Source of the DNA: Paenibacillaceae bacterium
GTDB lineage: Bacteria; Bacillota; Clostridia; Lachnospirales; Lachnospiraceae
Direction: 5' to 3'
DNA: 64,000 nt
Assembly (NCBI GenBank): GCA_015057705.1
Contig: SVDU01000024.1
Location: forward strand, 1 to 64,000
Positions 1 through 64,000 of this stretch are shown one piece after another (positions within the stretch are counted from its first letter, which is position 1; every line of letters starts with the position of its first letter). The notes under the pieces were generated by a model. That model did no database searches. It was not told where the DNA came from and saw only the letters and a list, made by a program, of their open reading frames with translations. Position numbers and translations under genes: made by a program.

Positions 1-75
1 GGATTCGAACCCACGCGCCCTTGCGGACAAACGGTTTTCAAGACCGCCTCGTTATGACCACTTCGATACCTCTCC
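1..75 (-). tRNA. tRNA-Ser(UGA), 3' end cut by window edge
   Basis: On the minus strand the sequence begins with the acceptor strand GGAGAGG, has an anticodon stem-loop with CTTGAAA (anticodon TGA), a long variable arm typical of class II tRNAs, and ends at the window edge inside the T arm (GGGTTCGAATCC). The long variable arm and UGA anticodon identify serine. The 3' acceptor strand and discriminator base lie outside the window. The loop geometry is clear, so identity is nearly certain. Confidence 0.95.
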
Positions 76-89
76 AAACGCGCTTTTAC

Positions 90-118
90 ATTTTAATAGA
101 AGTTTGTGTTTTTGTCAA
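90..118 (-). promoter_or_regulatory. Sigma-A type promoter of tRNA-Ser
   Basis: Read on the minus strand there is a perfect -35 TTGACA (113-118), a 17-nt spacer and a -10 TAAAAT (90-95), 14 nt upstream of the tRNA 5' end. This is the expected strong vegetative promoter for a tRNA. The rest of 119-264 is AT-rich and shows no gene. Confidence 0.8.
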
Positions 119-264
119 GCACTTTTTTCTATTTTCTTTCAAATCTCTTGGAGCTTTTTTTCTCTCATTTGCCGTCTTCATCAGCGGCAACTTGGATAGT
201 TTATCATTGTTTGTTTCATCTGTCAACATTTTTTTACATAATTTTCAAATTATTTTTAACCCCA

Positions 265-531
265 CTACAAATGCTCTAAAAGACGTTGCTTTGCCTGCTC
301 AGCAGTGCTAAAGTTTTCTTCTATTCCTGTTATATAATAAAGCGCATCCTGCCATACTTTTACTGAATAATCAATTGCAGGAATATCAGAAACGACGATC
401 CTGAATCTTGCTTTGCCTGTGCTTCCCCGCAGATCCGATAAATACATGCAGCCTAATTCTGATGCAATTCGTTCCAGCAAACCTTCCCTGGTGCCTGTAT
501 CCGTTTCATTCCTGGTTTTTCCAGTTTCCAT
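265..531 (-). CDS. Hypothetical 88-residue protein
   Basis: The reading frame starts at an ATG preceded by AGAAGG at about 8 nt, a good ribosome site, which is the main reason to accept it as real. The product is soluble and mixed in charge, with no signal peptide or membrane segment; the centre (RFRIVVSDIPAIDYSVKVW) suggests a small alpha/beta fold and the C-terminus is a charged helix. I do not recognise the family. It sits between tRNA-Ser and a divergently transcribed XRE regulator, with no obvious terminator on either side. An overlapping plus-strand frame (413-622) is less convincing because it lacks a ribosome site. Confidence 0.55.
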   Translation of the reverse strand: METGKTRNETDTGTREGLLERIASELGCMYLSDLRGSTGKARFRIVVSDIPAIDYSVKVWQDALYYITGIEENFSTAEQAKQRLLEHL

Positions 532-663
532 CTATTGTACCTTCTTTCCTACTTTTCATCTGACGAAACAGCTGATACTATCTAATAGCCATGTAATCCT
601 AATAACGGATTTCTTAGCCTGATCATACATTAAATACTTTATATAAATAATAATATTGTAATG

Positions 664-722
664 AATGCAACATGTCAAGTGATGGAATGCATTATTTACT
701 ACACATATTTCATTTAATGCAA
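664..722. promoter_or_regulatory. Three AATGCA repeats upstream of the XRE gene
   Basis: AATGCAA (664-670), AATGCAT (686-692) and AATGCAA (716-722) occur at 22- and 30-nt intervals, near whole helical turns, in the promoter region of the XRE-type gene at 749. They could be an autoregulatory operator. This is inference from spacing alone; the gap is AT-rich and such hexamers can recur by chance. Confidence 0.3.
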
Positions 723-748
723 TACTATGGAATCAGGAGGAGTTACCC

Positions 749-1075
749 ATGTATATAGACTTCAATTTTTCCAAACGCCTCTCAGAGCTCAGAGCTCAAA
801 AGGGTGTGTCCGCACGTGATATGAGTCTTTCTCTCGGACAGAATCCCACATATATCCATAAAATAGAAAATGGGCGGGCGCTTCCGTCCATGATGGGTTT
901 CTTTTATATATGTGAGTATCTGGATATTGAACCAGCTGAATTCTTTTCCCGCGATGTAACCAGTCCTGCCAAAGTCAAAGAACTTATGGATGATGCACAG
1001 CATTTAAATCGAGAGCAGCTTGAGCACCTACATCTGATAGTTAAGGATCTATTAAAAACAGGTGGAAAAAAATAA
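749..1075 (+). CDS. XRE-family helix-turn-helix regulator
   Basis: A 108-residue DNA-binding protein with an N-terminal XRE (Cro/CI) HTH at about residues 8-65: FSKRLSELRAQKGVSARDM, then a recognition helix near NPTYIHKIENGRALPS and a third helix FFYICEYLDIEPAEFF. The short C-terminal helix (REQLEHLHLIVKDLLK) probably dimerises. The start is fixed by CAGGAGGAGTTACCCATG. It stands alone and is convergent with ispD; its stop codon lies inside the shared terminator. Family members act as small transcriptional repressors; the target is unknown. No phage genes flank it, so a prophage origin is not supported. Confidence 0.9.
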   Translation: MYIDFNFSKRLSELRAQKGVSARDMSLSLGQNPTYIHKIENGRALPSMMGFFYICEYLDIEPAEFFSRDVTSPAKVKELMDDAQHLNREQLEHLHLIVKDLLKTGGKK

Positions 1076-1110
1076 AAGGAAGCTGCTCCTACAGCATTCC
1101 TTTTATTTTT
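1071..1110. terminator. Bidirectional terminator overlapping both stop codons
   Basis: AATAAAAGGAA pairs with TTCCTTTTATT around an inner GCTG/CAGC stem, with T-runs on both strands. It lies between convergent genes and contains the TAA of the XRE gene (1073-1075) and the stop codon of ispD (1103-1105). Confidence 0.85.
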
Positions 1111-1810
1111 TCCCATATATTCTGTTAAGAAATACGCTGGCGATCTCTAAGTCCTCCGGTGTAGTTACCTTTATATTGGTATAATCGCCCTTAATTAACT
1201 TCACCTTTTCTTCTGTCATGGATTCTACCACCATAGCATCGTCCGTAACCCCTTTTTGAAAAGATTCCGATTCCATCAGTCTTTGATATGCATTAAAAAC
1301 CAGATCATATCGGAATGCCTGAGGTGTCTGGATCTGCCAGAGGCTTGCACGATCCGGAGTTGATGCAGCATACCCATTTTCATCAGATATCTTTATGGTA
1401 TCCTTAACAGGCATGCCAATCACACAAGCTCCATATTTTATTGCCGCAGCTTTTGATGTATCAATAATTTCTTTAGTAACACAGGGTCTTGCTCCATCAT
1501 GGATCAGAACGTAGGAGCAGTTCTTTACCGCTTTCAGTCCGGCATAAACGGAGTGATATCTCTCTTTTCCGCCTTCTGTTACGTCTGTTATCTTGTGAAA
1601 CCCATAACGGTCCACAATCTCCGTTCTGCAGAAAGAAACCTCACCGGGACCAGTTACCAGAACAACCTCATCTACAGAGCTTTCTTCAAAGGCTCTTAAG
1701 GTATGATAAAGAAGGGGTCTGCCACACAGCTCCATATACTGTTTGTGGATTGTACTTTCCATGCGGGAGCCTTTTCCTGCTGCCAGGACGACTGCTGCTG
1801 TTCTTTCCAT
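1103..1810 (-). CDS. ispD: 2-C-methyl-D-erythritol 4-phosphate cytidylyltransferase
   Basis: IspD transfers CMP to methylerythritol phosphate in the MEP route to isoprenoids, in the cytosol. The 235-residue length is normal for the stand-alone enzyme. Visible motifs are the N-terminal nucleotide-binding loop AAVVLAAGKGSRM, the HDGARPCVT segment, and the C-terminal TDDAMVVE and GDYTNIKVTTPEDL typical of the family. It lies 7 nt after tsaD and is probably the last gene of a long minus-strand run starting at tex. The upstream AAGG near the tsaD stop serves as ribosome site. A TarI-like ribitol-phosphate cytidylyltransferase is the main alternative, but no tar genes are nearby. Confidence 0.9.
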   Translation of the reverse strand: MERTAAVVLAAGKGSRMESTIHKQYMELCGRPLLYHTLRAFEESSVDEVVLVTGPGEVSFCRTEIVDRYGFHKITDVTEGGKERYHSVYAGLKAVKNCSYVLIHDGARPCVTKEIIDTSKAAAIKYGACVIGMPVKDTIKISDENGYAASTPDRASLWQIQTPQAFRYDLVFNAYQRLMESESFQKGVTDDAMVVESMTEEKVKLIKGDYTNIKVTTPEDLEIASVFLNRIYGKK

Positions 1811-1817
1811 AGTCCGG

Positions 1818-2855
1818 TTACCTTTCTCCCAGTTTCAGATTGGGAACTGCATTTAAATCCCAGCCAGCCCTGGCTCCGTTAATAAATTCATAATAAGCCG
1901 CTGTTCCAATCATGGCAGCATTATCAGTACAATAAATGGGAGAAGGATAATAAAATTCAATTCCATTTTTTTCACAGGCTTCTTTCATGCCTTTTCGAAG
2001 AGCAGAGTTAGACGCCACGCCCCCTGCTATGGCAACTTTTTTAAAACCATATTCTTTTGCAGCATCGACAGTATGGGATACCAGAACATCAACCACAGCA
2101 TTCTGGAATGATGCCAGAAGATCGGGCACATTGATTTCTTCTCCCATCATATTGGCATGATTGATGTGATTTAATACTGCAGACTTTAACCCGCTAAAGC
2201 TAAAATCGTATATATTTCCGTCTACTTTTGCTCTCGGGAACTTTATTGCCTGTGGATTGCCTTCTTTTGCTGCCTTGTCAACTTTTGGTCCGCCTGGATA
2301 TCCAAGCCCCACAGCTCTGGCCACCTTGTCAAATGCTTCGCCTGCCGCATCATCTCTGGTTCTTCCAAGTATTTCAAATTCTCCGTAATCCCTTACGATC
2401 ACCAGATGCGTATGGCCGCCTGATACAATCAGACACATAAAAGGCGGTTCCAGGTCTGGATGCTCAATAAAATTAGCGGATACATGACCTTCTATATGAT
2501 GGACTCCGACTAATGGTTTGTTTGCTGCATAAGCCATTGCCTTTGCTTCCGCCACTCCCACTAAAAGTGCTCCCACAAGTCCGGGACCGTAGGTAACCCC
2601 GATGGCATCCATATTCTCAAGTGTAAGCCCAGACTCCAAAAGTGCGGACTCTATGACCTGGTTGATCTTTTCTATATGCTTTCTGGAAGCAATTTCAGGA
2701 ACGACACCGCCATATAAAGTATGAAGATCGATCTGGGAAGAGATTACATTGGACAATATCTCCCTTCCGTTCTTAACTACTGCTGCTGCCGTCTCGTCAC
2801 AGGAACTTTCAATTGCAAGTATATAGACATCTTCTTCTGTATTATTTTTCTTCAT
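1818..2855 (-). CDS. tsaD: tRNA N6-adenosine threonylcarbamoyltransferase TsaD
   Basis: TsaD is the catalytic subunit that transfers the threonylcarbamoyl group onto A37 of ANN-decoding tRNAs (t6A), working with TsaB and TsaE, both encoded 2-3 kb upstream. The start [16 protein letters not shown], the metal-binding [18 protein letters not shown] and the C-terminal [12 protein letters not shown] are all present. I choose the ATG at 2855 (345 residues) because GAGGG lies 7 nt before it; longer starts overlap the rnz coding region and would add a non-conserved tail. It follows rnz by 10 nt. The ASKHA fold is complete and nothing looks broken. Confidence 0.95.
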
Positions 2856-2865
2856 CGCCATTCCC

Positions 2866-3777
2866 TCATTCCTCATCAAATTCCAGTTCCAGCGTCCAGG
2901 CATCTCTTGCTGCTTTTGCCCTGGGGAAAATCTCACGAACCTTGTCCATAAAATCCTCCGGTCTGGTTAAAGAGGGACTGTAATGGGTCAGCCACATCTG
3001 TCTTGGCTGAGCTTCCTTTGCAAGTCTGGCAGCCTCATAAAATGTCATGTGACGGTATTCCCTTGCCTTTGCCTCTTTTCCATCTTCGCCGTACATGCCT
3101 TCGCATATGAAAAGATCAGCATCCTTTGCATACTCAGCAATCACCGGTACGGGTCTGGTATCTGTGCAGTAAGTCACCTTAAGGCCACGCCTGTCCGGCC
3201 CTAAAACAAGATCAGGCGTCAGAATTCTACCATCATAATCCATGGTTTCTCCCTTTTGAAGACGACTCCAGAATTTTTGAGGAATCTCTGCCGCTTTGGC
3301 CCGGTCCACATCAAATCTTCCGGTTCTTGGAATAGAAATGGAATAACCATAGCAGACAACGTTATGATTGACGCGGTATGCATCAATTACGTAAGGAGCC
3401 ATGGTTATCTGCTCTCTGTTTTCGGAGAGTTCAATGAATTTAAGTTCAAAAGGAAGCTCCGGCGCAATGGTACGAAGTGCTCCCACCACCCGCTCAAGCC
3501 CTTTCGGACCAATCAGGGTCAAAGGCTCTGTCCGCTCTGCGTTTCCCATTGTCAAAAGTAGTCCGGGCAGACCGCTGATGTGGTCCGCATGATAATGGGT
3601 AAAGCAGATAATATCAATGGGTTTTGGGCTCCAGCCCTTTTCTTTTAATGCAATCTGAGTTCCTTCCCCGCAGTCAATCAAAAGATTGCTGCCATCACAC
3701 CGTGCCATCATGGCTGTCAGCCAGCGGTATGGCAGAGGCATCATGCCCCCGGTTCCCAGTAAACATATATCCAACAT
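2866..3777 (-). CDS. rnz: Ribonuclease Z
   Basis: Metallo-beta-lactamase-fold endonuclease that trims 3' trailers of tRNA precursors. The zinc motif [14 protein letters not shown], the early GTGGMMP, the glycine/Asp-rich [13 protein letters not shown] and the late histidine motifs [16 protein letters not shown] and LTHYSPSL match RNase Z of about 305 residues. The ATG at 3777 (303 residues) is chosen because GAGGAAA precedes it; an in-frame ATG at 3801 has no ribosome site. It lies between small unknown genes and tsaD in a tRNA-maturation run. 62 nt separate it from the preceding small gene, with a weak GGCAG/CTGCC hairpin but no T-tail. Confidence 0.93.
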
Positions 3778-3863
3778 AGAATTTCCTCGCTTTTGTCTCA
3801 TTCAGTGGGCAGAACAAAAAACTGCCACATAAAATCATAACACAAAGCAGAGGGAATTAGCAA

Positions 3864-4106
3864 CTATAAATATTCCAGCTGTTCCTCTACCTCCACCGGT
3901 ATCTTAAACTCAGATATCAATGCATCGTAACAGGTTTCACATAAATCAAAATGATGGATCTCCCCATCTTTCTCTGAAAAGAAGTCCCATGCGTGATTGA
4001 TGTTTATGACCCCTTCCCTGGCAATCCCTTCTGACACAATAATTTTTTTGCCGCAGCAGTTGCAAACAACTGTTTCTAGCTGACCGCCGTTTTTGTACTT
4101 TCTCAT
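3864..4106 (-). CDS. Small zinc-ribbon-like hypothetical protein
   Basis: An 80-residue protein with two Cys pairs (VCNCCGKKI near residue 17 and LCETCYDAL near residue 60), suggesting a treble-clef or zinc-ribbon fold. Between them is IREGVININHAWDFF-like sequence with an acidic SEKDGE turn. The ATG at 4106 is chosen because AAAGGTGAG precedes it and it overlaps the stop of the upstream gene as ATGA, which implies translational coupling. No signal peptide is present. The family is not recognised. Its place between rimI/tsaBE and rnz/tsaD suggests co-expression with tRNA and ribosome modification genes. Confidence 0.75.
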   Translation of the reverse strand: MRKYKNGGQLETVVCNCCGKKIIVSEGIAREGVININHAWDFFSEKDGEIHHFDLCETCYDALISEFKIPVEVEEQLEYL

Positions 4107-4309
4107 CTTACTCTCACCTTTCCTTTTACCGCCCATGCTTTTCTTTCCGGGCATAATGGTATGCCTGCAAGGCGTTCCTTTTTCACATTTTCCAGAAAAA
4201 TCTCTTTTTCCCCCTCCCTGAACACCAGGATAGAAAAAAGGGCATCCTTACTGGATACCCCTACATTATAAACGGTGTTATGCCCTATTTTTAGTGGTAA
4301 ATGTTTCAA
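4103..4309 (-). CDS. Coupled 68-residue hypothetical protein, TTG start
   Basis: This frame begins with TTG inside the rimI stop (TTGA overlap) and ends in ATGA with the next gene, so all three are tightly coupled although no clear ribosome site is seen. The product is basic with a beta-rich N-terminus (PLKIGHNTVYNVGVSSKDA, FSILVFREGEKEIF) and a basic tail (AVKGKVRVR). No cysteines, membrane segments or known motifs are visible. I do not recognise it. The four-base overlaps on both sides argue that it is translated; the TTG start and the lack of a recognised family keep confidence moderate. Confidence 0.6.
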   Translation of the reverse strand: MKHLPLKIGHNTVYNVGVSSKDALFSILVFREGEKEIFLENVKKERLAGIPLCPERKAWAVKGKVRVR

Positions 4310-4740
4310 ATATGGTGGCAGACCATAAGGACCGCATTTTCAGTGGGATTGAAGTAGTAATGCTTTCTGATCCCCTCCTCCACAAATCCATAGGATTTAT
4401 AAAGGTTTCTTGCCCTGTCATTACTTTCTCTCACTTCTAAAAATATGGATTTTACTTCTTTTTGTCTGGAATAAAAAACCATCTGGTCCATAAGTTTCTT
4501 GGAAAGGCCCCTCCCCCTGAGTTCAGGAAGTACTGCGATTCGAAGCAGCTCGCATTCATCTGCTACTGTCCGGAAAACACAGTATCCCGCTGCTGCTCCA
4601 TCTTCCCAAAGTACCAGCCAGGTATCAAGACTGCTTTCCAGTCCCTTTTTAATCATCTCATAAGACCACGGATCGGAAAAGCATTGCATTTCTATTTCCA
4701 GTACACCGGATATGTCCTCCGGCGCCATCTCACGAACCAT
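4306..4740 (-). CDS. rimI: [Ribosomal protein S18]-alanine N-acetyltransferase
   Basis: A GNAT-fold acetyltransferase of 144 residues that acetylates the N-terminus of ribosomal protein bS18 using acetyl-CoA. The family start MVREMAPEDISGVLEIE, the acetyl-CoA loop VLPELRGRGLSKKLM (Q/RxxGxG/A) and the C-terminal NDRARNLYKSYGFVEEG match RimI. It starts 2 nt after the tsaB stop, and the tsaB-rimI pairing is standard in Firmicutes, which supports RimI over other GNATs. Its 3' end overlaps a small downstream gene by four bases. Confidence 0.9.
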   Translation of the reverse strand: MVREMAPEDISGVLEIEMQCFSDPWSYEMIKKGLESSLDTWLVLWEDGAAAGYCVFRTVADECELLRIAVLPELRGRGLSKKLMDQMVFYSRQKEVKSIFLEVRESNDRARNLYKSYGFVEEGIRKHYYFNPTENAVLMVCHHI

Positions 4741-4741
4741 C

Positions 4742-5446
4742 TTACTCTCCTTTTAATGCCTCTTCTCTTTCACGCTCTGCCTGAGGCTTTCGCAGATAAT
4801 CAGGAGCATGCTCCGCTGCTGTTACCGTTTTCCCCTCAAGGTACAGACGGGCTCCATAAGCTGCTACTGCACCTGCCCGCTGTCTGCTTAAATGCGCAGG
4901 TGCAAATTCAAATGGAACCTTCATGAATTCTTCTATACTTTCTTTATATGCCGGTACACCGTCTCCTGAGAAAATCACACGCTCTCCCATGGAATTAAGT
5001 TCTTCAATTAAACCTCTGATATCCATGGCGCAGGATTCCTTTATAATTGAGAATCCGCTTCGGTTGTCATAAATACCGGTATAGACCTGATTTCTTCTGG
5101 CATCCATAATCGGGCATATAATAGAAGCGCAGCCATAGAACTCATAGGCCATTGCATCGATGGTAGGAACAGAAATAAGCGGTTTTTTCAGCGCAAGTCC
5201 CAGACCCTTTCCTGTGGCAGAACCGATCCGGAGTCCGGTAAAGGAGCCTGGTCCTGCAGAAACTGCGATGGCATCAACGTTTTCCAGGCTGACCCCTGTC
5301 ATGGTTACAATCTCGTCAAGCATGGGGAGCAGTGTCTGGGAATGGGTCTTTTTAAAATTGACCGTGTATTCTGCAGTCAGTATGTCATCCGAAAGAAGGG
5401 CGACCGATGCAACAAGAGACGAACTTTCAATTCCTAATATGTTCAT
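4742..5446 (-). CDS. tsaB: t6A biosynthesis scaffold TsaB
   Basis: TsaB is a TsaD paralogue that forms the TsaBDE complex for t6A synthesis; it is a scaffold rather than a catalyst. The N-terminus MNILGIESSSLVASVALL, the conserved SAGPGSFTGLRIG and the PIMDARRNQVYTGIY segment are diagnostic. Length (234 residues) is normal. The ATG follows the TAA of tsaE directly, and rimI follows after 1 nt, so tsaE-tsaB-rimI is a compact translational unit. Confidence 0.95.
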   Translation of the reverse strand: MNILGIESSSLVASVALLSDDILTAEYTVNFKKTHSQTLLPMLDEIVTMTGVSLENVDAIAVSAGPGSFTGLRIGSATGKGLGLALKKPLISVPTIDAMAYEFYGCASIICPIMDARRNQVYTGIYDNRSGFSIIKESCAMDIRGLIEELNSMGERVIFSGDGVPAYKESIEEFMKVPFEFAPAHLSRQRAGAVAAYGARLYLEGKTVTAAEHAPDYLRKPQAEREREEALKGE

Positions 5447-5875
5447 TTACATTCCCTCCACGGTGATTTTTCTGTAGTCAAATCCTTTTTCCAAATCTTT
5501 TTCAATGGTTACTGTAATAACCTGTTGGGGAAGAATCTCTTGGATCAGACCGGACCATTCAATTAATGTGACACCTTCCCCATAAAAACAGTCTTCATAG
5601 CCGATCTCGTCCATTTCACTGACATCACCAATCCGGTATACGTCAAAATGATAAAACGGAAGGCGTCCGTCGTCATATTGCTTTACTATGGTAAAAGTTG
5701 GGCTGTCCACCGGTTCTGTAATGCCAAGCCCGGCGGCAAACCCCTGGGTGAATACGGTTTTCCCCACCCCCAGATCTCCATTTAAGCAAAATATGGTGGA
5801 AGGAGACGCTTCCTCTCCCAGTTTTTTTCCAAGTTCAAAGGTATCTTCTGGTTTCCAGCTTTCTATTACCATCAT
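5447..5875 (-). CDS. tsaE: t6A biosynthesis ATPase TsaE
   Basis: TsaE is a small P-loop ATPase that drives cycling of the TsaBD complex. Visible are the Walker A GDLGVGKTVFTQGFA, the conserved PVDSPTFTIVKQY, and HFDVYRIGDVSEMDEIG, the family's Walker B-like region, followed by VTLIEWSG. The 142-residue length is typical. The start codon overlaps nothing and directly follows the stop of the YcxB-like gene, so it is in the same operon as tex, tsaB and rimI. Confidence 0.95.
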   Translation of the reverse strand: MMVIESWKPEDTFELGKKLGEEASPSTIFCLNGDLGVGKTVFTQGFAAGLGITEPVDSPTFTIVKQYDDGRLPFYHFDVYRIGDVSEMDEIGYEDCFYGEGVTLIEWSGLIQEILPQQVITVTIEKDLEKGFDYRKITVEGM

Positions 5876-6382
5876 TTATATCCTCTTTCGCCTCTCCGGA
5901 GGCAGATTTTCTTTCATTAATGCCGTTATTTCCGGCGCTTTCTCACCTGCAACAGAATCCGGAAGCAGATAGGCATGAATCCGGTCCATATAAATAATCA
6001 ACAGTTTGCCGATTCGTTTTACCACCATCACATCTTCCCATAATAATTCCAGCTTCTCCTGCCCCTGGGTTACCACAATTCCCTCTGCTGAAAAAGAAAG
6101 GGTCATACCATCACGAATGGCAGATTTTTTTGCCTGTCTTGCTGCCTTCGTATAGAGGACAAAAGGCTGCCAGACCGTGAACATCAGCGCACAGACAAGA
6201 ATGAGAATCCGGTAAGGACGGGATGATGTCGTCCAGGTTGCGATGAGCACATAAAGAGCAGCAGCACTGAAAAGAAAACTGAAAATCCCCTGGAATCCCC
6301 GGTATGAATGGTACATGGAAAATTTCCAGAGATCTTTTGCAGTCAGTTTCACTTCTATTACAAGCGGATTATTCTGTTCCAC
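5876..6382 (-). CDS. YcxB-like membrane protein
   Basis: A 168-residue protein with two central membrane segments (GIFSFLFSAAALYVLIATW about residues 33-51, and ILILVCALMFTVWQPFVLY about 58-77) followed by a cytoplasmic beta-rich tail (TLSFSAEGIVVTQGQEKLEL, then WEDVMVVKRIGKLLIIYMD) that matches the YcxB-like C-terminal pattern. Function of this family is not established. It starts 37 nt after the end of tex and its stop abuts the tsaE start, so it is co-transcribed with the t6A genes, which may be no more than convenience. Confidence 0.75.
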   Translation of the reverse strand: MEQNNPLVIEVKLTAKDLWKFSMYHSYRGFQGIFSFLFSAAALYVLIATWTTSSRPYRILILVCALMFTVWQPFVLYTKAARQAKKSAIRDGMTLSFSAEGIVVTQGQEKLELLWEDVMVVKRIGKLLIIYMDRIHAYLLPDSVAGEKAPEITALMKENLPPERRKRI

Positions 6383-6419
6383 ATTTTCCTCCTTTTATAC
6401 AGCATTTCACTGTATCTGC

Positions 6420-8561
6420 TTAGAATTTCATGGTAAGAGCGATTCTCTTTTTGGGAACATCTACGCTTATTACCTTCACCTCAACGATGTCACCTACGCT
6501 GACAGCTTCTAAGGGATGTTTGATAAATTTGTCTGATATCTGGGAAATATGAACCAGGCCATCCTGGTGAACTCCTATATCTACAAACGCACCGAAGTCA
6601 ATTACATTTCGAACTGTTCCCTTTAAAACCATCCCGGGCTGTAAATCCTTCATCTCCATAACATCTGTGCGTAATATGGGTTTTGGCATCTCATCACGGG
6701 GATCTCTTGCCGGCTTTTCCAGTTCCTTTACTATATCGCGGAGGGTGATTTCACCAATCTCTAATTCTTCAGCCAGCTCTTTATAGTTATGAATCTTTTT
6801 ACTGATTCCGTTTAATCCCCCGTTCATCAGCTCTTTTGCCTCATATCCCAATTTTTTCAACAGCTTTTTAGCCGCATCATAGGACTCCGGATGAACGCTG
6901 GTTAAATCAAGAGGATTTTTTCCTCCCTGGATTCTCATGAAGCCGGCACATTGTTCGAATGCTTTTGGTCCAAGCTTTGCTACCTTTAACAGCTGGCTCC
7001 TGCTTTCAAACGCGCCGTTTTCCTCCCGGTAAACCACAATATTCTTTGCTATGGGCTTTGAAATACCGGATATATATTCCAGAAGAGAAGCAGAGGCCGT
7101 ATTTAAATCAACACCTACTTTATTTACGCTGTCTTCCACAACTCCCTGTAATGCTTCACTTAAATGCTTCTGGTTCATATCATGCTGGTACTGACCCACA
7201 CCAATGGACTTTGGATCAATCTTTACCAGCTCTGCAAGAGGATCCTGCAGTCTTCTGGCAATGGAGGCTGCACTTCTCTGGCCTACATCAAAATTGGGGA
7301 ATTCCTCTGTTGCCAGCTTGCTGGCAGAATAAACAGAAGCTCCTGCTTCATTTACAATAATATACTGAACTTGCTCCGGGATTTCTTTTAACAATTCTAC
7401 AATAATGGCCTCCGATTCTCTTGAGGCGGTTCCATTTCCCACAGAAATCAGGGAAATTCCGTATTTCTTAATCAGCTTCTTTAAAACAGCCTTGGCTTCT
7501 TCCACTTTATTTTGAGGTGCAGTGGGATAAATTACAACGGTATCCAGCACTTTTCCTGTTTCATCCACGACCGCCAGCTTACATCCGGTACGAAAAGCCG
7601 GATCCCAGCCAAGAACCACTCTTCCTACAATAGGAGGCTGCATAAGAAGCTGCTCTAAATTTTTGCCAAATACACGGATTGCTCCATTCTCCGCTGTTTC
7701 CGTTAAATCACTACGGATCTCCCGCTCAATTGCAGGTGCGATGAGACGGTCGTAACTGTCTTTTACAACTTCCTTTAATATGGGAGAAGTAATGGGATTG
7801 TCCCGAATAATCACCTGCTTTTCCAGGAAACGGAGAATCACTTCTTCCGGTGCCGCCACCTTCACAGTAAGAACCTTTTCCTTTTCGCCTCTGTTAATGG
7901 CAAGAATCCGGTGTCCTGCTGCCTTCTTTAAAGGTTCTTCATAATTATAATACATTTCATATACAGACTCTGCTTCCTCATCCTTTGCAGAAGATAAAAG
8001 GCTTCCCTGATTCATGGTTGCATTCCGGATATAAGTGCGGTACTCCGCCTGATCGGAAATCCGCTCTGCCAGAATATCCTTTGCCCCGTCAATTGCTTCC
8101 TGGGCAGTGGTCACGCCTTTTTCTTCCGAAATATAGTCCGATGCAGCTTCCAGAAGGGGGGTCTTTATCATCTGAAGGATGATGAGATCTGCTAATGGTT
8201 CTAATCCTTTTTCTTTGGCGATGGTGGCTCTTGTCCGCCTTTTTAGCTTATATGGGCGGTATAAATCTTCCACTGCAACCAGCGTCTGGGCATTAAGAAT
8301 CTTCTTTTCCAGTTCCGGTGTCAGCTTCTCCTGTTCTCTGATGGATGAAAGTACCTGCTCTTTCCGCTCCTCTAAATTCCTTAAATAACGAAGCCTTTCA
8401 TCTAAATTACGCAGAACTTCATCATTTAAAGAGCCGGTTACCTCTTTTCGGTATCTGGCTATAAAAGGAATGGTATTCCCCTCATCAATAAGTCTGATTG
8501 TCTCTTCCACCTGATTTCTGGAAATGGAAAGTTCTTCCTGTAAAATCTTTATTATATCCAT
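6420..8561 (-). CDS. tex: Tex-family RNA-binding protein
   Basis: Tex proteins bind nucleic acid and affect transcription; in several pathogens they influence toxin expression. Order of parts: N-terminal helical domain (FIARYRKEVTGSLND near residue 40), YqgF-like domain (about 315-440, VVLGWDPAFRTGCKLAVVD), helix-hairpin-helix region (about 490-560, LNTASASLLEYISGISK) and a C-terminal S1 domain (about 640-710, GTVRNVIDFGAFVDIGVHQD). The ATG at 8561 (713 residues) has AGAGG 6 nt before it; the in-frame ATG at 8582 does not and would lie in a leader hairpin. It heads the minus-strand housekeeping run. Confidence 0.93.
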   Translation of the reverse strand: MDIIKILQEELSISRNQVEETIRLIDEGNTIPFIARYRKEVTGSLNDEVLRNLDERLRYLRNLEERKEQVLSSIREQEKLTPELEKKILNAQTLVAVEDLYRPYKLKRRTRATIAKEKGLEPLADLIILQMIKTPLLEAASDYISEEKGVTTAQEAIDGAKDILAERISDQAEYRTYIRNATMNQGSLLSSAKDEEAESVYEMYYNYEEPLKKAAGHRILAINRGEKEKVLTVKVAAPEEVILRFLEKQVIIRDNPITSPILKEVVKDSYDRLIAPAIEREIRSDLTETAENGAIRVFGKNLEQLLMQPPIVGRVVLGWDPAFRTGCKLAVVDETGKVLDTVVIYPTAPQNKVEEAKAVLKKLIKKYGISLISVGNGTASRESEAIIVELLKEIPEQVQYIIVNEAGASVYSASKLATEEFPNFDVGQRSAASIARRLQDPLAELVKIDPKSIGVGQYQHDMNQKHLSEALQGVVEDSVNKVGVDLNTASASLLEYISGISKPIAKNIVVYREENGAFESRSQLLKVAKLGPKAFEQCAGFMRIQGGKNPLDLTSVHPESYDAAKKLLKKLGYEAKELMNGGLNGISKKIHNYKELAEELEIGEITLRDIVKELEKPARDPRDEMPKPILRTDVMEMKDLQPGMVLKGTVRNVIDFGAFVDIGVHQDGLVHISQISDKFIKHPLEAVSVGDIVEVKVISVDVPKKRIALTMKF

Positions 8562-8737
8562 GCTGTACCTCTTATTTTTCATAGTTGGTTCAATTCAACT
8601 ATTATAATTCATCATTCTCCGTTATGCAATACCCGTCTGGACACAGCGGTCTTTTCGTGCTACAATCATAAAATACAGATTCAGTTCAGGAAAATCCTGG
8701 ATGACTTCTGTACTATACACATACGAGGTAAACACCA

Positions 8738-9133
8738 ATGGGAGAAAATTATAACAGCAATAAAGGAATGCTTCCGCAAACTCCGAATACAGGTTCGTTC
8801 CTGGCATTCTGGTCTGTCCTTTTAGGCGGCCTGGGACTGCTGACAGACTGCCTTCCCTTATTTAGTATCTGGAATCTGCCGGCAGGTCTGATATTTGGTC
8901 TCACAGGCATTGCTCTTGCTATATTATCAAAAAAAGGAAAGCCCTTCAGCCACCAGGCACAGCTTGGACTGATTCTTTCCATTATATCTGCTGTCTGTGG
9001 CCTGTTACTGGCATTGTTCATTATATTTGTCTATGATGTCATGGATACCAATACCCCATTGGGGTTGTATTTCAGACAGGTATTTGAAGCAACCACCCAG
9101 GCACTGATGCCCACGGGCGGCGTAGGCAGGTAA
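8738..9133 (+). CDS. DUF4190-like small membrane protein
   Basis: A 131-residue protein with three probable membrane segments: FLAFWSVLLGGLGLLTDCL, LPAGLIFGLTGIALAILS and LGLILSIISAVCGLLLALFII. The loop GIALAILSKKGKPFSHQAQLG resembles the DUF4190 pattern of paired helices joined by a basic loop. The start is supported by ACGAGGTAAACACCATG. It is a single-gene plus-strand unit, convergent with the DUF2752 gene 4 nt beyond its stop, with no separate terminator visible. Function unknown. Confidence 0.75.
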   Translation: MGENYNSNKGMLPQTPNTGSFLAFWSVLLGGLGLLTDCLPLFSIWNLPAGLIFGLTGIALAILSKKGKPFSHQAQLGLILSIISAVCGLLLALFIIFVYDVMDTNTPLGLYFRQVFEATTQALMPTGGVGR

Positions 9134-9137
9134 ATTA

Positions 9138-9482
9138 TTATAATGGTGGTAAAAGATCAATCCCTTTCACCACCAGCATATAGTTCTTGATGATCCAGTT
9201 TATAACTACAATTGCAGCTCCAATAAGAATAAGTATCCGTTCCCTTTTTTTATGGTCCAACGGGTGCTTTCTTTTTTTTGATAAAAACCGGATGATTACT
9301 TCAGCAAAAAAAGCGATAACAGTATAAAGGACCAGCGGATGATACTGAACGCTCATCCGCAGGTCCCCCTGTAACAAAGTCCGCACTGCTCTCGTTCCCC
9401 CGCAGCCGGGACAGTAGAGCCCGGTGAGGGAATGAAAGATACAGACGGATCCTATTTTCCAAATTTTTTCTAACCAGATCAT
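9138..9482 (-). CDS. DUF2752 family membrane protein
   Basis: A 114-residue protein with the family signature LTGLYCPGCGGTRAVRTLLQGD near residue 20, followed by two hydrophobic segments (PLVLYTVIAFFAEVIIRF and ILILIGAAIVVINWIIKNYM). DUF2752 proteins are small membrane proteins of unknown role whose conserved Cys-Pro-Gly-Cys motif could bind metal or be redox-active. The ATG at 9482 is chosen because AAGGTGG precedes it; a GTG at 9491 lacks a ribosome site. It begins 15 nt after lysC and is likely the last gene of the ACT-hom-lysC transcript. Confidence 0.85.
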   Translation of the reverse strand: MIWLEKIWKIGSVCIFHSLTGLYCPGCGGTRAVRTLLQGDLRMSVQYHPLVLYTVIAFFAEVIIRFLSKKRKHPLDHKKRERILILIGAAIVVINWIIKNYMLVVKGIDLLPPL

Positions 9483-9497
9483 TCGTTCCACCTTCGT

Positions 9498-10706
9498 TTA
9501 ATCTGCAAGATCAAAGGCATCGTGAACCGTTCTCATGGCGCGGTTTACGTCCTCTTCATGAATGAGAACCGTAATCCTTATTTCAGATGTTGCAATCATC
9601 TTGATGTTAATATTGGCATTGTAAAGGGCTTCAAACATCTTTGCTGCAACTCCTGGATTACTGGTCATCCCTGCGCCGATGATGGAAAGCTTTGCCACAT
9701 CCTCTTCACTGGTTACATTCTGGGCTGTAATCCCATCCTTGTGTTGGTTTAAAAGATCCATGGTTTCTTTTAAATCCTGTTTTGCCACCGTAAAGGAGAT
9801 GTCTTTTCTTTCTTCCCTGCCAATGGACTGGATAATGATATCAACGTTAATGTTGTGTTTTGCCAGAAGATTAAAGATTTTAAATGCCACTCCCGGCTCA
9901 TTCTTAACCCCGATTACGGATATACGGGCTACATTTTTATCTGCGGCAACTCCGCTCACCAGCATTCTTTCCAATTTCGTTTCCTCCTTGACGATGGTAC
10001 CTTCTTCTCTGTTCAGACTTGATCGTACAACCAGCTGTACTCCATAGCGTTTCGCCATCTCTACCGAACGGTTGTGAAGCACTTTGGCTCCCAGAGAAGC
10101 AAATTCAAGCATCTCATCGTAGGAAACCTCCAATAGCTTTCTGGCATCGGGAACAATTCGCGGATCTGCTGTGTAAACTCCGTCCACATCTGTGTAAATC
10201 TCACATGCATCGGCATGGAGTGCGGCAGCCAGAGCCACAGCCGTGGTATCTGATCCCCCTCGTCCAAGAGTTGTCAGATCCTCATATTTATTAATGCCCT
10301 GAAAACCTGTGATAATAACGATTTTCTTTGCTTCCAGTTCATGCTGGATCCGTTCTGTATCAATTTTCTTTAACTTAGCCATTCCATAAGCGGAAGAGGT
10401 ATGCATCGCTACCTGGGACGCGTTTAATGATACAGACGGTACGCCGAGGGCATTCATGGCCATGGACATCAGTGCCACACTCACCTGCTCTCCGGTTGCC
10501 AGAAGCATATCCAGCTCTCTCTTTGGAGGATTGGGGTTTATCTCATGAGCTTTGGCGATCAGACCGTCTGTTGTCTTTCCCATAGCGGATAAAACCACAA
10601 CTACCTGATTGCCTTTTTCATAATCCTCAATGCAGCGTTTTGCTACATTGAATATTCTTTCTTTGTCTGCGACGGAGCTACCGCCAAATTTTTTAACAAC
10701 TAACAT
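9498..10706 (-). CDS. lysC: Aspartate kinase
   Basis: Phosphorylates aspartate, the first step to lysine, methionine and threonine. The catalytic KFGGSSVADKERI start, GRGGSDTTAVALAAAL and EIYTDVDGVYTADPRIV motifs are intact. Two C-terminal ACT domains (about residues 265-330 and 345-400) indicate feedback control by an end-product amino acid. The 402-residue length matches monofunctional class II-type aspartokinases with a single product. AGGAGG precedes the ATG. It follows hom by 19 nt and shares a promoter upstream of the ACT-domain gene. No lysine riboswitch or T-box was seen ahead of it. Confidence 0.95.
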   Translation of the reverse strand: MLVVKKFGGSSVADKERIFNVAKRCIEDYEKGNQVVVVLSAMGKTTDGLIAKAHEINPNPPKRELDMLLATGEQVSVALMSMAMNALGVPSVSLNASQVAMHTSSAYGMAKLKKIDTERIQHELEAKKIVIITGFQGINKYEDLTTLGRGGSDTTAVALAAALHADACEIYTDVDGVYTADPRIVPDARKLLEVSYDEMLEFASLGAKVLHNRSVEMAKRYGVQLVVRSSLNREEGTIVKEETKLERMLVSGVAADKNVARISVIGVKNEPGVAFKIFNLLAKHNINVDIIIQSIGREERKDISFTVAKQDLKETMDLLNQHKDGITAQNVTSEEDVAKLSIIGAGMTSNPGVAAKMFEALYNANINIKMIATSEIRITVLIHEEDVNRAMRTVHDAFDLAD

Positions 10707-10725
10707 TGATGCCTCCTGGCGAAAA

Positions 10726-11940
10726 TTAAATTTCTGCGCGGATGCGCTGTCTGATTCCTGACAGCTTTTTCGCTCTTAAATGGTATTCCTCCTCAGTCAT
10801 AACCTCTGTCATGACTGCAAATTCATCCATGTGGTCCAGTTCTGTTACTTCTACCTTTCCAAAAGCAGCCTCTGCTTCAGCAAGCCGCTTTGCAGCAATT
10901 CCCTTGATTCTTACAAAATACCGGAAGGAAACGCTGTCCATGGCAGAGATGTTAAGGCGATTTCCATCCCAGCCCATCTTCACATGATGACCCGGGTTTT
11001 TAAGGGCTTCAATAATATCTGCTACAACTGCACTGGCTGTCGGAAGTTTTCCGGCTCCGCTTCCATAAAACATGGAAGTACCCAGCATATTTCCCTTTAC
11101 CAGAATGCCGTTGTATACGTCGTTTACAGAATACAACGGATGATCCTTTCCTATCATAACCGGAGCTACAAACGCATGAACTCCCTGATCACTGATTCTG
11201 CTGGATCCAAATAATTTAACAGAAGTTCCAAGAGCGTCGGCATAACGGAAATCCACATCCGTTATATTAGTAATCCCTTCTGTATAAATATGCTCGTAAT
11301 TCACTTCGTGTCCCGAAGCCAGAGCAGTTAATATGGCAATTTTCCTGCAGGTATCATGTCCTTCCACATCTGCCTCCGGATTGCGCTCCGCATATCCCAG
11401 TTCCTGGGCTTTGCTCAGTGCCTCTTCAAAAGTCTCTCCGGCTTTGTCCATTTTAGTCAGTATGTAGTTGGTGGTACCATTTAATATGCCGGTTATTTCT
11501 TCAATCTGCTCACCGGCCAGTGAAGTATACAAAGGACGGATTATGGGGATACCGCCTCCTACGCTTGCCTCAAAGAGAAAGTTTACCTGATTCTCTTTAG
11601 CTATTTTTAAAAGTTCCGTTCCATATGCTGCTACCAGCGCCTTGTTGGAGGTGGCCACATGCTTGCCTGCCTGAAGGCTTGCTTTCACAAAAGGATAAGC
11701 CGGGTTTAAACCTCCCATGGTTTCAATTACCATGGATACCTCCGGGTCCTTTTCAATAACGGAAAAATCATGAACAATCTTTTTTTCAATCGGTGTACCG
11801 GGGAACTCTCTTAAATCGAGAATATATTTCACATTCACCGTGTCACCGGTCTGTCTGGCAATTATATCTTTGTTCTGTTCCAGAATTTCAACAACTCCTG
11901 ATCCGATGGTACCATAGCCCATAACTGCAACATTCATCAT
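10726..11940 (-). CDS. hom: Homoserine dehydrogenase
   Basis: Reduces aspartate semialdehyde to homoserine with NAD(P)H, the branch to threonine and methionine. The Rossmann start VAVMGYGTIGSGVVEIL, VIETMGGLNPAYPFVKASL, SNKALVA and the substrate region GGGIPIIRPL plus GILNGTTNYILTKM are all present. The 404-residue protein lacks the full ~90-residue C-terminal ACT domain of longer family members; its tail (about 340-404) is shorter, but the adjacent gene encodes a free ACT protein. GGAG lies 7 nt before the start, overlapping the end of the ACT gene. Confidence 0.95.
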   Translation of the reverse strand: MMNVAVMGYGTIGSGVVEILEQNKDIIARQTGDTVNVKYILDLREFPGTPIEKKIVHDFSVIEKDPEVSMVIETMGGLNPAYPFVKASLQAGKHVATSNKALVAAYGTELLKIAKENQVNFLFEASVGGGIPIIRPLYTSLAGEQIEEITGILNGTTNYILTKMDKAGETFEEALSKAQELGYAERNPEADVEGHDTCRKIAILTALASGHEVNYEHIYTEGITNITDVDFRYADALGTSVKLFGSSRISDQGVHAFVAPVMIGKDHPLYSVNDVYNGILVKGNMLGTSMFYGSGAGKLPTASAVVADIIEALKNPGHHVKMGWDGNRLNISAMDSVSFRYFVRIKGIAAKRLAEAEAAFGKVEVTELDHMDEFAVMTEVMTEEEYHLRAKKLSGIRQRIRAEI

Positions 11941-11944
11941 ATTC

Positions 11945-12388
11945 TCACTCCCTGGCTAAAATTTTTACATAGTGGACTCCATCCTTTTCTTCTATATCCT
12001 CAACCATCTTTGAAACATTGCCTGTTGTTTCAAGAACCTCCACGCTCAGTGTGAGGGTGGCAACGCCATTGACCGGAATACTCTGATGAATGGTTAATAT
12101 ATTCGCGCGGTACACAGCTACCACATGAAGCAAATCCGAAAGAAGACCAGGTTCGTCATCCATCTGCATAACCAGTGTGATGGTCTTTCCCTTGGCATTG
12201 TCATAAAACGGAAAGATATCATCTTTGTATTTGTAAAAGGAACTGCGGCTGATTCCAACCCGGTCAGTTGCCTCCTGTACGGTGATAACCCGTTCCGACT
12301 CTAATAATTTTTTTGCCTCAACAACTTTCAGCAATACTTCAGGTACAGCTTTCTGCTTTACCACAAAATATTTACTTTTATCTTCCAT
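11945..12388 (-). CDS. ACT domain-containing regulator (UPF0735/PheB type)
   Basis: A 147-residue protein with an N-terminal helix-turn-helix-like segment (VITVQEATDRVGISRSSFY, about residues 30-48) and a C-terminal ACT domain (about 70-140, LVMQMDDEPGLLSDLLHVV). UPF0735 proteins are linked to amino-acid biosynthesis operons and probably sense an amino acid. The ATG at 12388 is chosen because GGAAG precedes it and upstream in-frame ATGs lie inside the promoter. First gene of the operon with hom and lysC, 4 nt before hom, consistent with a role in feedback control of this branch. Confidence 0.88.
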   Translation of the reverse strand: MEDKSKYFVVKQKAVPEVLLKVVEAKKLLESERVITVQEATDRVGISRSSFYKYKDDIFPFYDNAKGKTITLVMQMDDEPGLLSDLLHVVAVYRANILTIHQSIPVNGVATLTLSVEVLETTGNVSKMVEDIEEKDGVHYVKILARE

Positions 12389-12446
12389 AAAAAAATATCT
12401 TCCCTTCTGTGTCCGCATCGGAAATACATCTGTGCTCATAGGGAAG

Positions 12447-12475
12447 ATATTATCATATTTGTGCATGGTATGCAA
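12447..12475 (-). promoter_or_regulatory. Promoter of the ACT-hom-lysC operon
   Basis: On the minus strand: -35 TTGCAT (470-475 of the 12 kb block), 17-nt spacer and extended -10 TGATAATAT. Transcription would start about 52 nt before the ATG at 12388. It separates this operon from prfB, after which I see no intrinsic terminator. Confidence 0.7.
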
Positions 12476-12524
12476 CTATTTTTGAGTTTATTTTATTCGG
12501 TATTTAAAAAAATGCATGAAAAAA

Positions 12525-13662
12525 CTAGATTTCTGCTGAATCCTCACCAGCTTTTGCTCCGGTACTTAACCAGCGCAGATAGGCGTACATAAACTGGTCT
12601 AACGCTCCATCAAGGACACTGTTAACATTACCTGTCTCGGAATTGGTCCTGTGGTCTTTCACCATGGTGTAGGGTTGCAGTACATAGGAACGAATCTGGT
12701 TTCCCCAGCCGATCTCCGTAACATCTCCACGGATACCGGAAAGTTTTTCCGCATTCTCCTGCTGTTTTAACATATAAAGCTTTGCTTTTAACATCTGCAT
12801 CGCCTTATCCTTGTTCTGGAACTGAGACCGTTCATTCTGGCACTGCACTACAATTCCCGTAGGAAGGTGAGTGATTCGAATGGCAGATGAGGTTTTATTG
12901 ATATGCTGTCCACCTGCTCCGCTGGAACGGTAAGTATCAATTCTTAAATCCTCATCGTTAATATCCACATCAAGGTCTTCTTCAATATCCGGCATAACAT
13001 CGCAGGATACAAAAGAAGTCTGACGCTTTCCAGCCGCATTAAACGGTGAAATACGTACCAGACGGTGAACCCCTTTTTCTGACTTTAAATAACCAAAAGC
13101 ATTAACACCATTGATCTGTATGGTTACGGATTTAATTCCAGCTTCATCACCGTCAAGATAATCAAGCACTTCCGTCTGAAAGCCCTTTTTCTCTGCCCAT
13201 CGGCAGAACATGCGGTAAAGCATACTGCACCAGTCGCAGGATTCGGTTCCGCCAGCACCGGCATTGAGTTTTAATATGGCGTTGTGGCTGTCATATTCAC
13301 CGGAAAGCAGCGTATTAATACGCATCTCTTCCAGACTTTCTTTCAATTCAGCAAGCATCTGGGCTATTTCCGGAATCAGGGAGGCATCGTTTTCTTCGTT
13401 GCCCATCTGGATCATGACCCCGATGTCTTCATACTGCTGCTCTAATTCTTTGTAGCTTTGTACGGTATCTTTTAAATTCTTTGCAAGCTGGACGATCTTA
13501 CCTGACTTTTCCGGATCTTCCCAGAAGCCTGGCTCTTCCATAGACTTGTCTAACTCATCAATTCGCTTTAACTTGTTATCCAAGTCAAAGTGAATCCCTC
13601 ACTTCCACTAATGGTTTTTCATACGATGATAATTCGTATTTGTACTGATCTAACTCTACCAT
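12525..13662 (-). CDS. prfB: Peptide chain release factor 2 (programmed +1 frameshift)
   Basis: RF2 ends translation at UGA and UAA. A 25-codon leading frame starts with ATG at 13662 (MVELDQYKYELSSYEKPLVE) and ends at an in-frame TGA (13585-13587); a +1 shift at CTT-TGA-C joins it to the main frame that starts at codon GAC 13586-13584. The main part holds the SPF anticodon-reading motif (VRISPFNAAGKRQTSF) and the catalytic GGQ (SSGAGGQHINKTSSAIR). Joined length is about 378 residues, normal for RF2. The frameshift makes RF2 control its own level. It follows secA, separated by a terminator hairpin. Confidence 0.95.
13584..13600 (-). other. prfB: prfB +1 frameshift signal
   Basis: On the minus strand an internal Shine-Dalgarno-like GAGGG (13596-13600), 5 nt, then CTTTGAC (13584-13590). 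CTT TGA C is the classic RF2 shift site: tRNA-Leu slips +1 when the UGA is read slowly because RF2 is scarce. The spacing from GAGGG to CTT (5 nt) is slightly longer than the usual AGGGGG-TAT-CTT arrangement. Confidence 0.93.
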
Positions 13663-13689
13663 TGTGTCACCCACTTTCGTTTTTTAATT

Positions 13690-13739
13690 TATAAATACAA
13701 AATTGGGGTCCAATCCCTTAAAAGGGAGCGGACTCCAAT
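13690..13739 (-). terminator. Terminator downstream of secA
   Basis: ATTGGGGTCC (702-711) and GGACTCCAAT (730-739) form a near-perfect stem enclosing a smaller CCCTT/AAGGG pairing; on the minus strand it is followed by TTTTGTATTTAT. It separates secA from prfB. Confidence 0.7.
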
Positions 13740-13751
13740 CTCATAAAAATA

Positions 13752-16322
13752 CTATACTAGTTTGCGTCCGCAACACTGCTTATACTTTTTGCCGGAACCG
13801 CATGGACATGGATCATTGGGATAGACCTTATTATCAGCCTTTTTCACCGGTGCTTTCACTGAGCTGTCATCCTTGTTGGTTCCTGTCACTTTGGCAGCCG
13901 GTTCACGTTCCACCTTCTGCTCAACTCTGATGTGGAAGAGGATACGTACGGTATCTTCCCGGATCGCTGCTGTCATCTCATCAAACATCTGATAGCCGCT
14001 CATCTTATATTCTACAAGAGGATCTCTCTGGCCATAAGCCTGAAGACCGATTCCCTGGCGCAGCTGGTCCATATCGTCAATATGGGACATCCATTTATTA
14101 TCAATAACCTTTAAGAGAATCACACGCTCGATTTCACGGATCTGCTCTCCCTCAGGGAACTCTGCCTCTTTGGTTTCATAAAGCTTAATGGCTTCTTCTT
14201 TCAGCATGTGCTTCAGCTCATTCTTTCTCACTTTTCCATCTTCCGGAATGGTGATTGGCTGAAGAGGAATAACTGGCAGAAGCAGGGTATTTAATTCATT
14301 TAAATCCCATTCTTCCGGAGTTTGTTCGTCACTGATGGACAGATCCACAGCATTCTCCACAATATCAGTAACCATCTTTAAGACAACATCACGCATGTTG
14401 TCTCCGTCAAGAACTTTTCTTCGTTCTGCGTAAATGACTTCACGCTGCTCGTTCATGACTTCATCGTATTTTAAAAGATTCTCACGGATACCATAGTTGT
14501 TGGTCTCGATCTTCATCTGAGCTTTTTCGATGGCATTAGAAAGCATCTTATGCTCAATCTGCTCGCCCTCCGGTACACCAAGTGCATTAAACATGCCTAC
14601 AAGACGTTCGGAACCAAACAGACGCATTAAATCATCTTCCAGAGAGATATAGAATCTGGACTCACCCGGGTCTCCCTGTCGGCCGGATCGACCACGCAGC
14701 TGGTTATCAATACGGCGTGACTCATGACGCTCTGTACCGATAATCTTAAGACCTCCGGCAGCTTTGGATTCATCATCAAGCTTAATATCCGTACCACGGC
14801 CTGCCATGTTGGTGGCAATGGTAACTGCTTTATGCACACCTGCGTCAGCAACGATCTCCGCCTCAAGCTCGTGATACTTTGCATTTAAGACTTTGTGGGG
14901 AATGCCTCTGCGTTTTAACATACCGCTTAACATCTCAGATGTATCAATGGTTATGGTACCAACCAGTACTGGCTGACCCTTTTCATAAGCAGCTGCCACT
15001 TCGTCGCATACTGCTTCAAATTTTTCCTTCTTCGTCTTATAAACCGCATCTTCCTGGTCAATACGGGCAATGGGACGGTTTGTAGGAATTGAAATGGCAT
15101 CCATTCCATAGGTATTTCTGAATTCCTTCTCCTCTGTAAGAGCAGTACCCGTCATACCTGCTTTTTTGTTGTATTTATTAAAGAAGTTCTGGAATGTGAT
15201 GGTCGCAAGAGTTTTGCTCTCTCTGCGGACATTCACATGCTCTTTTGCTTCAATTGCCTGGTGAAGACCATCAGAATACCGTCTGCCTGGCATAATACGT
15301 CCTGTAAACTCATCTACAATGAGAACCTCATCGTCTTTTACCACATAATCCTTATCCCGAAACATCAGATAATTGGCACGGAGAGCCAGAATGATGTTAT
15401 GCTGGATCTCTAAGTTCTGTGGGTCTGACAGGTTCTCGATGTGGAAGAACTGCTCTACTTTTTCCACACCCTGCTCTGTTAAGTTGACAACCTTGTCCTT
15501 CTCATCCACAATAAAATCACCGGACTCAGTGATTTCTTCTCCCATAATGGCACCCATCTTGGAAAACTCGCCGGAAGCTTCGCCCTTTTCTAACTGGCGT
15601 GAAAGAATATCGCAGACTTCATAGAGCTTTGTGGATTTGCCGCTCTGTCCGGAAATGATAAGAGGTGTTCTGGCCTCATCAATTAAAACAGAGTCAACCT
15701 CATCAATGATACAGAAATCTAAATTTCTTAAAACCATCTGTTCTTTATAGATGGCCATGTTATCTCTTAAATAATCAAAACCAAGCTCATTGTTGGTTAC
15801 ATAGGTAATATCACAGTTATAAGCATCACGTCTCTCATCTGAGCTCATATCGTTTAGTACAACGCCTACTGTCATTCCAAGGAACTCATGGATTCTTCCC
15901 ATCCACTCCGCATCACGCTTTGCCAGATAGTCGTTAACGGTTACAATCTGTACACCGTTGCCTGCCAGCGCATTCAAATAAGCCGGACATGTGGATACAA
16001 GAGTTTTACCTTCACCAGTTCTCATCTCCGCGATACGACCCTGGTGTAATACTACACCACCGATTAACTGCACACGGAAATGTTCCATATTAAGAACTCG
16101 CCTGCTGGCTTCTCTTACAATTGCGAACGCTTCAGGCAAGATATCATCAAGAGTTTCCCCTGCTGCCAGTCTTTCCTTAAAAAGCTTCGTGTTATTTTTT
16201 AATTCCTCATCCGTAAGTGCAACCATGGTCGGGCGCAGAGATTCTATTTTATCCACAATGGGATTAATGATTTTCAATTCTCTTTCACTATGAGTTCCAA
16301 ATATTTTTTGAACCAAGTTCAT
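13752..16322 (-). CDS. secA: Preprotein translocase ATPase SecA
   Basis: Motor ATPase that pushes unfolded secretory proteins through SecYEG. The 856-residue protein shows Walker [14 protein letters not shown] (about 98-110), Walker [17 protein letters not shown], the preprotein-crosslinking domain after it, helicase motifs [16 protein letters not shown] and [13 protein letters not shown] with [13 protein letters not shown], and the helical scaffold/wing. The C-terminus carries the zinc/SecB-binding [15 protein letters not shown], so this is the housekeeping SecA1. ATG at 16322 has GTAGGAG upstream. A strong extended -10 promoter lies 50 nt before the start. Confidence 0.98.
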
Positions 16323-16371
16323 GATTTATTCTCCTACTCTATCTTTCAATATACACCGTACAATCCTGTAT

Positions 16372-16400
16372 ATTGTAGCACTAACCTGCCTTTAATTCAA
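16372..16400 (-). promoter_or_regulatory. secA promoter
   Basis: Minus strand: -35 TTGAAT (16395-16400), 17-nt spacer ending in TGC, and -10 TACAAT (16372-16377): an extended -10 promoter about 50 nt upstream of secA. Confidence 0.75.
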
Positions 16401-16545
16401 CGAATTCATAAAAAATTAACATTCTGGTAATAATCTGACCTTATATTGCCAGGTACTTCCATTTTCTTCGGCAACCTCCAGCAAATTTAAGTTAAAATTA
16501 TGGTTAACCCGACACATTGCACAAAAAATTTGTTCGATTCCCGAC

Positions 16546-16673
16546 TTTTCCACATTATCCACATTGGATTGTGTATTTTTCCCCCATTTTTATCCCCACC
16601 CCCAACCCTCGAATTTGCGAAAAAAATCAGTTATACACCGAGTTATCCACATTATCCACATTTATTCTCCACA
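16546..16673 (+). promoter_or_regulatory. Cluster of DnaA-box-like 9-mers in the secA-hpf gap
   Basis: Three perfect TTATCCACA boxes lie at 16555-16563, 16643-16651 and 16652-16660, the last two head to tail without spacing. One-mismatch variants lie at 16546 (TTTTCCACA), 16590 (TTATCCCCA), 16631 (TTATACACC) and 16665 (TTCTCCACA). All point the same way. A long AT-rich stretch (about 16680-16900) follows. The boxes sit between the divergent secA and hpf promoters. Binding by DnaA is known for this 9-mer; a role here is inference. No dnaA, dnaN or rpmH gene is nearby, so this is probably not oriC. Confidence 0.7.
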
Positions 16674-16766
16674 TAATCCCAGCAATCCCATCACAATGAC
16701 AAATACGTTAATTTTTGTATACTTGTCATAAAATTTTCTTTTTCGACGAAAAAATCCATTTTTCCC

Positions 16767-16794
16767 TTGACTTTTTTTTAACCTTATCTATAGT
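16767..16794 (+). promoter_or_regulatory. Possible distal promoter of hpf
   Basis: TTGACT (16767-16772), 16-nt spacer, TATAGT (16789-16794), reading toward hpf. It lies in an AT-rich stretch, so chance is possible. Confidence 0.5.
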
Positions 16795-16874
16795 TTTTCA
16801 ATAAATTGATAAAATATAAGAAGAGCCTTTTTACAAAATCTTTTCTTAAATTATCTTAATACTTTACAACATGA

Positions 16875-16903
16875 TTGAATTATTCTAATAAATATGCTAT
16901 ACT
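16875..16903 (+). promoter_or_regulatory. Proximal promoter of hpf
   Basis: TTGAAT (16875-16880), 17-nt spacer ending TGC, TATACT (16898-16903): extended -10 sigma-A type, giving a leader of about 27 nt before the hpf ATG. Confidence 0.75.
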
Positions 16904-16936
16904 ATACCTATCTCAAGAAAAAGGAGCTGATGACTT

Positions 16937-17467
16937 ATGCGTTTTACAATTACAGGAAGAAATATTGAGGTGACAGCAGGGTTACGGGAGGCAGTTGAGG
17001 ACAAGCTTGGAAAACTGAACCGTTTTTTCGCACCTGCTACAGAGGCAACAGTAAGACTCAGCGTGCAGAAAGATATTCAGAAAATTGAAGTTACTATTCC
17101 AGTGAAAGGACATATAATTCGAGCTGAAGAATCAAGTAATGATATGTACGTTTCCATCGATCTGGTAGAAGAGATCCTGGAACGCCAGTTGAAAAAATAT
17201 AAAAACAAGTTAATCGACAAAAAATTAAACGCTCCCTCCTTTTCAACAGCATTTTTGGAAGATGAAAGTGCAGTCGATGACGATGTGGAAATTGTCAAAA
17301 CAAAGAAGTTTGCTGTTAAACCCATGGATCCGGAAGAAGCCTGTGTACAGATGGAGCTTCTTGGACACAGCTTCTATGTATTCCTCAATGGAGATACCGA
17401 TGAAGTAAATGTGGTGTATAAAAGAAAAGGCGGCACTTATGGGTTGATTGAACCGGAATTACTATAA
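16937..17467 (+). CDS. hpf: Ribosome hibernation-promoting factor, long form
   Basis: Long-form HPF dimerises 70S ribosomes into inactive 100S particles under starvation. The N-terminal domain (1-100, MRFTITGRNIEVTAGLREAV and a basic C-helix ERQLKKYKNKL) binds the 30S decoding region; a linker joins it to a C-terminal dimerisation domain (about 118-176, FAVKPMDPEEACVQMELLGH). The 176-residue length distinguishes it from short HPF/YfiA. Start is supported by AAAGGAGCTGATGACTTATG. It is a single-gene unit with its own promoter and a strong terminator, divergent from secA as in many Firmicutes. Confidence 0.95.
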   Translation: MRFTITGRNIEVTAGLREAVEDKLGKLNRFFAPATEATVRLSVQKDIQKIEVTIPVKGHIIRAEESSNDMYVSIDLVEEILERQLKKYKNKLIDKKLNAPSFSTAFLEDESAVDDDVEIVKTKKFAVKPMDPEEACVQMELLGHSFYVFLNGDTDEVNVVYKRKGGTYGLIEPELL

Positions 17468-17479
17468 ATAAAGTCAGTT

Positions 17480-17519
17480 AAGGGTGGAAACCAGAATCGG
17501 TTTCCACCCTTATTTTTTT
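17480..17519 (+). terminator. Terminator of hpf
   Basis: Perfect 13-bp stem AAGGGTGGAAACC / GGTTTCCACCCTT with a 6-nt loop, followed by ATTTTTTTA. Confidence 0.92.
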
Positions 17520-17634
17520 ATCTGGCATATCAATTCATTCTGACCGCATTTCATAACATTTCACTTGAACTTTTTAAACATCAAAGGTATCCTTAATGTG
17601 GTTTCTTATACTATTTGATACTGAGGTACTGATT

Positions 17635-18342
17635 TTGATTAATATTGCGGTATGTGATGATGATGACATAATGATACTGGAGTTAAAAAACAGGATATCC
17701 GATTATATAAATGAGACAGGTTTTAAAGCTGAGATTCATACATTTTCCAGTGCTGAGGACCTGCTTAAAAGTGATGATTCCTATGATATTATTTTTCTGG
17801 ATATACAGATGGGCAATATGACTGGTTTGGAAGCGGCAAAACAAATCAGGAAGTCAGGTTTGGAAAGCTATCTTATATTTGTTACAGTCCTAAAAGAATA
17901 TGTCTATGATGCCTTTTCCGTAGAAGCTTCTGATTATCTGTTAAAGCCCTTAGACAGTCAGCGCTTTCAATCCACAATGAGCCGGGTTCTTCAACATGTT
18001 CAGGATAAAAAAACAGCCGTTTTAACCATTCAGAAAGGGGTCTGGTGTAAATCAATCCGATTTACGGATATTTTATACTGCGAAGCGATTAACAGAAAAA
18101 TCTTCGTTCACACAAAACAGGAAATTATCGACTACTATTATAAGATTAATTTATTAGAAAAACAGCTGGAACCGGCTTTCTTCTGCTGCCATCGCAGCTA
18201 TCTTGTTAACCTTAAGGCCGTCTGCGGATATGAAAATGGCCAGGCAAAACTTGTTAACGGGGAAAACATACCCGTTTCAAGACTTCGCATGCAAGCGTTC
18301 ATGGAAGCAATGTTAAACTATATGAAGAAAGGGGACAGATAG
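17635..18342 (+). CDS. LytTR-family response regulator (AgrA-like)
   Basis: A 235-residue response regulator. Receiver domain about 1-120 with the acidic pocket VCDDDD, phospho-acceptor Asp in IIFLDIQMG (about residue 58) and Lys in YLLKPLDS; C-terminal LytTR DNA-binding domain about 140-235 (FFCCHRSYLVNLKAVCGYEN). I choose the TTG at 17635 because GAGG lies 8 nt upstream; the in-frame ATG at 17596 would add a non-family tail. A TATACT lies at 17607. Immediately followed by its GHKL kinase. No agrB/agrD-type peptide pair is seen, so the signal is unknown. Confidence 0.9.
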   Translation: MINIAVCDDDDIMILELKNRISDYINETGFKAEIHTFSSAEDLLKSDDSYDIIFLDIQMGNMTGLEAAKQIRKSGLESYLIFVTVLKEYVYDAFSVEASDYLLKPLDSQRFQSTMSRVLQHVQDKKTAVLTIQKGVWCKSIRFTDILYCEAINRKIFVHTKQEIIDYYYKINLLEKQLEPAFFCCHRSYLVNLKAVCGYENGQAKLVNGENIPVSRLRMQAFMEAMLNYMKKGDR

Positions 18343-19686
18343 ATGCCATTTACGGAACTGTTCAACAGGTGGTATAATTTTATTTACTTTTTTTGCTTTT
18401 TAAATGCCTGTCTGGCCTGCATGGAAGTCTGGTTTTTCAGCAGATTTGCCAATCAGAAAGTAAAATGGTATTCTTTTGCTTCTTACATTCTGATCTTATA
18501 CCTGTTGTCTTCAATTGAGATATTCATCCTTGCTCCATTTCCTCTATCTACCCTTATGGAACTGGGAACACTTTTTTTATTCGGCTGGCTGGTTTTAAAA
18601 TGTGCACCGTCAACGTCCGCTACTGCAGCCATACTTGCCATCTGCATCATGCAAGTTGTTAACGGCATAGTTCAGTCATTGTTAAGCATCATCTTAAAAG
18701 TCCTGTTTCCCTACACAATGGTTCTTACAACTATAAGCGGTTTGTTAGTCATGATAATTGTATTTTTCTCCTATCGGCTTGTCCTGACATGGCTGCAAGA
18801 GAGAAAATTTTCCATGCAGCGTTATATTCAGATTCTGATGCTGCCTATCCTCTTTGTGCTTCTGGTCATGCAGCATGTTTTTGCAGTATACGGAAACACC
18901 GTTACAGTCAGTACAGATGGAACCAGAATTTCTCCTGATGTAAACGACTGGACCATGCTGGTCATTCAGATAGCAGCCTATTTGTGCCTGTTTGCAGTTC
19001 TTTTTGCTTATAAAGAATTATTGGAAGGTTTCGTATTTCAGATGCGCAATAAACTTCTGGAGCAGCAGGTAATAGCTCAGGCTGACTCGGTCCATGAAAT
19101 GCAGATGCGATATGAAATGACAAGAACGTTCCGTCATGACTTAAATGGTCACTGGACCGTTCTTGGCGGCTTTTTAAAAACAGGAGAAACAGAAAAGGCT
19201 ATGGAATATCTTGAGAAGCTGACCACTCTATCCGACCAGCTTACCTTTCCATGCCAGACAGGAAATGACGTATTAAATATCCTTTTAACAAATAAATTGG
19301 GGATTGCACACCAAAAGGGAATTGATGTTGACTGCACCGTAAAAATACCTGACAACTGTATCATCGATAATATGGATTTGTGTATTCTATTCTCCAATGC
19401 TGTGGATAATGCTGTAAAGGCCTGTATTGCGGGAAATCAAACCAGCTCATATCTATCTCTGAAAACAGTCCAGAAAGGCGAATTTCTAATGATTGACATC
19501 AAAAACAGCCGTTCTGACGTTTTTTTGCCTGTCGGCGGAACGGGCATCGGACTTCAAAGTATAAAAGCTGTTGCTGAAAAGTACCATGGAACAGTCCATA
19601 TTGAAAAAACTCCGGAAACCTTTCGTTTAAAAGTACTTTTCCTCATTCCACAACATTCAGACGGCATCTCAATGCATCACTCTTGA
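18343..19686 (+). CDS. AgrC-like GHKL sensor histidine kinase
   Basis: A 447-residue membrane sensor kinase. About six hydrophobic segments occupy residues 10-225, then a short coiled coil, then the phospho-acceptor motif RTFRHDLNGHW (His near residue 265) and a GHKL ATPase domain with N box LFSNAVDNAVKAC (about 350) and G box GGTGIGLQSIKAVAEKYHG (about 398). This is the HPK10/AgrC layout, usually a peptide sensor. It follows its regulator without a gap, with GGGG at 8 nt before ATG. No peptide-processing gene is adjacent; the only downstream plus-strand gene is a coiled-coil protein. Confidence 0.9.
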   Translation: MPFTELFNRWYNFIYFFCFLNACLACMEVWFFSRFANQKVKWYSFASYILILYLLSSIEIFILAPFPLSTLMELGTLFLFGWLVLKCAPSTSATAAILAICIMQVVNGIVQSLLSIILKVLFPYTMVLTTISGLLVMIIVFFSYRLVLTWLQERKFSMQRYIQILMLPILFVLLVMQHVFAVYGNTVTVSTDGTRISPDVNDWTMLVIQIAAYLCLFAVLFAYKELLEGFVFQMRNKLLEQQVIAQADSVHEMQMRYEMTRTFRHDLNGHWTVLGGFLKTGETEKAMEYLEKLTTLSDQLTFPCQTGNDVLNILLTNKLGIAHQKGIDVDCTVKIPDNCIIDNMDLCILFSNAVDNAVKACIAGNQTSSYLSLKTVQKGEFLMIDIKNSRSDVFLPVGGTGIGLQSIKAVAEKYHGTVHIEKTPETFRLKVLFLIPQHSDGISMHHS

Positions 19687-19738
19687 AACTCATCGTTATC
19701 CTTTATATATTGTATCTTGAGTAAAAGGAGGCATTACG

Positions 19739-20095
19739 ATGAATATCAACAGCATAAGGACATATCCAACTCAATCCCCAGCCGAGACAGACCCGGTTCC
19801 ACAGTCAGAACAGGGCAGCAACAGCGATATAGAACAGCAGATAAAAAACCTGGATAAGGAAAAGGGGAAGCTGGAAGGGCAGCGGGATAAAGAAAGAAAT
19901 CCTTTCGCGCTGCAGCAAAGCGAGAAATACAAAGAGCTGGAAAAAAGAATTAAGGAATTAGACAAGCAGATACAGCAATTGAAAGCGGAGGCATCCTCCG
20001 CTCAGAAAAAAACAGAGAGCCAAAATAAGGAAGCAGTTTCTTCCAGAAATCCTTTTGATACCTATGAATCAGAAAAACAGGAATTCAACGGTTAG
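19739..20095 (+). CDS. FlxA-like coiled-coil protein with NPF repeats
   Basis: A 118-residue, highly charged protein with no signal peptide or membrane segment. Residues about 30-95 form a coiled coil (EQQIKNLDKEKGKLEGQRDK and ELEKRIKELDKQIQQLKAEA), resembling the FlxA-like pattern. A short motif RNPF-x4/5-SEK appears twice, before and after the coil (RNPFALQQSEK and RNPFDTYESEK). The start is supported by AAAGGAGGCATTACGATG. It lies 52 nt after the sensor kinase, probably on the same transcript, and ends in a strong terminator. Function unknown. Confidence 0.8.
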   Translation: MNINSIRTYPTQSPAETDPVPQSEQGSNSDIEQQIKNLDKEKGKLEGQRDKERNPFALQQSEKYKELEKRIKELDKQIQQLKAEASSAQKKTESQNKEAVSSRNPFDTYESEKQEFNG

Positions 20096-20098
20096 CAA

Positions 20099-20141
20099 AA
20101 ATCCTCCGGTTAAGGGAATACATACCCTTATCGGAGGATTT
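20099..20141. terminator. Bidirectional terminator, coiled-coil gene / trxB
   Basis: AAATCCTCCG (20099-20108) pairs with CGGAGGATTT (20132-20141), with an inner TAAGGG/CCCTTA stem. It lies between convergent genes and can serve both strands. Confidence 0.85.
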
Positions 20142-20155
20142 ATTATAATCAGCTT

Positions 20156-21079
20156 TTATTTTCCGTATCTTGTCAGATAACGTTCTACACTTGTAATTGC
20201 ATTGGCTCCGTCTGAAACAGCCGTTGATACCTGTCTTAGCTGTTTGGTCCGAACATCACCTGCCGCAAAAATACCAGGAATATTGGTCTCGCAGTCCTCT
20301 CCTGCCTTGATGTAACCATGATCCATTTCCACAAGGTTATCAAAGGCTTCGCTCTGTGGATTAATTCCCACTGCAATAAACACGCCGTCAACGGAAAGTC
20401 TGCTTGTTTCTTCCGTTTTGGAGTTCTTTATGGTAAGAGACTCAACCTGGTCTCCGCCTTCTATTTCTTCGACTACTGTATCCCAGATGATTTCAACATT
20501 CTCCTGATTAAATAACTGTGTCTGCAATGTCTTTGCTCCACGCAATTCATCTCTTCTGTGAATTAAGTACACCTTCTTGCACATTCTGGAAAGGAATATG
20601 GCGTCTTCGATTGCCACATCGCCTCCGCCTACAACGGCGGCTACCTTGTTTCGGAAAAATGCTCCGTCACAGGTTGCACAATAGGAAACACCCATTCCGG
20701 TCAGTTCTTTCTCTCCAACGACGCTGAGTTTTCTGTACAGAGCTCCTGTTGCGATAATGACTGATTTTGTCACATAGGACTTCTCCTGACCTACAACGGT
20801 AAATTCTCCGTCTGCTGCCTCAATACGAAGCACTTCGTCTGTAACAAAATCTGCTCCCAGTTTTTCTGCATGATCCCGAAATTTCATACCCAGGTCAAAT
20901 CCGTTAATTCCGGGAAGCCCCGGATAATTATCGACTTCGTAGGTATTGAGAATCTGTCCGCCACTGGCGACTTCTTTTTCAATCACTACCATCTTTAGTT
21001 CAGCTCTTTTTCCATATACTGCAGCAGTAAGACCTGCCGGACCTGACCCTATAATCACAACGTCATAAATCTCATTCAT
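20156..21079 (-). CDS. trxB: Thioredoxin-disulfide reductase
   Basis: FAD-dependent NADPH:thioredoxin reductase. The 307-residue length is standard. Visible are the FAD dinucleotide motif IIGSGPAGLTAAVYGKRA, the redox-active CATC in GVSYCATCDGAFF (about 134-145), the NADPH motif VVGGGDVAIEDAIFLSRM and the C-terminal FAD motif GIFAAGDVRTKQLRQVSTA. It is a single gene with its own promoter (TTGCAT-18-TATAAT) in a divergent region shared with the SDR gene. Confidence 0.96.
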   Translation of the reverse strand: MNEIYDVVIIGSGPAGLTAAVYGKRAELKMVVIEKEVASGGQILNTYEVDNYPGLPGINGFDLGMKFRDHAEKLGADFVTDEVLRIEAADGEFTVVGQEKSYVTKSVIIATGALYRKLSVVGEKELTGMGVSYCATCDGAFFRNKVAAVVGGGDVAIEDAIFLSRMCKKVYLIHRRDELRGAKTLQTQLFNQENVEIIWDTVVEEIEGGDQVESLTIKNSKTEETSRLSVDGVFIAVGINPQSEAFDNLVEMDHGYIKAGEDCETNIPGIFAAGDVRTKQLRQVSTAVSDGANAITSVERYLTRYGK

Positions 21080-21127
21080 TTTATCTACCTGCTTTCTTTA
21101 TTTTGTATTACAGATTCTTTTGTAATC

Positions 21128-21194
21128 ATTATATCTCACCCATCTTTTTGTATGCAACGCCCTCGTTGCATTTTAAAGCAGAATTTGTTAAAAT
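21128..21194. promoter_or_regulatory. Divergent trxB / SDR promoters with a palindrome over both -35 boxes
   Basis: Minus-strand trxB promoter: -35 TTGCAT (21152-21157), 18-nt spacer, -10 TATAAT (21128-21133). Plus-strand SDR promoter: TTGCAT (21166-21171), 17-nt spacer, TAAAAT (21189-21194). The two -35 boxes are the arms of a perfect inverted repeat ATGCAACG-CCCT-CGTTGCAT (21152-21171). Part of the symmetry follows from divergent -35 boxes, but the extra matching bases suggest a regulator site governing both genes. Confidence 0.65.
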
Positions 21195-21228
21195 AATAGC
21201 ATCACATAACGACAGAAAGGGTGGTTTT

Positions 21229-21960
21229 ATGTCTAGAAAAACAGTACTTGTAACTGGCGCTTCCCGGGGAATCGGAAAGGCCATTGCTGTCAAATTTGCA
21301 AAAAAAGGATACAATGTGGTCATTAACTGTCTTCATAATGAAGACCGCCTTTTGCAGACCAGGAAGGAACTGGAGTCCTATCAGATCTCCTGCCTTTCCT
21401 ATATGGGTGATATGGGAGATATGAATCAGTGCCAGGAACTCTTCCAGATGATAAAAAAACAGTTTGGTTCTCTGGATGTACTGGTTAATAATGCAGGGAT
21501 CTCCTACATCGGACTCCTTCAGGATATGACGACAGAAGCCTGGGACCGGATTATACGGACCAATCTAACCTCTGCCTTTCATTGTTCCAAGCTGGCAATT
21601 CCGGGAATGCTGGAACGCAAGCAGGGCAAAATCATAAACATCTCCTCTATCTGGGGTGTCTCGGGTGCATCCTGTGAAGTAGCCTATTCCGCCACCAAGG
21701 GTGGGATTAATGCATTCACCAAAGCTCTGGCCAAAGAGCTGGCTCCAAGTAATATCCAGGTCAATGCAGTGGCATGCGGAGCCATCGATACGGAGATGAA
21801 TCAGTTTCTAAGCGAAGATGAATTAATCGCTCTCATCGATGAGATTCCAGCCGGAAGACTGGGAAAAGCGGAAGAAGTGGCAGATCTTGTCTATCACCTG
21901 GGTTATAAAAACTCCTATCTAACCGGTCAGATCATCGGTCTTGACGGTGGATTTATTTAA
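21229..21960 (+). CDS. SDR-family oxidoreductase (FabG-like)
   Basis: A 243-residue short-chain dehydrogenase/reductase. Cofactor loop VLVTGASRGIGKAIAVKF, NNAG (VLVNNAGISYIGL), catalytic Ser and YxxxK in WGVSGASCEVAYSATKGG, and a C-terminal GQIIGLDGGFI are intact. It resembles FabG (3-oxoacyl-ACP reductase) but it is isolated from fab genes, so the substrate is open. ATG at 21229 follows AAAGGGTGG; earlier in-frame ATGs lie within the promoter region. Its last 42 nt overlap the 3' end of a convergent marR gene. Confidence 0.9.
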   Translation: MSRKTVLVTGASRGIGKAIAVKFAKKGYNVVINCLHNEDRLLQTRKELESYQISCLSYMGDMGDMNQCQELFQMIKKQFGSLDVLVNNAGISYIGLLQDMTTEAWDRIIRTNLTSAFHCSKLAIPGMLERKQGKIINISSIWGVSGASCEVAYSATKGGINAFTKALAKELAPSNIQVNAVACGAIDTEMNQFLSEDELIALIDEIPAGRLGKAEEVADLVYHLGYKNSYLTGQIIGLDGGFI

Positions 21961-22425
21961 AAAGCTTTCCACATTCTGATTCATGATTGACGCGGTGCGG
22001 TGAAGAATTTTAAGATCTTCTTCGGGAATGTTCCTGTGAAGTTCTTCCACAAATTCCTTCCTGCACCGCCTGATCCGTTCCACAATTTCCTCGCTTTTCT
22101 CCGTAAGCTGGAGGCGTACCAGCCTTCTGTCATTTTTATCTCTGTCTGCTGTTAAATATCCTTTCTCACTGAGAGAATCAACAGATCTTGCAATCAGGCC
22201 CTTGGAGATATTTCTATACTGCGCAATCTCCGAAGCACTTTTAAGTCCCTCACTATTTGCCAGAAACATCATAACTACTATCTCATTAGGAGTGAAACCA
22301 TATTCCGATACAGACTGGCTGCACAGCTTCTGGTATACCTTATCGATTTTTACAAAACATGCCAGACAGCACTCTTCTTCCTGTCTCATTTTTTCTCCTG
22401 GCATACTGGTTATAGACTCATTCAT
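21919..22425 (-). CDS. MarR-family transcriptional regulator
   Basis: A 168-residue regulator with the winged-helix core at about 45-115: FTPNEIVVMMFLANSEG, SASEIAQYRNISKGLIARSV as recognition helix, and the wing DRDKNDRRLVRLQLT. N- and C-terminal helices form the dimer interface. An N-terminal cluster ECCLACF holds three cysteines and could be redox-sensitive, which would fit the neighbouring reductases, but this is inference. It overlaps the convergent SDR gene by 42 nt. AAGGGTG precedes the start. A palindrome about 70 nt upstream may be its operator. Confidence 0.92.
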   Translation of the reverse strand: MNESITSMPGEKMRQEEECCLACFVKIDKVYQKLCSQSVSEYGFTPNEIVVMMFLANSEGLKSASEIAQYRNISKGLIARSVDSLSEKGYLTADRDKNDRRLVRLQLTEKSEEIVERIRRCRKEFVEELHRNIPEEDLKILHRTASIMNQNVESFLNKSTVKTDDLTG

Positions 22426-22493
22426 AACAACACCCTTACTAAATCATATGAGAAAAATTCCCCGCTGTATACTGTGTCAGCTATTACAACGCT

Positions 22494-22513
22494 TTCAATA
22501 GTTCATTATTGAA
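22494..22513. promoter_or_regulatory. Palindrome upstream of marR
   Basis: TTCAATA-N6-TATTGAA, perfect 7-bp arms, 69 nt before the marR start. Size and symmetry fit MarR-type operators, so autorepression is plausible. No clear -10/-35 pair was found next to it. Confidence 0.5.
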
Positions 22514-22564
22514 CCGTTTACTTTTGAAGTATATCTCATAAAAAAGCGCCTGTCAACCCCGTAT

Positions 22565-22599
22565 AGAAAAAACCCGGAAAAAGAAATCCTTTTCCGGGT
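22565..22599 (-). terminator. Terminator of the scf-secDF-tgt-yajC run
   Basis: On the minus strand ACCCGGAAAA / TTTTCCGGGT with an 8-nt loop and a following TTTTTT, just after the yajC stop. Confidence 0.9.
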
Positions 22600-22607
22600 A
22601 ATAATTT

Positions 22608-22904
22608 TTATGCTTCTGGCTTTTCAACCTGTGCAATTTGTGACTTCTGCATAGGAATTCTGCAGTTTTTGTTGTTGCCGAATTCAACGATAACGGTATC
22701 ATCAGTCATATCGATAATAACTCCATAAAATCCGCTGCTGGTTAATATACTGTCACCGACTGCAATACTGGCGAACATCTCCTGCTGTCTTTTTTTCTCT
22801 TTCTTCTGTGGTCTGATTGCAATAAAATACATGAAGCCAAAGATTACTGCAATGTAAATTACCCAGAAACCCATGCCCATTGTACCGCCTGTTGCTAATA
22901 ACAT
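22608..22904 (-). CDS. yajC: Preprotein translocase subunit YajC
   Basis: A 98-residue single-pass membrane protein that associates with SecDF. The N-terminal hydrophobic segment (MGFWVIYIAVIFGFMYFIAI) ends in the conserved RPQKKEKKRQQEM, followed by the beta-rich SIAVGDSILTSSGFYGVII and VVEFGNNKNCRIPM. Length is typical. It follows tgt by 54 nt and closes the operon that begins with secDF or scfA. Confidence 0.95.
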   Translation of the reverse strand: MLLATGGTMGMGFWVIYIAVIFGFMYFIAIRPQKKEKKRQQEMFASIAVGDSILTSSGFYGVIIDMTDDTVIVEFGNNKNCRIPMQKSQIAQVEKPEA

Positions 22905-22958
22905 AACCGTTTCCTCCTTAAATATCGATCTGCCGTCTGCCTGTCCGAAAAGGGGGCC

Positions 22959-24101
22959 TTATGCCTCGGAACTACCGGCCATCATGCCGGAAAGTTTCCT
23001 CTCCTTATACTCTCCATAACGGTGATTCTCGATTGCTTCGCGAATCTCTTCCATCATTGTATTATAAAAATACAGATTATGCAAGACACATAATCTCATG
23101 CCCAACATTTCTTTTGCTTTTAATAAATGCCTGATGTAAGCTCTGCTGTAGGAACGGCAGGTGGGGCACTGGCACCCTTCTTCAATCGGCTTATGATCCA
23201 GTTCAAATTTGGAATTAAATAGATTTAATTTTCCATGGTTTGTATAAACGTGACCGTGACGGCCATTTCTTGACGGATAAACACAGTCGAAGAAATCCAC
23301 GCCCCGATCCACACCCTCCAGGATATTGGCCGGAGTTCCGACTCCCATGAGGTAAGTTGGCTTATTCTCAGGCAGATAAGGCACCGTCTCATCAAGAATC
23401 CGGTACATCTCCGAGTGACTCTCTCCTACTGCAAGACCGCCCAGAGCATATCCATCAAGATCCATGGCAGATATGGTTTTGGCATGGGCTATTCTGATAT
23501 CTTCAAACGTTCCGCCCTGATTAATACCAAAGAGCAGCTGATCTTTATTAATGGTATCAGGCAGCTCCTTTAACCTTGCCATCTCTTTCCTGCACCTCTC
23601 CAGCCATCTGGTAGTACGGTCCACACTGTTTTGCATATATTCCCTGGTAGCCGGATGCGGAGGGCATTCATCGAATGCCATAGCAATGGTAGATGCCAGA
23701 TTAGACTGGATCTGCATGCTCTCTTCCGGACCCATAAAGATCTTGTGTCCGTCAATATGGGACTGGAAGTACACACCCTCTTCCTTAATCTTTCTGAGAC
23801 CAGTCAGGGAAAACACCTGAAAGCCGCCAGAGTCTGTAAGAATGGGGCGGTCCCAGTTCATAAACTGGTGAAGACCGCCAAACTCCTTAATTAACCGGTC
23901 GCCTGTACGCACATGAAGATGATAGGTATTGGAAAGCTCCACCTGGGTTTTAATTTCCCTGAGATCATCGGTGGACACAGCCCCTTTTATGGCTGCTACC
24001 GTTCCCACATTCATAAACACCGGCGTCTTTATTGTTCCATGCACCGTAGTCACTTCCGCCCGTTTTGCACGTCCGTCTTTTGCAATGATTTTATAGTTCA
24101 T
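22959..24101 (-). CDS. tgt: tRNA-guanine transglycosylase
   Basis: Exchanges guanine-34 of GUN-anticodon tRNAs for a queuosine precursor. The catalytic Asp region ILTDSGGFQVFSLTG, the second Asp in GVDRGVDFFDCVYPSRNGRHG, GGLAVGE and the zinc site GCQCPTCRSYSRAYIRHL plus a later His (VLHNLYFYN) are all visible. The 380-residue length is standard. It starts 16 nt after the secDF stop. Gene order secDF-tgt-yajC differs from the more common tgt-yajC-secDF but keeps the same partners. Confidence 0.97.
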   Translation of the reverse strand: MNYKIIAKDGRAKRAEVTTVHGTIKTPVFMNVGTVAAIKGAVSTDDLREIKTQVELSNTYHLHVRTGDRLIKEFGGLHQFMNWDRPILTDSGGFQVFSLTGLRKIKEEGVYFQSHIDGHKIFMGPEESMQIQSNLASTIAMAFDECPPHPATREYMQNSVDRTTRWLERCRKEMARLKELPDTINKDQLLFGINQGGTFEDIRIAHAKTISAMDLDGYALGGLAVGESHSEMYRILDETVPYLPENKPTYLMGVGTPANILEGVDRGVDFFDCVYPSRNGRHGHVYTNHGKLNLFNSKFELDHKPIEEGCQCPTCRSYSRAYIRHLLKAKEMLGMRLCVLHNLYFYNTMMEEIREAIENHRYGEYKERKLSGMMAGSSEA

Positions 24102-24117
24102 TTACAATTCCTTACTT

Positions 24118-26271
24118 TTATTTTTTGCTTTTATTCGCAGTTGCTTTAACACCAGAATTCTTCTTACCCTTATTCACAGTCATAATATACCACAGGGATC
24201 CTGTGATGCATACGGAAGAATAGGTTCCGCATACAATACCCACCATAAGCGGAAGGGCAAACTCCCGAATAGAGGAAACACCCATGATATACAGAACAAA
24301 TACCATGATAAATGTGGTAAGAGAGGTATTAATACTTCTGGTAAATGTCTGAGTGATACTTAAGTTTACAATCTCAGCAAGTTCCATTTTACTCTGAGTC
24401 TTTAAGTTTTCACGGATACGGTCAAAAATAACAATGGTAGCGTTGATGGAATAACCTACAATCGTAAGCATGCAGGCAATAAATGTAGAGCCTACAGACC
24501 ATTTTAAGATTGCATAAAAAGCAAGTACAACAAGCACATCATGAACCAGTGCCAGTACCGCACTGCTTGCAAACCGGATATCCTTAAACCGGAACCAGAT
24601 ATACAGAAGCATACAGATGGTAGCTATAATAACAGCCACAATTGCATCACGCTTCATTTCCTGGCTGATTGCTCCGGAAATGCTCTCTGCAGTGATCTTT
24701 TCTGATTCTACTCCAAAATTCTCTACCATGGATTTATTAAGCGCTTCTCTCTCATCCACAGTTAATGTTCTAGTCTTAATAATAACTTCGTTTGTACCTG
24801 CTACCTTCTGAGTCTGTACATCGGCATCTTTGGTAATCTGTTCAACTACCGGAACCACATCGGAAGAGATCTTTTCCAGAGTCATGTCTTCATTAAATGT
24901 AACATTTGTGGAAGTACCGCCTTTAAATTCCATGCTGTAATTTAAAATACTTCCAGTCTGGGACTGATTCACTCCAAGCCATGCAAGACCAATAACAATA
25001 ACAATGAGGGAGGCAGAAAACCAGATCATACGCTTTGAAACAAAATCGATGGGCTTTCTATCCTTTTTGATACCATACATTTTTTCATTTTCAAATCCCA
25101 GTTTAAAAAGACTGTTTAATACGAACTTTGTCACAAACAGTGCAGTTATCATGGAAAGTACGATACCAATAGCAAGTGTGGACGCAAAGCCTTTTACTGT
25201 ACCAGATCCTCTCCAGAACAGTACAGCTGCTGCAATCAATGTTGTAACATTTCCATCAATAATCGCTGACAGCGCTTTATGAAAGCCAGCCTCGATGGCA
25301 CCTTTCACATTTCTTCCATATCCAATCTCTTCTTTGATACGGGTAAAGATAATTACGTTTGCATCCACCGCCATACCAATGGACAGAATAATACCTGCAA
25401 TACCTGGAAGAGTAAGAGTCACCTCAAACGCCTCTAACAAAATCAAAATCACGCCTACATAAATAGACAGTGCGATAACAGAAGCAACTCCTGGAAGCAA
25501 ATAAACAAGAATCATAAATACAGCCACAATGGCAAATCCAATTACACCTGCCTTTAAGCTGGTATTGATTGCTTCCTGTCCCAGTTTTGCACCCACTACA
25601 TTGGAACGTAATTCTTCCAGCTCGAGAGAAAGAGATCCAATACGAATGGTAGAAGCCAGTGTTTCCGCTTCCTCATAAGAGCTCATGCCGCTGATCTGAC
25701 ACTGACCCTGAGTAATTGGTTCCTGAACAACTGGATTTGAGTACATCTTTCCGTCATAGATAATAGCAATTCGTTTCCCAACATTGGCAGTAGTCGCATC
25801 ACCAAATACTTTTTTTCCTTCATCAGTAAATGTTAAATCTACCATATATTGCTTAATACCGTTATTCTCAGTAATAACAGGTTTTGCAGTAGACACCTGA
25901 TTACCATTTAAAATAACTTTTCCAGCTTCATCTGTAAATGTTAAGGAACCAGGTTTTCCAAGTTCTTCAAGAATTGCATTGGCATCTGAAACGCCTGGGA
26001 TATCAACGTTAATACGGTTGTCACCCTCCTGATATACCTCTGCCTCAGTGCTGTAGTTCTGAACTCTCTGCTGCAGCTTGTAGATGGTATCCTTCATGTC
26101 CTCTTCACTTGGTTTTTCTTCTTTTGCCTGATAGGTAATGCTGACGCCCCCCGCCAGATCAAGTCCAAGCTTAATGTCACCCATGGTAGTATATCCAAAA
26201 TAACCGAATACCCCAACCATCACCAGTGCAAAAATCAGCCCTAACAGGCCCTTGCCTTTGTTACTTTTCAT
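24118..26271 (-). CDS. secDF: Fused protein-export subunits SecD-SecF
   Basis: A 717-residue natural fusion of SecD and SecF, which use the proton gradient to aid late steps of protein export. SecD half about 1-410: first membrane segment LGLIFALVMVGVFGYFGYT, DIKLGLDLAGGVSITYQ, then the TM block with GIAGIILSIGMAVDANVIIF. SecF half about 425-717: MEFKGGTSTNVTF, the periplasmic region and IVGYSINATIVIFDRIREN. The fused form is common in Bacilli and some Clostridia. The basic tail (KGKKNSGVKATANKSKK) is cytoplasmic. It follows scfB by 62 nt, which include a small hairpin. Confidence 0.96.
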   Translation of the reverse strand: MKSNKGKGLLGLIFALVMVGVFGYFGYTTMGDIKLGLDLAGGVSITYQAKEEKPSEEDMKDTIYKLQQRVQNYSTEAEVYQEGDNRINVDIPGVSDANAILEELGKPGSLTFTDEAGKVILNGNQVSTAKPVITENNGIKQYMVDLTFTDEGKKVFGDATTANVGKRIAIIYDGKMYSNPVVQEPITQGQCQISGMSSYEEAETLASTIRIGSLSLELEELRSNVVGAKLGQEAINTSLKAGVIGFAIVAVFMILVYLLPGVASVIALSIYVGVILILLEAFEVTLTLPGIAGIILSIGMAVDANVIIFTRIKEEIGYGRNVKGAIEAGFHKALSAIIDGNVTTLIAAAVLFWRGSGTVKGFASTLAIGIVLSMITALFVTKFVLNSLFKLGFENEKMYGIKKDRKPIDFVSKRMIWFSASLIVIVIGLAWLGVNQSQTGSILNYSMEFKGGTSTNVTFNEDMTLEKISSDVVPVVEQITKDADVQTQKVAGTNEVIIKTRTLTVDEREALNKSMVENFGVESEKITAESISGAISQEMKRDAIVAVIIATICMLLYIWFRFKDIRFASSAVLALVHDVLVVLAFYAILKWSVGSTFIACMLTIVGYSINATIVIFDRIRENLKTQSKMELAEIVNLSITQTFTRSINTSLTTFIMVFVLYIMGVSSIREFALPLMVGIVCGTYSSVCITGSLWYIMTVNKGKKNSGVKATANKSKK

Positions 26272-26311
26272 GACTTTTCTCCTTCACTTTTGGAATAAAA
26301 CAAGTTTAAGT

Positions 26312-26331
26312 CTGAAAGCTGGAACTTTCAG
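26312..26331 (-). promoter_or_regulatory. Small hairpin between scfB and secDF
   Basis: CTGAAAG (26312-26318) and CTTTCAG (26325-26331) form a 7-bp stem with a 6-nt loop and a partly T-rich 3' flank on the minus strand. It may be a weak terminator or processing site between the ranthipeptide genes and the export genes. Confidence 0.4.
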
Positions 26332-26333
26332 TC

Positions 26334-27728
26334 TTATTCTTCAGCCAATGCTGCCTTAATCATGATCGCACACTCAATCCGTTTCTTCTGCATCTCGCAG
26401 CCGGTATCATACGCATCCGTAATGCTTCCATGAAAATTATAGGAGTTAGCTGCACAGCCTCCGCTGCAATAAAACCTTGCAAAGCAATCCCGGCATTTGT
26501 CTTTTGCATAAACATTGCAAAGCTTAAATTCATCACGGATCTGTGTGTTTGTCACACCTGTATCTACATTGCCCAGAAGAAATTCCTCTTCTCCGACAAA
26601 TTGGTGGCATGGATAGAAATCACCCCATGGCGTAACCGCCAGATACTCGGTCCCTGAACCGCAGCCAGACAATCTCTTTGCCACACAGGGTCCCTGAGTC
26701 AGATCAATATTAAAGTGGAAGAAATTAAATCCTCTTCCTTCCTTCTGTCTCTTAATATACTCAACAGCCAGCTTATCATACTCATCTAAAATAGCCGGAA
26801 TATCTTCCTGTCTGATGGAATAATCCTCTTCTTCCTGAGCAACAACCGGTTCAATGGACATGCTTTCAAACCCAAGATCTGCAAACTCCAGAACATCATT
26901 TGAGAAATCCATATTATTCCGTGTAAACGTACCCCGGATATAATAATCCTTTTCCCCTCTCAGTTTTGCGAACTTCTGAAATTTCGGAACGATCAGCTCA
27001 TAGCTTCCCTTCCCATTCCGAAACGGCCTCATCTGATCATTGACTTCCTTCCGTCCATCAAGACTTAACACCACATTGCTCATTTCCCGATTGCAGTATT
27101 CCATAATCTCATCATTCAAAAGAACACCATTGGTAGTCATGGTAAAACGAAAATTCTTATTATATTCTTTCTCTTTTGAGCGTCCGTATTCAACAAGTTG
27201 TTTTACAACGTCCCAGTTCATCAACGGTTCGCCGCCAAAAAAGTCCACTTCCAGATTCTTACGGTTGCCGGAATTGGAAATCAGAAAATCCAGTGCCTTC
27301 TTACCAACCTCAAAAGACATCAGTGCACGGCGTCCATGATACTCCCCTTCTTCCGCAAAGCAGTACTTGCATGCAAGGTTGCAGTCATGAGCAATATGTA
27401 AGCAAAGAGCCTTCACAACGGTCTTTCTCTTTTTAAAATCAACCACATAATCATGGTAAATATCCTTGGTAAACAGTTCCCCTTCATCGATCAGAAACTG
27501 AATTTCTTCCAGAGCTTCTCTTACCTCAGTCTCTTCATAAGTACCTGAAAGTTCCAAAAGCACCTTCTCTTTTGCTTCCTTTGGAAGCGCTGCGGCCTTT
27601 TCCATATCCGGCACCAGCGGTGCTGCAATCTTTACAGCATCATACATAACCGGATCAACCGAATGAACAGACCCGCTGTTGACATCCATAATAATATGGA
27701 AGCCATTATTAATATATTGATGGATCAC
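26334..27728 (-). CDS. scfB: SCIFF radical SAM maturase
   Basis: A 464-residue radical SAM/SPASM enzyme that installs thioether cross-links between Cys and other residues of the six-cysteine SCIFF peptide (ranthipeptide class). Radical SAM cluster motif in HIAHDCNLACKYCFAEEGEY (about residue 110), preceded by a RiPP-recognition-like N-terminal domain (1-95, GFHIIMDVNSGSVHSVDPVM). C-terminal SPASM cysteines run from PCHQF through CNVYAKDKCRDCFARFYCSG. Twins of this gene always sit beside scfA, as here. It begins 128 nt after the peptide gene, with a stable stem-loop between. Confidence 0.95.
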   Translation of the reverse strand: MIHQYINNGFHIIMDVNSGSVHSVDPVMYDAVKIAAPLVPDMEKAAALPKEAKEKVLLELSGTYEETEVREALEEIQFLIDEGELFTKDIYHDYVVDFKKRKTVVKALCLHIAHDCNLACKYCFAEEGEYHGRRALMSFEVGKKALDFLISNSGNRKNLEVDFFGGEPLMNWDVVKQLVEYGRSKEKEYNKNFRFTMTTNGVLLNDEIMEYCNREMSNVVLSLDGRKEVNDQMRPFRNGKGSYELIVPKFQKFAKLRGEKDYYIRGTFTRNNMDFSNDVLEFADLGFESMSIEPVVAQEEEDYSIRQEDIPAILDEYDKLAVEYIKRQKEGRGFNFFHFNIDLTQGPCVAKRLSGCGSGTEYLAVTPWGDFYPCHQFVGEEEFLLGNVDTGVTNTQIRDEFKLCNVYAKDKCRDCFARFYCSGGCAANSYNFHGSITDAYDTGCEMQKKRIECAIMIKAALAEE

Positions 27729-27788
27729 TTGTATTCTCCTTAATTAAGATTTAAACCCGTAATCATATTTAGCAGACAAGCGAAGCAA

Positions 27789-27814
27789 CCCCTACCGTCT
27801 AACGACCGTAGGGG
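27789..27814 (-). promoter_or_regulatory. Stem-loop between scfA and scfB
   Basis: CCCCTACCGTC (27789-27799) pairs with GACCGTAGGGG (27804-27814), ten of eleven positions, across a TAAC loop. No T-run follows on the minus strand, so rather than a full terminator it may be a partial attenuator or an RNA-stabilising/processing hairpin that lets the peptide be made in excess over its maturase. Confidence 0.65.
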
Positions 27815-27856
27815 CATGTGCTTATCTGCCTTATGGCTGTACTATACAGTTTTATA

Positions 27857-28003
27857 CTAGCGATTGCTGTTCTCGCAGCTCTGGTTACCTACTGTACAGG
27901 ATGTTTTGCAAGCTGACTGACAGGAAGTCTGGCACTCACCGCAGCCGCCTTTTTTCATAGATTCTTTTAATGTACTGGAACTTAATGTTTTTACGTGTTT
28001 CAT
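27857..28003 (-). CDS. scfA: SCIFF ranthipeptide precursor
   Basis: A 48-residue precursor: leader MKHVKTLSSSTLKESMKKGG and a core with six cysteines (CGECQTSCQSACKTSC then GNQSC), the diagnostic six-Cys-in-forty-five pattern that is nearly invariant across Clostridia. ScfB forms thioether bridges in it. The ATG at 28003 has a perfect AGGAGGTG 8 nt upstream; the longer frame upstream is not conserved. It is the first gene after a strong promoter. The ending SCENSNR is slightly longer than the shortest family members. The mature peptide's role is thought to be signalling or quorum-type control, not antibacterial, but this is unsettled. Confidence 0.97.
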   Translation of the reverse strand: MKHVKTLSSSTLKESMKKGGCGECQTSCQSACKTSCTVGNQSCENSNR

Positions 28004-28039
28004 AAACTTACACCTCCTGTATTTGCCTAATTCTTTGAG

Positions 28040-28068
28040 ATTATACCACATGTTTTTAACCAGTGCAA
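28040..28068 (-). promoter_or_regulatory. scfA promoter
   Basis: Minus strand: TTGCAC (28063-28068), 17-nt spacer, extended -10 TGGTATAAT with TATAAT at 28040-28045. A near-consensus sigma-A promoter about 36 nt before the scfA start. Confidence 0.8.
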
Positions 28069-28119
28069 GATGAATTGCCCCCTCAGGGAAATGGCGAAAC
28101 ATTTTTTTCAACCGCCAAT

Positions 28120-28154
28120 ATATTCGAATATCCTCCCTGATGGACGAATATACT
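28120..28154. promoter_or_regulatory. Palindrome ATATTCGAATAT in the scfA/TIGR04086 gap
   Basis: A perfect 12-bp palindrome (28120-28131) is followed 20 nt later by a half-site CGAATATA (28145-28152) that overlaps a TATACT (28149-28154), a likely -10 for the plus-strand membrane protein gene. It may be a regulator site; AT-rich palindromes of this length can also be fortuitous. Confidence 0.4.
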
Positions 28155-28186
28155 GAACCAGAAGACAAGACATAAGGAGAAAAAAC

Positions 28187-28546
28187 ATGGAAAAATCAAA
28201 GCTTCAGGTCACACTTAGAAATCTGCTTGTCACCTACATACTGACCGGAGTCCTGCTGGTGATCCTGGCCTTAGCGCTTTATAGATTCCGGCTGAAGGAA
28301 GGTCAGATCCGGCTGGGTGTCAATGCAGTATACGTAATCACCTGTCTCTTTGGAGGGATTCTCATGGGGAAGAGCATAAAGCAGAGGAGATTCTTCTGGG
28401 GCCTGTTACTGGGTCTTTTGTATTTCCTTGTGCTGCTGGCAGTTTCCTTTATGCTGAACAGAGGGATTAACGGGTCGATGAATCAGATACTGACTACTAT
28501 GGCGATCTGCGTAGCTAGTGGGACTGCGGGGGGGATGCTTAGTTAG
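28187..28546 (+). CDS. TIGR04086-like membrane protein
   Basis: A 119-residue protein with four hydrophobic segments: VTYILTGVLLVILALALY, GVNAVYVITCLFGGILMG, FFWGLLLGLLYFLVLLAVSF and ILTTMAICVASGTAGGML. The basic loop MGKSIKQRRFF separates the second and third. It matches the TIGR04086 pattern, whose members often neighbour SCIFF genes in Clostridia; that association is from memory and not checked. Divergent from scfA, with AAGGAG 7 nt before the ATG. Function unknown; a role in SCIFF export or sensing is possible by context only. Downstream lies the palindrome-rich gap. Confidence 0.8.
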   Translation: MEKSKLQVTLRNLLVTYILTGVLLVILALALYRFRLKEGQIRLGVNAVYVITCLFGGILMGKSIKQRRFFWGLLLGLLYFLVLLAVSFMLNRGINGSMNQILTTMAICVASGTAGGMLS

Positions 28547-28589
28547 TGGGGGACGGTTGAGAGATGGATGGGTCATGGGGGGGCTGGCG

Positions 28590-28837
28590 GAAAATGAGGA
28601 GTCCGGTCCCCGGATACGCTCATGGTTTCGGGCGGGATAGGTGTAAGGGTGAGAAAGCACAAAAATAAGGGCATCGGCACCATTCGTCAGGTTTTCCTGA
28701 TGAAAACCCGACTCAGGGCGCCTAAAAAACGGACTTTGTGAGTCCGTTTTTTGTCCTCATTTTTGCACTTCCTCTCCCTAACACCTATCGACGCCCTCCA
28801 CAAATCGCTGTATCCGGGGACCGGACTCCTCATTTTC
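28590..28837. repeat. Large imperfect palindromic element 1
   Basis: The outer arms are a perfect 28-nt inverted repeat (28590-28617 with 28810-28837). Pairing resumes inward: GATAGGTGT (28636-28644) with ACACCTATC (28781-28789), AGGG/CCCT, GAG/CTC, and CAAAAAT (28660-28666) with ATTTTTG (28759-28765). The centre holds two hairpins: GTCAGGTTTTC/GAAAACCCGAC (28686-28712, one mismatch) and a terminator-like stem at 28724-28752. RNA from either strand would fold as a ~90-bp rod topped by two hairpins. There is no gene inside. It may be a MITE-like element or a structured intergenic RNA. Confidence 0.8.
28724..28752. terminator. Perfect hairpin with A/T flanks inside palindrome 1
   Basis: AAAAAACGGACT (28724-28735), 5-nt loop, AGTCCGTTTTTT (28741-28752). 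It would terminate transcription from both sides, including read-through from the TIGR04086-like gene. Confidence 0.85.
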
Positions 28838-28970
28838 TGTTCAACATTGATTCTCCATCTGGGAAAAAGCGTCGCGGACGAAACGTTATAATAAGCATAT
28901 TTACTTCGTTAAAATGGAATACGTGGAGGAGGTTTGATTTCCAGAGGGGCCTGAGGCGTCGCTGGAAAGA

Positions 28971-29204
28971 GGACAGACCAAGAGGGGCTGAGACGGTTTG
29001 GAGGCGGGGTTAGAACTTCTTAGGCCGGAGAGGTGCAAAAAACATGGGCGGAAATTGGCTTCAAAGCCAATTTCCGAGGAAACCCTGAACGCGAATTTCT
29101 TTCAGAAATTCGGGTGAAGTGTTTCCGATCCCATGTTTTTTGTGCCTGTCCGGTCTTAGAAGTTCTCCCGCTGAAACTCCGTCTCAGCCCCTCTTGGTCT
29201 GTCC
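28971..29204. repeat. Large imperfect palindromic element 2
   Basis: Outer arms are a perfect 26-nt inverted repeat (28971-28996 with 29179-29204). Further inward AGAACTTCT, CCGGA and CAAAAAACATGGG on the left pair with the right side. Two hairpins crown it: CGGAAATTGGCTT/AAGCCAATTTCCG (29049-29076, perfect 13 bp) and CGAATTTCT/AGAAATTCG (29092-29112, perfect 9 bp). The right arm covers the last seven codons and stop of the CNNM/CBS gene. The layout copies element 1, and both have a TCAGGG linker between the crown hairpins when element 2 is read on the minus strand. Gap 28838-28970 shows nothing recognisable. Confidence 0.8.
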
Positions 29205-30470
29205 TGTTTCTTCAACCCCCAGATACATTCTCACTTTATCAATTCGGTTTTTATCCAAGGCTTCTACTACCAGCCTGATATCACCGTAAATCACTTCTTC
29301 TCCCTGCTCGGGAAGACGGTCTAAGAGTCCGATGATTAAGCCGGCTATAGAATCGTAGTCCTCTGATTCCAGTTCCAGACCAAGTCTGTCATTTAGATCG
29401 TCTAGCTTCATGGAGCCTTCCACAAGGTATTCCTGAGGGGCTACTTCTACCAGCTCGTTCTCTTCGTCTTCATCATATTCGTCCCGGATCTCTCCTACAA
29501 TCTCCTCCAGTAAATCTTCCAGAGTGATCATGCCGGCTGTCGCTCCGTATTCGTCCAGGACAATAACTACGTTGTTGCAGGTCTGGCGCATCTCTATCAT
29601 GAGTTCAGCCGTTTTCTTGTACTCATATGTATAGAGGGGCTCTCTTAGGAAATCACGGATGTTGAAATCGGTGCTGTTATCGGTTAAAAGAAGGTCTTTC
29701 ATGTTGATGATTCCAATTACATTGTCATTGATTTCTTCATATACAGGAATTCTGGTATACATCTCCTCGCGGAAAATATCAATCAGCTCTTCGTATGTGG
29801 CATTCACATATACTAATGTCATGTCAATACGGGGTATCATGATGTCCCTGGCTACGGAATCACCGAAATCAAATACATTGTTAATCATCTTTCTTTCTTC
29901 TGATTCAATTACGCCCTCTTCATGGCTTACATCTACAATGGTTCTTAGTTCATCTTCTGTAATGGAATCCTGCTTTTTGTTGGGATTTACGTGGATGAAA
30001 CGCAAAAAGCTGGAGGAGAGGATGTGCACCACATAGATGACTGGTGTCATGATTGTCATAAATGCGTAGATAAATTTTGCATACTTTAATGAAATTGTTT
30101 CGGAATATAAGGTAGATATGGTTTTAGGGGAAATTTCACCGAAAACCAGAATTACAAGCGTCAGAATGCCGGTCCCAATACTGATTGCCTTATTACCCCA
30201 GATACTCATGACCAGCGTAGTGGACATGGATGAGGCGGTTAGGTTAACCACATTGTTCCCTACAAGAATCGCGCTGAGCATCTTGCCCTGGTTTTCCAGT
30301 ATCTTTGTAAGCGTGATGGCATTCTTGTTGCCTGCTTCTGCCAGTGTTCTGACCCTGATCCGGTTCACCGTCGTAAGTGCTGTCTCTGCGGATGAGAAAA
30401 ATGCTGATAATGAAACTAATAAAACTAACATAAGCAACTGTATATAGTCACTCGAATCCAAAAAAATCAA
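29184..30470 (-). CDS. CNNM/CBS-domain membrane protein (CorC/HlyC type)
   Basis: A 428-residue protein of the family often called hemolysin C, now linked to Mg2+/cation transport. Order: DUF21/CNNM transmembrane domain (about 5-190, SAFFSSAETALTTVNRIRVR, LVFGEISPKTISTLYSETIS), two CBS domains (about 205-325, VARDIMIPRIDMTLVYVNA and VIGIINMKDLLLTDN, then DEYGATAGMITLEDLLEEIVG), and a C-terminal CorC_HlyC domain (about 340-420, DLNDRLGLELESEDYDSIAG). The last residues GQTKRG and the stop codon lie inside palindromic element 2, so the tail may have been altered by it. Single-gene unit, followed upstream by the lspA terminator. Confidence 0.93.
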   Translation of the reverse strand: MIFLDSSDYIQLLMLVLLVSLSAFFSSAETALTTVNRIRVRTLAEAGNKNAITLTKILENQGKMLSAILVGNNVVNLTASSMSTTLVMSIWGNKAISIGTGILTLVILVFGEISPKTISTLYSETISLKYAKFIYAFMTIMTPVIYVVHILSSSFLRFIHVNPNKKQDSITEDELRTIVDVSHEEGVIESEERKMINNVFDFGDSVARDIMIPRIDMTLVYVNATYEELIDIFREEMYTRIPVYEEINDNVIGIINMKDLLLTDNSTDFNIRDFLREPLYTYEYKKTAELMIEMRQTCNNVVIVLDEYGATAGMITLEDLLEEIVGEIRDEYDEDEENELVEVAPQEYLVEGSMKLDDLNDRLGLELESEDYDSIAGLIIGLLDRLPEQGEEVIYGDIRLVVEALDKNRIDKVRMYLGVEETGQTKRG

Positions 30471-30509
30471 CTCCTGTTTTTTTATATTTTACGAATGATT
30501 GTACAATAG

Positions 30510-30542
30510 AAAAACGGCTGTGTCAAGAAGACAGCCGTTTTT
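30510..30542. terminator. Terminator between lspA and the CNNM/CBS gene
   Basis: AAAAACGGCTGT (30510-30521) and ACAGCCGTTTTT (30531-30542), perfect 12 bp with a 9-nt loop. On the minus strand it ends the lspA transcript. Confidence 0.88.
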
Positions 30543-30547
30543 TTAGT

Positions 30548-31015
30548 TTAGCGTTCTTTGAATGCACGTATGGTTTCAATGATGATGATGAGGCCAGCGC
30601 CCAGAAAGATGAAGAAATCACCCAGGTTAAAGACCACTTTTTTCAGTTTTCCGTATTGAATGCTGAAATAGTCTACTACGTAATGGCGGACCAGACGGTC
30701 GTACAGATTGCTGACCGCTCCTCCAAGGGCTATGGAGAAGGCAAGCTTTTCAGCTGTTTTTCCTTTGCTTTTTAATAGACATGCTAACATTCCTCCGATG
30801 AAGGAGGCAACTGCCAGGGGAATCATGGAAACAAGTTCCGGGTGGTCTTTTAAATAGCCAAAGGAAAAGCCGGGATTGTGATTCTTGTATAAAAGGATCT
30901 TACCTCCGCTTTTCTGTAATTCTTTGGGGAAGTCTGATTCGTTTTGCTGTTCTATGGCCTGCTTGATGAATAAGTCGAGAGCCGCAAGGATACCTATGAT
31001 AACGATATATAGCAT
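30548..31015 (-). CDS. lspA: Lipoprotein signal peptidase
   Basis: Aspartic membrane protease that cleaves signal peptides from prolipoproteins. The 155-residue protein has four membrane segments and both catalytic motifs: AVSNLYDRLVRHYVVDYF (NxxDR) and VFNLGDFFIFLGAGLII (FNxxD). The early D-L-F-I-K-Q motif (ALDLFIKQAIEQQ) is also family-typical. It follows the clpX-type gene by 18 nt and ends at a strong terminator. No rluD-type gene follows, unlike many Firmicutes. Confidence 0.92.
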   Translation of the reverse strand: MLYIVIIGILAALDLFIKQAIEQQNESDFPKELQKSGGKILLYKNHNPGFSFGYLKDHPELVSMIPLAVASFIGGMLACLLKSKGKTAEKLAFSIALGGAVSNLYDRLVRHYVVDYFSIQYGKLKKVVFNLGDFFIFLGAGLIIIIETIRAFKER

Positions 31016-31033
31016 GTTTCACTCTCCTTTCTT

Positions 31034-32464
31034 CTATCCTCTCATCTGGATGAGAGGGCCTCCGTTTTTGTCTAGGTAAGCTCTGGTGATGATGACGGAA
31101 CCGATGTTTGGGTCTTTGGGAATCTCATACATAATGTCCAGCATGAAGCTCTCTATGATGGCACGGAGGGCTCTTGCACCGGTCTTTTTTTTCAGTGCCT
31201 CCTCGGCAATCCATTCCAGGGCTTCGTCTTCAAATACCAGTTTTACTTCGTCCAGCTCTAAAAGCTTCTGGTACTGTTTTAATATGGCATTCCTTGGCTC
31301 GTTTAATACCCGGACTAATAGTTCTTTGGTTAAGGTCTCCAGGGTGACTGTGATGGGGAGTCGTCCGAGAAATTCGGGTATCATTCCGAATTTTTTTAGG
31401 TCTTCGTTGGTTACACGGGAGAGTATGTTGGCATCCTTGTCGTATTTGTCTTTTAATTCGGAGGAAAATCCTATGGAGGTCTTTTCTTTGAGACGCTCTT
31501 TGATGATATCTTCCAGATCAGGGAAGGCACCGCCGCAGATGAACAGGATGTTCTCGGTGCGTACGGTTGTCATGGGGGTCATGGCATTCTTCTGGTTTGC
31601 GCCTACAGGAACTTCTACAGTGCTTCCTTCCAGTAGCTTTAATAGTTCCTGCTGAACGGACTCGCCGCTTACATCTCTGCTGCTGGTGTTCTTCTTTTTT
31701 GCTATTTTGTCAATTTCATCGATGAAGATGATTCCACGTTCTGCCCGCTCTACATCGTTGTCTGCGGCAGAAAGAAGCTTTGATACCACGCTTTCAATGT
31801 CATCGCCGATGTATCCGGCCTCTGTTAAGGAGGTGGCATCTGCGATTGCAAGGGGGACATCCAGGAGTCTGGCCAGTGTCTTTACCAGATAGGTCTTGCC
31901 GCTGCCGGTTGGCCCGATCATGAGAATGTTGGATTTCTCTATTTGGACGGCATCTTCGACGTTTTGCGCTGTGTCTGCTAAGTATACCCGCTTATAGTGA
32001 TTGTAGACCGCTACGGATATGGCTTTTTTCGCCTGCTCCTGGCCGATGATGTATTCGTCAAGCTTCTGACGAACGGTATGAGGGGCTGGGATGTCTTTTC
32101 GCTCCAGCTGTTTTTTTGGCTCTTTGTCGGATCTCTTTTTGATTTTTTGTTTTTTGGGGATCTCCAGATCTTTGTTTAGGCTTCCCAGATCGTTGAGGTT
32201 TAAGTTCATGTAGGGCATTCCGGGAAGCTTGCTTAGGTCAAGACCTCCCTGAGTGACGGAATCAAAGGCTTTCTGCATACAATCGTGGCATAAGTTCATG
32301 CCTCCTGGCATGGATACCATGGATCCTGCCTTGCTTTCTGGTCTGCGGCATACGTAACATATTTTTTCGTATTCTGATTCGTCATCTTTTTTTTCTTTAT
32401 CAATATCAGAGTTTTGGATCTTATCGTCTTCCATCTTCTCCTCCAGAAAATCTTTATCGTTCAA
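31034..32464 (-). CDS. ClpX-type AAA+ unfoldase, divergent zinc-domain form
   Basis: A 476-residue AAA+ unfoldase of the ClpX family. A 30-residue acidic N-terminal extension precedes a C4 zinc domain (ICYVCRRPE and NLCHDCMQKAF), then a Lys-rich linker with the run LPGMPYMNLNLNDLGSLN not found in housekeeping ClpX. Walker A MIGPTGSGKTYLVKTLA, pore loop GYIGDDIE, Walker B IIFIDEIDKIA, the ClpP-docking IGF (SIGFSSELKD), and sensor 2 GARALRAIIES are intact, so ClpP partnership is likely. TTG at 32464 is chosen because AAAGGAG lies 8 nt before it. It is with lspA, not with tig-clpP, so it may be a second ClpX. Confidence 0.85.
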   Translation of the reverse strand: MNDKDFLEEKMEDDKIQNSDIDKEKKDDESEYEKICYVCRRPESKAGSMVSMPGGMNLCHDCMQKAFDSVTQGGLDLSKLPGMPYMNLNLNDLGSLNKDLEIPKKQKIKKRSDKEPKKQLERKDIPAPHTVRQKLDEYIIGQEQAKKAISVAVYNHYKRVYLADTAQNVEDAVQIEKSNILMIGPTGSGKTYLVKTLARLLDVPLAIADATSLTEAGYIGDDIESVVSKLLSAADNDVERAERGIIFIDEIDKIAKKKNTSSRDVSGESVQQELLKLLEGSTVEVPVGANQKNAMTPMTTVRTENILFICGGAFPDLEDIIKERLKEKTSIGFSSELKDKYDKDANILSRVTNEDLKKFGMIPEFLGRLPITVTLETLTKELLVRVLNEPRNAILKQYQKLLELDEVKLVFEDEALEWIAEEALKKKTGARALRAIIESFMLDIMYEIPKDPNIGSVIITRAYLDKNGGPLIQMRG

Positions 32465-32574
32465 AGTATAATCTCCTTTTGTCTGTAATTCTATACTGTA
32501 TATCAGATTATTATAAAGCATTTAAAAGAGTCGTACAAGAGGAGACAGACAGTTTAGAGTTTTTTAATGAAATG

Positions 32575-32611
32575 GAAAAACTCCCGGAATTCCTCTGAGG
32601 ATTCCGGGAGT
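32575..32611 (-). terminator. Terminator of htrA
   Basis: ACTCCCGGAAT / ATTCCGGGAGT stem (32580-32590 with 32601-32611) and a TTTTTCC tail on the minus strand. Confidence 0.88.
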
Positions 32612-32625
32612 CTGATTTTTATCTG

Positions 32626-34041
32626 TTATTGCTGATTGGTGTCTGCTGGCTTTTTGCCAAGGGTGATGTCAACGTTACGTTCTACATACTGGCCGTTTTC
32701 AAGGGACTGTACAGTCAGAGATACTTTTGTTCCTCCTGCATAGTATTTGAGCATGCTTGTTAAGTCATCATAGGTTTTGATTCCCTGTCCGTCGAATTTG
32801 GTGATGATGTCTTTTTCACGAAGATCTGACTGGGAAGCCGCTCCGCCTTCTACAATTTTGTAGATAAATACACCCTGAGGCATACCTAGCTGCTGGCTGG
32901 TGGTGGAGTCAATGTTTTTGCACTGGATTCCTAAATAACCCTGATCATTGTCTGCAACCTGGGTTCTGGTCTTCTTGGTTATGAGACCGTCTATGATTGT
33001 CTGGGCTTTGGAGATCGGAATGGCGTATCCCATACCTTCTACTTCTGTGGAGGAATATTTGGCTGAGTTAATGCCGATTACTTCTCCCTGCATATTTAAA
33101 AGTGCGCCGCCGCTGTTACCTGGGTTAATGGCTGCATCGGTCTGAAGCAGATCACGGTTTGTTCCGTCTTCTGTCTGTACAGCACGGTCAAGTGCACTGA
33201 TATAACCTACTGTTACGGACTGACCGTATCCAAGTGCATTACCGATGGCAATAACGCCCTGACCTACTTTTAATGTTTCGGATTTTCCAAGTGAGGCAAT
33301 GGCTATTTTGGATAATGTGTCAGAGGAGATATTTTTTAATGGAACTGCTATCACTGCTAAGTCACTGTCTGCGTCGGTTCCTTTAATGGCTGCATCTACG
33401 GCTGTCTGGTCAATAAAGGTAACTTTTAACTCCTTGGCTCCCTGAACTACGTGGTTGTTGGTGACAATTAAAAGCTCATCGTCGTTTTTGCCAACAACGA
33501 TTCCGGAACCGCTTCCTTCTCCTTCCTGCTGCATGGGGCCAAACCATGTCTGGCTTTCATAGACCACCTTGCTAGTAATGGCAACTACCGATGGCATTGC
33601 TTTGTCAACGATAGGAGAGACGTCATTGATTGTGGAAATACTGGAGGTATTGGAAGCGGGAAGTGAGTTGTTTGCTGGTGTTGTGGGGAGGGTTTCCGCA
33701 CGGCTTATCTCTACTGATTTAATTTGAGCATAGGAGCCTGCTGCCCAGTTGATTCCAACAATGGTACTGCCGGCAACGATTCCAAAGACCAGGGCACTTC
33801 CTACAACTGCTGCTGCTTTTTTTCCAAAACTGCCTTTTTTCCGTTTCTTCCCTTCTTCCTCGTAAGGGTTCTGATCCGGTGTTCTCTGATAACGGTATTC
33901 CTGATAATGGGGAATGGTGTTCTGAGACTGTTCCTTTTCCGGTTCCGGATCTCTCATTATAAAATTGGTTGTTACGGCTTCTTCTTTATTGGCTTCCGGG
34001 TTTACCCGGCCTGTTTCAATATTGTCATTTTCGTCATACAT
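32626..34041 (-). CDS. htrA: HtrA/DegP-family membrane serine protease
   Basis: A membrane-anchored quality-control protease of 471 residues. The cytoplasmic N-terminus (1-70, charged) leads to a membrane anchor (KKAAAVVGSALVFGIVAGSTIVG), an extracytoplasmic linker rich in T/N/S, then the trypsin-like domain with the triad His (VTNNHVVQGA), Asp (DADSDLAVIAV) and Ser (INPGNSGGALLN). One PDZ domain follows (about 375-460, GYLGIQCKNIDSTTSQQLGM). AAAGGAG 7 nt before ATG. Own promoter region of ~100 nt; its transcript ends at a strong hairpin. Degrades misfolded exported proteins. Confidence 0.94.
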   Translation of the reverse strand: MYDENDNIETGRVNPEANKEEAVTTNFIMRDPEPEKEQSQNTIPHYQEYRYQRTPDQNPYEEEGKKRKKGSFGKKAAAVVGSALVFGIVAGSTIVGINWAAGSYAQIKSVEISRAETLPTTPANNSLPASNTSSISTINDVSPIVDKAMPSVVAITSKVVYESQTWFGPMQQEGEGSGSGIVVGKNDDELLIVTNNHVVQGAKELKVTFIDQTAVDAAIKGTDADSDLAVIAVPLKNISSDTLSKIAIASLGKSETLKVGQGVIAIGNALGYGQSVTVGYISALDRAVQTEDGTNRDLLQTDAAINPGNSGGALLNMQGEVIGINSAKYSSTEVEGMGYAIPISKAQTIIDGLITKKTRTQVADNDQGYLGIQCKNIDSTTSQQLGMPQGVFIYKIVEGGAASQSDLREKDIITKFDGQGIKTYDDLTSMLKYYAGGTKVSLTVQSLENGQYVERNVDITLGKKPADTNQQ

Positions 34042-34144
34042 AACATCAATCTCCTTTCATGTATGTTTGTTATCTCATCTGATAAACAAAGTCTACCAAT
34101 GAAATGTGACCATTCTGTGATAAATCTATATTGAATATGTGAAT

Positions 34145-34197
34145 TGAAAAAATCCCTGCAAAAAGAGCCTTGTTGCAAAGCGCAGTGTGCAGGGATT
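34145..34197 (-). terminator. Terminator of the glycan operon
   Basis: On the minus strand AATCCCTGC (34189-34197 complement) and GCAGGGATT with a ~29-nt inner region, followed by TTTTTTC. It ends the nine-gene glycan transcript after the LCP gene. Confidence 0.8.
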
Positions 34198-34213
34198 GGT
34201 TTATATTTTAAAT

Positions 34214-36094
34214 TTAATTTACAGGAGGTGCAGGAACTACAACTGTATCTGTATTGCCCCCTGGAGCAGTTGCTGCTGTGGTGGGGGCGGTACCGGACTG
34301 CTGATTGGTGGGAGTTTCACCAGGGCCTGTCGTCTTTGTTTCCCCCGGGACAGCTTCCTTGGTTGTCTCTCTGGTTCCAGGTCCTGCCGATGCAGTAGTT
34401 GTCTCAGTGGTTCCTGAGGTGTTTGGTTTTGTTTCTCCCGGTTTTCCGTTTCCTTTGGTGGTTTCTGAAGGTTTGGTTTCCTTTGTGGGACCTGTGACGT
34501 TTTCAGAGCTTTCAGTAGTCTTTACTGGGTTTCCGAATTCGTCAGTGGCATTTTCAGTTTCCTCTTTGCTGGTCTCTTCTGCCTCTGTACTCTTCGTCTC
34601 CTTTACCGCCGGTTTGGTTTTGTCTCCGCCATCATATCCCTTGTCCGTGGGCACATGATCGACGCTTGTTCCCTGCTTATACATGCCGGAATCAGCCGCA
34701 ATCTTGGCACTGATCTTTTTCACCATATCGGAGGGTTCATAGCTGTCCTTGTCGAAAAGGAATTTATGCAGCTGTACCACGTTTGTTTCCAATGTCTGAG
34801 GAATTACACAGTCACCTTTTTTACCTATGTCCATATCGCCACGAGCATATGGGAAGCCGCCTGTTTCACCAATGTGATATTTACCAATATCTAATAACAG
34901 TTCAGTAAAATCACTGAATGTTAAATTAGAGCCGATCTGATCAACTTCCATAAGAAGAATTCTGTTAAGCAGTCCCAGATCCGCTTTCTTTGCCTTTTCA
35001 AAGGATTTCTGGATTACAAGGCGCTGACGCTCTGTTCTTGCAAAGTCTGTATCCATCTTTCTGAGTCTGGCATAGGCCACAGCCTGAACACCATCTAAAT
35101 GATTAAGACCTGCTGATTTTAAATGAACCGATGGAACCCCGGTTTTCTCAACAGTCTCTGTAATAAAGGAGTTGATATAACGGAATTCTGCCTTGCTGAT
35201 ATCGATATCAACACCGTCCAGCATGTTAATTCCATCTGCCACGGACTTCCAGTTAAAGGTCACATACTCCGTGACATCCAGATCCAGATTTCTGTTAATT
35301 GCTGCAAGTGCCTGGGCAGCACCGCCGTTTGCATAGGCTGCATTAATTTTATTATAAGTATTTCCTTCATTGATGTTTAAATATGTATCACGGAAAATGG
35401 ATACAATTTTTATTTCTCCAGTACCTCTGTTTATATTACAAAGCATAATAACATCGGCATTGGTTCCTTTACTTACATTGCCATCACGGCTGTCAACACC
35501 AAATACTGCGATAGTTCGATATCCCGTCATATGCTTCTTCTGATCTGCAGTCATCACTTCGTTGCGTACCTGATTTGCATTAAAATTATCGGGCTTCTGG
35601 ATGGAACCCATGAGTCTCGCCACATATGCATAGGAGAAAATAAGTGCGAGAGTAAATATTTCTGCAACTGCAAGGATTATGAATTTACGGATCCGTCTCT
35701 TTTTTTCTGTATGAGCAGCCAACCGGCTTGCTGCAACGGCCTTCTCCTGAGGAGAAATCCTTGGCTGTTGTCTGGAAGCACCGTCTCCGATCACAATATC
35801 TCTCGCAGGAGTTCTTCCTTCCTGTTTCACAGCCCGGCTTCTGCGGTTTTCCTGTTCCATGGCCGTTCTGGCCCTGTTTTCTTCCGGCTGCCTTGCACCA
35901 GACCCTTGGGGTCTGGCAGCGTCTTCCGGCCGTCTGCGTGTTGTGCCTGCCGTTGCCTGCTGTCTGCCTGCTGATGATTGTCCCTTGAACATGGGCTGCC
36001 CGCTGCTGCTGGCAGAATCTGGCTTCGAATCAGAACCGCGTCTTTCTTTTCTTGTGTTTTCACGGTTTAATTCATCATCAAAATCATTTCTCAT
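34214..36094 (-). CDS. LytR-CpsA-Psr (LCP) glycan ligase
   Basis: LCP enzymes move polyprenyl-linked wall polymers onto peptidoglycan. The 626-residue protein has a long charged cytoplasmic N-terminus (1-135, Arg/Gln/Ser rich), one membrane anchor (KFIILAVAEIFTLALIFSYA), and an LCP domain (about 190-415) with FGVDSRDGNVSKGTNADVIM, the Arg-rich IVSIFRDTYLNI and the late YARLRKMDTDFARTERQR. The tail (about 495-626) is almost only Thr, Glu, Gly, Pro and Lys, probably extended and possibly glycosylated in the wall. GAGG lies 8 nt before ATG. It is the last gene of the glycan operon, which defines its likely substrate. Confidence 0.92.
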   Translation of the reverse strand: MRNDFDDELNRENTRKERRGSDSKPDSASSSGQPMFKGQSSAGRQQATAGTTRRRPEDAARPQGSGARQPEENRARTAMEQENRRSRAVKQEGRTPARDIVIGDGASRQQPRISPQEKAVAASRLAAHTEKKRRIRKFIILAVAEIFTLALIFSYAYVARLMGSIQKPDNFNANQVRNEVMTADQKKHMTGYRTIAVFGVDSRDGNVSKGTNADVIMLCNINRGTGEIKIVSIFRDTYLNINEGNTYNKINAAYANGGAAQALAAINRNLDLDVTEYVTFNWKSVADGINMLDGVDIDISKAEFRYINSFITETVEKTGVPSVHLKSAGLNHLDGVQAVAYARLRKMDTDFARTERQRLVIQKSFEKAKKADLGLLNRILLMEVDQIGSNLTFSDFTELLLDIGKYHIGETGGFPYARGDMDIGKKGDCVIPQTLETNVVQLHKFLFDKDSYEPSDMVKKISAKIAADSGMYKQGTSVDHVPTDKGYDGGDKTKPAVKETKSTEAEETSKEETENATDEFGNPVKTTESSENVTGPTKETKPSETTKGNGKPGETKPNTSGTTETTTASAGPGTRETTKEAVPGETKTTGPGETPTNQQSGTAPTTAATAPGGNTDTVVVPAPPVN

Positions 36095-36130
36095 TTACTT
36101 ATCCTCATCCTAATTGTGTCGTATCCGATA

Positions 36131-37549
36131 TCAGTACGCATTTTTATTAATAAACCCTTTGAACATAGTTAGGAACAGGATCTTAATATCAAATCCCAGT
36201 GTCCAGTTTTCAATATAATAAAGATCATGTTCAATCCGTTTTGTAATGGAAGTGTCTCCCCGAAGCCCGTTTACCTGCGCCCAGCCTGTGATTCCGGGGC
36301 GTACCTGATGCTTAATCATGTACCTTGGGATTTCCTCTTTAAATTTTTCTACAAAAAGAGGGCGTTCCGGTCTTGGACCCACCAGACTCATATCTCCCCT
36401 TAATACATTAAGAAACTGCGGCATCTCATCGATACTGGTCTTTCTGATAAAACGCCCTACTGGGGTAACTCTGGAATCGTGTTTGGTTGTCCACTTCATT
36501 TTCTCTTCTGAAGGAGCCTGTACCACCATGGACCGGAATTTGTACATATGAAATGACCGGTTGTGAAGCCCGACTCTCTCCTGCTTATAGATAAGAGGAC
36601 CGGGAGCAGTAAGCTTGATTAATATGGCAGTAAGAAGCATAATCGGCGAAAAGACCAAAAGAGCAAAGGCTGCTCCGAATATATCTACCGCCCGTTTTAA
36701 CATGGCGTTTACCGGGTCTGTCAACGGCACACGCCGGATATTGACCACTGGAAGCCCCTGGAGGTCTTCGATGTAAGGCCTTGTTGGAATCATATTATTA
36801 TAATCAGGTATAAATTTGGTGTGAACTCCTGATTTTTCACAGGAAGCCACAATCCGTTCTAAATCCGCATATTCGCTGATGCTTAGGGTGATCGCAATTT
36901 CGTCAAGGGAATTAAGGGCAAGTATCTCATCTAAATCGCTTACCTTTCCTATGACATGGATTCCTTTAAATTCATAACCCCATTCTTTCTTATCGTCAAG
37001 AATTCCTTTGATCTGATAGCCCCATTCAGGATTCATACGCACCCGTTCAATAAAGCCTTCTGCTGCGCGGCTGTACCCAATCAGAAGAATATGCTTCTGA
37101 TTGTATCCTTTGGTGCGCATGGAATGAAGGGCCATACGGATTAAATTTCGTTCCGCTGTCTCCAATATGACATTGGCAGCAAAGAAATAGAATACCATTC
37201 TGGTTGAAAACTCACTGAAATACGGGTTTTTCTTAACCAGGAACAGACTGAGGGTAAAAAGCAGAAGCCCCAGCACGTTGGCTTTTAAGATATTAGTGAA
37301 CTCGTATCGCCTTTCCTGTACCCGCTTCGGTGCATACAGCTGGAAAATGCCGTAGAGGAGCAGATAGGTCGGCAAAATCAGGAGAAGCGCCGCAAAATAG
37401 TACTGAGGTGGCAGAACCTGCTTATAGGGACTGAATAACCAGTTGCCCAGTAAAAGAAACAGCCAGGCTATCACATAAGACAGAATTATAACCAGTCCAT
37501 CCAGTACTACATGAAACCCATTAAATTTTTTTTGATTATCTTTAATCAT
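36131..37549 (-). CDS. Polyprenyl-phosphate sugar phosphotransferase (WbaP/CpsE type)
   Basis: Starts repeat-unit assembly by placing a sugar-1-phosphate onto undecaprenyl phosphate. The 472-residue protein has four N-terminal membrane segments (about 10-125), a Rossmann-like CoA-binding domain (about 145-270, HILLIGYSRAAEGFIERVR), one more hydrophobic segment (AAFALLVFSPIMLLTAILI), and the catalytic domain with YKQERVGLHNRSFHMYKFRS, KTSIDEMPQFLNVLRGDMSL and VGPRPERPLFVE. The family's usual donors are UDP-glucose or UDP-galactose; this one cannot be told by eye. It follows the third glycosyltransferase by 98 nt and precedes the LCP gene. Confidence 0.93.
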   Translation of the reverse strand: MIKDNQKKFNGFHVVLDGLVIILSYVIAWLFLLLGNWLFSPYKQVLPPQYYFAALLLILPTYLLLYGIFQLYAPKRVQERRYEFTNILKANVLGLLLFTLSLFLVKKNPYFSEFSTRMVFYFFAANVILETAERNLIRMALHSMRTKGYNQKHILLIGYSRAAEGFIERVRMNPEWGYQIKGILDDKKEWGYEFKGIHVIGKVSDLDEILALNSLDEIAITLSISEYADLERIVASCEKSGVHTKFIPDYNNMIPTRPYIEDLQGLPVVNIRRVPLTDPVNAMLKRAVDIFGAAFALLVFSPIMLLTAILIKLTAPGPLIYKQERVGLHNRSFHMYKFRSMVVQAPSEEKMKWTTKHDSRVTPVGRFIRKTSIDEMPQFLNVLRGDMSLVGPRPERPLFVEKFKEEIPRYMIKHQVRPGITGWAQVNGLRGDTSITKRIEHDLYYIENWTLGFDIKILFLTMFKGFINKNAY

Positions 37550-37647
37550 AGCAGCAAAACCTTCCTACTTGCATGACTCCATACTCTTCCATGATAATTT
37601 CCCGTTTATTATACATGATATGTCAATATGATGCCATTAAAATATTC

Positions 37648-38637
37648 TTAAATTGACCTGTCAATTTTTAGTTTCCTTTTCATAAATTCCCAAACATAGA
37701 GAAATGTGCCCAAGATCAGCTCTCCCTCAATTCTTATATAATTGCCAAGGCGGGACATTTGAAACCTGACTTTCTTTGTTCTTTTCAAAGTTTTCAGCCC
37801 TTCCTTCACCCCTTCTATATAATCAGATGCGAAGCCAATCCGGCGGAAAAACATATATTTTACTGCCATTCCGGCCAGAATGGGAAGAAAATTCAGGATT
37901 AACTGCAACAGAGGCATGTTTTTATAATTGAGATAAAGATTGTTTCTTGCAGCCAGCTTTACTTTAAAGGAATTGTATTTGGAACCGCTGGTTCCGCTCC
38001 CCACATGGTAAACTACAGCTTTGGGGCAATACCAGTTCTCATAGCCGCAGATCTTTGCACGGTACCCCACATCGATATCCTCCAGATATGCGAAATGGTC
38101 TTCATCAAAGCCTCCGATCTTATCAAAAACTTCTCTCCGGTAGATGGCCGCGCCGGCACAGGCGGAAAATACACGGCAGGCTTTTTTATACCCGCTGCTT
38201 TTTTGTCCCACACCTCGTTGATAGGCCCAGCCCAGTACGCTGTACATATCTCCGGCATCATCCATCAGATCTTTATGGTAAAGCTGAATCATCTTACTGC
38301 TGACGGAAAATATCTTTGGTGAATTCTCGATGGCTTTTACCATCTCTTTTACGTAATCCGGCTGAGGCTCCGTATCATTGTTTAGTAGTATGACATAGGG
38401 AGTCACGGATTCACGGATCCCGATATTGACTGCACCGGAAAATCCCGTGTTCTCTTCTAAAAATATGGATGGAATCTGATGTTCTTCCAGCCATTTCACA
38501 CTGCCGTCAGTGGAGCCGTTATCCACCACAAGAAGCTCAAAGTTCTGATCACTTTGAGCTCTTAAGGCCTTAAAACAGGGTTCCATAAATTTTAATCCAT
38601 TATAATTGGGAATAATGATTGTTACTTTCTTTTGCAT
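37648..38637 (-). CDS. GT2 glycosyltransferase, rhamnosyltransferase-like
   Basis: A 329-residue GT-A enzyme. N-terminal VTIIIPNYNGLKFMEPCFKA, LLVVDNGSTDGSVKWLEE, and the metal-binding region VILLNNDTEPQPDYVKEM match WbbL/RgpB-like rhamnosyl- or related transferases; acceptor motif EDHFAYLEDIDVGYRAKICG contains the ED catalytic pair. C-terminal hydrophobic segment (LLQLILNFLPILAGMAVKYM) suggests membrane association. One base separates it from the preceding large transferase, so the two are coupled. No rml genes occur in the window, so the sugar is not certain. Confidence 0.88.
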   Translation of the reverse strand: MQKKVTIIIPNYNGLKFMEPCFKALRAQSDQNFELLVVDNGSTDGSVKWLEEHQIPSIFLEENTGFSGAVNIGIRESVTPYVILLNNDTEPQPDYVKEMVKAIENSPKIFSVSSKMIQLYHKDLMDDAGDMYSVLGWAYQRGVGQKSSGYKKACRVFSACAGAAIYRREVFDKIGGFDEDHFAYLEDIDVGYRAKICGYENWYCPKAVVYHVGSGTSGSKYNSFKVKLAARNNLYLNYKNMPLLQLILNFLPILAGMAVKYMFFRRIGFASDYIEGVKEGLKTLKRTKKVRFQMSRLGNYIRIEGELILGTFLYVWEFMKRKLKIDRSI

Positions 38638-38638
38638 C

Positions 38639-40831
38639 TTAAACCTCTAACTGATAGGGTTCCCCTATTTTTTCTTTCTTTAAATCCCTCAGTGCAAAAT
38701 TGGATTTGCGAAGAGTTAAATTGGGGTTATAGTAGGGATCACCGTCCCTTAAAATATCCGGCCATTTTTCTGAAAATTTCTTAATCTCCCAGTTGAAACG
38801 TTCCACCTTTTCTGGTGTATCCTCCAGTCCTCTGGACTTTGACTCATAATGATAGAACAGGGCATAGGGCGCGTAAACAATCAGTTTATTTAAGGAACGA
38901 ATCTTCATGCAGTAATCAATGTCATTAAATGCAACCGCCAGATCTTCGGAAAATCCTCCTACCTGATCAAACAGGGATCGTTTGCTCATCATACAGGCTG
39001 CAGTAACCGCACTGTAATTTCTTGCGCACATGGCCTGATTGAAATAGCTGCTCTCCGCCTTATGAAGACCAATAAAGGTATGGCCTGCAATTCCGCCGAA
39101 ACCAACTACCACTCCGGCATGCTGAATGGTATCATCGGAATACAGAAGCCTCACTCCTGTAATTCCCACATCTTCTCTCTGGCAGTATCCTAACATCTCT
39201 TCAATACTCTCGGGATTGATCAGTTCCGTATCGTTATTTAAGAACAAAAGGTACTCTCCCTTTGCAAAGGTAACACCAAAATTATTAATGGCAGAATAAT
39301 TGAATTCTCTTTCCCATGATACAACATGAACAAATTCAAATTCTTTCTGAATCTTCTCATAGTAAGCAAATGTTGCCGGATCCGCGCTGTTATTTTCCAC
39401 TACAATGAATTCCAGATTTTTATAAGTTGATTTTTCAATCAGGGAACGCATGCATAAATCCAGATCTGCACTGTGGTCCTTGTTTGGAATAATCACTGAT
39501 ACCAGAGGATCTCCCGTAATTTCAAATGTTGTGTGGTAGATGCCGTAGTCTATCCCCTTTTCAACAGACTTCACAGGGATTCCCAACCGGTCATAATGGG
39601 CTTTCACAGCTCTGGCACCGGCTTCAAAGGCATAAAGTTTGCTTTCCGGATTACTTGCTGTTGAATCCTGATGGCACCGCCAGTGGTAAAGTGCTTTTGG
39701 AATATGACAGATTTTCCTTGCCTTCTCTGTACAACGTAAAATAAAATCATAATCCTGAGCTCCGTCAAACTCTTCCTTAAATAATCCTACTTCCAGAAGC
39801 AGTTCATGGTTTACCACAAACAAATGACAGATATAGTTGACACTGGTTAATAAATCCGGATTGAAGTCAGGTTTGAAATGAGGCTCGAATAACTCCCCTC
39901 CGTCGATATCGAGCTTATCTTCATCAGTATAAACCACATCAATCTCAGGGTCCTGATTAATGGCCTTTACACATTCAAACAGTGCATCCGGTGCCAGAGT
40001 ATCGTCATGATCTGCGAGAACAATGAAATCACCGGTAGCCATCTCAATTGCAGCATTGGTATTGCCGGAAATGCCTTTGTTTTCTCCCAGTATCACATAA
40101 CGAAACCTTTCATCCTTCATGGCGTAGCGTTTTAATACCCGCTCCACACCTTCTCCCTTTGGACTTCCGTCAGCCACGCAGACCTCCCAGTTTGTATAGG
40201 TCTGGGCAAGAAGGGAATCAAGCATTGCGGAAAGGAAACGTTCTGGTGTTTTGTAAGCAGGTATGACAACGGAAAGTCTTGGCATATAGTCAAATACAAT
40301 CTCTCTCTGCTGTGCCAGCTCTTCCTCCGTTGTTTTTGTAAGGGATACCCATTCCGGATAATCATAATCACTGTCAATGCCCTGAAGTTTATGTCTGGAT
40401 TTAATCACGAAGGCTTTGAGTCCGTTTTCCATAAGAAAATCCATGGCAGACTGCAGGGTCTGCTTATTCATCATGCTCTTTAATTTAGCCGACTTTTTGT
40501 GAGAAGAACTGTTCTGCTTTTCAATAATATCTGCATTCAGCTTTACCGCTACTGATTTGTTTTCACATTTAATCACAAGAGTCCGGTCTTTTTTGCTGTC
40601 CCTGACATAAGGAATCCGGATATCAAATCCAAGATCTTTCTCAACCGTCTTCTTAAAATAAATCTGGCTTACATCGTCTCTGCGTACCGGTACGTATTTA
40701 AATTCCACAGGGGTATCCTGTTCGCCAAGAACCTGGAACTGTACCTCTTCTTCCGGTGTTCTTCCGATCACCCAGCCGTTAAGTACGATGGAATTGTCCC
40801 GGATCCTCATAACATCTATCTTATATTTCAT
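38639..40831 (-). CDS. Dual-domain GT2 glycosyltransferase
   Basis: A 730-residue protein with an N-terminal non-catalytic domain (1-150, SIVLNGWVIGRTPEEEVQFQ), then two GT-A domains. Domain 1 (about 185-430): LSVVIPAYKTPERFLSAMLD, the metal motif VLADHDDTLAPDALF, and a late QDYDFILRCTEKA. Domain 2 (about 445-720): VSVIIPNKDHSADLDLCMRS, LLFLNNDTELINPE, and FNDIDYCMKIRSL. Two active sites suggest that it adds two residues or builds a repeating disaccharide. It overlaps the upstream transferase by 4 nt (ATGA) and is followed at once by another GT2 gene. Confidence 0.9.
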   Translation of the reverse strand: MKYKIDVMRIRDNSIVLNGWVIGRTPEEEVQFQVLGEQDTPVEFKYVPVRRDDVSQIYFKKTVEKDLGFDIRIPYVRDSKKDRTLVIKCENKSVAVKLNADIIEKQNSSSHKKSAKLKSMMNKQTLQSAMDFLMENGLKAFVIKSRHKLQGIDSDYDYPEWVSLTKTTEEELAQQREIVFDYMPRLSVVIPAYKTPERFLSAMLDSLLAQTYTNWEVCVADGSPKGEGVERVLKRYAMKDERFRYVILGENKGISGNTNAAIEMATGDFIVLADHDDTLAPDALFECVKAINQDPEIDVVYTDEDKLDIDGGELFEPHFKPDFNPDLLTSVNYICHLFVVNHELLLEVGLFKEEFDGAQDYDFILRCTEKARKICHIPKALYHWRCHQDSTASNPESKLYAFEAGARAVKAHYDRLGIPVKSVEKGIDYGIYHTTFEITGDPLVSVIIPNKDHSADLDLCMRSLIEKSTYKNLEFIVVENNSADPATFAYYEKIQKEFEFVHVVSWEREFNYSAINNFGVTFAKGEYLLFLNNDTELINPESIEEMLGYCQREDVGITGVRLLYSDDTIQHAGVVVGFGGIAGHTFIGLHKAESSYFNQAMCARNYSAVTAACMMSKRSLFDQVGGFSEDLAVAFNDIDYCMKIRSLNKLIVYAPYALFYHYESKSRGLEDTPEKVERFNWEIKKFSEKWPDILRDGDPYYNPNLTLRKSNFALRDLKKEKIGEPYQLEV

Positions 40832-41835
40832 CTCTGATTCCCATCCTCCATGGAGGCTGCCATAAGAAGCAGATCCTCATCTGTATCTTCCTGTTTATCG
40901 CAGGTAAAATTAATCCGCTCTTCTTCAATCACAAGAGGACGTTTCATAATGCGGGCATTGATGGAAAGAATGTACTCTCCTACAAGACCGATAAAGAATA
41001 TCTGAACGGATCCTAAAAAGCACATGCCAATGAGGAGAGGTGCCATTCCAGCAGGGAAACGATCCCAGTAAATCAGCTTTAAAATCAGATAAATCAGGGC
41101 AACCATCATGCTGGCGAAGGAGCAGATGCTTCCGAAAATCGTTGCCACACGAAGTCCGACCTTGGTGTAGGAAGTAATGCTTAACATGGCTGCATCATAG
41201 AGCTTAAAAAAGTTATTGCTGGTTTTTCCCGCCCGCCGTTTGGGCTGCTCATAAGGAATTTCTTTTCTTCTGAAGCCAAGTTCTGCCACGATTCCACGAA
41301 GAAACGGAGTGGGATCATCAAGCTGTCTTAAAACGCTAATAAATGTCTTATCATAAAGTCCAAATCCGGTAAAATGTTCGATCTGCTCCACATCGGACAG
41401 TTTTTTAATCATCTTATAGTAACAGCTTCTCAGCCAGTACATGATCTTACTTTCTTTGCTGGACTTTTTAATTCCGATTACGATTTTATAGCCGTCTTCC
41501 CATTCCTTTACGTATCTGGGGATCATTTCCACCGGATCCTGAAAATCTGCCGCCATCAAAATCGTACAGTCGCCCTCCGACTGAAGCATGGCATAGTATG
41601 GGGAGTTGAACTGTCCAAAATTTTTAGCATTAAAGATTCCCTTTACCCCCTGGTCCTTTGAGCATAAATTACGAATGATCTCCCTGGTCCTGTCTGCGGA
41701 ATCATTATCAATAAAAATCAGTTCATAACGGTATTTGTTTAATTCCCTTTTAAAAACGCCTGATATTGCCTGATACATGGCTTCTACGTTTTCTTCCTCA
41801 TTATAACAGGGAACTACAATGCTTATTGTTTTCAT
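40828..41835 (-). CDS. GtrB/DPM-like polyprenyl-phosphate glycosyltransferase
   Basis: A 335-residue GT2 of the dolichyl-phosphate-mannose-synthase type that charges a polyprenyl phosphate with a sugar for use outside the membrane. Motifs: ISIVVPCYNEEENVEAMYQA, IFIDNDSADRTREIIR, MAADFQDPVEMIPRYVKE (the DQD-like metal site) and KRRAGKTSNNFFKLYDAAM. Two C-terminal membrane segments (TIFGSICSFASMMVALIYLI and LLIGMCFLGSVQIFFIGLVG) are typical. ATG at 41835 has GGGAAG 7 nt before it; an in-frame ATG at 41850 overlaps the ADH gene. A flippase or GT-C partner is not seen in the window. Confidence 0.88.
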   Translation of the reverse strand: MKTISIVVPCYNEEENVEAMYQAISGVFKRELNKYRYELIFIDNDSADRTREIIRNLCSKDQGVKGIFNAKNFGQFNSPYYAMLQSEGDCTILMAADFQDPVEMIPRYVKEWEDGYKIVIGIKKSSKESKIMYWLRSCYYKMIKKLSDVEQIEHFTGFGLYDKTFISVLRQLDDPTPFLRGIVAELGFRRKEIPYEQPKRRAGKTSNNFFKLYDAAMLSITSYTKVGLRVATIFGSICSFASMMVALIYLILKLIYWDRFPAGMAPLLIGMCFLGSVQIFFIGLVGEYILSINARIMKRPLVIEEERINFTCDKQEDTDEDLLLMAASMEDGNQR

Positions 41836-41839
41836 CTGT

Positions 41840-42907
41840 TCACTTCCCATCTGTCTTAACCATCACTTTTATTAAATCTGCAGGTTTTTCTCTCATCATC
41901 TGGAGCGCAGTCTCCACTTCATCCAGTCCATGCAGGTGATGGGTCACCAGCTTCTGGGGATTAATTCTGCCATACTGTATCATCTTTAAAAGTCGTTCAA
42001 TCCGGATTCTTCCGCCTTTTGCCAGTTCTGTATGAATGGTTTTTCCAGCCATACCCCTGCCCCCGGAAAACTTAGGGAAAGCAAGACTTCCCGTACCGCC
42101 GAAATAATTTACGTTGGAAATGGTTCCAATTCCGTACCTGGCCATATCAACAGCCTGGGTAAATACCTCATCACCGCCTCCGCAGATGATAACGCCATCA
42201 GCGCCCAGACCGCCGGTCCGTTCCATCACCTGATCAACGATATTGCCGTTTTTATAGCTTAAAACCTCTGTCGCTCCATATTCCAGGGCAAGGCTGGCAC
42301 AGACAGGTCTGGTTCCCACTGCAATGATCCGGGCTGCACCCAAATGTCTGGCGCCCTCAATGGCCATCAGACCAATGGGACCAATTCCCATAACCACCAC
42401 CGTATCGCCAAACTGAATATCTGCGTATTCCGCTCCGGTAAAACCGGTAGTCACAACGTCCACACACATCAGAGCCTGTTCCAGAGTAACTCCCTCAGGA
42501 ATCTTTGCCAGTGTGGTATCCGCATCTGGAATGAGAAAACGTTCCGCAAATACGCCGGGAATGGATCTGCCCAGCTGATGACCGGAAAACGGAGCAGATG
42601 CATGCTTATAATTCCCTTCCTGAATGCCCATGGCTCTCCAGTCAGGTGTAATTGCAGGAACTGCAACAATTTCTCCAGGCTTAAAATCTTTTACCAGATC
42701 TCCGGTTTCTAAAATCTCCGCCACACATTCATGGCCTAAAATAAGATTGGGAGCTTTTCTTGAACCTCCGCCGTAAACGGTATGAACGTCTGAGGAGCAG
42801 GGTGCCACAGCCACAGGTCTAAGAATCGCCCCATAAGGCGTAAGCTCCGGCTCTGGCGCATCATGCCAGCCCACTACTCCCGGTTCAACTAAAACAAATG
42901 CTTTCAT
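41840..42907 (-). CDS. Zinc-dependent secondary-alcohol dehydrogenase, isopropanol-dehydrogenase-like
   Basis: A 355-residue medium-chain dehydrogenase closely resembling the NADP-dependent secondary-alcohol dehydrogenases of Thermoanaerobacter and Clostridium beijerinckii: RPVAVAPCSSDVHTVYGG, NLILGHECVAEILETGDLVK, VAVPAITPDWRAMGIQEGNY, catalytic-zinc Asp in VDVVTTGFTGAEYAD, and IGPIGLMAIEGARHLGA, IIAVGTRPVCASLALEYGA. Only the catalytic-zinc ligands (Cys37, His59, Asp) are kept; the four structural-zinc cysteines are absent, as in that family. Its place inside a glycan operon, 10 nt after a methyltransferase gene, suggests a sugar or acyloin side-chain keto/alcohol substrate, which is inference. 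Confidence 0.85.
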   Translation of the reverse strand: MKAFVLVEPGVVGWHDAPEPELTPYGAILRPVAVAPCSSDVHTVYGGGSRKAPNLILGHECVAEILETGDLVKDFKPGEIVAVPAITPDWRAMGIQEGNYKHASAPFSGHQLGRSIPGVFAERFLIPDADTTLAKIPEGVTLEQALMCVDVVTTGFTGAEYADIQFGDTVVVMGIGPIGLMAIEGARHLGAARIIAVGTRPVCASLALEYGATEVLSYKNGNIVDQVMERTGGLGADGVIICGGGDEVFTQAVDMARYGIGTISNVNYFGGTGSLAFPKFSGGRGMAGKTIHTELAKGGRIRIERLLKMIQYGRINPQKLVTHHLHGLDEVETALQMMREKPADLIKVMVKTDGK

Positions 42908-42916
42908 ACTTTTTTC

Positions 42917-44107
42917 TTATATCCTTTCCAAATGATTGGATTTCAACGCTAAAATCTCCACATTCCGTCCAAATTTTTCCACAATGGATTTAGCGATCTC
43001 TTCTGTATAGCCTGGCGCCACAATTAAAATGGCATCTACCGGAACCGTAAGGAAATGATCCGGTGCCACGATAGGCAAATGGGAAGCAGGTGCAAACCGT
43101 CCCTGCTTAAAGGGTGCTGAGTCAATGATATATCTGGCAAAATTCCCGATTACCGTTGTGGATGCCAGGGTAAATCCCTGATGGCTGGCCCCCCAGATCC
43201 CAAGATTCTTTCCTTCTGATTCTAACTCATCAACCAGACGTTTCAGTTCCTCATCGATGATCACCCGGCTTTTAAGCAGACCGGAGACATCCAGTCTGTC
43301 GGGATTTTTTCTTCCCGTGTTCTCTTTTACAGTCTTTTTCTTTCTGACAATGACGGACAGAGTATCCCGGTTAACCATCTCCTCTTCAAGCACTTCAAAT
43401 CCAGCCTGATCTGCTGCAAAACGAAGCGTGTCAAAGGTGTAATAAGCGATATGATCCCGGATCAGTTCGTAGTAGCCATCGTATTCCAGAATATATTCAA
43501 GGCTGGGCACAGTAATCAGCCCCACGCCATCATCTGTTAAATTATCTGCGATGCACCGAAGCATCCCCACCGGATCCGGCTGATGTTCCAGATAGTTAAA
43601 GGACAAAAATCCATCATAAGGGCCACTGGTGCTTCCATCGGGAGATGCAAGGATCTCTCCCACCCCTGCAAACTGCTTCCAGATATTCAGTCCTTTTTCT
43701 TTTCCAAGTGAAACCAGGCTCTCCCTGTGCTCAATCCCGCATGCAGTAACGGGAAACTGGGAAAGAACGAAAAGGAATTCTCCCTGACCGCAGCCAGCCT
43801 CTATTAATTTCTTCCCTTCCAGGTGGCAGAAATCAATAAAATGCCGGTACTGGCGTTTTCTTAGCTCCACCATAGTGGTGCTGAATCCGCCTGACCGGAT
43901 AACGTCCTTATAATATGGCACAGGCTCACAATCAAACTGAACCAGACCACAGCAGCTGCACTGATGCAGATTTAAACTGATTCCCCTGTCCTCTGCCAGA
44001 TCTTCCATACCCGGGATATCCTGGGCAGAAGCCGGCATGTGATCCAGTGACATCAAAGACTGCCCATTAAGCTCCTGTCCGCATACAATACAAATCCTAT
44101 CTCTCAT
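42917..44107 (-). CDS. SAM-dependent C-methyltransferase-like protein with zinc domain
   Basis: A 396-residue protein with three parts: an N-terminal four-cysteine zinc domain (ICIVCGQEL and HQCSCCGLVQFD), a class I SAM-methyltransferase core (KLIEAGCGQGEFLFVLSQF, LSFNYLEHQPDPVGMLRCI), and a C-terminal Rossmann-like domain (LGIWGASHQGFTLASTTVIG). This is the layout of sugar C-methyltransferases such as the TylCIII/NovU type (Methyltransf_13, _11, _14). The ATG at 44107 has a distant GGAGG (12 nt); a TTG at 44131 is possible. It acts with the neighbouring epimerase and TPP enzyme on a nucleotide-sugar, by inference. Confidence 0.82.
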   Translation of the reverse strand: MRDRICIVCGQELNGQSLMSLDHMPASAQDIPGMEDLAEDRGISLNLHQCSCCGLVQFDCEPVPYYKDVIRSGGFSTTMVELRKRQYRHFIDFCHLEGKKLIEAGCGQGEFLFVLSQFPVTACGIEHRESLVSLGKEKGLNIWKQFAGVGEILASPDGSTSGPYDGFLSFNYLEHQPDPVGMLRCIADNLTDDGVGLITVPSLEYILEYDGYYELIRDHIAYYTFDTLRFAADQAGFEVLEEEMVNRDTLSVIVRKKKTVKENTGRKNPDRLDVSGLLKSRVIIDEELKRLVDELESEGKNLGIWGASHQGFTLASTTVIGNFARYIIDSAPFKQGRFAPASHLPIVAPDHFLTVPVDAILIVAPGYTEEIAKSIVEKFGRNVEILALKSNHLERI

Positions 44108-44138
44108 ACCACAAAATTTCCTCCATGTCAATCCCTTT

Positions 44139-45071
44139 TTAATAACCGCAGGTCTTCTTCACTCCCTCAGAAAAGCTTACAAGAGGGGAAAATCCTGTGT
44201 TTTTCTCCAGCTTACTAATGTCCGGAATCAGATTTGCAAGTCCCTCTGCATTGGGACGTCTTCTTCCGTAGCTGTAGCTGCCATGATATCCCATGGTTTC
44301 ATACATCTGCCGTATGTATTCCCGCAAAGGCTTTGTTTCCCGTTCCGGCGCTGCTACATTATAAATTCCGGAAACCGATTCTTTTTCCTGTTCCATTAAA
44401 AGTATCAGCGCCCGGACACAATCCTCCAGATATAAAAAATTCCACATTTGGGTGCATTCCCCAAGGGAAATGTATTCTCCTCTTCCAAATGCCCTTAAAC
44501 AGCTTTCCACCAGGGACCAGGGATGATCTCCCGGCCCGTACACGCTGAAAATCCGCGCATGGATATACTCCATGGAAGATATCCCTTCCTGCTGCCACCG
44601 GTTGGTCTTTTCTGTTGCCTGTTTTAAAAAGTCCAGCTTTGCCTTTCCGTATTCAGAAACCGGGCTGCAGTCAGTTTCCTCAGAAAGGGGGCCTTTGTGG
44701 ATTCCGTATTCCGCCTGGGAACCGCTAAAGAGAAAACGGCTACAGCCTAAACGTCTGGCTCCCTCTAATGCCTTTAAAGCGTCCACCACATTCTTCTGCT
44801 GGACTTCCTGTTTCATCCGGTTCTCACTTCCGGATCCATCCCAGCCAAAATGGTAAAAAGCCTGACAAGGTTCATCAATTATCTGATCCAGTGTATCAAG
44901 CTCACCAAGTTCCCGTTCTATTATTACCAGACCGTCTTGATTTGACGGAAGATATCTTAAATTCTCCGAACCAGGGCGAACCACCGCATATACCCTGCTG
45001 CCCTGCTTTAAAAAGCGGTTCGCCACAGCTCTTCCCAGGAAGCTGGTCGCTCCTGTTACAACAATGTTCAC
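44139..45071 (-). CDS. NAD-dependent sugar epimerase/dehydratase-family protein
   Basis: A 310-residue extended-SDR protein. NAD loop NIVVTGATSFLGRAVANRFL, YHFGWDGSGSENRMKQEVQQ, Ser/Tyr/Lys catalytic region FLFSGSQAEYGIHKGPLSEE then SEYGKAKLDFLKQA (YxxxK), and substrate region YIHARIFSVYGPGDHPW are all present. The start is probably the GTG at 45071: GGAGG lies 7 nt before it, while the in-frame ATG at 45089 is part of that ribosome site's upstream region. It lies 24 nt after the TPP gene. Likely reduces or epimerises a 4-keto or branched sugar. Confidence 0.85.
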   Translation of the reverse strand: MNIVVTGATSFLGRAVANRFLKQGSRVYAVVRPGSENLRYLPSNQDGLVIIERELGELDTLDQIIDEPCQAFYHFGWDGSGSENRMKQEVQQKNVVDALKALEGARRLGCSRFLFSGSQAEYGIHKGPLSEETDCSPVSEYGKAKLDFLKQATEKTNRWQQEGISSMEYIHARIFSVYGPGDHPWSLVESCLRAFGRGEYISLGECTQMWNFLYLEDCVRALILLMEQEKESVSGIYNVAAPERETKPLREYIRQMYETMGYHGSYSYGRRRPNAEGLANLIPDISKLEKNTGFSPLVSFSEGVKKTCGY

Positions 45072-45095
45072 CTTATTTCCTCCCTGCATAAAAAT

Positions 45096-47030
45096 CTAAT
45101 CCCTGATCCGGGGAATAATCATATTCCGGTCCATCTCTTCCTCGGAAAGGAACGGAGACAAATCCTCTAAGGGCGGAGAAACCATGGTTCCATCGGGAAG
45201 CCGCTTTGCCGCCGATTTTGGTTCAAAATTCTGATCTCTGCTGACAAAAACTTCGCAAATAACCGGTCCGTTTAAAGAAAGGGTGCGAAGGAGCGCCTGG
45301 TCAATCTCACCGTTGTGGCGGGCACTGACATAGGGATATCCGTATGCAGCAGAAAGTTTCTCCATATCGGGAAAGCTTAAATCCCTGCTGTCATCTCCGA
45401 TTCCCACAAGCGGTTCTCCAAAATAATTCTTCTGGGTCTGGCGAATGGAATGATAACCCCCGTTATTGATTACAAATATCTTAATGGGGAGGCGATGATG
45501 TATAATAGTCTGCAGCTCCTGAAGATTCATCTGGATACTTCCGTCTCCTGTTACCAGAATAATGTCTTCTCCCGGATCGCCCTTGGAAATACCAATGGCT
45601 GCAGGCAGATCATATCCCATGGAGGCTACAGCAGAATTGGAAATAAAGCGCTGGCCCGGTTTTATCACATAAGCATGACCGCCTACCACACAGGCTGATC
45701 CATTGCCAACCACGGTAATCCTGTTTTCAGGAAGACGTGAGCTCAGTTCCTTTATAAATGCATAAATGTTTACTTCCTTGTGGTCATCCTGGCTGTAATG
45801 CCTTGGAAGAACCACCGGATAGGTCTCTTTCCACATGCGGCATGTCTCATTCCAGGTAAGGGAATCAATCCCTGTTCCGCCTTGAAAGAAAGGATCTTCC
45901 CTGGTTGCCATAAATTCGTGATCCAGAAGATCTTCCATCACTGCCAGCAGATCTTTTACATCTGCATGAATCCGCATATCGGAATGTACCGATGGTTTCT
46001 TTAACTCCTCGGGATCAATATCGTTCACAATTACATAAGCCTCTCTGGCCCAGGTTGCAAAATTATATCCAACCTGACGGATACTTAAACGGCTGGCAAG
46101 GGAAAGCACCAGATCACTGTTTTGAATGGCAAAATTACCGGGACGGTCTCCCATTCCACCACCTCTTCCGGTATAAAGAGGGTGGGCATCGTAGATGCAG
46201 TCCTGGCTGTTCCAGCCGGTTACAACAGGAACTCCCAGCTTTTCTGCAACACGCATAAATGCGTCATGGGCCTGTCCGATGCGAATACCGTTACCTGCAT
46301 TAATCACGGGGCGGGAGGCTGATTTTATCTTTAAAAGAATCTCACGTACTGCATTCTTGTCCGGCTTTGGAGGCAGTATCTGACGTTTTTCTCCAAGCCC
46401 GCTCTCGTCCTCAGTTATCTTAGCATCACTGGCAGAACCCCAGCCGTCTCCCCCATTCTCATAATTTTCCGCATCAAAGCCAATGAGATCGCCGGTTTCT
46501 ACGTAAGCGCCCTGCACATTCAAAGGAATATCTAACCAGGCAGGTCCCGGACGGCCGGAATACGCAAGATAAACTGCCTTTTCCAGACAGTAACGGATTC
46601 GCATGGGATCAATCACCATCTCGTTGTATTTGGTCATGCAGTCAACTGCCTTTGTAATGTCAAATTCCTGATCTCCCATGGCACGGATTCCTACGCCGGA
46701 CCATCTGGCTGTGGTATCGTAGCGAACCTGTCCTGACAGAATCAGCATGGGAATGGAATCCAGCCAGCCGCCTAACACTCCGGTTATGGCATTGGTACCT
46801 CCTGGGCCTGTGGTCACACAGACAGCGGCAATCTGGCCCCTGATTCTGGCGTAGGATTCGGCAGCAATGGCGCATGCCTGCTCATGATGATTATAGAGAC
46901 AGGTAAGCCCTTCCTGATGTCCCAATGCATCGTTTAAATGCATGGCACCTCCTCCTGTTACCGTAAACACCTGGGAGATCCCAAGCTCCACCAGCCTCTG
47001 GGCTATATAATTGGATATTTTCATTCTCAT
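45096..47030 (-). CDS. TPP-dependent enzyme, acetolactate-synthase family
   Basis: A 644-residue ThDP enzyme. Pyrimidine-binding domain with catalytic Glu in LYNHHEQACAIAAESYARIR (about residue 51), the glycine-rich VCVTTGPGGTNAITGVLG, a central FAD/nucleotide-like domain (about 230-370), and a PP domain with GDGSIQMNLQELQTIIHH to VINNGGYHSIRQTQKNYFG. It is longer than ordinary acetolactate synthase and has an insert (about 190-230, acidic, GGDGWGSASDAKITEDESG). No small regulatory subunit, ilvC or ilvD is near. Its partners (epimerase, C-methyltransferase, ADH) resemble those of YerE-type enzymes that add a two-carbon branch to a sugar. Confidence 0.85.
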   Translation of the reverse strand: MRMKISNYIAQRLVELGISQVFTVTGGGAMHLNDALGHQEGLTCLYNHHEQACAIAAESYARIRGQIAAVCVTTGPGGTNAITGVLGGWLDSIPMLILSGQVRYDTTARWSGVGIRAMGDQEFDITKAVDCMTKYNEMVIDPMRIRYCLEKAVYLAYSGRPGPAWLDIPLNVQGAYVETGDLIGFDAENYENGGDGWGSASDAKITEDESGLGEKRQILPPKPDKNAVREILLKIKSASRPVINAGNGIRIGQAHDAFMRVAEKLGVPVVTGWNSQDCIYDAHPLYTGRGGGMGDRPGNFAIQNSDLVLSLASRLSIRQVGYNFATWAREAYVIVNDIDPEELKKPSVHSDMRIHADVKDLLAVMEDLLDHEFMATREDPFFQGGTGIDSLTWNETCRMWKETYPVVLPRHYSQDDHKEVNIYAFIKELSSRLPENRITVVGNGSACVVGGHAYVIKPGQRFISNSAVASMGYDLPAAIGISKGDPGEDIILVTGDGSIQMNLQELQTIIHHRLPIKIFVINNGGYHSIRQTQKNYFGEPLVGIGDDSRDLSFPDMEKLSAAYGYPYVSARHNGEIDQALLRTLSLNGPVICEVFVSRDQNFEPKSAAKRLPDGTMVSPPLEDLSPFLSEEEMDRNMIIPRIRD

Positions 47031-47427
47031 GTTATTTTCTCCTTTATTAAGGAATGGTAATTATCTGTCTGTGATTATACCACACCGTACTTTATTTTCC
47101 TATTAAAGTTTTCTTACTTTCTAAAAGCTTCCATTTTTCCAAGAAACAGGCTTTCTTTGGCAACTTTACCAGTTATGTGCCGTTTGTTTCCCCGCTCCGC
47201 CTTATTTTACAGGCAACTGCCGGTGCTCTCTTGGTTACAGCGTTCTGGCACATTCCGGGTAACCCCTGCCTGTCAGCAACTTTTCTCCTGTTCTGTTAGC
47301 TCCTTCCATATCTGCCATCAAACCACACTTTCATTGTTCCTTTCATTTACGTTATAATCGCAGAGTAATGCAACTATGGATTTTCGGCCACGATAAAACT
47401 TACTGCAAAAAAGGAGAGAACATATTT
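47031..47427. promoter_or_regulatory. Divergent promoter region, glycan operon / wall-binding protein
   Basis: This ~400-nt gap has no gene. On the minus strand an extended -10 TGGTATAAT (TATAAT at 47074-47079) lies 44 nt before the TPP gene; its -35 is not recognisable. On the plus strand TATAAT at 47353-47358 lies 70 nt before the secreted protein gene, with only a weak TTCATT at -35. The middle (47110-47330) is C/T-rich on the plus strand with no clear hairpin or riboswitch. Weak -35 boxes hint at activator control. Confidence 0.6.
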
Positions 47428-48774
47428 ATGAAAAAGCAAATCAAATTGATGGCTGTATTATCCGCTGCCGGTATTTTAACTGCAGCTGCCCCACAGATGG
47501 GCATCTTAAACACAGCCTCTACTGTCTATGCCAAGGCAACTGGCTGGGTAGAAGAAAACGGTACATGGAAATTCTATGAGGAGGGTGATTACTTCGCCAC
47601 TGATTCCTGGAAGAAGTACGGAGAAGACTGGTATTACTTAAATGAGGATGGCGAAATCGCTGTTGGTCAGAAAGTTGATGAGTACTATGTAGACGAGAGC
47701 GGAAAGAGAGTATCCAATTTCTGGGTTTCTGTTACCAATGACAGCTACTGGGACTCCCCTGATTCACCGGAAAATTACTGGCATTATTATGGAAAAGACG
47801 GAAAAGAAGTCGTTTCCAAATGGCAGAAGATCAACAACAACTGGTATTATTTTGACGAACAGGGTCAGATGCTTACTGGCAAGGTAGAAATCGCTGGTTC
47901 TACTTATTACCTGGGTAACGAAAACGACGGCGCACAGAAAACAGGCTGGTTTGAGCTTGAAAGTGCGAAAGAAGATTCCGATCATACACGTGCTTGGTAT
48001 TATTTTGACAAAGACGGCGTTATGGTTAAAGATCAGGTAGATAAAAAAATTAACGGTTCCTACTTCACCTTTGTAAATGGCGAAATGCAGACCGGCTGGT
48101 ACAAACTTCCTGTAACAGCAACTCCTTCAGAAGCGGCCGAAAATACTGACAACAAGACTTCCGCAGCAGGCTATCAGTACTATGATGAGAGCGGTGCAAG
48201 AGTCGAGGGCTGGAGAGAAATCGAAGGCATCGAGGGCATTAGCGCAGAAGGCGAACAGCACTGGTTCTTCTTTAAAAACGGTGCTCCTTACTTTGCGAAA
48301 AAGGGTATTGAATTATTCACTGTAAACTCCCAGAAATATGGATTTAATACAAAAGGTGAAATGCAGACCGGTCTTAAGGTTGTTAATCTGGAAGACGGTA
48401 ATACTGCAAACTTCTATTTCGCAGACAACGGCGTGATCAACACTGGAAAACAGTCCATTATGAACGAAGATTCAGGTGAGAACGAGATTTGGTACTTTGT
48501 AACTTCCGGAAGCAAAAAAGGTCAGGGCTTCCACGGTATTCTTGACGATACTCTTTACGAGTATGGTTTAAGAAAACAGGCAGATGCGGATTTAAGAGTT
48601 GCAGCATTCGCTCTTAACGGCAAAAACTATCTGGTGAATACCAACGGTGTTCTTCAGAAAGCTTCCTCCACATCTAAGTCCACAGCAAAACCAGAGCTTG
48701 GCGCAGGCTTCAGAGATTTCAAAGACACCAATGAAAAAGTTTATGTTGTTGATGTAAATGGTATTATTCAGTAA
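47428..48774 (+). CDS. Secreted protein with choline-binding-type wall repeats
   Basis: A 448-residue exported protein with a signal peptide (MKKQIKLMAVLSAAGILTAA, cleavage near VYAKA) and then almost only cell-wall-binding repeats of the CW_binding_1 kind: WVEENGTWKFYEEGDYFATD, WKKYGEDWYYLNEDGEIAVG, WQKINNNWYYFDEQGQMLTG, TGWFELES, and others about every 20-25 residues. No separate catalytic domain is seen, so it may be a structural wall protein or a carrier. ATG at 47428 has AAAGGAGAG upstream; a longer in-frame start is not needed. Own promoter and terminator. Confidence 0.88.
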   Translation: MKKQIKLMAVLSAAGILTAAAPQMGILNTASTVYAKATGWVEENGTWKFYEEGDYFATDSWKKYGEDWYYLNEDGEIAVGQKVDEYYVDESGKRVSNFWVSVTNDSYWDSPDSPENYWHYYGKDGKEVVSKWQKINNNWYYFDEQGQMLTGKVEIAGSTYYLGNENDGAQKTGWFELESAKEDSDHTRAWYYFDKDGVMVKDQVDKKINGSYFTFVNGEMQTGWYKLPVTATPSEAAENTDNKTSAAGYQYYDESGARVEGWREIEGIEGISAEGEQHWFFFKNGAPYFAKKGIELFTVNSQKYGFNTKGEMQTGLKVVNLEDGNTANFYFADNGVINTGKQSIMNEDSGENEIWYFVTSGSKKGQGFHGILDDTLYEYGLRKQADADLRVAAFALNGKNYLVNTNGVLQKASSTSKSTAKPELGAGFRDFKDTNEKVYVVDVNGIIQ

Positions 48775-48813
48775 ATAGAACACCTTTATAAATGAAACAT
48801 CCGTTCAATTGCC

Positions 48814-48848
48814 AAAAAGCCCGCAGTGTAACAGCTGCGGGCTTTTAT
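48814..48848 (+). terminator. Terminator of the wall-binding protein gene
   Basis: AAAAAGCCCGCAG (48814-48826) and CTGCGGGCTTTT (48835-48846) with an 8-nt loop, then ATTTG on the plus strand. Confidence 0.9.
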
Positions 48849-49004
48849 TTGTTTTTAACAATTAAAAGAGTTATAACTATACAAAATGCCTAAATAGTAA
48901 TTTTTTTTATCGATATTTCTGTTTTTGCGTTATATTTTTGTCGATTTAACGTTATACATATAGGAGTAGATTGTTTATCAATCTATAATAAAAGGAGGAG
49001 ACCA

Positions 49005-49412
49005 ATGAGAGAACTGTCCGTATACTATTGTTCCAAATGCGGGTATTATGGTTATTATCAGCTGGAGAGGAATGCGGTATGCCCAAAGTGCAAGGTGGAC
49101 ATGCTTGCTTTGTCCATCAGCTATCAGGCTTTCATGGATTTGTCCTGTGAAGAAAGGGATGAATTGCTTTCCTCTCAAATCATTGCTTCATCGTCTCCCT
49201 ATGTAAAGCGCATTCTTGTGCCTCACAAAGTGAATAATAACCGGGAAATCATTGCCCGAATGGGAGACCGCATCACCGAACTGGAGATTGAAAACGAAAA
49301 ACTGAATAAAACCATTGAATGGATGCACCAGACAATTTGGGAAATGGTACGTAAAAACAAAGGATTAAATATAAGTGATCAGGCTGAATCCCATAAGGGG
49401 ATTGATCCCTGA
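49005..49412 (+). CDS. Zinc-ribbon plus coiled-coil hypothetical protein
   Basis: A 135-residue protein. The N-terminus is a two-pair zinc ribbon (YYCSKCGYYGYYQ and AVCPKCKVDML), and residues about 80-120 form a coiled coil (RITELEIENEKLNKTIEWMH). AAAGGAGGAGACCAATG fixes the start. The coil resembles that of the convergent 49-residue protein at 49460-49609 (both have ENEKL ... L.QT), so the two may pair. Family not recognised. The 150-nt region upstream is AT-rich with two CGTTATA copies near 48935-48958. Confidence 0.75.
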   Translation: MRELSVYYCSKCGYYGYYQLERNAVCPKCKVDMLALSISYQAFMDLSCEERDELLSSQIIASSSPYVKRILVPHKVNNNREIIARMGDRITELEIENEKLNKTIEWMHQTIWEMVRKNKGLNISDQAESHKGIDP

Positions 49413-49464
49413 CAGGGACATTCCGGGAGTGCCCCCCTGCACTCCTTAGCCATCCCCTGTCAGG
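49408..49464. terminator. Two-way hairpin between convergent coiled-coil genes
   Basis: CCTGACAGGG (49408-49417) pairs with CCCTGTCAGG (49455-49464); an inner GGAGTG (49426-49431) pairs with CACTCC (49440-49445). The outer stem contains both genes' stop codons (49410-49412 and 49460-49462). T-rich flank follows on the plus side (CGATTTTATC). Confidence 0.75.
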
Positions 49465-49609
49465 CGATTTTATCAGTACTTATGTAACGTCCGATCAATC
49501 TGTTCAGCGTCTGATTCAACCTTTCAATCACTTTATGGAGTCTCGAATTTTCTTCCATCAGCTTCTCATTCTCCATCTCTACAATCCGCAGTTTCTCAGC
49601 ATCTGTCAT
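49460..49609 (-). CDS. 49-residue coiled-coil micro-protein
   Basis: Starts at ATG 49609, which has a strong GGAGGGGG 7 nt upstream; the longer frame to 49648 is less likely. The product (MTDAEKLRIVEMENEKLMEE, then SRLHKVIERLNQTLNRLIGR) is a single amphipathic coil with leucine/isoleucine heptads, no cysteines and no signal peptide. It is convergent with the zinc-ribbon/coil gene and shares its terminator. The similar coil motifs suggest heterodimer formation, as inference. Too short for confident family assignment. Confidence 0.65.
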   Translation of the reverse strand: MTDAEKLRIVEMENEKLMEENSRLHKVIERLNQTLNRLIGRYISTDKIA

Positions 49610-50008
49610 AAAGATACCCCCTCCTTCTTCTGCTTTTCCTGTAATCAATATAAGTCCTTTCTAAGTGTTTGAAAAGTGAATTTTATCGCATTATTCGACA
49701 TTTTTCACTTTGTTTTAGTCAATTTAATCAATTAATCTATGTCAATTTTAAAAGAAGTACTACATATGCCATGTCGATATCAGTCTGGCACTAGATATGC
49801 GATTACCTTCAATCTTATATTGTCGACATAATTGATATTAATTATAAATGTTTTTTTGATAATTTTTTAATTTATCACACGCTCTTTTGATCTCGTCAGA
49901 TTTTTCACATATATAATGCTATATATCTATTTATTGATAGTCCAACTTCAATAAGCCGGCACTGAGTCCGGCTGAAAAAAAGGGTTATATTTTTCTGAAC
50001 TATTATAC
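49610..50008. other. AT-rich gene-free stretch
   Basis: About 400 nt of very AT-rich DNA. It must hold the promoter of the 49-residue coil gene (minus strand). A hairpin AGCCGG/CCGGCT (49954-49959 with 49968-49973) lies just beyond the end of the double-HTH gene and may terminate it, although the minus-strand T-tract is weak. No further gene, repeat or RNA motif is seen. Confidence 0.6.
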
Positions 50009-50680
50009 TCACGAACTTTTAAGCCTCGTCATGAGAAGAGGGAGCTTAAGCTCGTCTAGCACTTCATTAATATGAAACAGCACTGGAACAGTTCCATCCG
50101 CCTTTCTGTCACCGGAAAGGAACCAGCAGACAACTGCATCATTGGGAAGAGATGCAGACAATGTGTATCCCGCTTTTTTAAGCAGATGCTGTATTTCATC
50201 TATTCCAAGACCAAGTGAAATGGCTATTGCCAGCAGTGTCTCCTTTGACGGCTGTTTATAGTGCTTAATGTATTGGAACATCCGTTCGCTGACATTGGCC
50301 GCGTCACAGATGGACTTGCACCTTCCTCTCCTGCCATTTAACAGTTGTCTGAAATATACGCTAAAATTATGATCACTGCTTAGAGAAAGACCTGCCTTAT
50401 TAGCCAGAAGCTCGGTTTCCTCTGTTGTCAAATGAAATATCTCTGCACAAGAGACGATCAACTGTATCTTGGACTGCCTTGTCTGGGTGCTGCATGGGTG
50501 ATTTTTCCACCAGGAAACAGCCTGTTTATTAACGCCCAGTTTCTGATAGACCTCCTCGAGAAGCTTTAAATCATTTGTTTTCTTATAGTCTTTGGCCAGA
50601 TTGTTTAATGCAGTGTAGAAGCTTTCTTCCAATATTACGCCATGATCATCCAGCCATTGTTTGGTTTTTTTATAATCCAT
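50009..50680 (-). CDS. Double-HTH regulator with internal duplication
   Basis: A 223-residue protein built from two copies of an XRE-like helix-turn-helix plus cap. Copy 1 (about 30-115): LLEEVYQKLGVNKQAVSWWK, SKIQLIVSCAEIFHLTTEET, LLANKAGLSL. Copy 2 (about 115-200): RCKSICDAANVSERMFQYIK, SKETLLAIAISLGLGIDEIQ, HLLKKAGYTLS. Both end in a similar V..-F/Y-x-LL-like strand region. No signal or membrane part. It is upstream-independent, with an AAGGCGGGGGAATAA site before the ATG, and probably controls a nearby operon. Target unknown. Confidence 0.75.
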   Translation of the reverse strand: MDYKKTKQWLDDHGVILEESFYTALNNLAKDYKKTNDLKLLEEVYQKLGVNKQAVSWWKNHPCSTQTRQSKIQLIVSCAEIFHLTTEETELLANKAGLSLSSDHNFSVYFRQLLNGRRGRCKSICDAANVSERMFQYIKHYKQPSKETLLAIAISLGLGIDEIQHLLKKAGYTLSASLPNDAVVCWFLSGDRKADGTVPVLFHINEVLDELKLPLLMTRLKSS

Positions 50681-50730
50681 TTTATTCCCCCGCCTTTCTT
50701 AAACGGCTAATTTATGTGATTTTTTAACAC

Positions 50731-50767
50731 AAAAAGAAGCCAGCTGATTTATAACGATCAACTGGCT
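50731..50767 (-). terminator. Terminator of the kinase-regulator-hydrolase operon
   Basis: AGCCAG-C-TGAT pairs with ATCA-A-CTGGCT across a short loop; on the minus strand it is followed by TTCTTTTTGTG. It separates the hydrolase gene from the double-HTH gene. Confidence 0.7.
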
Positions 50768-50809
50768 ATATTATATCTGCATTCTTTTAATTGTAGGGGG
50801 GATATCCTT

Positions 50810-50926
50810 ATGATGCAAAAAACCGCCACAACTGGTAAATCGGCGTGGGTAAACGGTTTATCAGGGTTAGCAGAAAACACATTAACCCTGGTATCCCTGG
50901 TAATCAACTGTGCCGATACAGGTTAA
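50810..50926 (+). CDS. Possible 38-residue peptide, antisense to the hydrolase gene 3' end
   Basis: The frame starts with ATG ATG, preceded by AGGGGGG 8 nt upstream (a good site if a G-U pair is allowed). The peptide begins MMQKTATTGKSAWVNGLSGL and ends in a hydrophobic run TLTLVSLVINC plus ADTG. The last 45 nt overlap the hydrolase gene on the other strand. The size and single late Cys recall signal-peptide precursors, and the operon beside it encodes a sensor kinase, but no AgrD/cyclic-lactone motif is seen. No promoter was recognised. Treat as a candidate only. Confidence 0.35.
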   Translation: MMQKTATTGKSAWVNGLSGLAENTLTLVSLVINCADTG

Positions 50927-51829
50927 GTTTAAGGTATTCTTTAACAGGTCTCCAGGAGAGATGAAGTACTCATACATATCTTTTAACTTTTGCAGATAAG
51001 ATACTGCGTCCTCGTTTTCACGATCTGTATCATTGGCAAAAGTCTTAACAAATTGAATACAAAAACGGGTTACTTCTATAATAAGGTCATCCGACAGTTC
51101 ATAAGAAGCAGAAAGTTCCTCTTCATTCTGATTGTTACTGAGCACTTCATATAGCTGGTCAATTGCTTCATCCACATTTTCATCGGATACAGGGCTGTTT
51201 TCCACATCTGACTGAAATATACGGCTGTTATAGCTGGAAGGATCTTTTTGTATGATTTCAATAATCCGATCAATTAGAGGAAATCCTGGAGTACCCTTTA
51301 ATTGAATCTCATACTCGTCTCCTGCTTCCTTATAACAATGATAAGCAAACTGGGAGCACATCATCGCTTCTCTGCCCTTGTATATTAAGGCATCTTCAAG
51401 TTCCATCAGAATACCCATGGAAAGCTTCACAATCCTTGTTACAAGACCTTGAAGCCCTGTATCACCTAACATGTTGTTAGCGATACAATAAAGGCCGATA
51501 AACGGAAGCTGGGCATGTGCATAGGGCAGCTTCTCACTGACATAGCGGGCTGCAATGTCCATAACTGGCTGGCAATTGTAATTCCCCGGATTTAACCGCA
51601 TCACATAGGCGGTTCTTGCTGTTCTGGTAAGAATGGTATCCTCGATGGCATTGGGGGGCGTTTCCTCAATTACGGTTCCTACAGGCTTGTCCGGCCCGCA
51701 GCTTAAGGCGGTATGGCTTACTTCTGATCTGGTAACCCAGGCAATAATTTGGGATATCTTTTCGTTATTCGGCTCCAGTAAAAGGATATCTCCTGCCTTT
51801 AGTTCACTTACTTTGACTTTTTCACCCAT
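50882..51829 (-). CDS. Permuted papain-like cysteine hydrolase (YiiX/C92 type)
   Basis: A 315-residue protein whose N-terminal half fits the permuted NlpC/P60 (YiiX/YaeF) fold: AGDILLLEPNNEKISQIIAW, the catalytic His in SEVSHTALSCG (about residue 38), and the catalytic Cys in AMMCSQFAYHCYKEAGDEYE (about residue 158). The C-terminal half (about 205-315) is acidic and helical with no recognised motif. No signal peptide is visible, so it acts inside the cell or on lipid/protein substrates. It follows the LytTR regulator by 17 nt, so kinase, regulator and hydrolase form an operon. Activity is inferred from the two conserved residues only. Confidence 0.75.
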   Translation of the reverse strand: MGEKVKVSELKAGDILLLEPNNEKISQIIAWVTRSEVSHTALSCGPDKPVGTVIEETPPNAIEDTILTRTARTAYVMRLNPGNYNCQPVMDIAARYVSEKLPYAHAQLPFIGLYCIANNMLGDTGLQGLVTRIVKLSMGILMELEDALIYKGREAMMCSQFAYHCYKEAGDEYEIQLKGTPGFPLIDRIIEIIQKDPSSYNSRIFQSDVENSPVSDENVDEAIDQLYEVLSNNQNEEELSASYELSDDLIIEVTRFCIQFVKTFANDTDRENEDAVSYLQKLKDMYEYFISPGDLLKNTLNLTCIGTVDYQGYQG

Positions 51830-51846
51830 CGTTTCTTCCTCCTGAA

Positions 51847-52578
51847 TTAATTAAAATATTGTTTCAGTTCTTTTACCTTATTCCGACTGACCAGTATCAC
51901 ATCGGAAATGTCCTTAAAATACATATCATAGGTATAGTTAATCCGCGGCCGGAACCTGTCTGCTCTGGATAAATTCGCCAGATAGCATTTATGAGTGCGG
52001 AAAAATGAATTCTTCTTCAGCTTCTCCTCATAAAAATTCAGAGTTTTATTTCCACGGAATACGTGATCCCTGGTATGTATCATACAAACCCCCTGTAACG
52101 CTTCTATATAAAATATATCAGCCGCCGGTATCAGAACAATGTCTTCCTCGTTGAACCCGCAGATCATATCTAAATTATAATCATACTGCCCGCTGATCTC
52201 CTGATACACGTTTTGTCCGGTGGTGGTAGTCTCTAATTTATTCAGGCATTTAAAAAGCCGTTCTTTCGTATAGGGTTTTAGCAGATAGTCCACTGCATTC
52301 AGTTCAAATGCCTTAGCTGCATAACCATTATAAGCAGTTACAAAGCAGATCTTAGTCTTGGGGTGAAGGCTGCTGATTTGCTCTGCAATGTACATGCCAT
52401 TAATTCCCGGCATGTCTATATCTAAAAACAGGAGGTCGCAGGGGTTCTTTAATAAATATGCCAGTCCCTCTCTGGAATCAGAAAATGCCCCAGCCAGAGT
52501 AAATCCCTCTTTTTTCTTCAGCATTTCCGTAAGATATTCAATTGAATTTTTTTCATCATCAATAATTACAACCTGCAT
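51847..52578 (-). CDS. LytTR-family response regulator
   Basis: A 243-residue regulator. Receiver about 1-120: VVIIDDEKNSIEYLTEMLKK, phospho-acceptor Asp in LLFLDIDMPGINGMYIAEQI (about 54), VTAYNGYAAKAFELNAVDYL and LKPYTKERLFK with the conserved Lys. C-terminal LytTR domain about 140-243 (FRTHKCYLANLSRADRFRPR, VILVSRNKVKELKQYFN). It starts 9 nt after the kinase stop. Targets are unknown; likely candidates are the neighbouring surface genes. Confidence 0.93.
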   Translation of the reverse strand: MQVVIIDDEKNSIEYLTEMLKKKEGFTLAGAFSDSREGLAYLLKNPCDLLFLDIDMPGINGMYIAEQISSLHPKTKICFVTAYNGYAAKAFELNAVDYLLKPYTKERLFKCLNKLETTTTGQNVYQEISGQYDYNLDMICGFNEEDIVLIPAADIFYIEALQGVCMIHTRDHVFRGNKTLNFYEEKLKKNSFFRTHKCYLANLSRADRFRPRINYTYDMYFKDISDVILVSRNKVKELKQYFN

Positions 52579-52587
52579 ACCTGTACA

Positions 52588-54435
52588 TTACCCCCTCTTT
52601 GGTATCTGAAAACTGATTTTTGTTCCCTTAAAGCCCTGACTTTCAATGACCAGTCTGCTTTGAAAACATATGTTAAGCCGGTAATTGATATTACTGATCC
52701 CAACACCGCTTTTTGAGGTGCTGCTTTTTGTAGAGTTGATTTTTGGGCTGATCCCCCTGCCGTCATCCTCTACACTGATTACCAGCCTGTCATCAGCCTC
52801 CACCACCCGTATCAGAATATTCAGTTCACCAGACTTATATCCGTGCTTAATGGAATTTTCCACCAGAGGCTGAATGGTCAGTGGAAGAATGTCGTTTGAA
52901 AGGAGTTCAGCCGGTGCATCAATCTCAAACTTTAAGGCACCGTTCATTCTCACATTTTCCAGTTCCACATATGCATTTACCAGATCCAGTTCTTCTTTTA
53001 ACTGATAAAGTGTATAGGTTCTGTAATCAAACCTGTATTTTACCCTTAGAAAGTCAGACAGGCACATGAGCATATTTTTTGCCATGTTCACATTGGTATC
53101 CATAAGGCAGTATATGTTGTGGAGAATATTAAATAGGAAGTGGGGAGAAATCTGCGCCTGCAAAGAAGCAATCTCCATCTCATGGGCAAGTTCCGACTGG
53201 CGGAAGGTATCCTCTACATTGACTGCCAGAACATATCCCTGGCCAAGGAGGAAAAAAAGCACCCCAAAGTAGTAGAAATTGAAATCGCTTAAAAATTGTA
53301 TATCAATATTATGCTGGATATCCACAATTTGCAGGACACACGAAGCAAGAAATACACAATAGCCCAGAAAAACCGGGCCGGCATTGGGTTTTTTCAACTG
53401 GAATGCCCTGGCAATTTTAAAAAAATAACAAAGTGCATTTACAACCAGAATGGGTACGAATACCATATCGTCATATAAAACCGGCATAACCGGCAGACAT
53501 ATAAGAACTGCGGTATAGAAAAAATCAAAAATCTTTAAAAAGCGAAACGGGTGGTTTTTCCCCAGCTCCGGGTACATGCTCCACAGATAAAACTGAATGG
53601 AGGTGATCTGAACCATAAACGACACATACTCTATCTTTAGAACTGCATCAATGGTAAGAAACGGAAAAATACTGACCAGACTCTCGCCGTCTATTATAGA
53701 AGCAGCAATCAGCACAGAAATACAAAAAATCCAGAGATAAATGGACTGGGCTTTTTTATTCAGACACCAGTTAAAAACATACAAATAGCACGCCATTCCG
53801 GCCAGGATACCTATAAATCCGATGTTTTTCATCAGGTTAATAAGGTGGTACCGAAACAGAGGAACCTGTTTCCCTATATAGACAGGAAGGACAATCCCTC
53901 CGTTGTTACAATGAAAATTTGATACTTTAATTTTAATTACAAGATCGTTTTGATCTGTATGGAAGTAAACAAACTGAGGGACCCAGCTGGATATTTCTGA
54001 CTCCTTATCAGCTCCGATTTTCCCATTGCCAACAATTTTTATATCATTTATGAAAAGCTCATATGCACTGGAGACATAATTAAGCTTCATGCAGTAATCA
54101 CCGGGAGATGGAACTTTTACACGAAGTTCATATACGCCAATGCCATGTTTACCCAGCTTCTTTCCGTTTATTACCTTTCCCCGCCAGGATCCAGGAACCT
54201 CTATGCTGTCTGCGGTCTGTGAGCCGGTATCTTCTAATGTACCTTCATAAAATTTCCAAACACCATTTAACTGAACAGCCTTCTTCTCCAAATTTTCTTC
54301 TGACAGGTTTAAAAACCCATCCGCTATAGGATAAGAAATATATTGATTCCGGATGCTTACCAAACCTGATATCAGACAGACTGACAGAATTAAAAATAAC
54401 AGGGCTTTTCTGTTCTTCTTGTATTTTTCTTTCAT
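52588..54435 (-). CDS. 7TM sensor histidine kinase (LytS/YehU type)
   Basis: A 615-residue sensor. One N-terminal membrane segment (ALLFLILSVCLISGLVSI), an extracellular jelly-roll like 7TMR-DISMED2 (about 40-190, GVWKFYEGTLEDTGSQTADS, YELFINDIKIVGNGKIG), seven membrane helices (about 205-400), then a His_kinase domain with LQAQISPHFLFNILHNIYCL (phospho-acceptor His) and a GHKL ATPase (TIQPLVENSIKHGYKSGELN, SVEDDGRGISPK, KSGVGISNINYRLN). The ATG at 54435 is chosen; a GTG 39 nt upstream lacks a ribosome site. The extracellular domain likely binds a carbohydrate-type ligand, by analogy. Paired with the next LytTR gene. Confidence 0.9.
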   Translation of the reverse strand: MKEKYKKNRKALLFLILSVCLISGLVSIRNQYISYPIADGFLNLSEENLEKKAVQLNGVWKFYEGTLEDTGSQTADSIEVPGSWRGKVINGKKLGKHGIGVYELRVKVPSPGDYCMKLNYVSSAYELFINDIKIVGNGKIGADKESEISSWVPQFVYFHTDQNDLVIKIKVSNFHCNNGGIVLPVYIGKQVPLFRYHLINLMKNIGFIGILAGMACYLYVFNWCLNKKAQSIYLWIFCISVLIAASIIDGESLVSIFPFLTIDAVLKIEYVSFMVQITSIQFYLWSMYPELGKNHPFRFLKIFDFFYTAVLICLPVMPVLYDDMVFVPILVVNALCYFFKIARAFQLKKPNAGPVFLGYCVFLASCVLQIVDIQHNIDIQFLSDFNFYYFGVLFFLLGQGYVLAVNVEDTFRQSELAHEMEIASLQAQISPHFLFNILHNIYCLMDTNVNMAKNMLMCLSDFLRVKYRFDYRTYTLYQLKEELDLVNAYVELENVRMNGALKFEIDAPAELLSNDILPLTIQPLVENSIKHGYKSGELNILIRVVEADDRLVISVEDDGRGISPKINSTKSSTSKSGVGISNINYRLNICFQSRLVIESQGFKGTKISFQIPKRG

Positions 54436-54551
54436 TAATTGTTTAATTCTTCCCCCGGATCCGTTGCCGATCACGCATTAAATTTCATGTATTTTTGTTT
54501 ATTTTACTATTTATGGAAAAATATAGCAATATAAATATTTTTCATAATACA

Positions 54552-54602
54552 GCAAAAAGAAAGGGCGCAAACAGGCTGTTGCATGCGCTCTTTCTTTTTT
54601 GC
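54552..54602. terminator. Terminator beyond the giant surface protein gene
   Basis: GCAAAAAGAAAGGGCGC (54552-54568) pairs imperfectly with GCGCTCTTTCTTTTTTGC (54585-54602) across a 16-nt loop. It serves the minus-strand surface-protein operon and protects the kinase promoter. Confidence 0.75.
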
Positions 54603-54667
54603 ATCTGGGGAACTTCATAATCTATTTCGGTATAAATAGTGTAATGGGCTTTTTAAATGTTATGGTA

Positions 54668-57600
54668 TTAAGAAATACGTTCTCCATTGGGCCCTACCCG
54701 ATGTCCATCGGGTGTTACAGTATCTTTGAGCATGGAACCTTTGGTAACGTCTGCTGCCTCACTGAAATAGTACCATTTCCCATCAATCATGTTCCAGCCG
54801 GTATACATAGATCCCTTTTTCCCGTCACTGACCGGATTTAAATAATACACACTTCCTTTGTATTCAAACCAGCCAGTTACCATATATCCGTTATCATCAA
54901 AGAAATACCAGTCATTTGTTCCTTTCCAGTCAGTATACACCCACCGGTTCACCGGTCGGCTTCCATCTTTTCCGATTATCTTCCAGCCATTTTCATCTGA
55001 TTGCCAGTTACCTGGGTAGTAATGATCATCGTCTCCGCCAGTTCGTTTTCCGGGCTCTGTGATCTCTCTGTCATCATCGTCACTGTCGTCTTGGGGCAGT
55101 TCTTTTACTGTGACTGTGAAATCATCTGTGAACTCTTTCTCATTCCCATACCGGTCTGCTGCGTAATAAATAACCTTAACTGTCCGGGTTCCTGTTTTGG
55201 TAAGATTATATTCCAGATCATACTGCCCCTCTGTTAAAACTGTTTTTCTGACTGCATTGGAAGGACTGGCTTTCTGATATTCGGTTACTTCGAGACCCTG
55301 TGTATCCAAGTCTTCTCCCAATGTATAGCTGACTTTATCCGGTCTTTTTGTTACTTTGATACGAAGGGTGTAGTATTCCTGCTCTTCCTGTTCTTCCAAA
55401 ACCGTTATGTGAATGATTACATCAAGAGGGATTCCACTGGGATTAATCACGTTGTCTGGAAGTACTACGGTTCCATCCACGGTAAAGCTCTGTTCTTCAC
55501 TTAGTAACGGATCATATGCGCTTGAATCTAAATCCCAGACCACATCTGCCTGGACGTTTCCGTAATTGGTTCCTAACGTAACTTTTGCTGGGATTCCCAG
55601 GGCAGTAACTGTTTTGGCGGTTCCGTTGGTAATTCCTTTTATAGCAGACAGAGGATAAATTTTTTCCAGGATTTTATCCGTTGCTGTTTCGGCATCCACG
55701 GTTACTTCGATGGTGGCAGTTAGGGGTATACCATCGGGATTCACCACTTTATCGGGAAGAGTCACGGTTCCTTCCACGGTAAAGGTCTGTTCCGTCTTCT
55801 GGTCAGGATCATAGGAGCTTGCTTCTACGTCCCAGGTTACAACAGCTGATACAGTCCCTTTATCTGTCTCAATGTTCACGTTCTCAGGCAGCCCAAGTGC
55901 AGAAGCAGTTTTTGATGCACCATTGGAAACCCCTGTTACAGCGGGTAATGCTGAGATACTCTCCAGAACTTTATTAAGCACTTCAGCATTTACAGTAACA
56001 TGGATCGTTGCCTGAAGGGATATCCCATCTGGATTATATACATCGTCAGGAAGAAACACAGTTCCTTCCACATCAAACGTCTGCTCTTCCTTCTGATCGG
56101 GATTATAAGAGCTTCCTTCCACGTCCCAGGTGACTTCTGCGGATACCTCACCCATATCAGTCTCAAGAAATACATTCTCAGGCAGCCCTAGTGCAGAAGC
56201 AGTTTTTGATGCGCCATTTGCTATTCCAGTAACCGGCGCAGGAGATGTAATAGATCTCAACGGATTTTTGGTTGCTGATAAAGTTATGGTATAGGTATCG
56301 TCTGAATCGGTAGTTCCGTCATTGGCTTTGAATACCAGTGTATAGGCTCCTGCTTCTGTCGGTGTGAAGGAATAGTTCCTGGCAGCAGACTTCTCTGCTT
56401 CCTCGTTTACTTTTACCTTATAGTTCAAATCGTCCTTGTTTTCATCAACAAATATTGTATCCAAATCCAGTGTATAAGCATGATTGACTATCATTGTTGC
56501 GGACTCTGCTGCATCTACTCCACTTTTCCTCTCTGGAATTGTATTAACGGCATGGAGCGTTACCGTATAGGTATCTGTGGAATCGGCTGATCCATCATTC
56601 GCTCTGAATACCAGTGTATTTGTTCCTATAGCGGTAGGCTTATAGGAATAACTTGCATCTGCTGTTTCTTCCGCCCCGCCGTTTACTATTACTTTATAGG
56701 TCAGAGCATCATGATCAACATCTTCAAAGATTTCATTTAATTGAACGGAGTAGGTTTTCTGGACTGCTACGCTGTCCACTACGGACTCACTTACTCCGCT
56801 TTTTCTTTCTGGAGGTGTGTTTGCTGCTTTTGCATTCAGAATTACCTTGTAGGTATCTGTGGAATCGGAAGTTCCGTCATTGGCGGTGAATTCCAGTGTA
56901 TACGTTGTAACCTGATCCGGTACAAAAGTATAATCTTTGTCAGCTGCCGTTTGAGTACCCCCGTCAACTTTTACTTTATAGTTTAAGGTATCCAGATTCT
57001 CATCTTCAAATATTGTACTCAGATTTAATGCATAGGTGGCACTGACTGTTATATTTTCAGTTGTCGCGGCTCCTATATGAAATTTTCTATTTGGAATCGT
57101 ATTTACAGCCGTGAGTATTACCGTATAGGTCTCTGTGGAATCGACTGATCCATCATTCGCCCTGAATTCCAGTGTATTGGTTCCCGCAGAGGTTGGTTTA
57201 AATGAATAATGCGCATCTGCTGTCTCTTCCGCACCTCCGTTTACTTTTACCTTATAGGTTAAATAATCACCTTCATTATCCTGAAATATTGTATTTAGAT
57301 TGATTGTATATGGTTTATTAACTGCCACACTGTCTGGTACCGCTTCATTTATATCATCCTGCCTTACAGGAGGCGTATTTGCCGCCTTCACATTCAGATT
57401 TAAAGTATAGGTATCTTCCGAATCTGCAATTCCGTCATTTGCTATAAATTCCAGGGTTAACGGTCCAATAACCAAAGGAATATAAGGAAGCACTTCATCT
57501 GCCGCAGTTTCTGTTCCCCCATTAACTTTAACCTTATAATTTAAATCATCATGATCCGCATCCTCAAAAATATCATTTAAATTAATGTTTATTGGATCAC

Positions 57601-59080
57601 CTTTTGTAACGTTTTCCGATTTAGATGCTGGCACCCCGCTTTTCCTTACTGGTGCTGTATTAACTGCAGTAAGTGTTACTGTATAGGTGTCTGAAGAGTC
57701 CACCGTTCCGTCATTAGCAATAAATACAAGGGTATATGTGCCTGCTGGCGAAAGGGTATAGGAGTAATTGTATTCTGTTGATACGAACGACGTGTCGTTA
57801 ATCTTTACTTTATATGTCATAGAGTCTGTATCCGGGTCCTCAAATATTGTACTTAAGTCCACAGAAAATGCGGTTTTAACTGGCAAACTGGCTGATACAC
57901 TGGCTCCTACATCGCTTCTTCTGACAGGAGAATAGTTTACACCTTGCACATTAACGGTTGTGCAAACTGGTTCTGAATGGTAAAGATTATCTACTGCGGC
58001 TACCTTAATCGTTCTCGGTTTTGTATCTGGTTTTACTATATTTGTATTTTTGTATGTGATCGCTTTTATTAATGCCGCAACATTGGTATCGTTTGCATTT
58101 AAATTTAGTAAAACAGTTAATCCCGTTCCTGAAGTTCCTCCTGAATACGTGCCAATAGAGGTTCCGCTATAGAGGACATCGCTTCCGGAAAGTGTGATCC
58201 CACCTGTCTGGGCAATTTCAAGCACATCTTCTGAAGCAACTATATTACTGGTAATAGAAGCAGTAACTGAACCCCCAGTATAGAAACTGCCGTGAGCGGA
58301 ATCTACTTTTACTGTGGCATCGCTGTCTTTATCCAGAGGTACTGCAGATCCTCCTTCTGTAAATGACACTGTATCTCCATCTAAATTTGAGATAATCGGA
58401 GGTGCGGCTGCGTCAGTAAGTGCTACACTCAGTCCGTCAAAATCCACATAGTCACCTGCATCGCCTGGGTAAGTGACTTCGGCCTCCAGCACAACACGTA
58501 TCATTTTAACTTTTGATTTTACATACAGAACTGGCACCGTAACTGTTTCCCAGGCGGGAATATCTGTGCTTATCCCAGCTGTGCTCTTACTCACCTCATA
58601 ACTGCTCCCAATAGGCTCGCCACTTCCTGCTGCATTATCGTACAATTCAATTCGCAGTGTTCCTTTATCTGTATTCATATAGGGAAAAACCTGGACAAAA
58701 GCATTCAGATTATAATATCCCGGAGTCTTTAAAATATAATCTTTATATATTTTTCCCACAGCCGTATTTGTACCATATGCAGTACAGTATTCTATAATAT
58801 CATTGTTACCATCGTTGTCATTCAGATCCTTAGGTGAAGGTTCCCCAGCCAGGTTTAATTGATTATACTGATACCAGCCTTTCTGTGGGGTCACCGTGGA
58901 AAAATCAAAATTATTGTTGAAATCAATGTTTCCAACCCAGCCTGAAATTGAGGTTGCATCCTGATCTTCTGTACTAACTAATTCTCCTGTTTCACCATAA
59001 ACACACACCGGGACTGTAGTAACAAGCAGTGCCACAGTGAGTACCCCGCTTAAGCAGCGGAACTTTTTATTTAAAAACAT
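54668..59080 (-). CDS. 1470-residue repeat-rich secreted wall-bound protein
   Basis: Signal peptide (LSGVLTVALLVTTVPVCVYG), an N-terminal jelly-roll-like domain (about 45-225), a 150-residue segment (to about 380), then six ~92-residue cadherin/Ig-like repeats (about 381-935). Each starts N-T-x-P-x-R-K/Q and contains LNxIFED..xDxLxYKVKVNGG and LEFxANDGxxDSxDTYT. Then three Big_4-type domains (about 940-1230, ALGLPENVFLETDMG-like), one Big_3-type domain (about 1235-1325, SYTLGEDLDTQGLEVTEYQ), an acidic hinge (DDSDDDD), and CW_binding_1 repeats (about 1350-1470) that attach it to the wall. Many acidic loops suggest Ca2+ binding. GAGGG precedes ATG. Probable adhesin or surface scaffold. Confidence 0.88.
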   Translation of the reverse strand: MFLNKKFRCLSGVLTVALLVTTVPVCVYGETGELVSTEDQDATSISGWVGNIDFNNNFDFSTVTPQKGWYQYNQLNLAGEPSPKDLNDNDGNNDIIEYCTAYGTNTAVGKIYKDYILKTPGYYNLNAFVQVFPYMNTDKGTLRIELYDNAAGSGEPIGSSYEVSKSTAGISTDIPAWETVTVPVLYVKSKVKMIRVVLEAEVTYPGDAGDYVDFDGLSVALTDAAAPPIISNLDGDTVSFTEGGSAVPLDKDSDATVKVDSAHGSFYTGGSVTASITSNIVASEDVLEIAQTGGITLSGSDVLYSGTSIGTYSGGTSGTGLTVLLNLNANDTNVAALIKAITYKNTNIVKPDTKPRTIKVAAVDNLYHSEPVCTTVNVQGVNYSPVRRSDVGASVSASLPVKTAFSVDLSTIFEDPDTDSMTYKVKINDTSFVSTEYNYSYTLSPAGTYTLVFIANDGTVDSSDTYTVTLTAVNTAPVRKSGVPASKSENVTKGDPININLNDIFEDADHDDLNYKVKVNGGTETAADEVLPYIPLVIGPLTLEFIANDGIADSEDTYTLNLNVKAANTPPVRQDDINEAVPDSVAVNKPYTINLNTIFQDNEGDYLTYKVKVNGGAEETADAHYSFKPTSAGTNTLEFRANDGSVDSTETYTVILTAVNTIPNRKFHIGAATTENITVSATYALNLSTIFEDENLDTLNYKVKVDGGTQTAADKDYTFVPDQVTTYTLEFTANDGTSDSTDTYKVILNAKAANTPPERKSGVSESVVDSVAVQKTYSVQLNEIFEDVDHDALTYKVIVNGGAEETADASYSYKPTAIGTNTLVFRANDGSADSTDTYTVTLHAVNTIPERKSGVDAAESATMIVNHAYTLDLDTIFVDENKDDLNYKVKVNEEAEKSAARNYSFTPTEAGAYTLVFKANDGTTDSDDTYTITLSATKNPLRSITSPAPVTGIANGASKTASALGLPENVFLETDMGEVSAEVTWDVEGSSYNPDQKEEQTFDVEGTVFLPDDVYNPDGISLQATIHVTVNAEVLNKVLESISALPAVTGVSNGASKTASALGLPENVNIETDKGTVSAVVTWDVEASSYDPDQKTEQTFTVEGTVTLPDKVVNPDGIPLTATIEVTVDAETATDKILEKIYPLSAIKGITNGTAKTVTALGIPAKVTLGTNYGNVQADVVWDLDSSAYDPLLSEEQSFTVDGTVVLPDNVINPSGIPLDVIIHITVLEEQEEQEYYTLRIKVTKRPDKVSYTLGEDLDTQGLEVTEYQKASPSNAVRKTVLTEGQYDLEYNLTKTGTRTVKVIYYAADRYGNEKEFTDDFTVTVKELPQDDSDDDDREITEPGKRTGGDDDHYYPGNWQSDENGWKIIGKDGSRPVNRWVYTDWKGTNDWYFFDDNGYMVTGWFEYKGSVYYLNPVSDGKKGSMYTGWNMIDGKWYYFSEAADVTKGSMLKDTVTPDGHRVGPNGERIS

Positions 59081-59165
59081 TCAATCCCTCTCTCCCATAC
59101 AATTCTCAAAGGCATAGAGGGAAAACAAGCTTCCTCCTCTATGCCGCTGAAAACATTTTTGAATA

Positions 59166-60182
59166 CTATGACGTCTTATTTATATTGAAAATATAGGTTC
59201 TGCTATCAAGTCCGGCCTTGGAAGCAACCACAATCTCGATTGGATTTAAACCTTTACTAAGTGGTATTGCCTGATCGCTGTTAAATGTGGTGCCATTTAA
59301 CGAAATAACAACAACTGCTTCTGGATCTTCTGGTGTAGGAGTGACTTTTGTACTGGCAAGATTCCGGGTTGTAAGATTATAACTATACGTGGTCTTTGAA
59401 AAACCGGGTATGCGGAATCCAGTCATTGCCACAGAAGCCAGATAAGGGCTGCTGGCCCTTGTAACAGTTACCATATAAGTCAATGTATAACCGCCTGCTG
59501 ACGTCACTTTAATTTCAACGTTATTCAGCTCACCAGTCATGGAAACAGAAGCTTTTCCCCCTATCAATTCCTGCCCATTAACCGTAATAGATGCCGTAGT
59601 TTTTGATGCTACCGGAATTACGGTAATGCAATCAGAATCGTATCCCACATTAGAAGTATATGATAGTATATCTGAATGGAAAGCAGGAGTCAGCATTGCT
59701 GTGTGTTCTTCCTTATCTTTTATTACCAATGAAGTCAATACGTCTACATCTGTTTCTATCAACTCCAGTTCCATGACGGACGCGGCGGATTTATTGGCTT
59801 GTAATCCTCCATAATTAGGAACAAAGAATCTGAAATATCTGGCATATACGGGGCTGGTCAGGACACGGGTACAAAGATTATTTGTGTTGCCTGTTACTGT
59901 ATCAACTGCGATCCAATTAGTTCCATCTAAGCTTTTCTCCAGACTAAACGAAGTCATACAATAATTAATCGGCCAACCAGCATATCCACCTATACTTTTC
60001 ACTGTCCATTGACCGATCCAACAAGATTTATTCAGATCCAGACGTAGCCACCCTGGCAATGAAGCGCACAGCCATCTGGAGGTTGGGTCACTCACTATAC
60101 CGTTTACAGCTCTGCCAGGTTCGTAAGGATCGATATAACTACTTGCAGTTATATCAGCATTTAAAGCTAAATTTTTACCCAT
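59166..60182 (-). CDS. F5/8-type (discoidin) plus cadherin-like beta-sandwich protein
   Basis: A 338-residue protein with an N-terminal F5/8 type C carbohydrate-binding-like domain (about 1-145, MGKNLALNADITASSYIDPY, RAVNGIVSDPTSRWLCASLP, WTVKSIGGYAGW) and two cadherin-like beta-sandwich domains (about 150-245, ILSYTSNVGYDSDCITVIPV; and 250-338, GFSKTTYSYNLTTRNLA). It has no signal peptide although both domain types are normally outside the cell. It lies 63 nt after a mini-collar gene and 85 nt before the giant surface gene, so all four may be one operon. It could be exported without a signal or be part of a phage-tail-like particle. Confidence 0.85.
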   Translation of the reverse strand: MGKNLALNADITASSYIDPYEPGRAVNGIVSDPTSRWLCASLPGWLRLDLNKSCWIGQWTVKSIGGYAGWPINYCMTSFSLEKSLDGTNWIAVDTVTGNTNNLCTRVLTSPVYARYFRFFVPNYGGLQANKSAASVMELELIETDVDVLTSLVIKDKEEHTAMLTPAFHSDILSYTSNVGYDSDCITVIPVASKTTASITVNGQELIGGKASVSMTGELNNVEIKVTSAGGYTLTYMVTVTRASSPYLASVAMTGFRIPGFSKTTYSYNLTTRNLASTKVTPTPEDPEAVVVISLNGTTFNSDQAIPLSKGLNPIEIVVASKAGLDSRTYIFNINKTS

Positions 60183-60245
60183 ATTTATCTCATCAATCCT
60201 TTCCGGTAAATTGAAATACGGTTATTCTTTCACCCCCCCTGATGG

Positions 60246-60491
60246 CTAAGGTCGAATAGGATAGTAACCATACATGGCAATAACGTAATGAACACCGGGG
60301 TTTGGCTCAAACCCCTTTAAATTGGGCACACAAAATGTGGTATTAACATTGCCTCCAAATGTATATCCAAGCAAAGAAAACAATGCCTGATATTGCAGTA
60401 CCGGGTATTCCTTTCCATCACAATACACCGAGCCCATAGGGGCAAACGTATAGGGTACAGTTAATATTTGACCTAGCAAAACTTCATCCAT
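60246..60491 (-). CDS. Miniature phage tail-collar-domain protein 1
   Basis: An 81-residue protein: MDEVLLGQILTVPYTFAPMG, SVYCDGKEYPVLQYQALFSL, LGYTFGGNVNTTFCVPNLKG, then YVIAMYGYYPIRP. This is the N-terminal collar domain of microcystin-dependent/tail-fibre proteins joined directly to their usual C-terminal YIAxxGxYPxR ending; the ~90-residue middle of the full-length family is missing. The start has GGAGAG 8 nt upstream. About 45% of residues match its neighbour at 60537, so they are tandem duplicates. No signal peptide. Confidence 0.85.
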   Translation of the reverse strand: MDEVLLGQILTVPYTFAPMGSVYCDGKEYPVLQYQALFSLLGYTFGGNVNTTFCVPNLKGFEPNPGVHYVIAMYGYYPIRP

Positions 60492-60536
60492 GTATCTTCT
60501 CTCCTTTCCTTTCCTTTCCAGAAATCACAGCAAAAA

Positions 60537-60785
60537 TCATAATCTCTCCGGATACAGACCTTCAACTGCTATGTAATATTTCATTTGGTTGGTTGCCGCA
60601 AGGGGGTTTGCATTTCTCAAGTCCGGCAGCTTAAAATTAGTGGAATCTCCCCCAAAGGTAGTACCTAAGAGAGAATATAATGCCTGATTCATGCCAATAT
60701 CTAATGATCTTCCATCACAGAGCATCCAGCCTCTCGGTTCAAAATTATAGGGAAATAACTGAATTTGGCCAATTATTGGGTCCAT
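60537..60785 (-). CDS. Miniature phage tail-collar-domain protein 2
   Basis: An 82-residue protein: MDPIIGQIQLFPYNFEPRGW, MLCDGRSLDIGMNQALYSLL, GTTFGGDSTNFKLPDLRNA, then KYYIAVEGLYPERL. It is closer to the classical microcystin-dependent-protein N-terminus (MDPxxGxI, PRGW.xCDG) than its tandem neighbour. The ATG at 60785 has AAGGAGGAATTATTT upstream, so longer frames are not used. First gene of the collar-discoidin-giant protein run. No other phage genes (capsid, tail tube, holin) are near. Confidence 0.85.
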   Translation of the reverse strand: MDPIIGQIQLFPYNFEPRGWMLCDGRSLDIGMNQALYSLLGTTFGGDSTNFKLPDLRNANPLAATNQMKYYIAVEGLYPERL

Positions 60786-61131
60786 AAATAATTCCTCCTT
60801 AATCTGATTGTTTTCGTCAGTTGGTTGATTGAAACAAATTCCGCTTGATTGGGCGGTATGCAGCATAGACGCGGGGTGAGAATGACTTGTTAAAATTAAG
60901 CCTGCCTATTGCGTTTTATCATGCTGAGTATGCTTTATCATACCAATTAGAGAGGTATAAAACCCGAAATTAATTATGACTTTTTAATCAAAACGAAATG
61001 CAACAATCCGTTTCTTTAATAACATTTAGATTGAAATTGATGAATTGTGTGTATGGGATTTATTGATCTTATGGCCTACATATAGACCGAAGCCTTTAGA
61101 TCTGAATGGGGATACAGCCCCCGGATATCTT
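60786..61131. other. Gene-free gap before the collar operon
   Basis: About 350 nt separates the end of jetD from the first collar gene. It must hold the collar operon's promoter (minus strand). The DNA is AT-rich; I see no clear -35/-10 pair, terminator or repeat in it. Confidence 0.5.
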
Positions 61132-62427
61132 CTAGATCAGATTAAACTGTTCCATGATATTTTCCTGATATCCGGGATGCCTGTGTTCTTTTATAAGTGA
61201 GCCAAGTGCCACCAGTCTCTTGTCCGTAAGACGGTTAAGCTTCTTAAGCCTTGATTCGCTGATTGTTTCAGTAGAAATGGAACTTTGATATAATTCTGGC
61301 TCATAACGCCACAGCTTAAGCTGATCCCGATAGCGGGTAATCAGTTTTTGGGCAATATCAAGCCCTTCCGGATCAAAATCACCGGAATAATAAATCTCTG
61401 CACCGCCCTTGACCAGTAAATCAAGAAGGACAAGCACGGAAAGACGAAGCTGACCGCCGGAACAGACGCAGGAAACATCAGTTCCATTTCGTTCTGTAAG
61501 CATTGAGAAAACAGAAGGATTTTCTACAACATAAACCCGAGGTCCCACCGGCTCTGCATACTTTAACAGGCTCAAATTCTGCAGAGTTAATATCTGAGGC
61601 TCTCTTCTTTTCAGATATGCTTCCATTCCCTTGTGGACTGTTCCCTCTAAGACATATCCCTTGATTCCATAACAAAGAACCCAGTTATATAAATCATCTT
61701 TTATAATGCCTGCCCTGTAAAAAAGTTCTGTTCTTTCTTCCAGAGCAGTCTGGAAAAGATTGCACTCACCGCCTAAAAGAGTACGAATCCCCTGCAAAAG
61801 ATACGTTAAGCTTCTTTTTCCTTCATCAAAATAATGAGGATTGCCAGTGATAGAAGCAGCAAATACCGGCAGCCTTAAATAATTGTCTGAAAAAACGGGA
61901 AGGCTGTTTAAACCACACGATATGACTGGAAGCTGTTCTAAAAACCAGTCCGGGCTGGAATTATAATCCCTTATCATTAAGGTATTTAAAGCACTCCCTT
62001 TTATCAGACCACTCTCCAACCACATCCCGGCCGGAGTTCCATGAAAGGTATGGGCATACTCCATGAAATAATTTTCACGTGTTTCCTCTTCTCTGGCCTT
62101 TCTTTCCTTATTGGAAACCAGCGTATCATCCAGAACCATGGTAACCAGTGCCTCTAAGCAGCATCCGGCAAAACGAGTCCGTTCTATCGCCTTATTAATC
62201 TGTCTGACAGAGACGCAGAGTGTCTGCCCCTGATTTATCTCCACCTGCAAAAAACCTTCCAGAGACTCTGCCTCTTCCTTTGTCAGTTCAGATATAATAA
62301 TCTTACCACCCAGCCGGGAGAGGGATTGATATTTTTCCCGAAGTCCTTTTAACAAACGCCGAAACCCCATGCTGCTAAAATACCTGACCGCTTCCTCCAA
62401 AAGCTCATCGCCGTTCCATTTCTCCAT
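61132..62427 (-). CDS. jetD: Wadjet anti-plasmid nuclease subunit JetD (TIGR02679 type)
   Basis: A 431-residue protein with a helical N-terminal part (about 1-60, RRLLKGLREKYQSLSRLGGK), a central domain, and a C-terminal Toprim/DUF2399 domain: RVYVVENPSVFSML supplies the Glu and GGAEIYYSGDFDPEGLDIAQ the Asp-x-Asp of a topoisomerase-VI-A-like nuclease site. In Wadjet, JetD cuts small circular DNA detected by the SMC-like JetABC complex. I use the ATG at 62427 (AGAAGG 10 nt upstream); 62454 is possible. It overlaps the jetC 3' end by 23 nt. jetA and jetB should lie beyond the window. Confidence 0.88.
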   Translation of the reverse strand: MEKWNGDELLEEAVRYFSSMGFRRLLKGLREKYQSLSRLGGKIIISELTKEEAESLEGFLQVEINQGQTLCVSVRQINKAIERTRFAGCCLEALVTMVLDDTLVSNKERKAREEETRENYFMEYAHTFHGTPAGMWLESGLIKGSALNTLMIRDYNSSPDWFLEQLPVISCGLNSLPVFSDNYLRLPVFAASITGNPHYFDEGKRSLTYLLQGIRTLLGGECNLFQTALEERTELFYRAGIIKDDLYNWVLCYGIKGYVLEGTVHKGMEAYLKRREPQILTLQNLSLLKYAEPVGPRVYVVENPSVFSMLTERNGTDVSCVCSGGQLRLSVLVLLDLLVKGGAEIYYSGDFDPEGLDIAQKLITRYRDQLKLWRYEPELYQSSISTETISESRLKKLNRLTDKRLVALGSLIKEHRHPGYQENIMEQFNLI

Positions 62428-64000
62428 CTTTTGCAGGCCTTCTAACCTTTCCATTCCAGATATAGGGTAGTACTGTAACGAATTTTGCATTTTCTTTCCG
62501 TAAAAGCTGGTAAATCGCCAGCTCGGGAACGGTTTCGCAGTCTCCCCATAAAATCTGTGAATTAATGATAAATTCAAAATCCATATCTACCATAAGCCGG
62601 AACATATCGCTGATGTTCTGCTCATCCACACCCGCAAATGCCTCATCTAAAGACACCAGTCTGGGGGCGTCATCTCTGGCACCGTCATATTTAGCCACTA
62701 CGGAAGAAAACAGCGGAACGTACATGGACATGGCCTTTTCTCCACCACTGAAGGTGAAAAACGCATTGTTGGTCAGTTCTTTTCTATTTTCTCCTGTTTT
62801 CTGAAAGAACAGCTGAAATTCAAACCACTTTCTGTAATCCAGTACTTCTTTCATGACTGCATGAAAGCTGCGGATACTTCCGGTATCTTCCATAATTCTT
62901 CTTGCTTCCTGAACTTTTGTCTGAAAATGAAGAGACAGCTGTTCTAATTCCTCTTCACGCATCAGCCCTGCGTCCTTTTTCAACAGTTCTACCAGCTCTC
63001 TGGTATCCAGCTGTCCTTCCTCCTCGGCTTTTTTCTTTTTCCAGACCAGACTTAGTTTTAATCCGCTGGAGGTATTCATAGTGCCCATGAGCCGGTTCAT
63101 TTTTTCCACCCAGCTCTCACTTTTATAAATTTTATAACGGATTTTCTTGCTCACTGTATTAGCAAGCACGTCTTCAAATAAGGTTCTGTCGCTTTCTTTT
63201 ACCAGACTTTTCTGAATCTCCACGTCACCGGAAAGACCTGAAAGGAGAGTGTCATAGGAAACCTCTCTGCCCTTATATTTGGCAAGTATGACAAGACGCT
63301 TAAACTCAGGCTCTATGGTACCTCTGGGTAGATCCTGGTAGTCTTCTTTCCCAAAAACCGGCTGAATAGTCAGGTTATAGTCCACCAGTTCACTTAAATT
63401 CTCGTAAAATCTCTGCTGGAGTAAACTGCTTAATTCTCCGCTGTTTCTCAGTCCCTCAGACTTCAACTGGCGGCAAACACTGGCAGCTGCCTCAGGAATG
63501 TTTTCCCACAGCAATGTATCAAGTACGTTAACAAGGGATAAATTCTTCTCATCTAAAAGACATCTTTCCAGAAGTGCCAGATCCAGATGCCTTTTTTCCT
63601 TCTGCTCCCTGAGCGCCAACAGCCTGTCTTCACCGAATTTATAATCCTTTTCATAACCGCTTTGCTTTAAATAACAGTCCTTTAACTCATCCGGAATAGC
63701 AGCCAGGCGTTTTATACAATGTTCCAGCTGCTCTCTCACAGACTCATAATCTTTTGCCTTTAACTGCTCATCACAAGCGGATATGGTGCTGTTAAGACCC
63801 GATACTTCCCGATGCTTTTTACCGATATCATATCGGATCTCATCAAGAAGGAGCAAAATCTCTTCCATACGATCCTGCAGAACACGGACATTTTCAAGAG
63901 AATGCAGATATGACTGATGAAGCAGCTCCAGTGATCCGATGGAATCGTAATAGGATGAGGCTTCCTCTATCGCTTCTCTGTATATGGATAGTTCACCTTT
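62405..64000 (-). CDS. jetC: Wadjet SMC-like ATPase JetC, C-terminal part (runs off window)
   Basis: The frame stays open to base 64000 on the minus strand (upstream of the Met at 63868 it reads GSLELLHQSYLHSLENVRVL), so the gene is cut by the window edge; about 531 residues are visible of an expected 1300-1400. This part has a long coiled coil (about 1-180), then the ABC signature TFSGGEKAMSMYVPLFSSVV and Walker B DAPRLVSLDEAFAGVDEQN, and the switch region FIINSQILWGDC. This is the C-terminal head of a MukB/SbcC-like ATPase, TIGR02680 type. It overlaps jetD. Function: loop-extruding sensor of small circular plasmids. Confidence 0.88.
   Translation of the reverse strand, partial: KGELSIYREAIEEASSYYDSIGSLELLHQSYLHSLENVRVLQDRMEEILLLLDEIRYDIGKKHREVSGLNSTISACDEQLKAKDYESVREQLEHCIKRLAAIPDELKDCYLKQSGYEKDYKFGEDRLLALREQKEKRHLDLALLERCLLDEKNLSLVNVLDTLLWENIPEAAASVCRQLKSEGLRNSGELSSLLQQRFYENLSELVDYNLTIQPVFGKEDYQDLPRGTIEPEFKRLVILAKYKGREVSYDTLLSGLSGDVEIQKSLVKESDRTLFEDVLANTVSKKIRYKIYKSESWVEKMNRLMGTMNTSSGLKLSLVWKKKKAEEEGQLDTRELVELLKKDAGLMREEELEQLSLHFQTKVQEARRIMEDTGSIRSFHAVMKEVLDYRKWFEFQLFFQKTGENRKELTNNAFFTFSGGEKAMSMYVPLFSSVVAKYDGARDDAPRLVSLDEAFAGVDEQNISDMFRLMVDMDFEFIINSQILWGDCETVPELAIYQLLRKENAKFVTVLPYIWNGKVRRPAKDGEMERR

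Follow-up and report, generated by a model that had tools for sequence, protein, structure and literature searches.

A Lachnospiraceae glycan operon with a YerE-like carboligase and a swappable tailoring unit, proposed to build a carbon-branched sugar into a wall polymer

Why should a TPP-dependent enzyme, an extended SDR, a C-methyltransferase and a secondary-alcohol dehydrogenase be encoded together with glycosyltransferases and a glycopolymer ligase? The question is posed by an operon in a 64,000-nucleotide stretch of DNA (hereafter the window) from a Lacrimispora-like Lachnospiraceae genome. The original prediction was that this operon makes a branched or acyloin-decorated sugar for a wall polymer, a reading supported by the YerE-type TPP enzyme and by rfb genes in the genome; attachment to the wall is suggested by LCP and GtrB homology. 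We estimate at roughly 0.7 the probability that the operon serves to complete and employ a yersiniose-like CDP-sugar with a carbon branch, which would be C-methylated, loaded on undecaprenyl phosphate and incorporated into an LCP-attached polymer; the sugar, its donor, the order of the steps and the export are all as we infer them.

Operon layout and identity of the TPP enzyme

The nine minus-strand ORFs predicted between 34214 and 47030 were all confirmed, coordinates included, and Pfam and NCBIfam matches agreed with the names first given to them. The TPP enzyme (45096–47030) is followed by the SDR (44139–45089; PF01370, 115.6 bits; best solved relative MoeE5, 1.2e-17), the C-methyltransferase (CMT; 42917–44131), the NADP-type secondary-alcohol dehydrogenase (ADH; 41840–42907), the GtrB/ArnC-type polyprenyl-phosphate glycosyltransferase GT2c (40828–41850), the two-domain GT2 glycosyltransferase GT2b (38639–40831; two PF00535 stretches), the GT2 glycosyltransferase GT2a (37648–38637; PF00535, 105.9 bits), a WcaJ-type initiating undecaprenyl-phosphate sugar-phosphate transferase (PGT; 36131–37549; TIGR03023, 501.8 bits, cut-off 410.75) and the LCP-family ligase (34214–36094; PF03816, 109.4 bits; TIGR00350 above cut-off). 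From the coordinates, the first intervals are 6 bp (TPP-SDR), 7 bp (SDR-CMT) and 9 bp (CMT-ADH), ADH and GT2c overlap by 11 bp and GT2c and GT2b by 4 bp, and the last gaps are 1 bp (GT2b-GT2a), 98 bp (GT2a-PGT) and 36 bp (PGT-LCP). Because an ATG is found eight codons in, the TTG start of CMT at 44131 is probably eight codons too early. Gene order was identical in the nine nearest ADH-type loci (L014–L021 and L035; TPP enzymes 78–99% identical; the L016 locus stops before LCP), which indicates that the arrangement is not due to chance.

An alignment of 10 upstream regions, from the window and nine relatives, revealed a promoter-like conserved block 5' of the TPP gene (minus strand, approximate limits 47070–47120), which ends in GTGTGGTATAAT, replaced by TATACT in two Hungatella. 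The single terminator predicted at the operon end stands insofar as a hairpin scan placed a terminator-like hairpin 3' of the LCP gene (34167–34181, minus strand), but it is weak and singly no better than chance: the scan gave 22 sites in the window, whereas shuffled sequences averaged 14.2, and individual sites therefore mean little. A riboswitch before the TPP gene was discarded, Rfam returning just a sub-threshold Thr_leader match (48814–48885).

The TPP enzyme has three domains (Pfam and NCBIfam), and the earlier expectation that it would not cluster with IlvB was borne out. Its best solved relative is JanthE (8rph, 393 bits), the best acetolactate synthase reaching 187 bits, and it scored 302.7 bits on TIGR00118 (biosynthetic acetolactate synthase), below the cut-off of 538.35. 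In a tree that carried a long-branch warning, it grouped with JanthE (support 98/99) and next with 5ahk (87/99), apart from the two IlvB-like proteins that stand elsewhere in the genome; 5ahk, which we take to be PpYerE, matched it with 189 bits, hardly above acetolactate synthase. An IlvB identity was rejected on the basis of TIGR00118, solved-relative scores and tree. The catalytic Glu50 is kept in all 79 aligned rows and the ThDP-binding GDG in 77 of them, the other two having GEG. On sequence grounds, the TPP enzyme is thus a YerE/JanthE-like carboligase, closer to YerE-like enzymes than to acetolactate synthase. A protein on contig C6 with a near-equal TPP-domain score was considered as a second branched-sugar enzyme and rejected as IolD-like, in an inositol operon, judging by eye from its ORF neighbours.

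JanthE, the YerE-like enzyme of Janthinobacterium, accepts ketones, and the substrate of YerE is CDP-3,6-dideoxy-4-keto-D-glucose (PMC12247030). We propose that the TPP enzyme attaches an acyl branch at C4 when acting on this CDP-4-keto-3,6-dideoxyglucose. The acyl unit would come from the decarboxylation of a 2-keto acid, probably pyruvate, as suggested by family, neighbourhood and co-occurrence. A longer or hydroxylated donor, which would leave this CDP-sugar with a long branch like that of erwiniose or caryophyllose, appears unlikely: ErwE and MMAR_2332 do favour donors of this kind and JanthE uses long ones (PMC12247030), but no donor-making gene was recognised among the nine.

Genes for the proposed CDP-sugar supply, and distribution

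No dTDP- or CDP-sugar activating gene had been noticed in the window, and we recognised none in the operon; such genes are located elsewhere in the genome. The search that had been suggested for a matching nucleotidyltransferase and 4,6-dehydratase retrieved rfbF and rfbG, plus rfbH, above NCBIfam equivalog cut-offs (RfbH: 726.4 bits, cut-off 423). These three genes are mutually adjacent on contig C2, separate from the contig of the operon, and the route that they encode would lead to the acceptor of YerE. Among the sampled family genomes, rfbH was found in 40 of the 41 with the TPP enzyme and in 16 of the 109 without it (Fisher p 3e-22, uncorrected for relatedness); one genome (G138) has a TPP match and no rfbH match. 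The TPP gene and rfbH lie within 10 kb of each other in 15 of the 40 genomes holding both, and rfb genes adjoin the TPP gene in 7 of 80 named loci, an rfbG-like gene even sitting between TPP and SDR genes in L085. Only L080 among these seven has a window-type SDR together with CMT and a second reductase; in the other six, the SDR is at most 38% identical to any CMT-locus SDR. The usual reductase partner (E3) of RfbH, the E1 3-dehydrase, is a protein with FAD_binding_6 and Fer2 domains. FAD_binding_6 had no match in the window genome (the control was positive in 8 of 14 genomes), and the four Fer2 matches there all lie in other proteins; with this reductase type missing, another electron donor must be assumed.

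The TPP enzyme or a relative is present in 41 of 150 sampled family genomes, many of them matching at only 43–57% identity over part of the query. In a phylum-wide sample, 6 of 398 genomes, including that of the window, matched at 1e-90, which makes the TPP gene mainly a feature of Lachnospiraceae. A tblastn search of 72,556 plasmid records (E ≤ 1e-60) returned no plasmid-borne relative. Among the open-licence papers listed by keyword searches, none has a title or abstract that describes a branched sugar or operon of this kind in Lachnospiraceae. C4-branched octoses, YerE-type and others, have been described from Gram-negative polysaccharides and Gram-positive antibiotics (PMC4753412), and a 2025 review added YerE-like enzymes of two mycobacteria (PMC12247030).

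A core and a swappable unit

The SDR encoded after the TPP enzyme is proposed to act on the branched sugar, either as a ketoreductase or as an epimerase. CMT contains Methyltransf_23 (PF13489) and Methyltransf_14 (PF08484, the C-methyltransferase C-terminal domain; 55.2 bits, cut-off 23.5), and its best solved relatives are TcaB9, a mycarose 3-C-methyltransferase and a sugar 3-C-methyltransferase. The best solved relatives of ADH are NADP-dependent alcohol dehydrogenases (2.8e-113, residues 1–350 of 355). GT2c aligns with sll0501 (5eke, 8.9e-46; residues 8–308 of 340 to 27–325) over both catalytic and membrane parts, and ArnC-type entries come next.

Comparison of the 80 loci showed a core made of the TPP enzyme, an SDR and the GtrB-type GT2c, with a swappable unit placed between: CMT and ADH in 26 loci, CMT and a second SDR (SDR2) in 22, nothing in 22. 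Scattering of the four small-molecule enzymes while the glycosyltransferases stay together had been named as evidence against the prediction, and it occurred in part. The TPP enzyme and an SDR are kept with GT2c, GT2b, GT2a and PGT in 61 of the 80 loci, but many of these lack CMT and ADH or have replacements for them, so that the four enzymes resolve into a core pair and a swappable pair. The SDR itself does not stay the same gene in the most distant loci. Of the 49 CMT loci with GT2c, 48 also carry a second reductase; L082 and L089 have CMT without one beside it.

These data bear on a reading in which the product of the TPP enzyme is not a sugar branch but a free metabolite, an acyloin or a compound similar to acetolactate, the glycan genes being mere neighbours. 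ADH does belong to the isopropanol/secondary-alcohol dehydrogenases, which act on small ketones. We nevertheless regard this reading as very improbable: a sugar-type SDR replaces ADH in the 22 SDR2 loci, rfbH co-occurs with the TPP enzyme in 40/41 genomes, rfb genes adjoin it in 7/80 loci, and two IlvB-like proteins are found elsewhere in the genome.

It is also conceivable, at rather long odds, that two sugars are made, TPP and SDR giving a yersiniose-like one, and CMT with ADH or SDR2 converting the shared CDP-4-keto precursor into a distinct 3,6-dideoxyhexose that is C-methylated at C3 and reduced at C4. The solved relatives of CMT act on 4-keto NDP-sugars, and the association between CMT and another reductase (48/49) also speaks for this. 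Against it, the recognised glycosyltransferase set is the same with or without the unit (61 of the 72 loci having GT2c hold GT2b, GT2a and PGT), and an additional sugar would be expected to require a further transferase.

GT2c tracks the choice between ADH and SDR2, and TPP, GT2b, GT2a and PGT do not. With three cassette labels, the trees required 7 changes for GT2c, 9 for SDR, 10 for TPP and 11 each for GT2b, GT2a and PGT. Among ADH and SDR2 loci, same-class pairs of GT2c lay 7.06 points of identity above different-class pairs; the corresponding excess was 1.9 for SDR and ranged from −0.61 to 0.6 in TPP, GT2b, GT2a and PGT. The identity background came from the other genes, no gene contributing to the background used for itself; an earlier background of GT2b, GT2a and PGT had partly built in their near-zero values, and the leave-out version gave the same outcome. 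GT2c does not track cassette presence or absence (7 tree changes vs 5 for TPP): its residual for cassette-vs-none pairs was 0.22, about zero, and its identity across this divide at high background was 86.0% (8 pairs) and 85.4% (7 pairs). ADH and GT2c may have been co-transferred through physical linkage.

A more tentative extension, to which we give somewhat less than even odds, is a Lachnospiraceae surface-variation system in which the wall-polymer operon is constant and a branched-sugar finishing module is swapped between species. ADH and SDR2, which are unrelated reductases, would give opposite configurations of the branch carbinol, each paired with a C-methyltransferase and with a dedicated form of the undecaprenyl-phosphate transferase, and the products would be undescribed C-methylated yersiniose-type sugars.

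Proposed pathway and comparison with known systems

For the preferred reading, a single branched sugar, we propose the following sequence. RfbF, RfbG and RfbH, whose families are established, would produce CDP-4-keto-3,6-dideoxyglucose, to which the TPP enzyme would add its acyl unit. The SDR, joined in the window lineage by CMT and ADH, would tailor the product: CMT would methylate a carbon beside a ketone, in the ring or the branch, and a reductase would turn a ketone into an alcohol, presumably in that order, to yield a yersiniose-like C-methylated sugar. GT2c is then expected, by homology, to put the sugar on undecaprenyl phosphate, PGT, GT2a and GT2b to provide the repeat unit, and LCP to join the polymer to the wall. 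The operon holds both a ligase and an initiating transferase, and it is the LCP and GtrB homologies that point to attachment. Pfam recognised no flippase, polymerase, GtrC-like gene or ABC exporter among the nine genes; Polysacc_synt matches lie on other contigs of the genome.

The branched-sugar pathway would here belong to a conserved glycan operon that includes a wall ligase, and many members of the family live in the gut. It predicts an unusual commensal surface sugar that immune receptors and phages could read. Swapping the cassette between species may change the sugar, and the TPP family is a potential source of new ketone-accepting TPP enzymes. The ketoreduction step of yersiniose was termed uncharacterised in 2016 (PMC4753412); natural strain pairs differing in the finishing cassette make this step and its stereochemistry testable.

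JanthE, the closest solved sequence to the TPP enzyme, shares 218 of 578 aligned positions with it, including a C-terminal SPPLEDLSP stretch, and the equivalents of Lys567 and Tyr297 are retained; JanthE differs in having CDG in place of GDG, and its V121, Y268 and P293 are replaced by D, M and R. CMT aligns with the TylC3/TcaB9 sugar 3-C-methyltransferases over residues 13–381 of 404, but with only about 60 bits, and its substrate would be a CDP-sugar. ADH matches CbADH/TbADH-type NADP-dependent secondary-alcohol (isopropanol) dehydrogenases near full length, but stands in a glycan operon next to a C-methyltransferase.

GT2c resembles GtrB of the GtrA-GtrB-GtrC systems, and the L080 and L084 clusters hold GtrA together with a PMT_2 membrane glycosyltransferase (L080-type GtrA in 4 of 80 loci, GT-C in 2). 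In contrast, the window's nine genes include no GtrA or GtrC-type gene and have PGT, GT2a, GT2b and LCP instead. A search of the window genome for the membrane glycosyltransferase of L080, run without positive control, gave no homologue. The single GtrA above cut-off is on another contig (C26), where it sits among other genes, as does a PMT_2 protein on C21; no GtrA/GtrC pair was found near the operon. Finally, the yersiniose pathway shares with the window genome the rfbF-G-H precursor genes, a single-chain TPP carboligase and an adjoining SDR. It is encoded in an O-antigen cluster, whereas here the enzymes belong to an operon with an LCP ligase and a GtrB-type transferase, the rfb genes are unlinked, and a C-methyltransferase and a swappable reductase have been added.

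A YerE-like enzyme heads a nine-gene operon

Nine ORFs occupy 47030–34214 on the minus strand, the first seven overlapping or spaced by 1–9 bp and the following intervals measuring 98 and then 36 bp. Pfam and NCBIfam assign them, in order, to a TPP enzyme, an extended SDR, a C-methyltransferase (CMT), a zinc ADH, three GT2 glycosyltransferases (GT2c, GT2b, and GT2a), an initiating transferase (PGT) of WcaJ type, above the NCBIfam model cut-off, and an LCP ligase; the ORFs, their spacing, and these families bear out the nine-gene glycan operon of the original prediction. A conserved block precedes the TPP gene (47070–47120, minus strand; 10 aligned upstream regions) and ends in GTGTGGTATAAT, or in TATACT in two Hungatella; its −35 side is not canonical-looking. 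On the upstream side lies a divergent choline-binding-repeat protein (47368–48774, plus strand; Pfam), followed by a subthreshold Rfam match to the threonine operon leader (48814–48885, minus strand; 30.9 bits against a gathering threshold of 55), most likely a terminator hairpin. Downstream are a protease resembling HtrA and an ATPase resembling ClpX (names assigned by eye). The window is the beginning of one contig of a 4.53-Mb genome; Lacrimispora defluvii, at 99%, and L. xylanisolvens, at 98%, are its closest named relatives by TPP gene among the matches listed. Two metagenome-assembled genomes titled Paenibacillaceae (loci L016 and L017) carry a cluster with a TPP enzyme 97% identical to that of the window; their titles are probably wrong.

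Among solved structures, the TPP enzyme scored best against 8rph (393 bits), followed by 5ahk, which we take to be PpYerE (189 bits), and by plant acetolactate synthase (187 bits). PMC12188165 describes 8rph as JanthE, a YerE-like, FAD-containing enzyme that joins 2-keto acids to ketones. In an 18-row tree rooted on IolD, in which the program flagged long branches, the family grouped with JanthE (98/99) and then with 5ahk (87/99), and the plant enzyme and the genome's two IlvB-like proteins fell outside this group. Both the scores and the tree thus place the enzyme nearer to YerE-like proteins than to acetolactate synthase. Its identification as a biosynthetic acetolactate synthase was rejected (302.7 bits, below the model cut-off of 538.35). 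Across 79 rows (the window and 78 of the best 80 loci, with no row from L046 or L065), the catalytic Glu and the equivalent of JanthE Lys567 are invariant, the GDG motif is kept in 77 (GEG in 2), and the Tyr297 equivalent is Tyr in 69 and Phe in 10. The window's enzyme has D, M, and R at JanthE Val121, Tyr268, and Pro293 (JanthE numbering inferred to be the chain number minus one). A further long TPP paralogue in the genome, at L012 (8734–10665), is IolD-like and lies within an inositol operon.

Precursor genes elsewhere in the genome

RfbF, RfbG, and RfbH lead to CDP-3,6-dideoxy-4-keto-D-glucose. On another contig of the window's genome, rfbF (389.3 bits; cut-off 300.25), rfbG (440.0; 278.45), and rfbH (726.4; 423) are adjacent and accompanied by a LicD protein and a further glycosyltransferase. 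The usual reductase partner of RfbH is of the FAD_binding_6 type; no such protein was found in this genome, which leaves a gap in the RfbH pathway. LicD beside these genes, and the choline-binding-repeat protein next to the operon, may point to a polymer decorated with a phospho-group such as phosphocholine. According to PMC12247030, CDP-3,6-dideoxy-4-keto-D-glucose is the YerE substrate that receives activated acetaldehyde.

Among 150 family genomes, 41 had a TPP match and 56 an rfbH match (E-value up to 1e-100 for both), rfbH being present in 40 of the 41 TPP-positive genomes vs. 16 of the other 109 (Fisher p = 3e-22, genomes treated as unrelated). Because many of the 41 match at just 43–57% identity over part of the query, these are perhaps other YerE-like enzymes. 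The two genes lie within 10 kb in 15 of the 40 genomes holding both. Around the best 80 of at least 569 confirmed relatives, a set that includes near-copies, rfb genes adjoin TPP in seven loci, six of them with rfbF, rfbG, and rfbH in that order; at L085, a short contig, rfbH precedes TPP and an rfbG-like gene sits between TPP and SDR. Matches at L020, L055, L057, and L088 (22.8 to 26% identity) were taken as distant relatives and set aside. The proposal that the operon makes a branched sugar is, on these sequence comparisons, well supported by the YerE/JanthE-like enzyme, the rfbFGH genes in the genome, and the co-occurrence with rfbH.

A variable cassette between TPP and GT2c

In 72 of these best 80 loci, a GT2c more than 50% identical to that of the window lies downstream of TPP. 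The intervening genes are SDR-CMT-ADH in 24 loci, and in two more with further ORFs (L027 and L041), SDR-CMT-SDR2 (a second SDR) in 22, SDR alone in 22, SDR-CMT without a second reductase in one (L065), and SDR with the rfbG-like gene in one (L085). A second reductase thus accompanies CMT in 48 of the 49 CMT loci having GT2c. GT2c is missing from the remaining eight: L069 has CMT together with a second SDR, L071 ends shortly past CMT, the oral Lachnoanaerobaculum-type L082 and L089 have TPP-SDR-CMT with no second reductase adjoining, and L037, L040, L050, and L059 gave no CMT match. On a TPP tree built by a quick method (79 rows, of which 68 labelled and 11 not counted), the three cassette states (ADH, SDR2, or none) need 11 changes; well-supported branches require at least five for ADH, at least six for none, and at least five for SDR2, each taken singly. 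These changes indicate that the cassette was repeatedly gained, swapped, or lost.

SDR2 proteins form a separate group (mean identity 64% among themselves and 38% to the first SDRs of CMT loci), with two changes of first/second label on the SDR tree. The first SDR is less constant across loci than it appears: 15 of the 22 SDR-only loci have the window's kind, up to 47–71% identical to one of the CMT-locus first SDRs, and the other seven (L081, L083, L084, L088, L090, L091, and L093), like L085, have one at most 38% identical to either kind. Most of the seven rfb-adjacent loci carry such a divergent SDR, L080 alone combining a window-type SDR with CMT and SDR2. L080 and L081 are sister loci that differ in the entire TPP-to-GT2c stretch (at positions 10–12 kb of L081), the single SDR of L081 being at most 37% identical to CMT-locus SDRs where L080 has window-type SDR-CMT-SDR2.

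GT2c follows the reductase

In per-gene trees of the 59 rows complete for the six core genes, the number of changes needed by the three labels is 7 for GT2c, 9 for SDR, 10 for TPP, and 11 each for GT2b, GT2a, and PGT; for cassette vs. none, GT2c needs 7 changes and TPP 5. GT2c identity is 71–74% in ADH-SDR2 pairs at every background level, 73–86% in ADH-ADH pairs, and 79–87% in SDR2-SDR2 pairs, with little contrast in the two bins of lowest background. When background was computed without the gene concerned, same-class minus different-class residual identity was 4.34 points for GT2c, 1.69 for SDR, 0.63 for TPP, 0.25 for PGT, −0.18 for GT2a, and −0.21 for GT2b, values reached by 0, 0, 0, 10, 246, and 240 of 300 label shuffles, respectively, which treat loci as unrelated. 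With ADH and SDR2 rows only, the difference was 7.06 for GT2c, 1.9 for SDR, and between −0.61 and 0.6 for the other genes, whereas cassette-vs.-none pairs showed no GT2c deficit (residual 0.22). GT2c therefore varies with which reductase is present, and not with the presence or absence of the cassette. For instance, the window's GT2c is 86% identical to that of L021 (ADH) and 71% to that of L023 (SDR2), compared with 78% and 76% for TPP and 87% and 84% for PGT. Linkage alone could account for part of this covariation.

The best solved match of GT2c is sll0501 (8.9e-46), presumably GtrB, with ArnC-type entries next; as a GtrB/ArnC-like enzyme, it should load sugar onto undecaprenyl phosphate. 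L084 is a compact rfbF-rfbG-rfbH-GtrA-TPP-SDR-GT2c-PMT_2 membrane transferase cluster, and L080 has the same layout with CMT-SDR2 inserted between SDR and GT2c. Such a GtrA occurs in four and the PMT_2 membrane transferase in two of the best 80 loci; neither is part of the operon in the window's genome. TcaB9 and mycarose 3-C-methyltransferase, enzymes that methylate a carbon next to the ketone of a sugar, align with CMT over nearly all of its sequence. The matches of ADH are secondary-alcohol dehydrogenases of the NADP-dependent type; reduction of the methyl ketone that an acetyl branch would leave would suit that family.

No published description of this branched-sugar operon variant was found among the open-licence papers listed. 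Beyond the original prediction, the analysis adds the rfbFGH supply, the GtrB-type GT2c, and a swappable cassette whose reductase GT2c follows. The operon is best read as a variant of the YerE-type pathway, and its proposed role in making a branched sugar is well supported.
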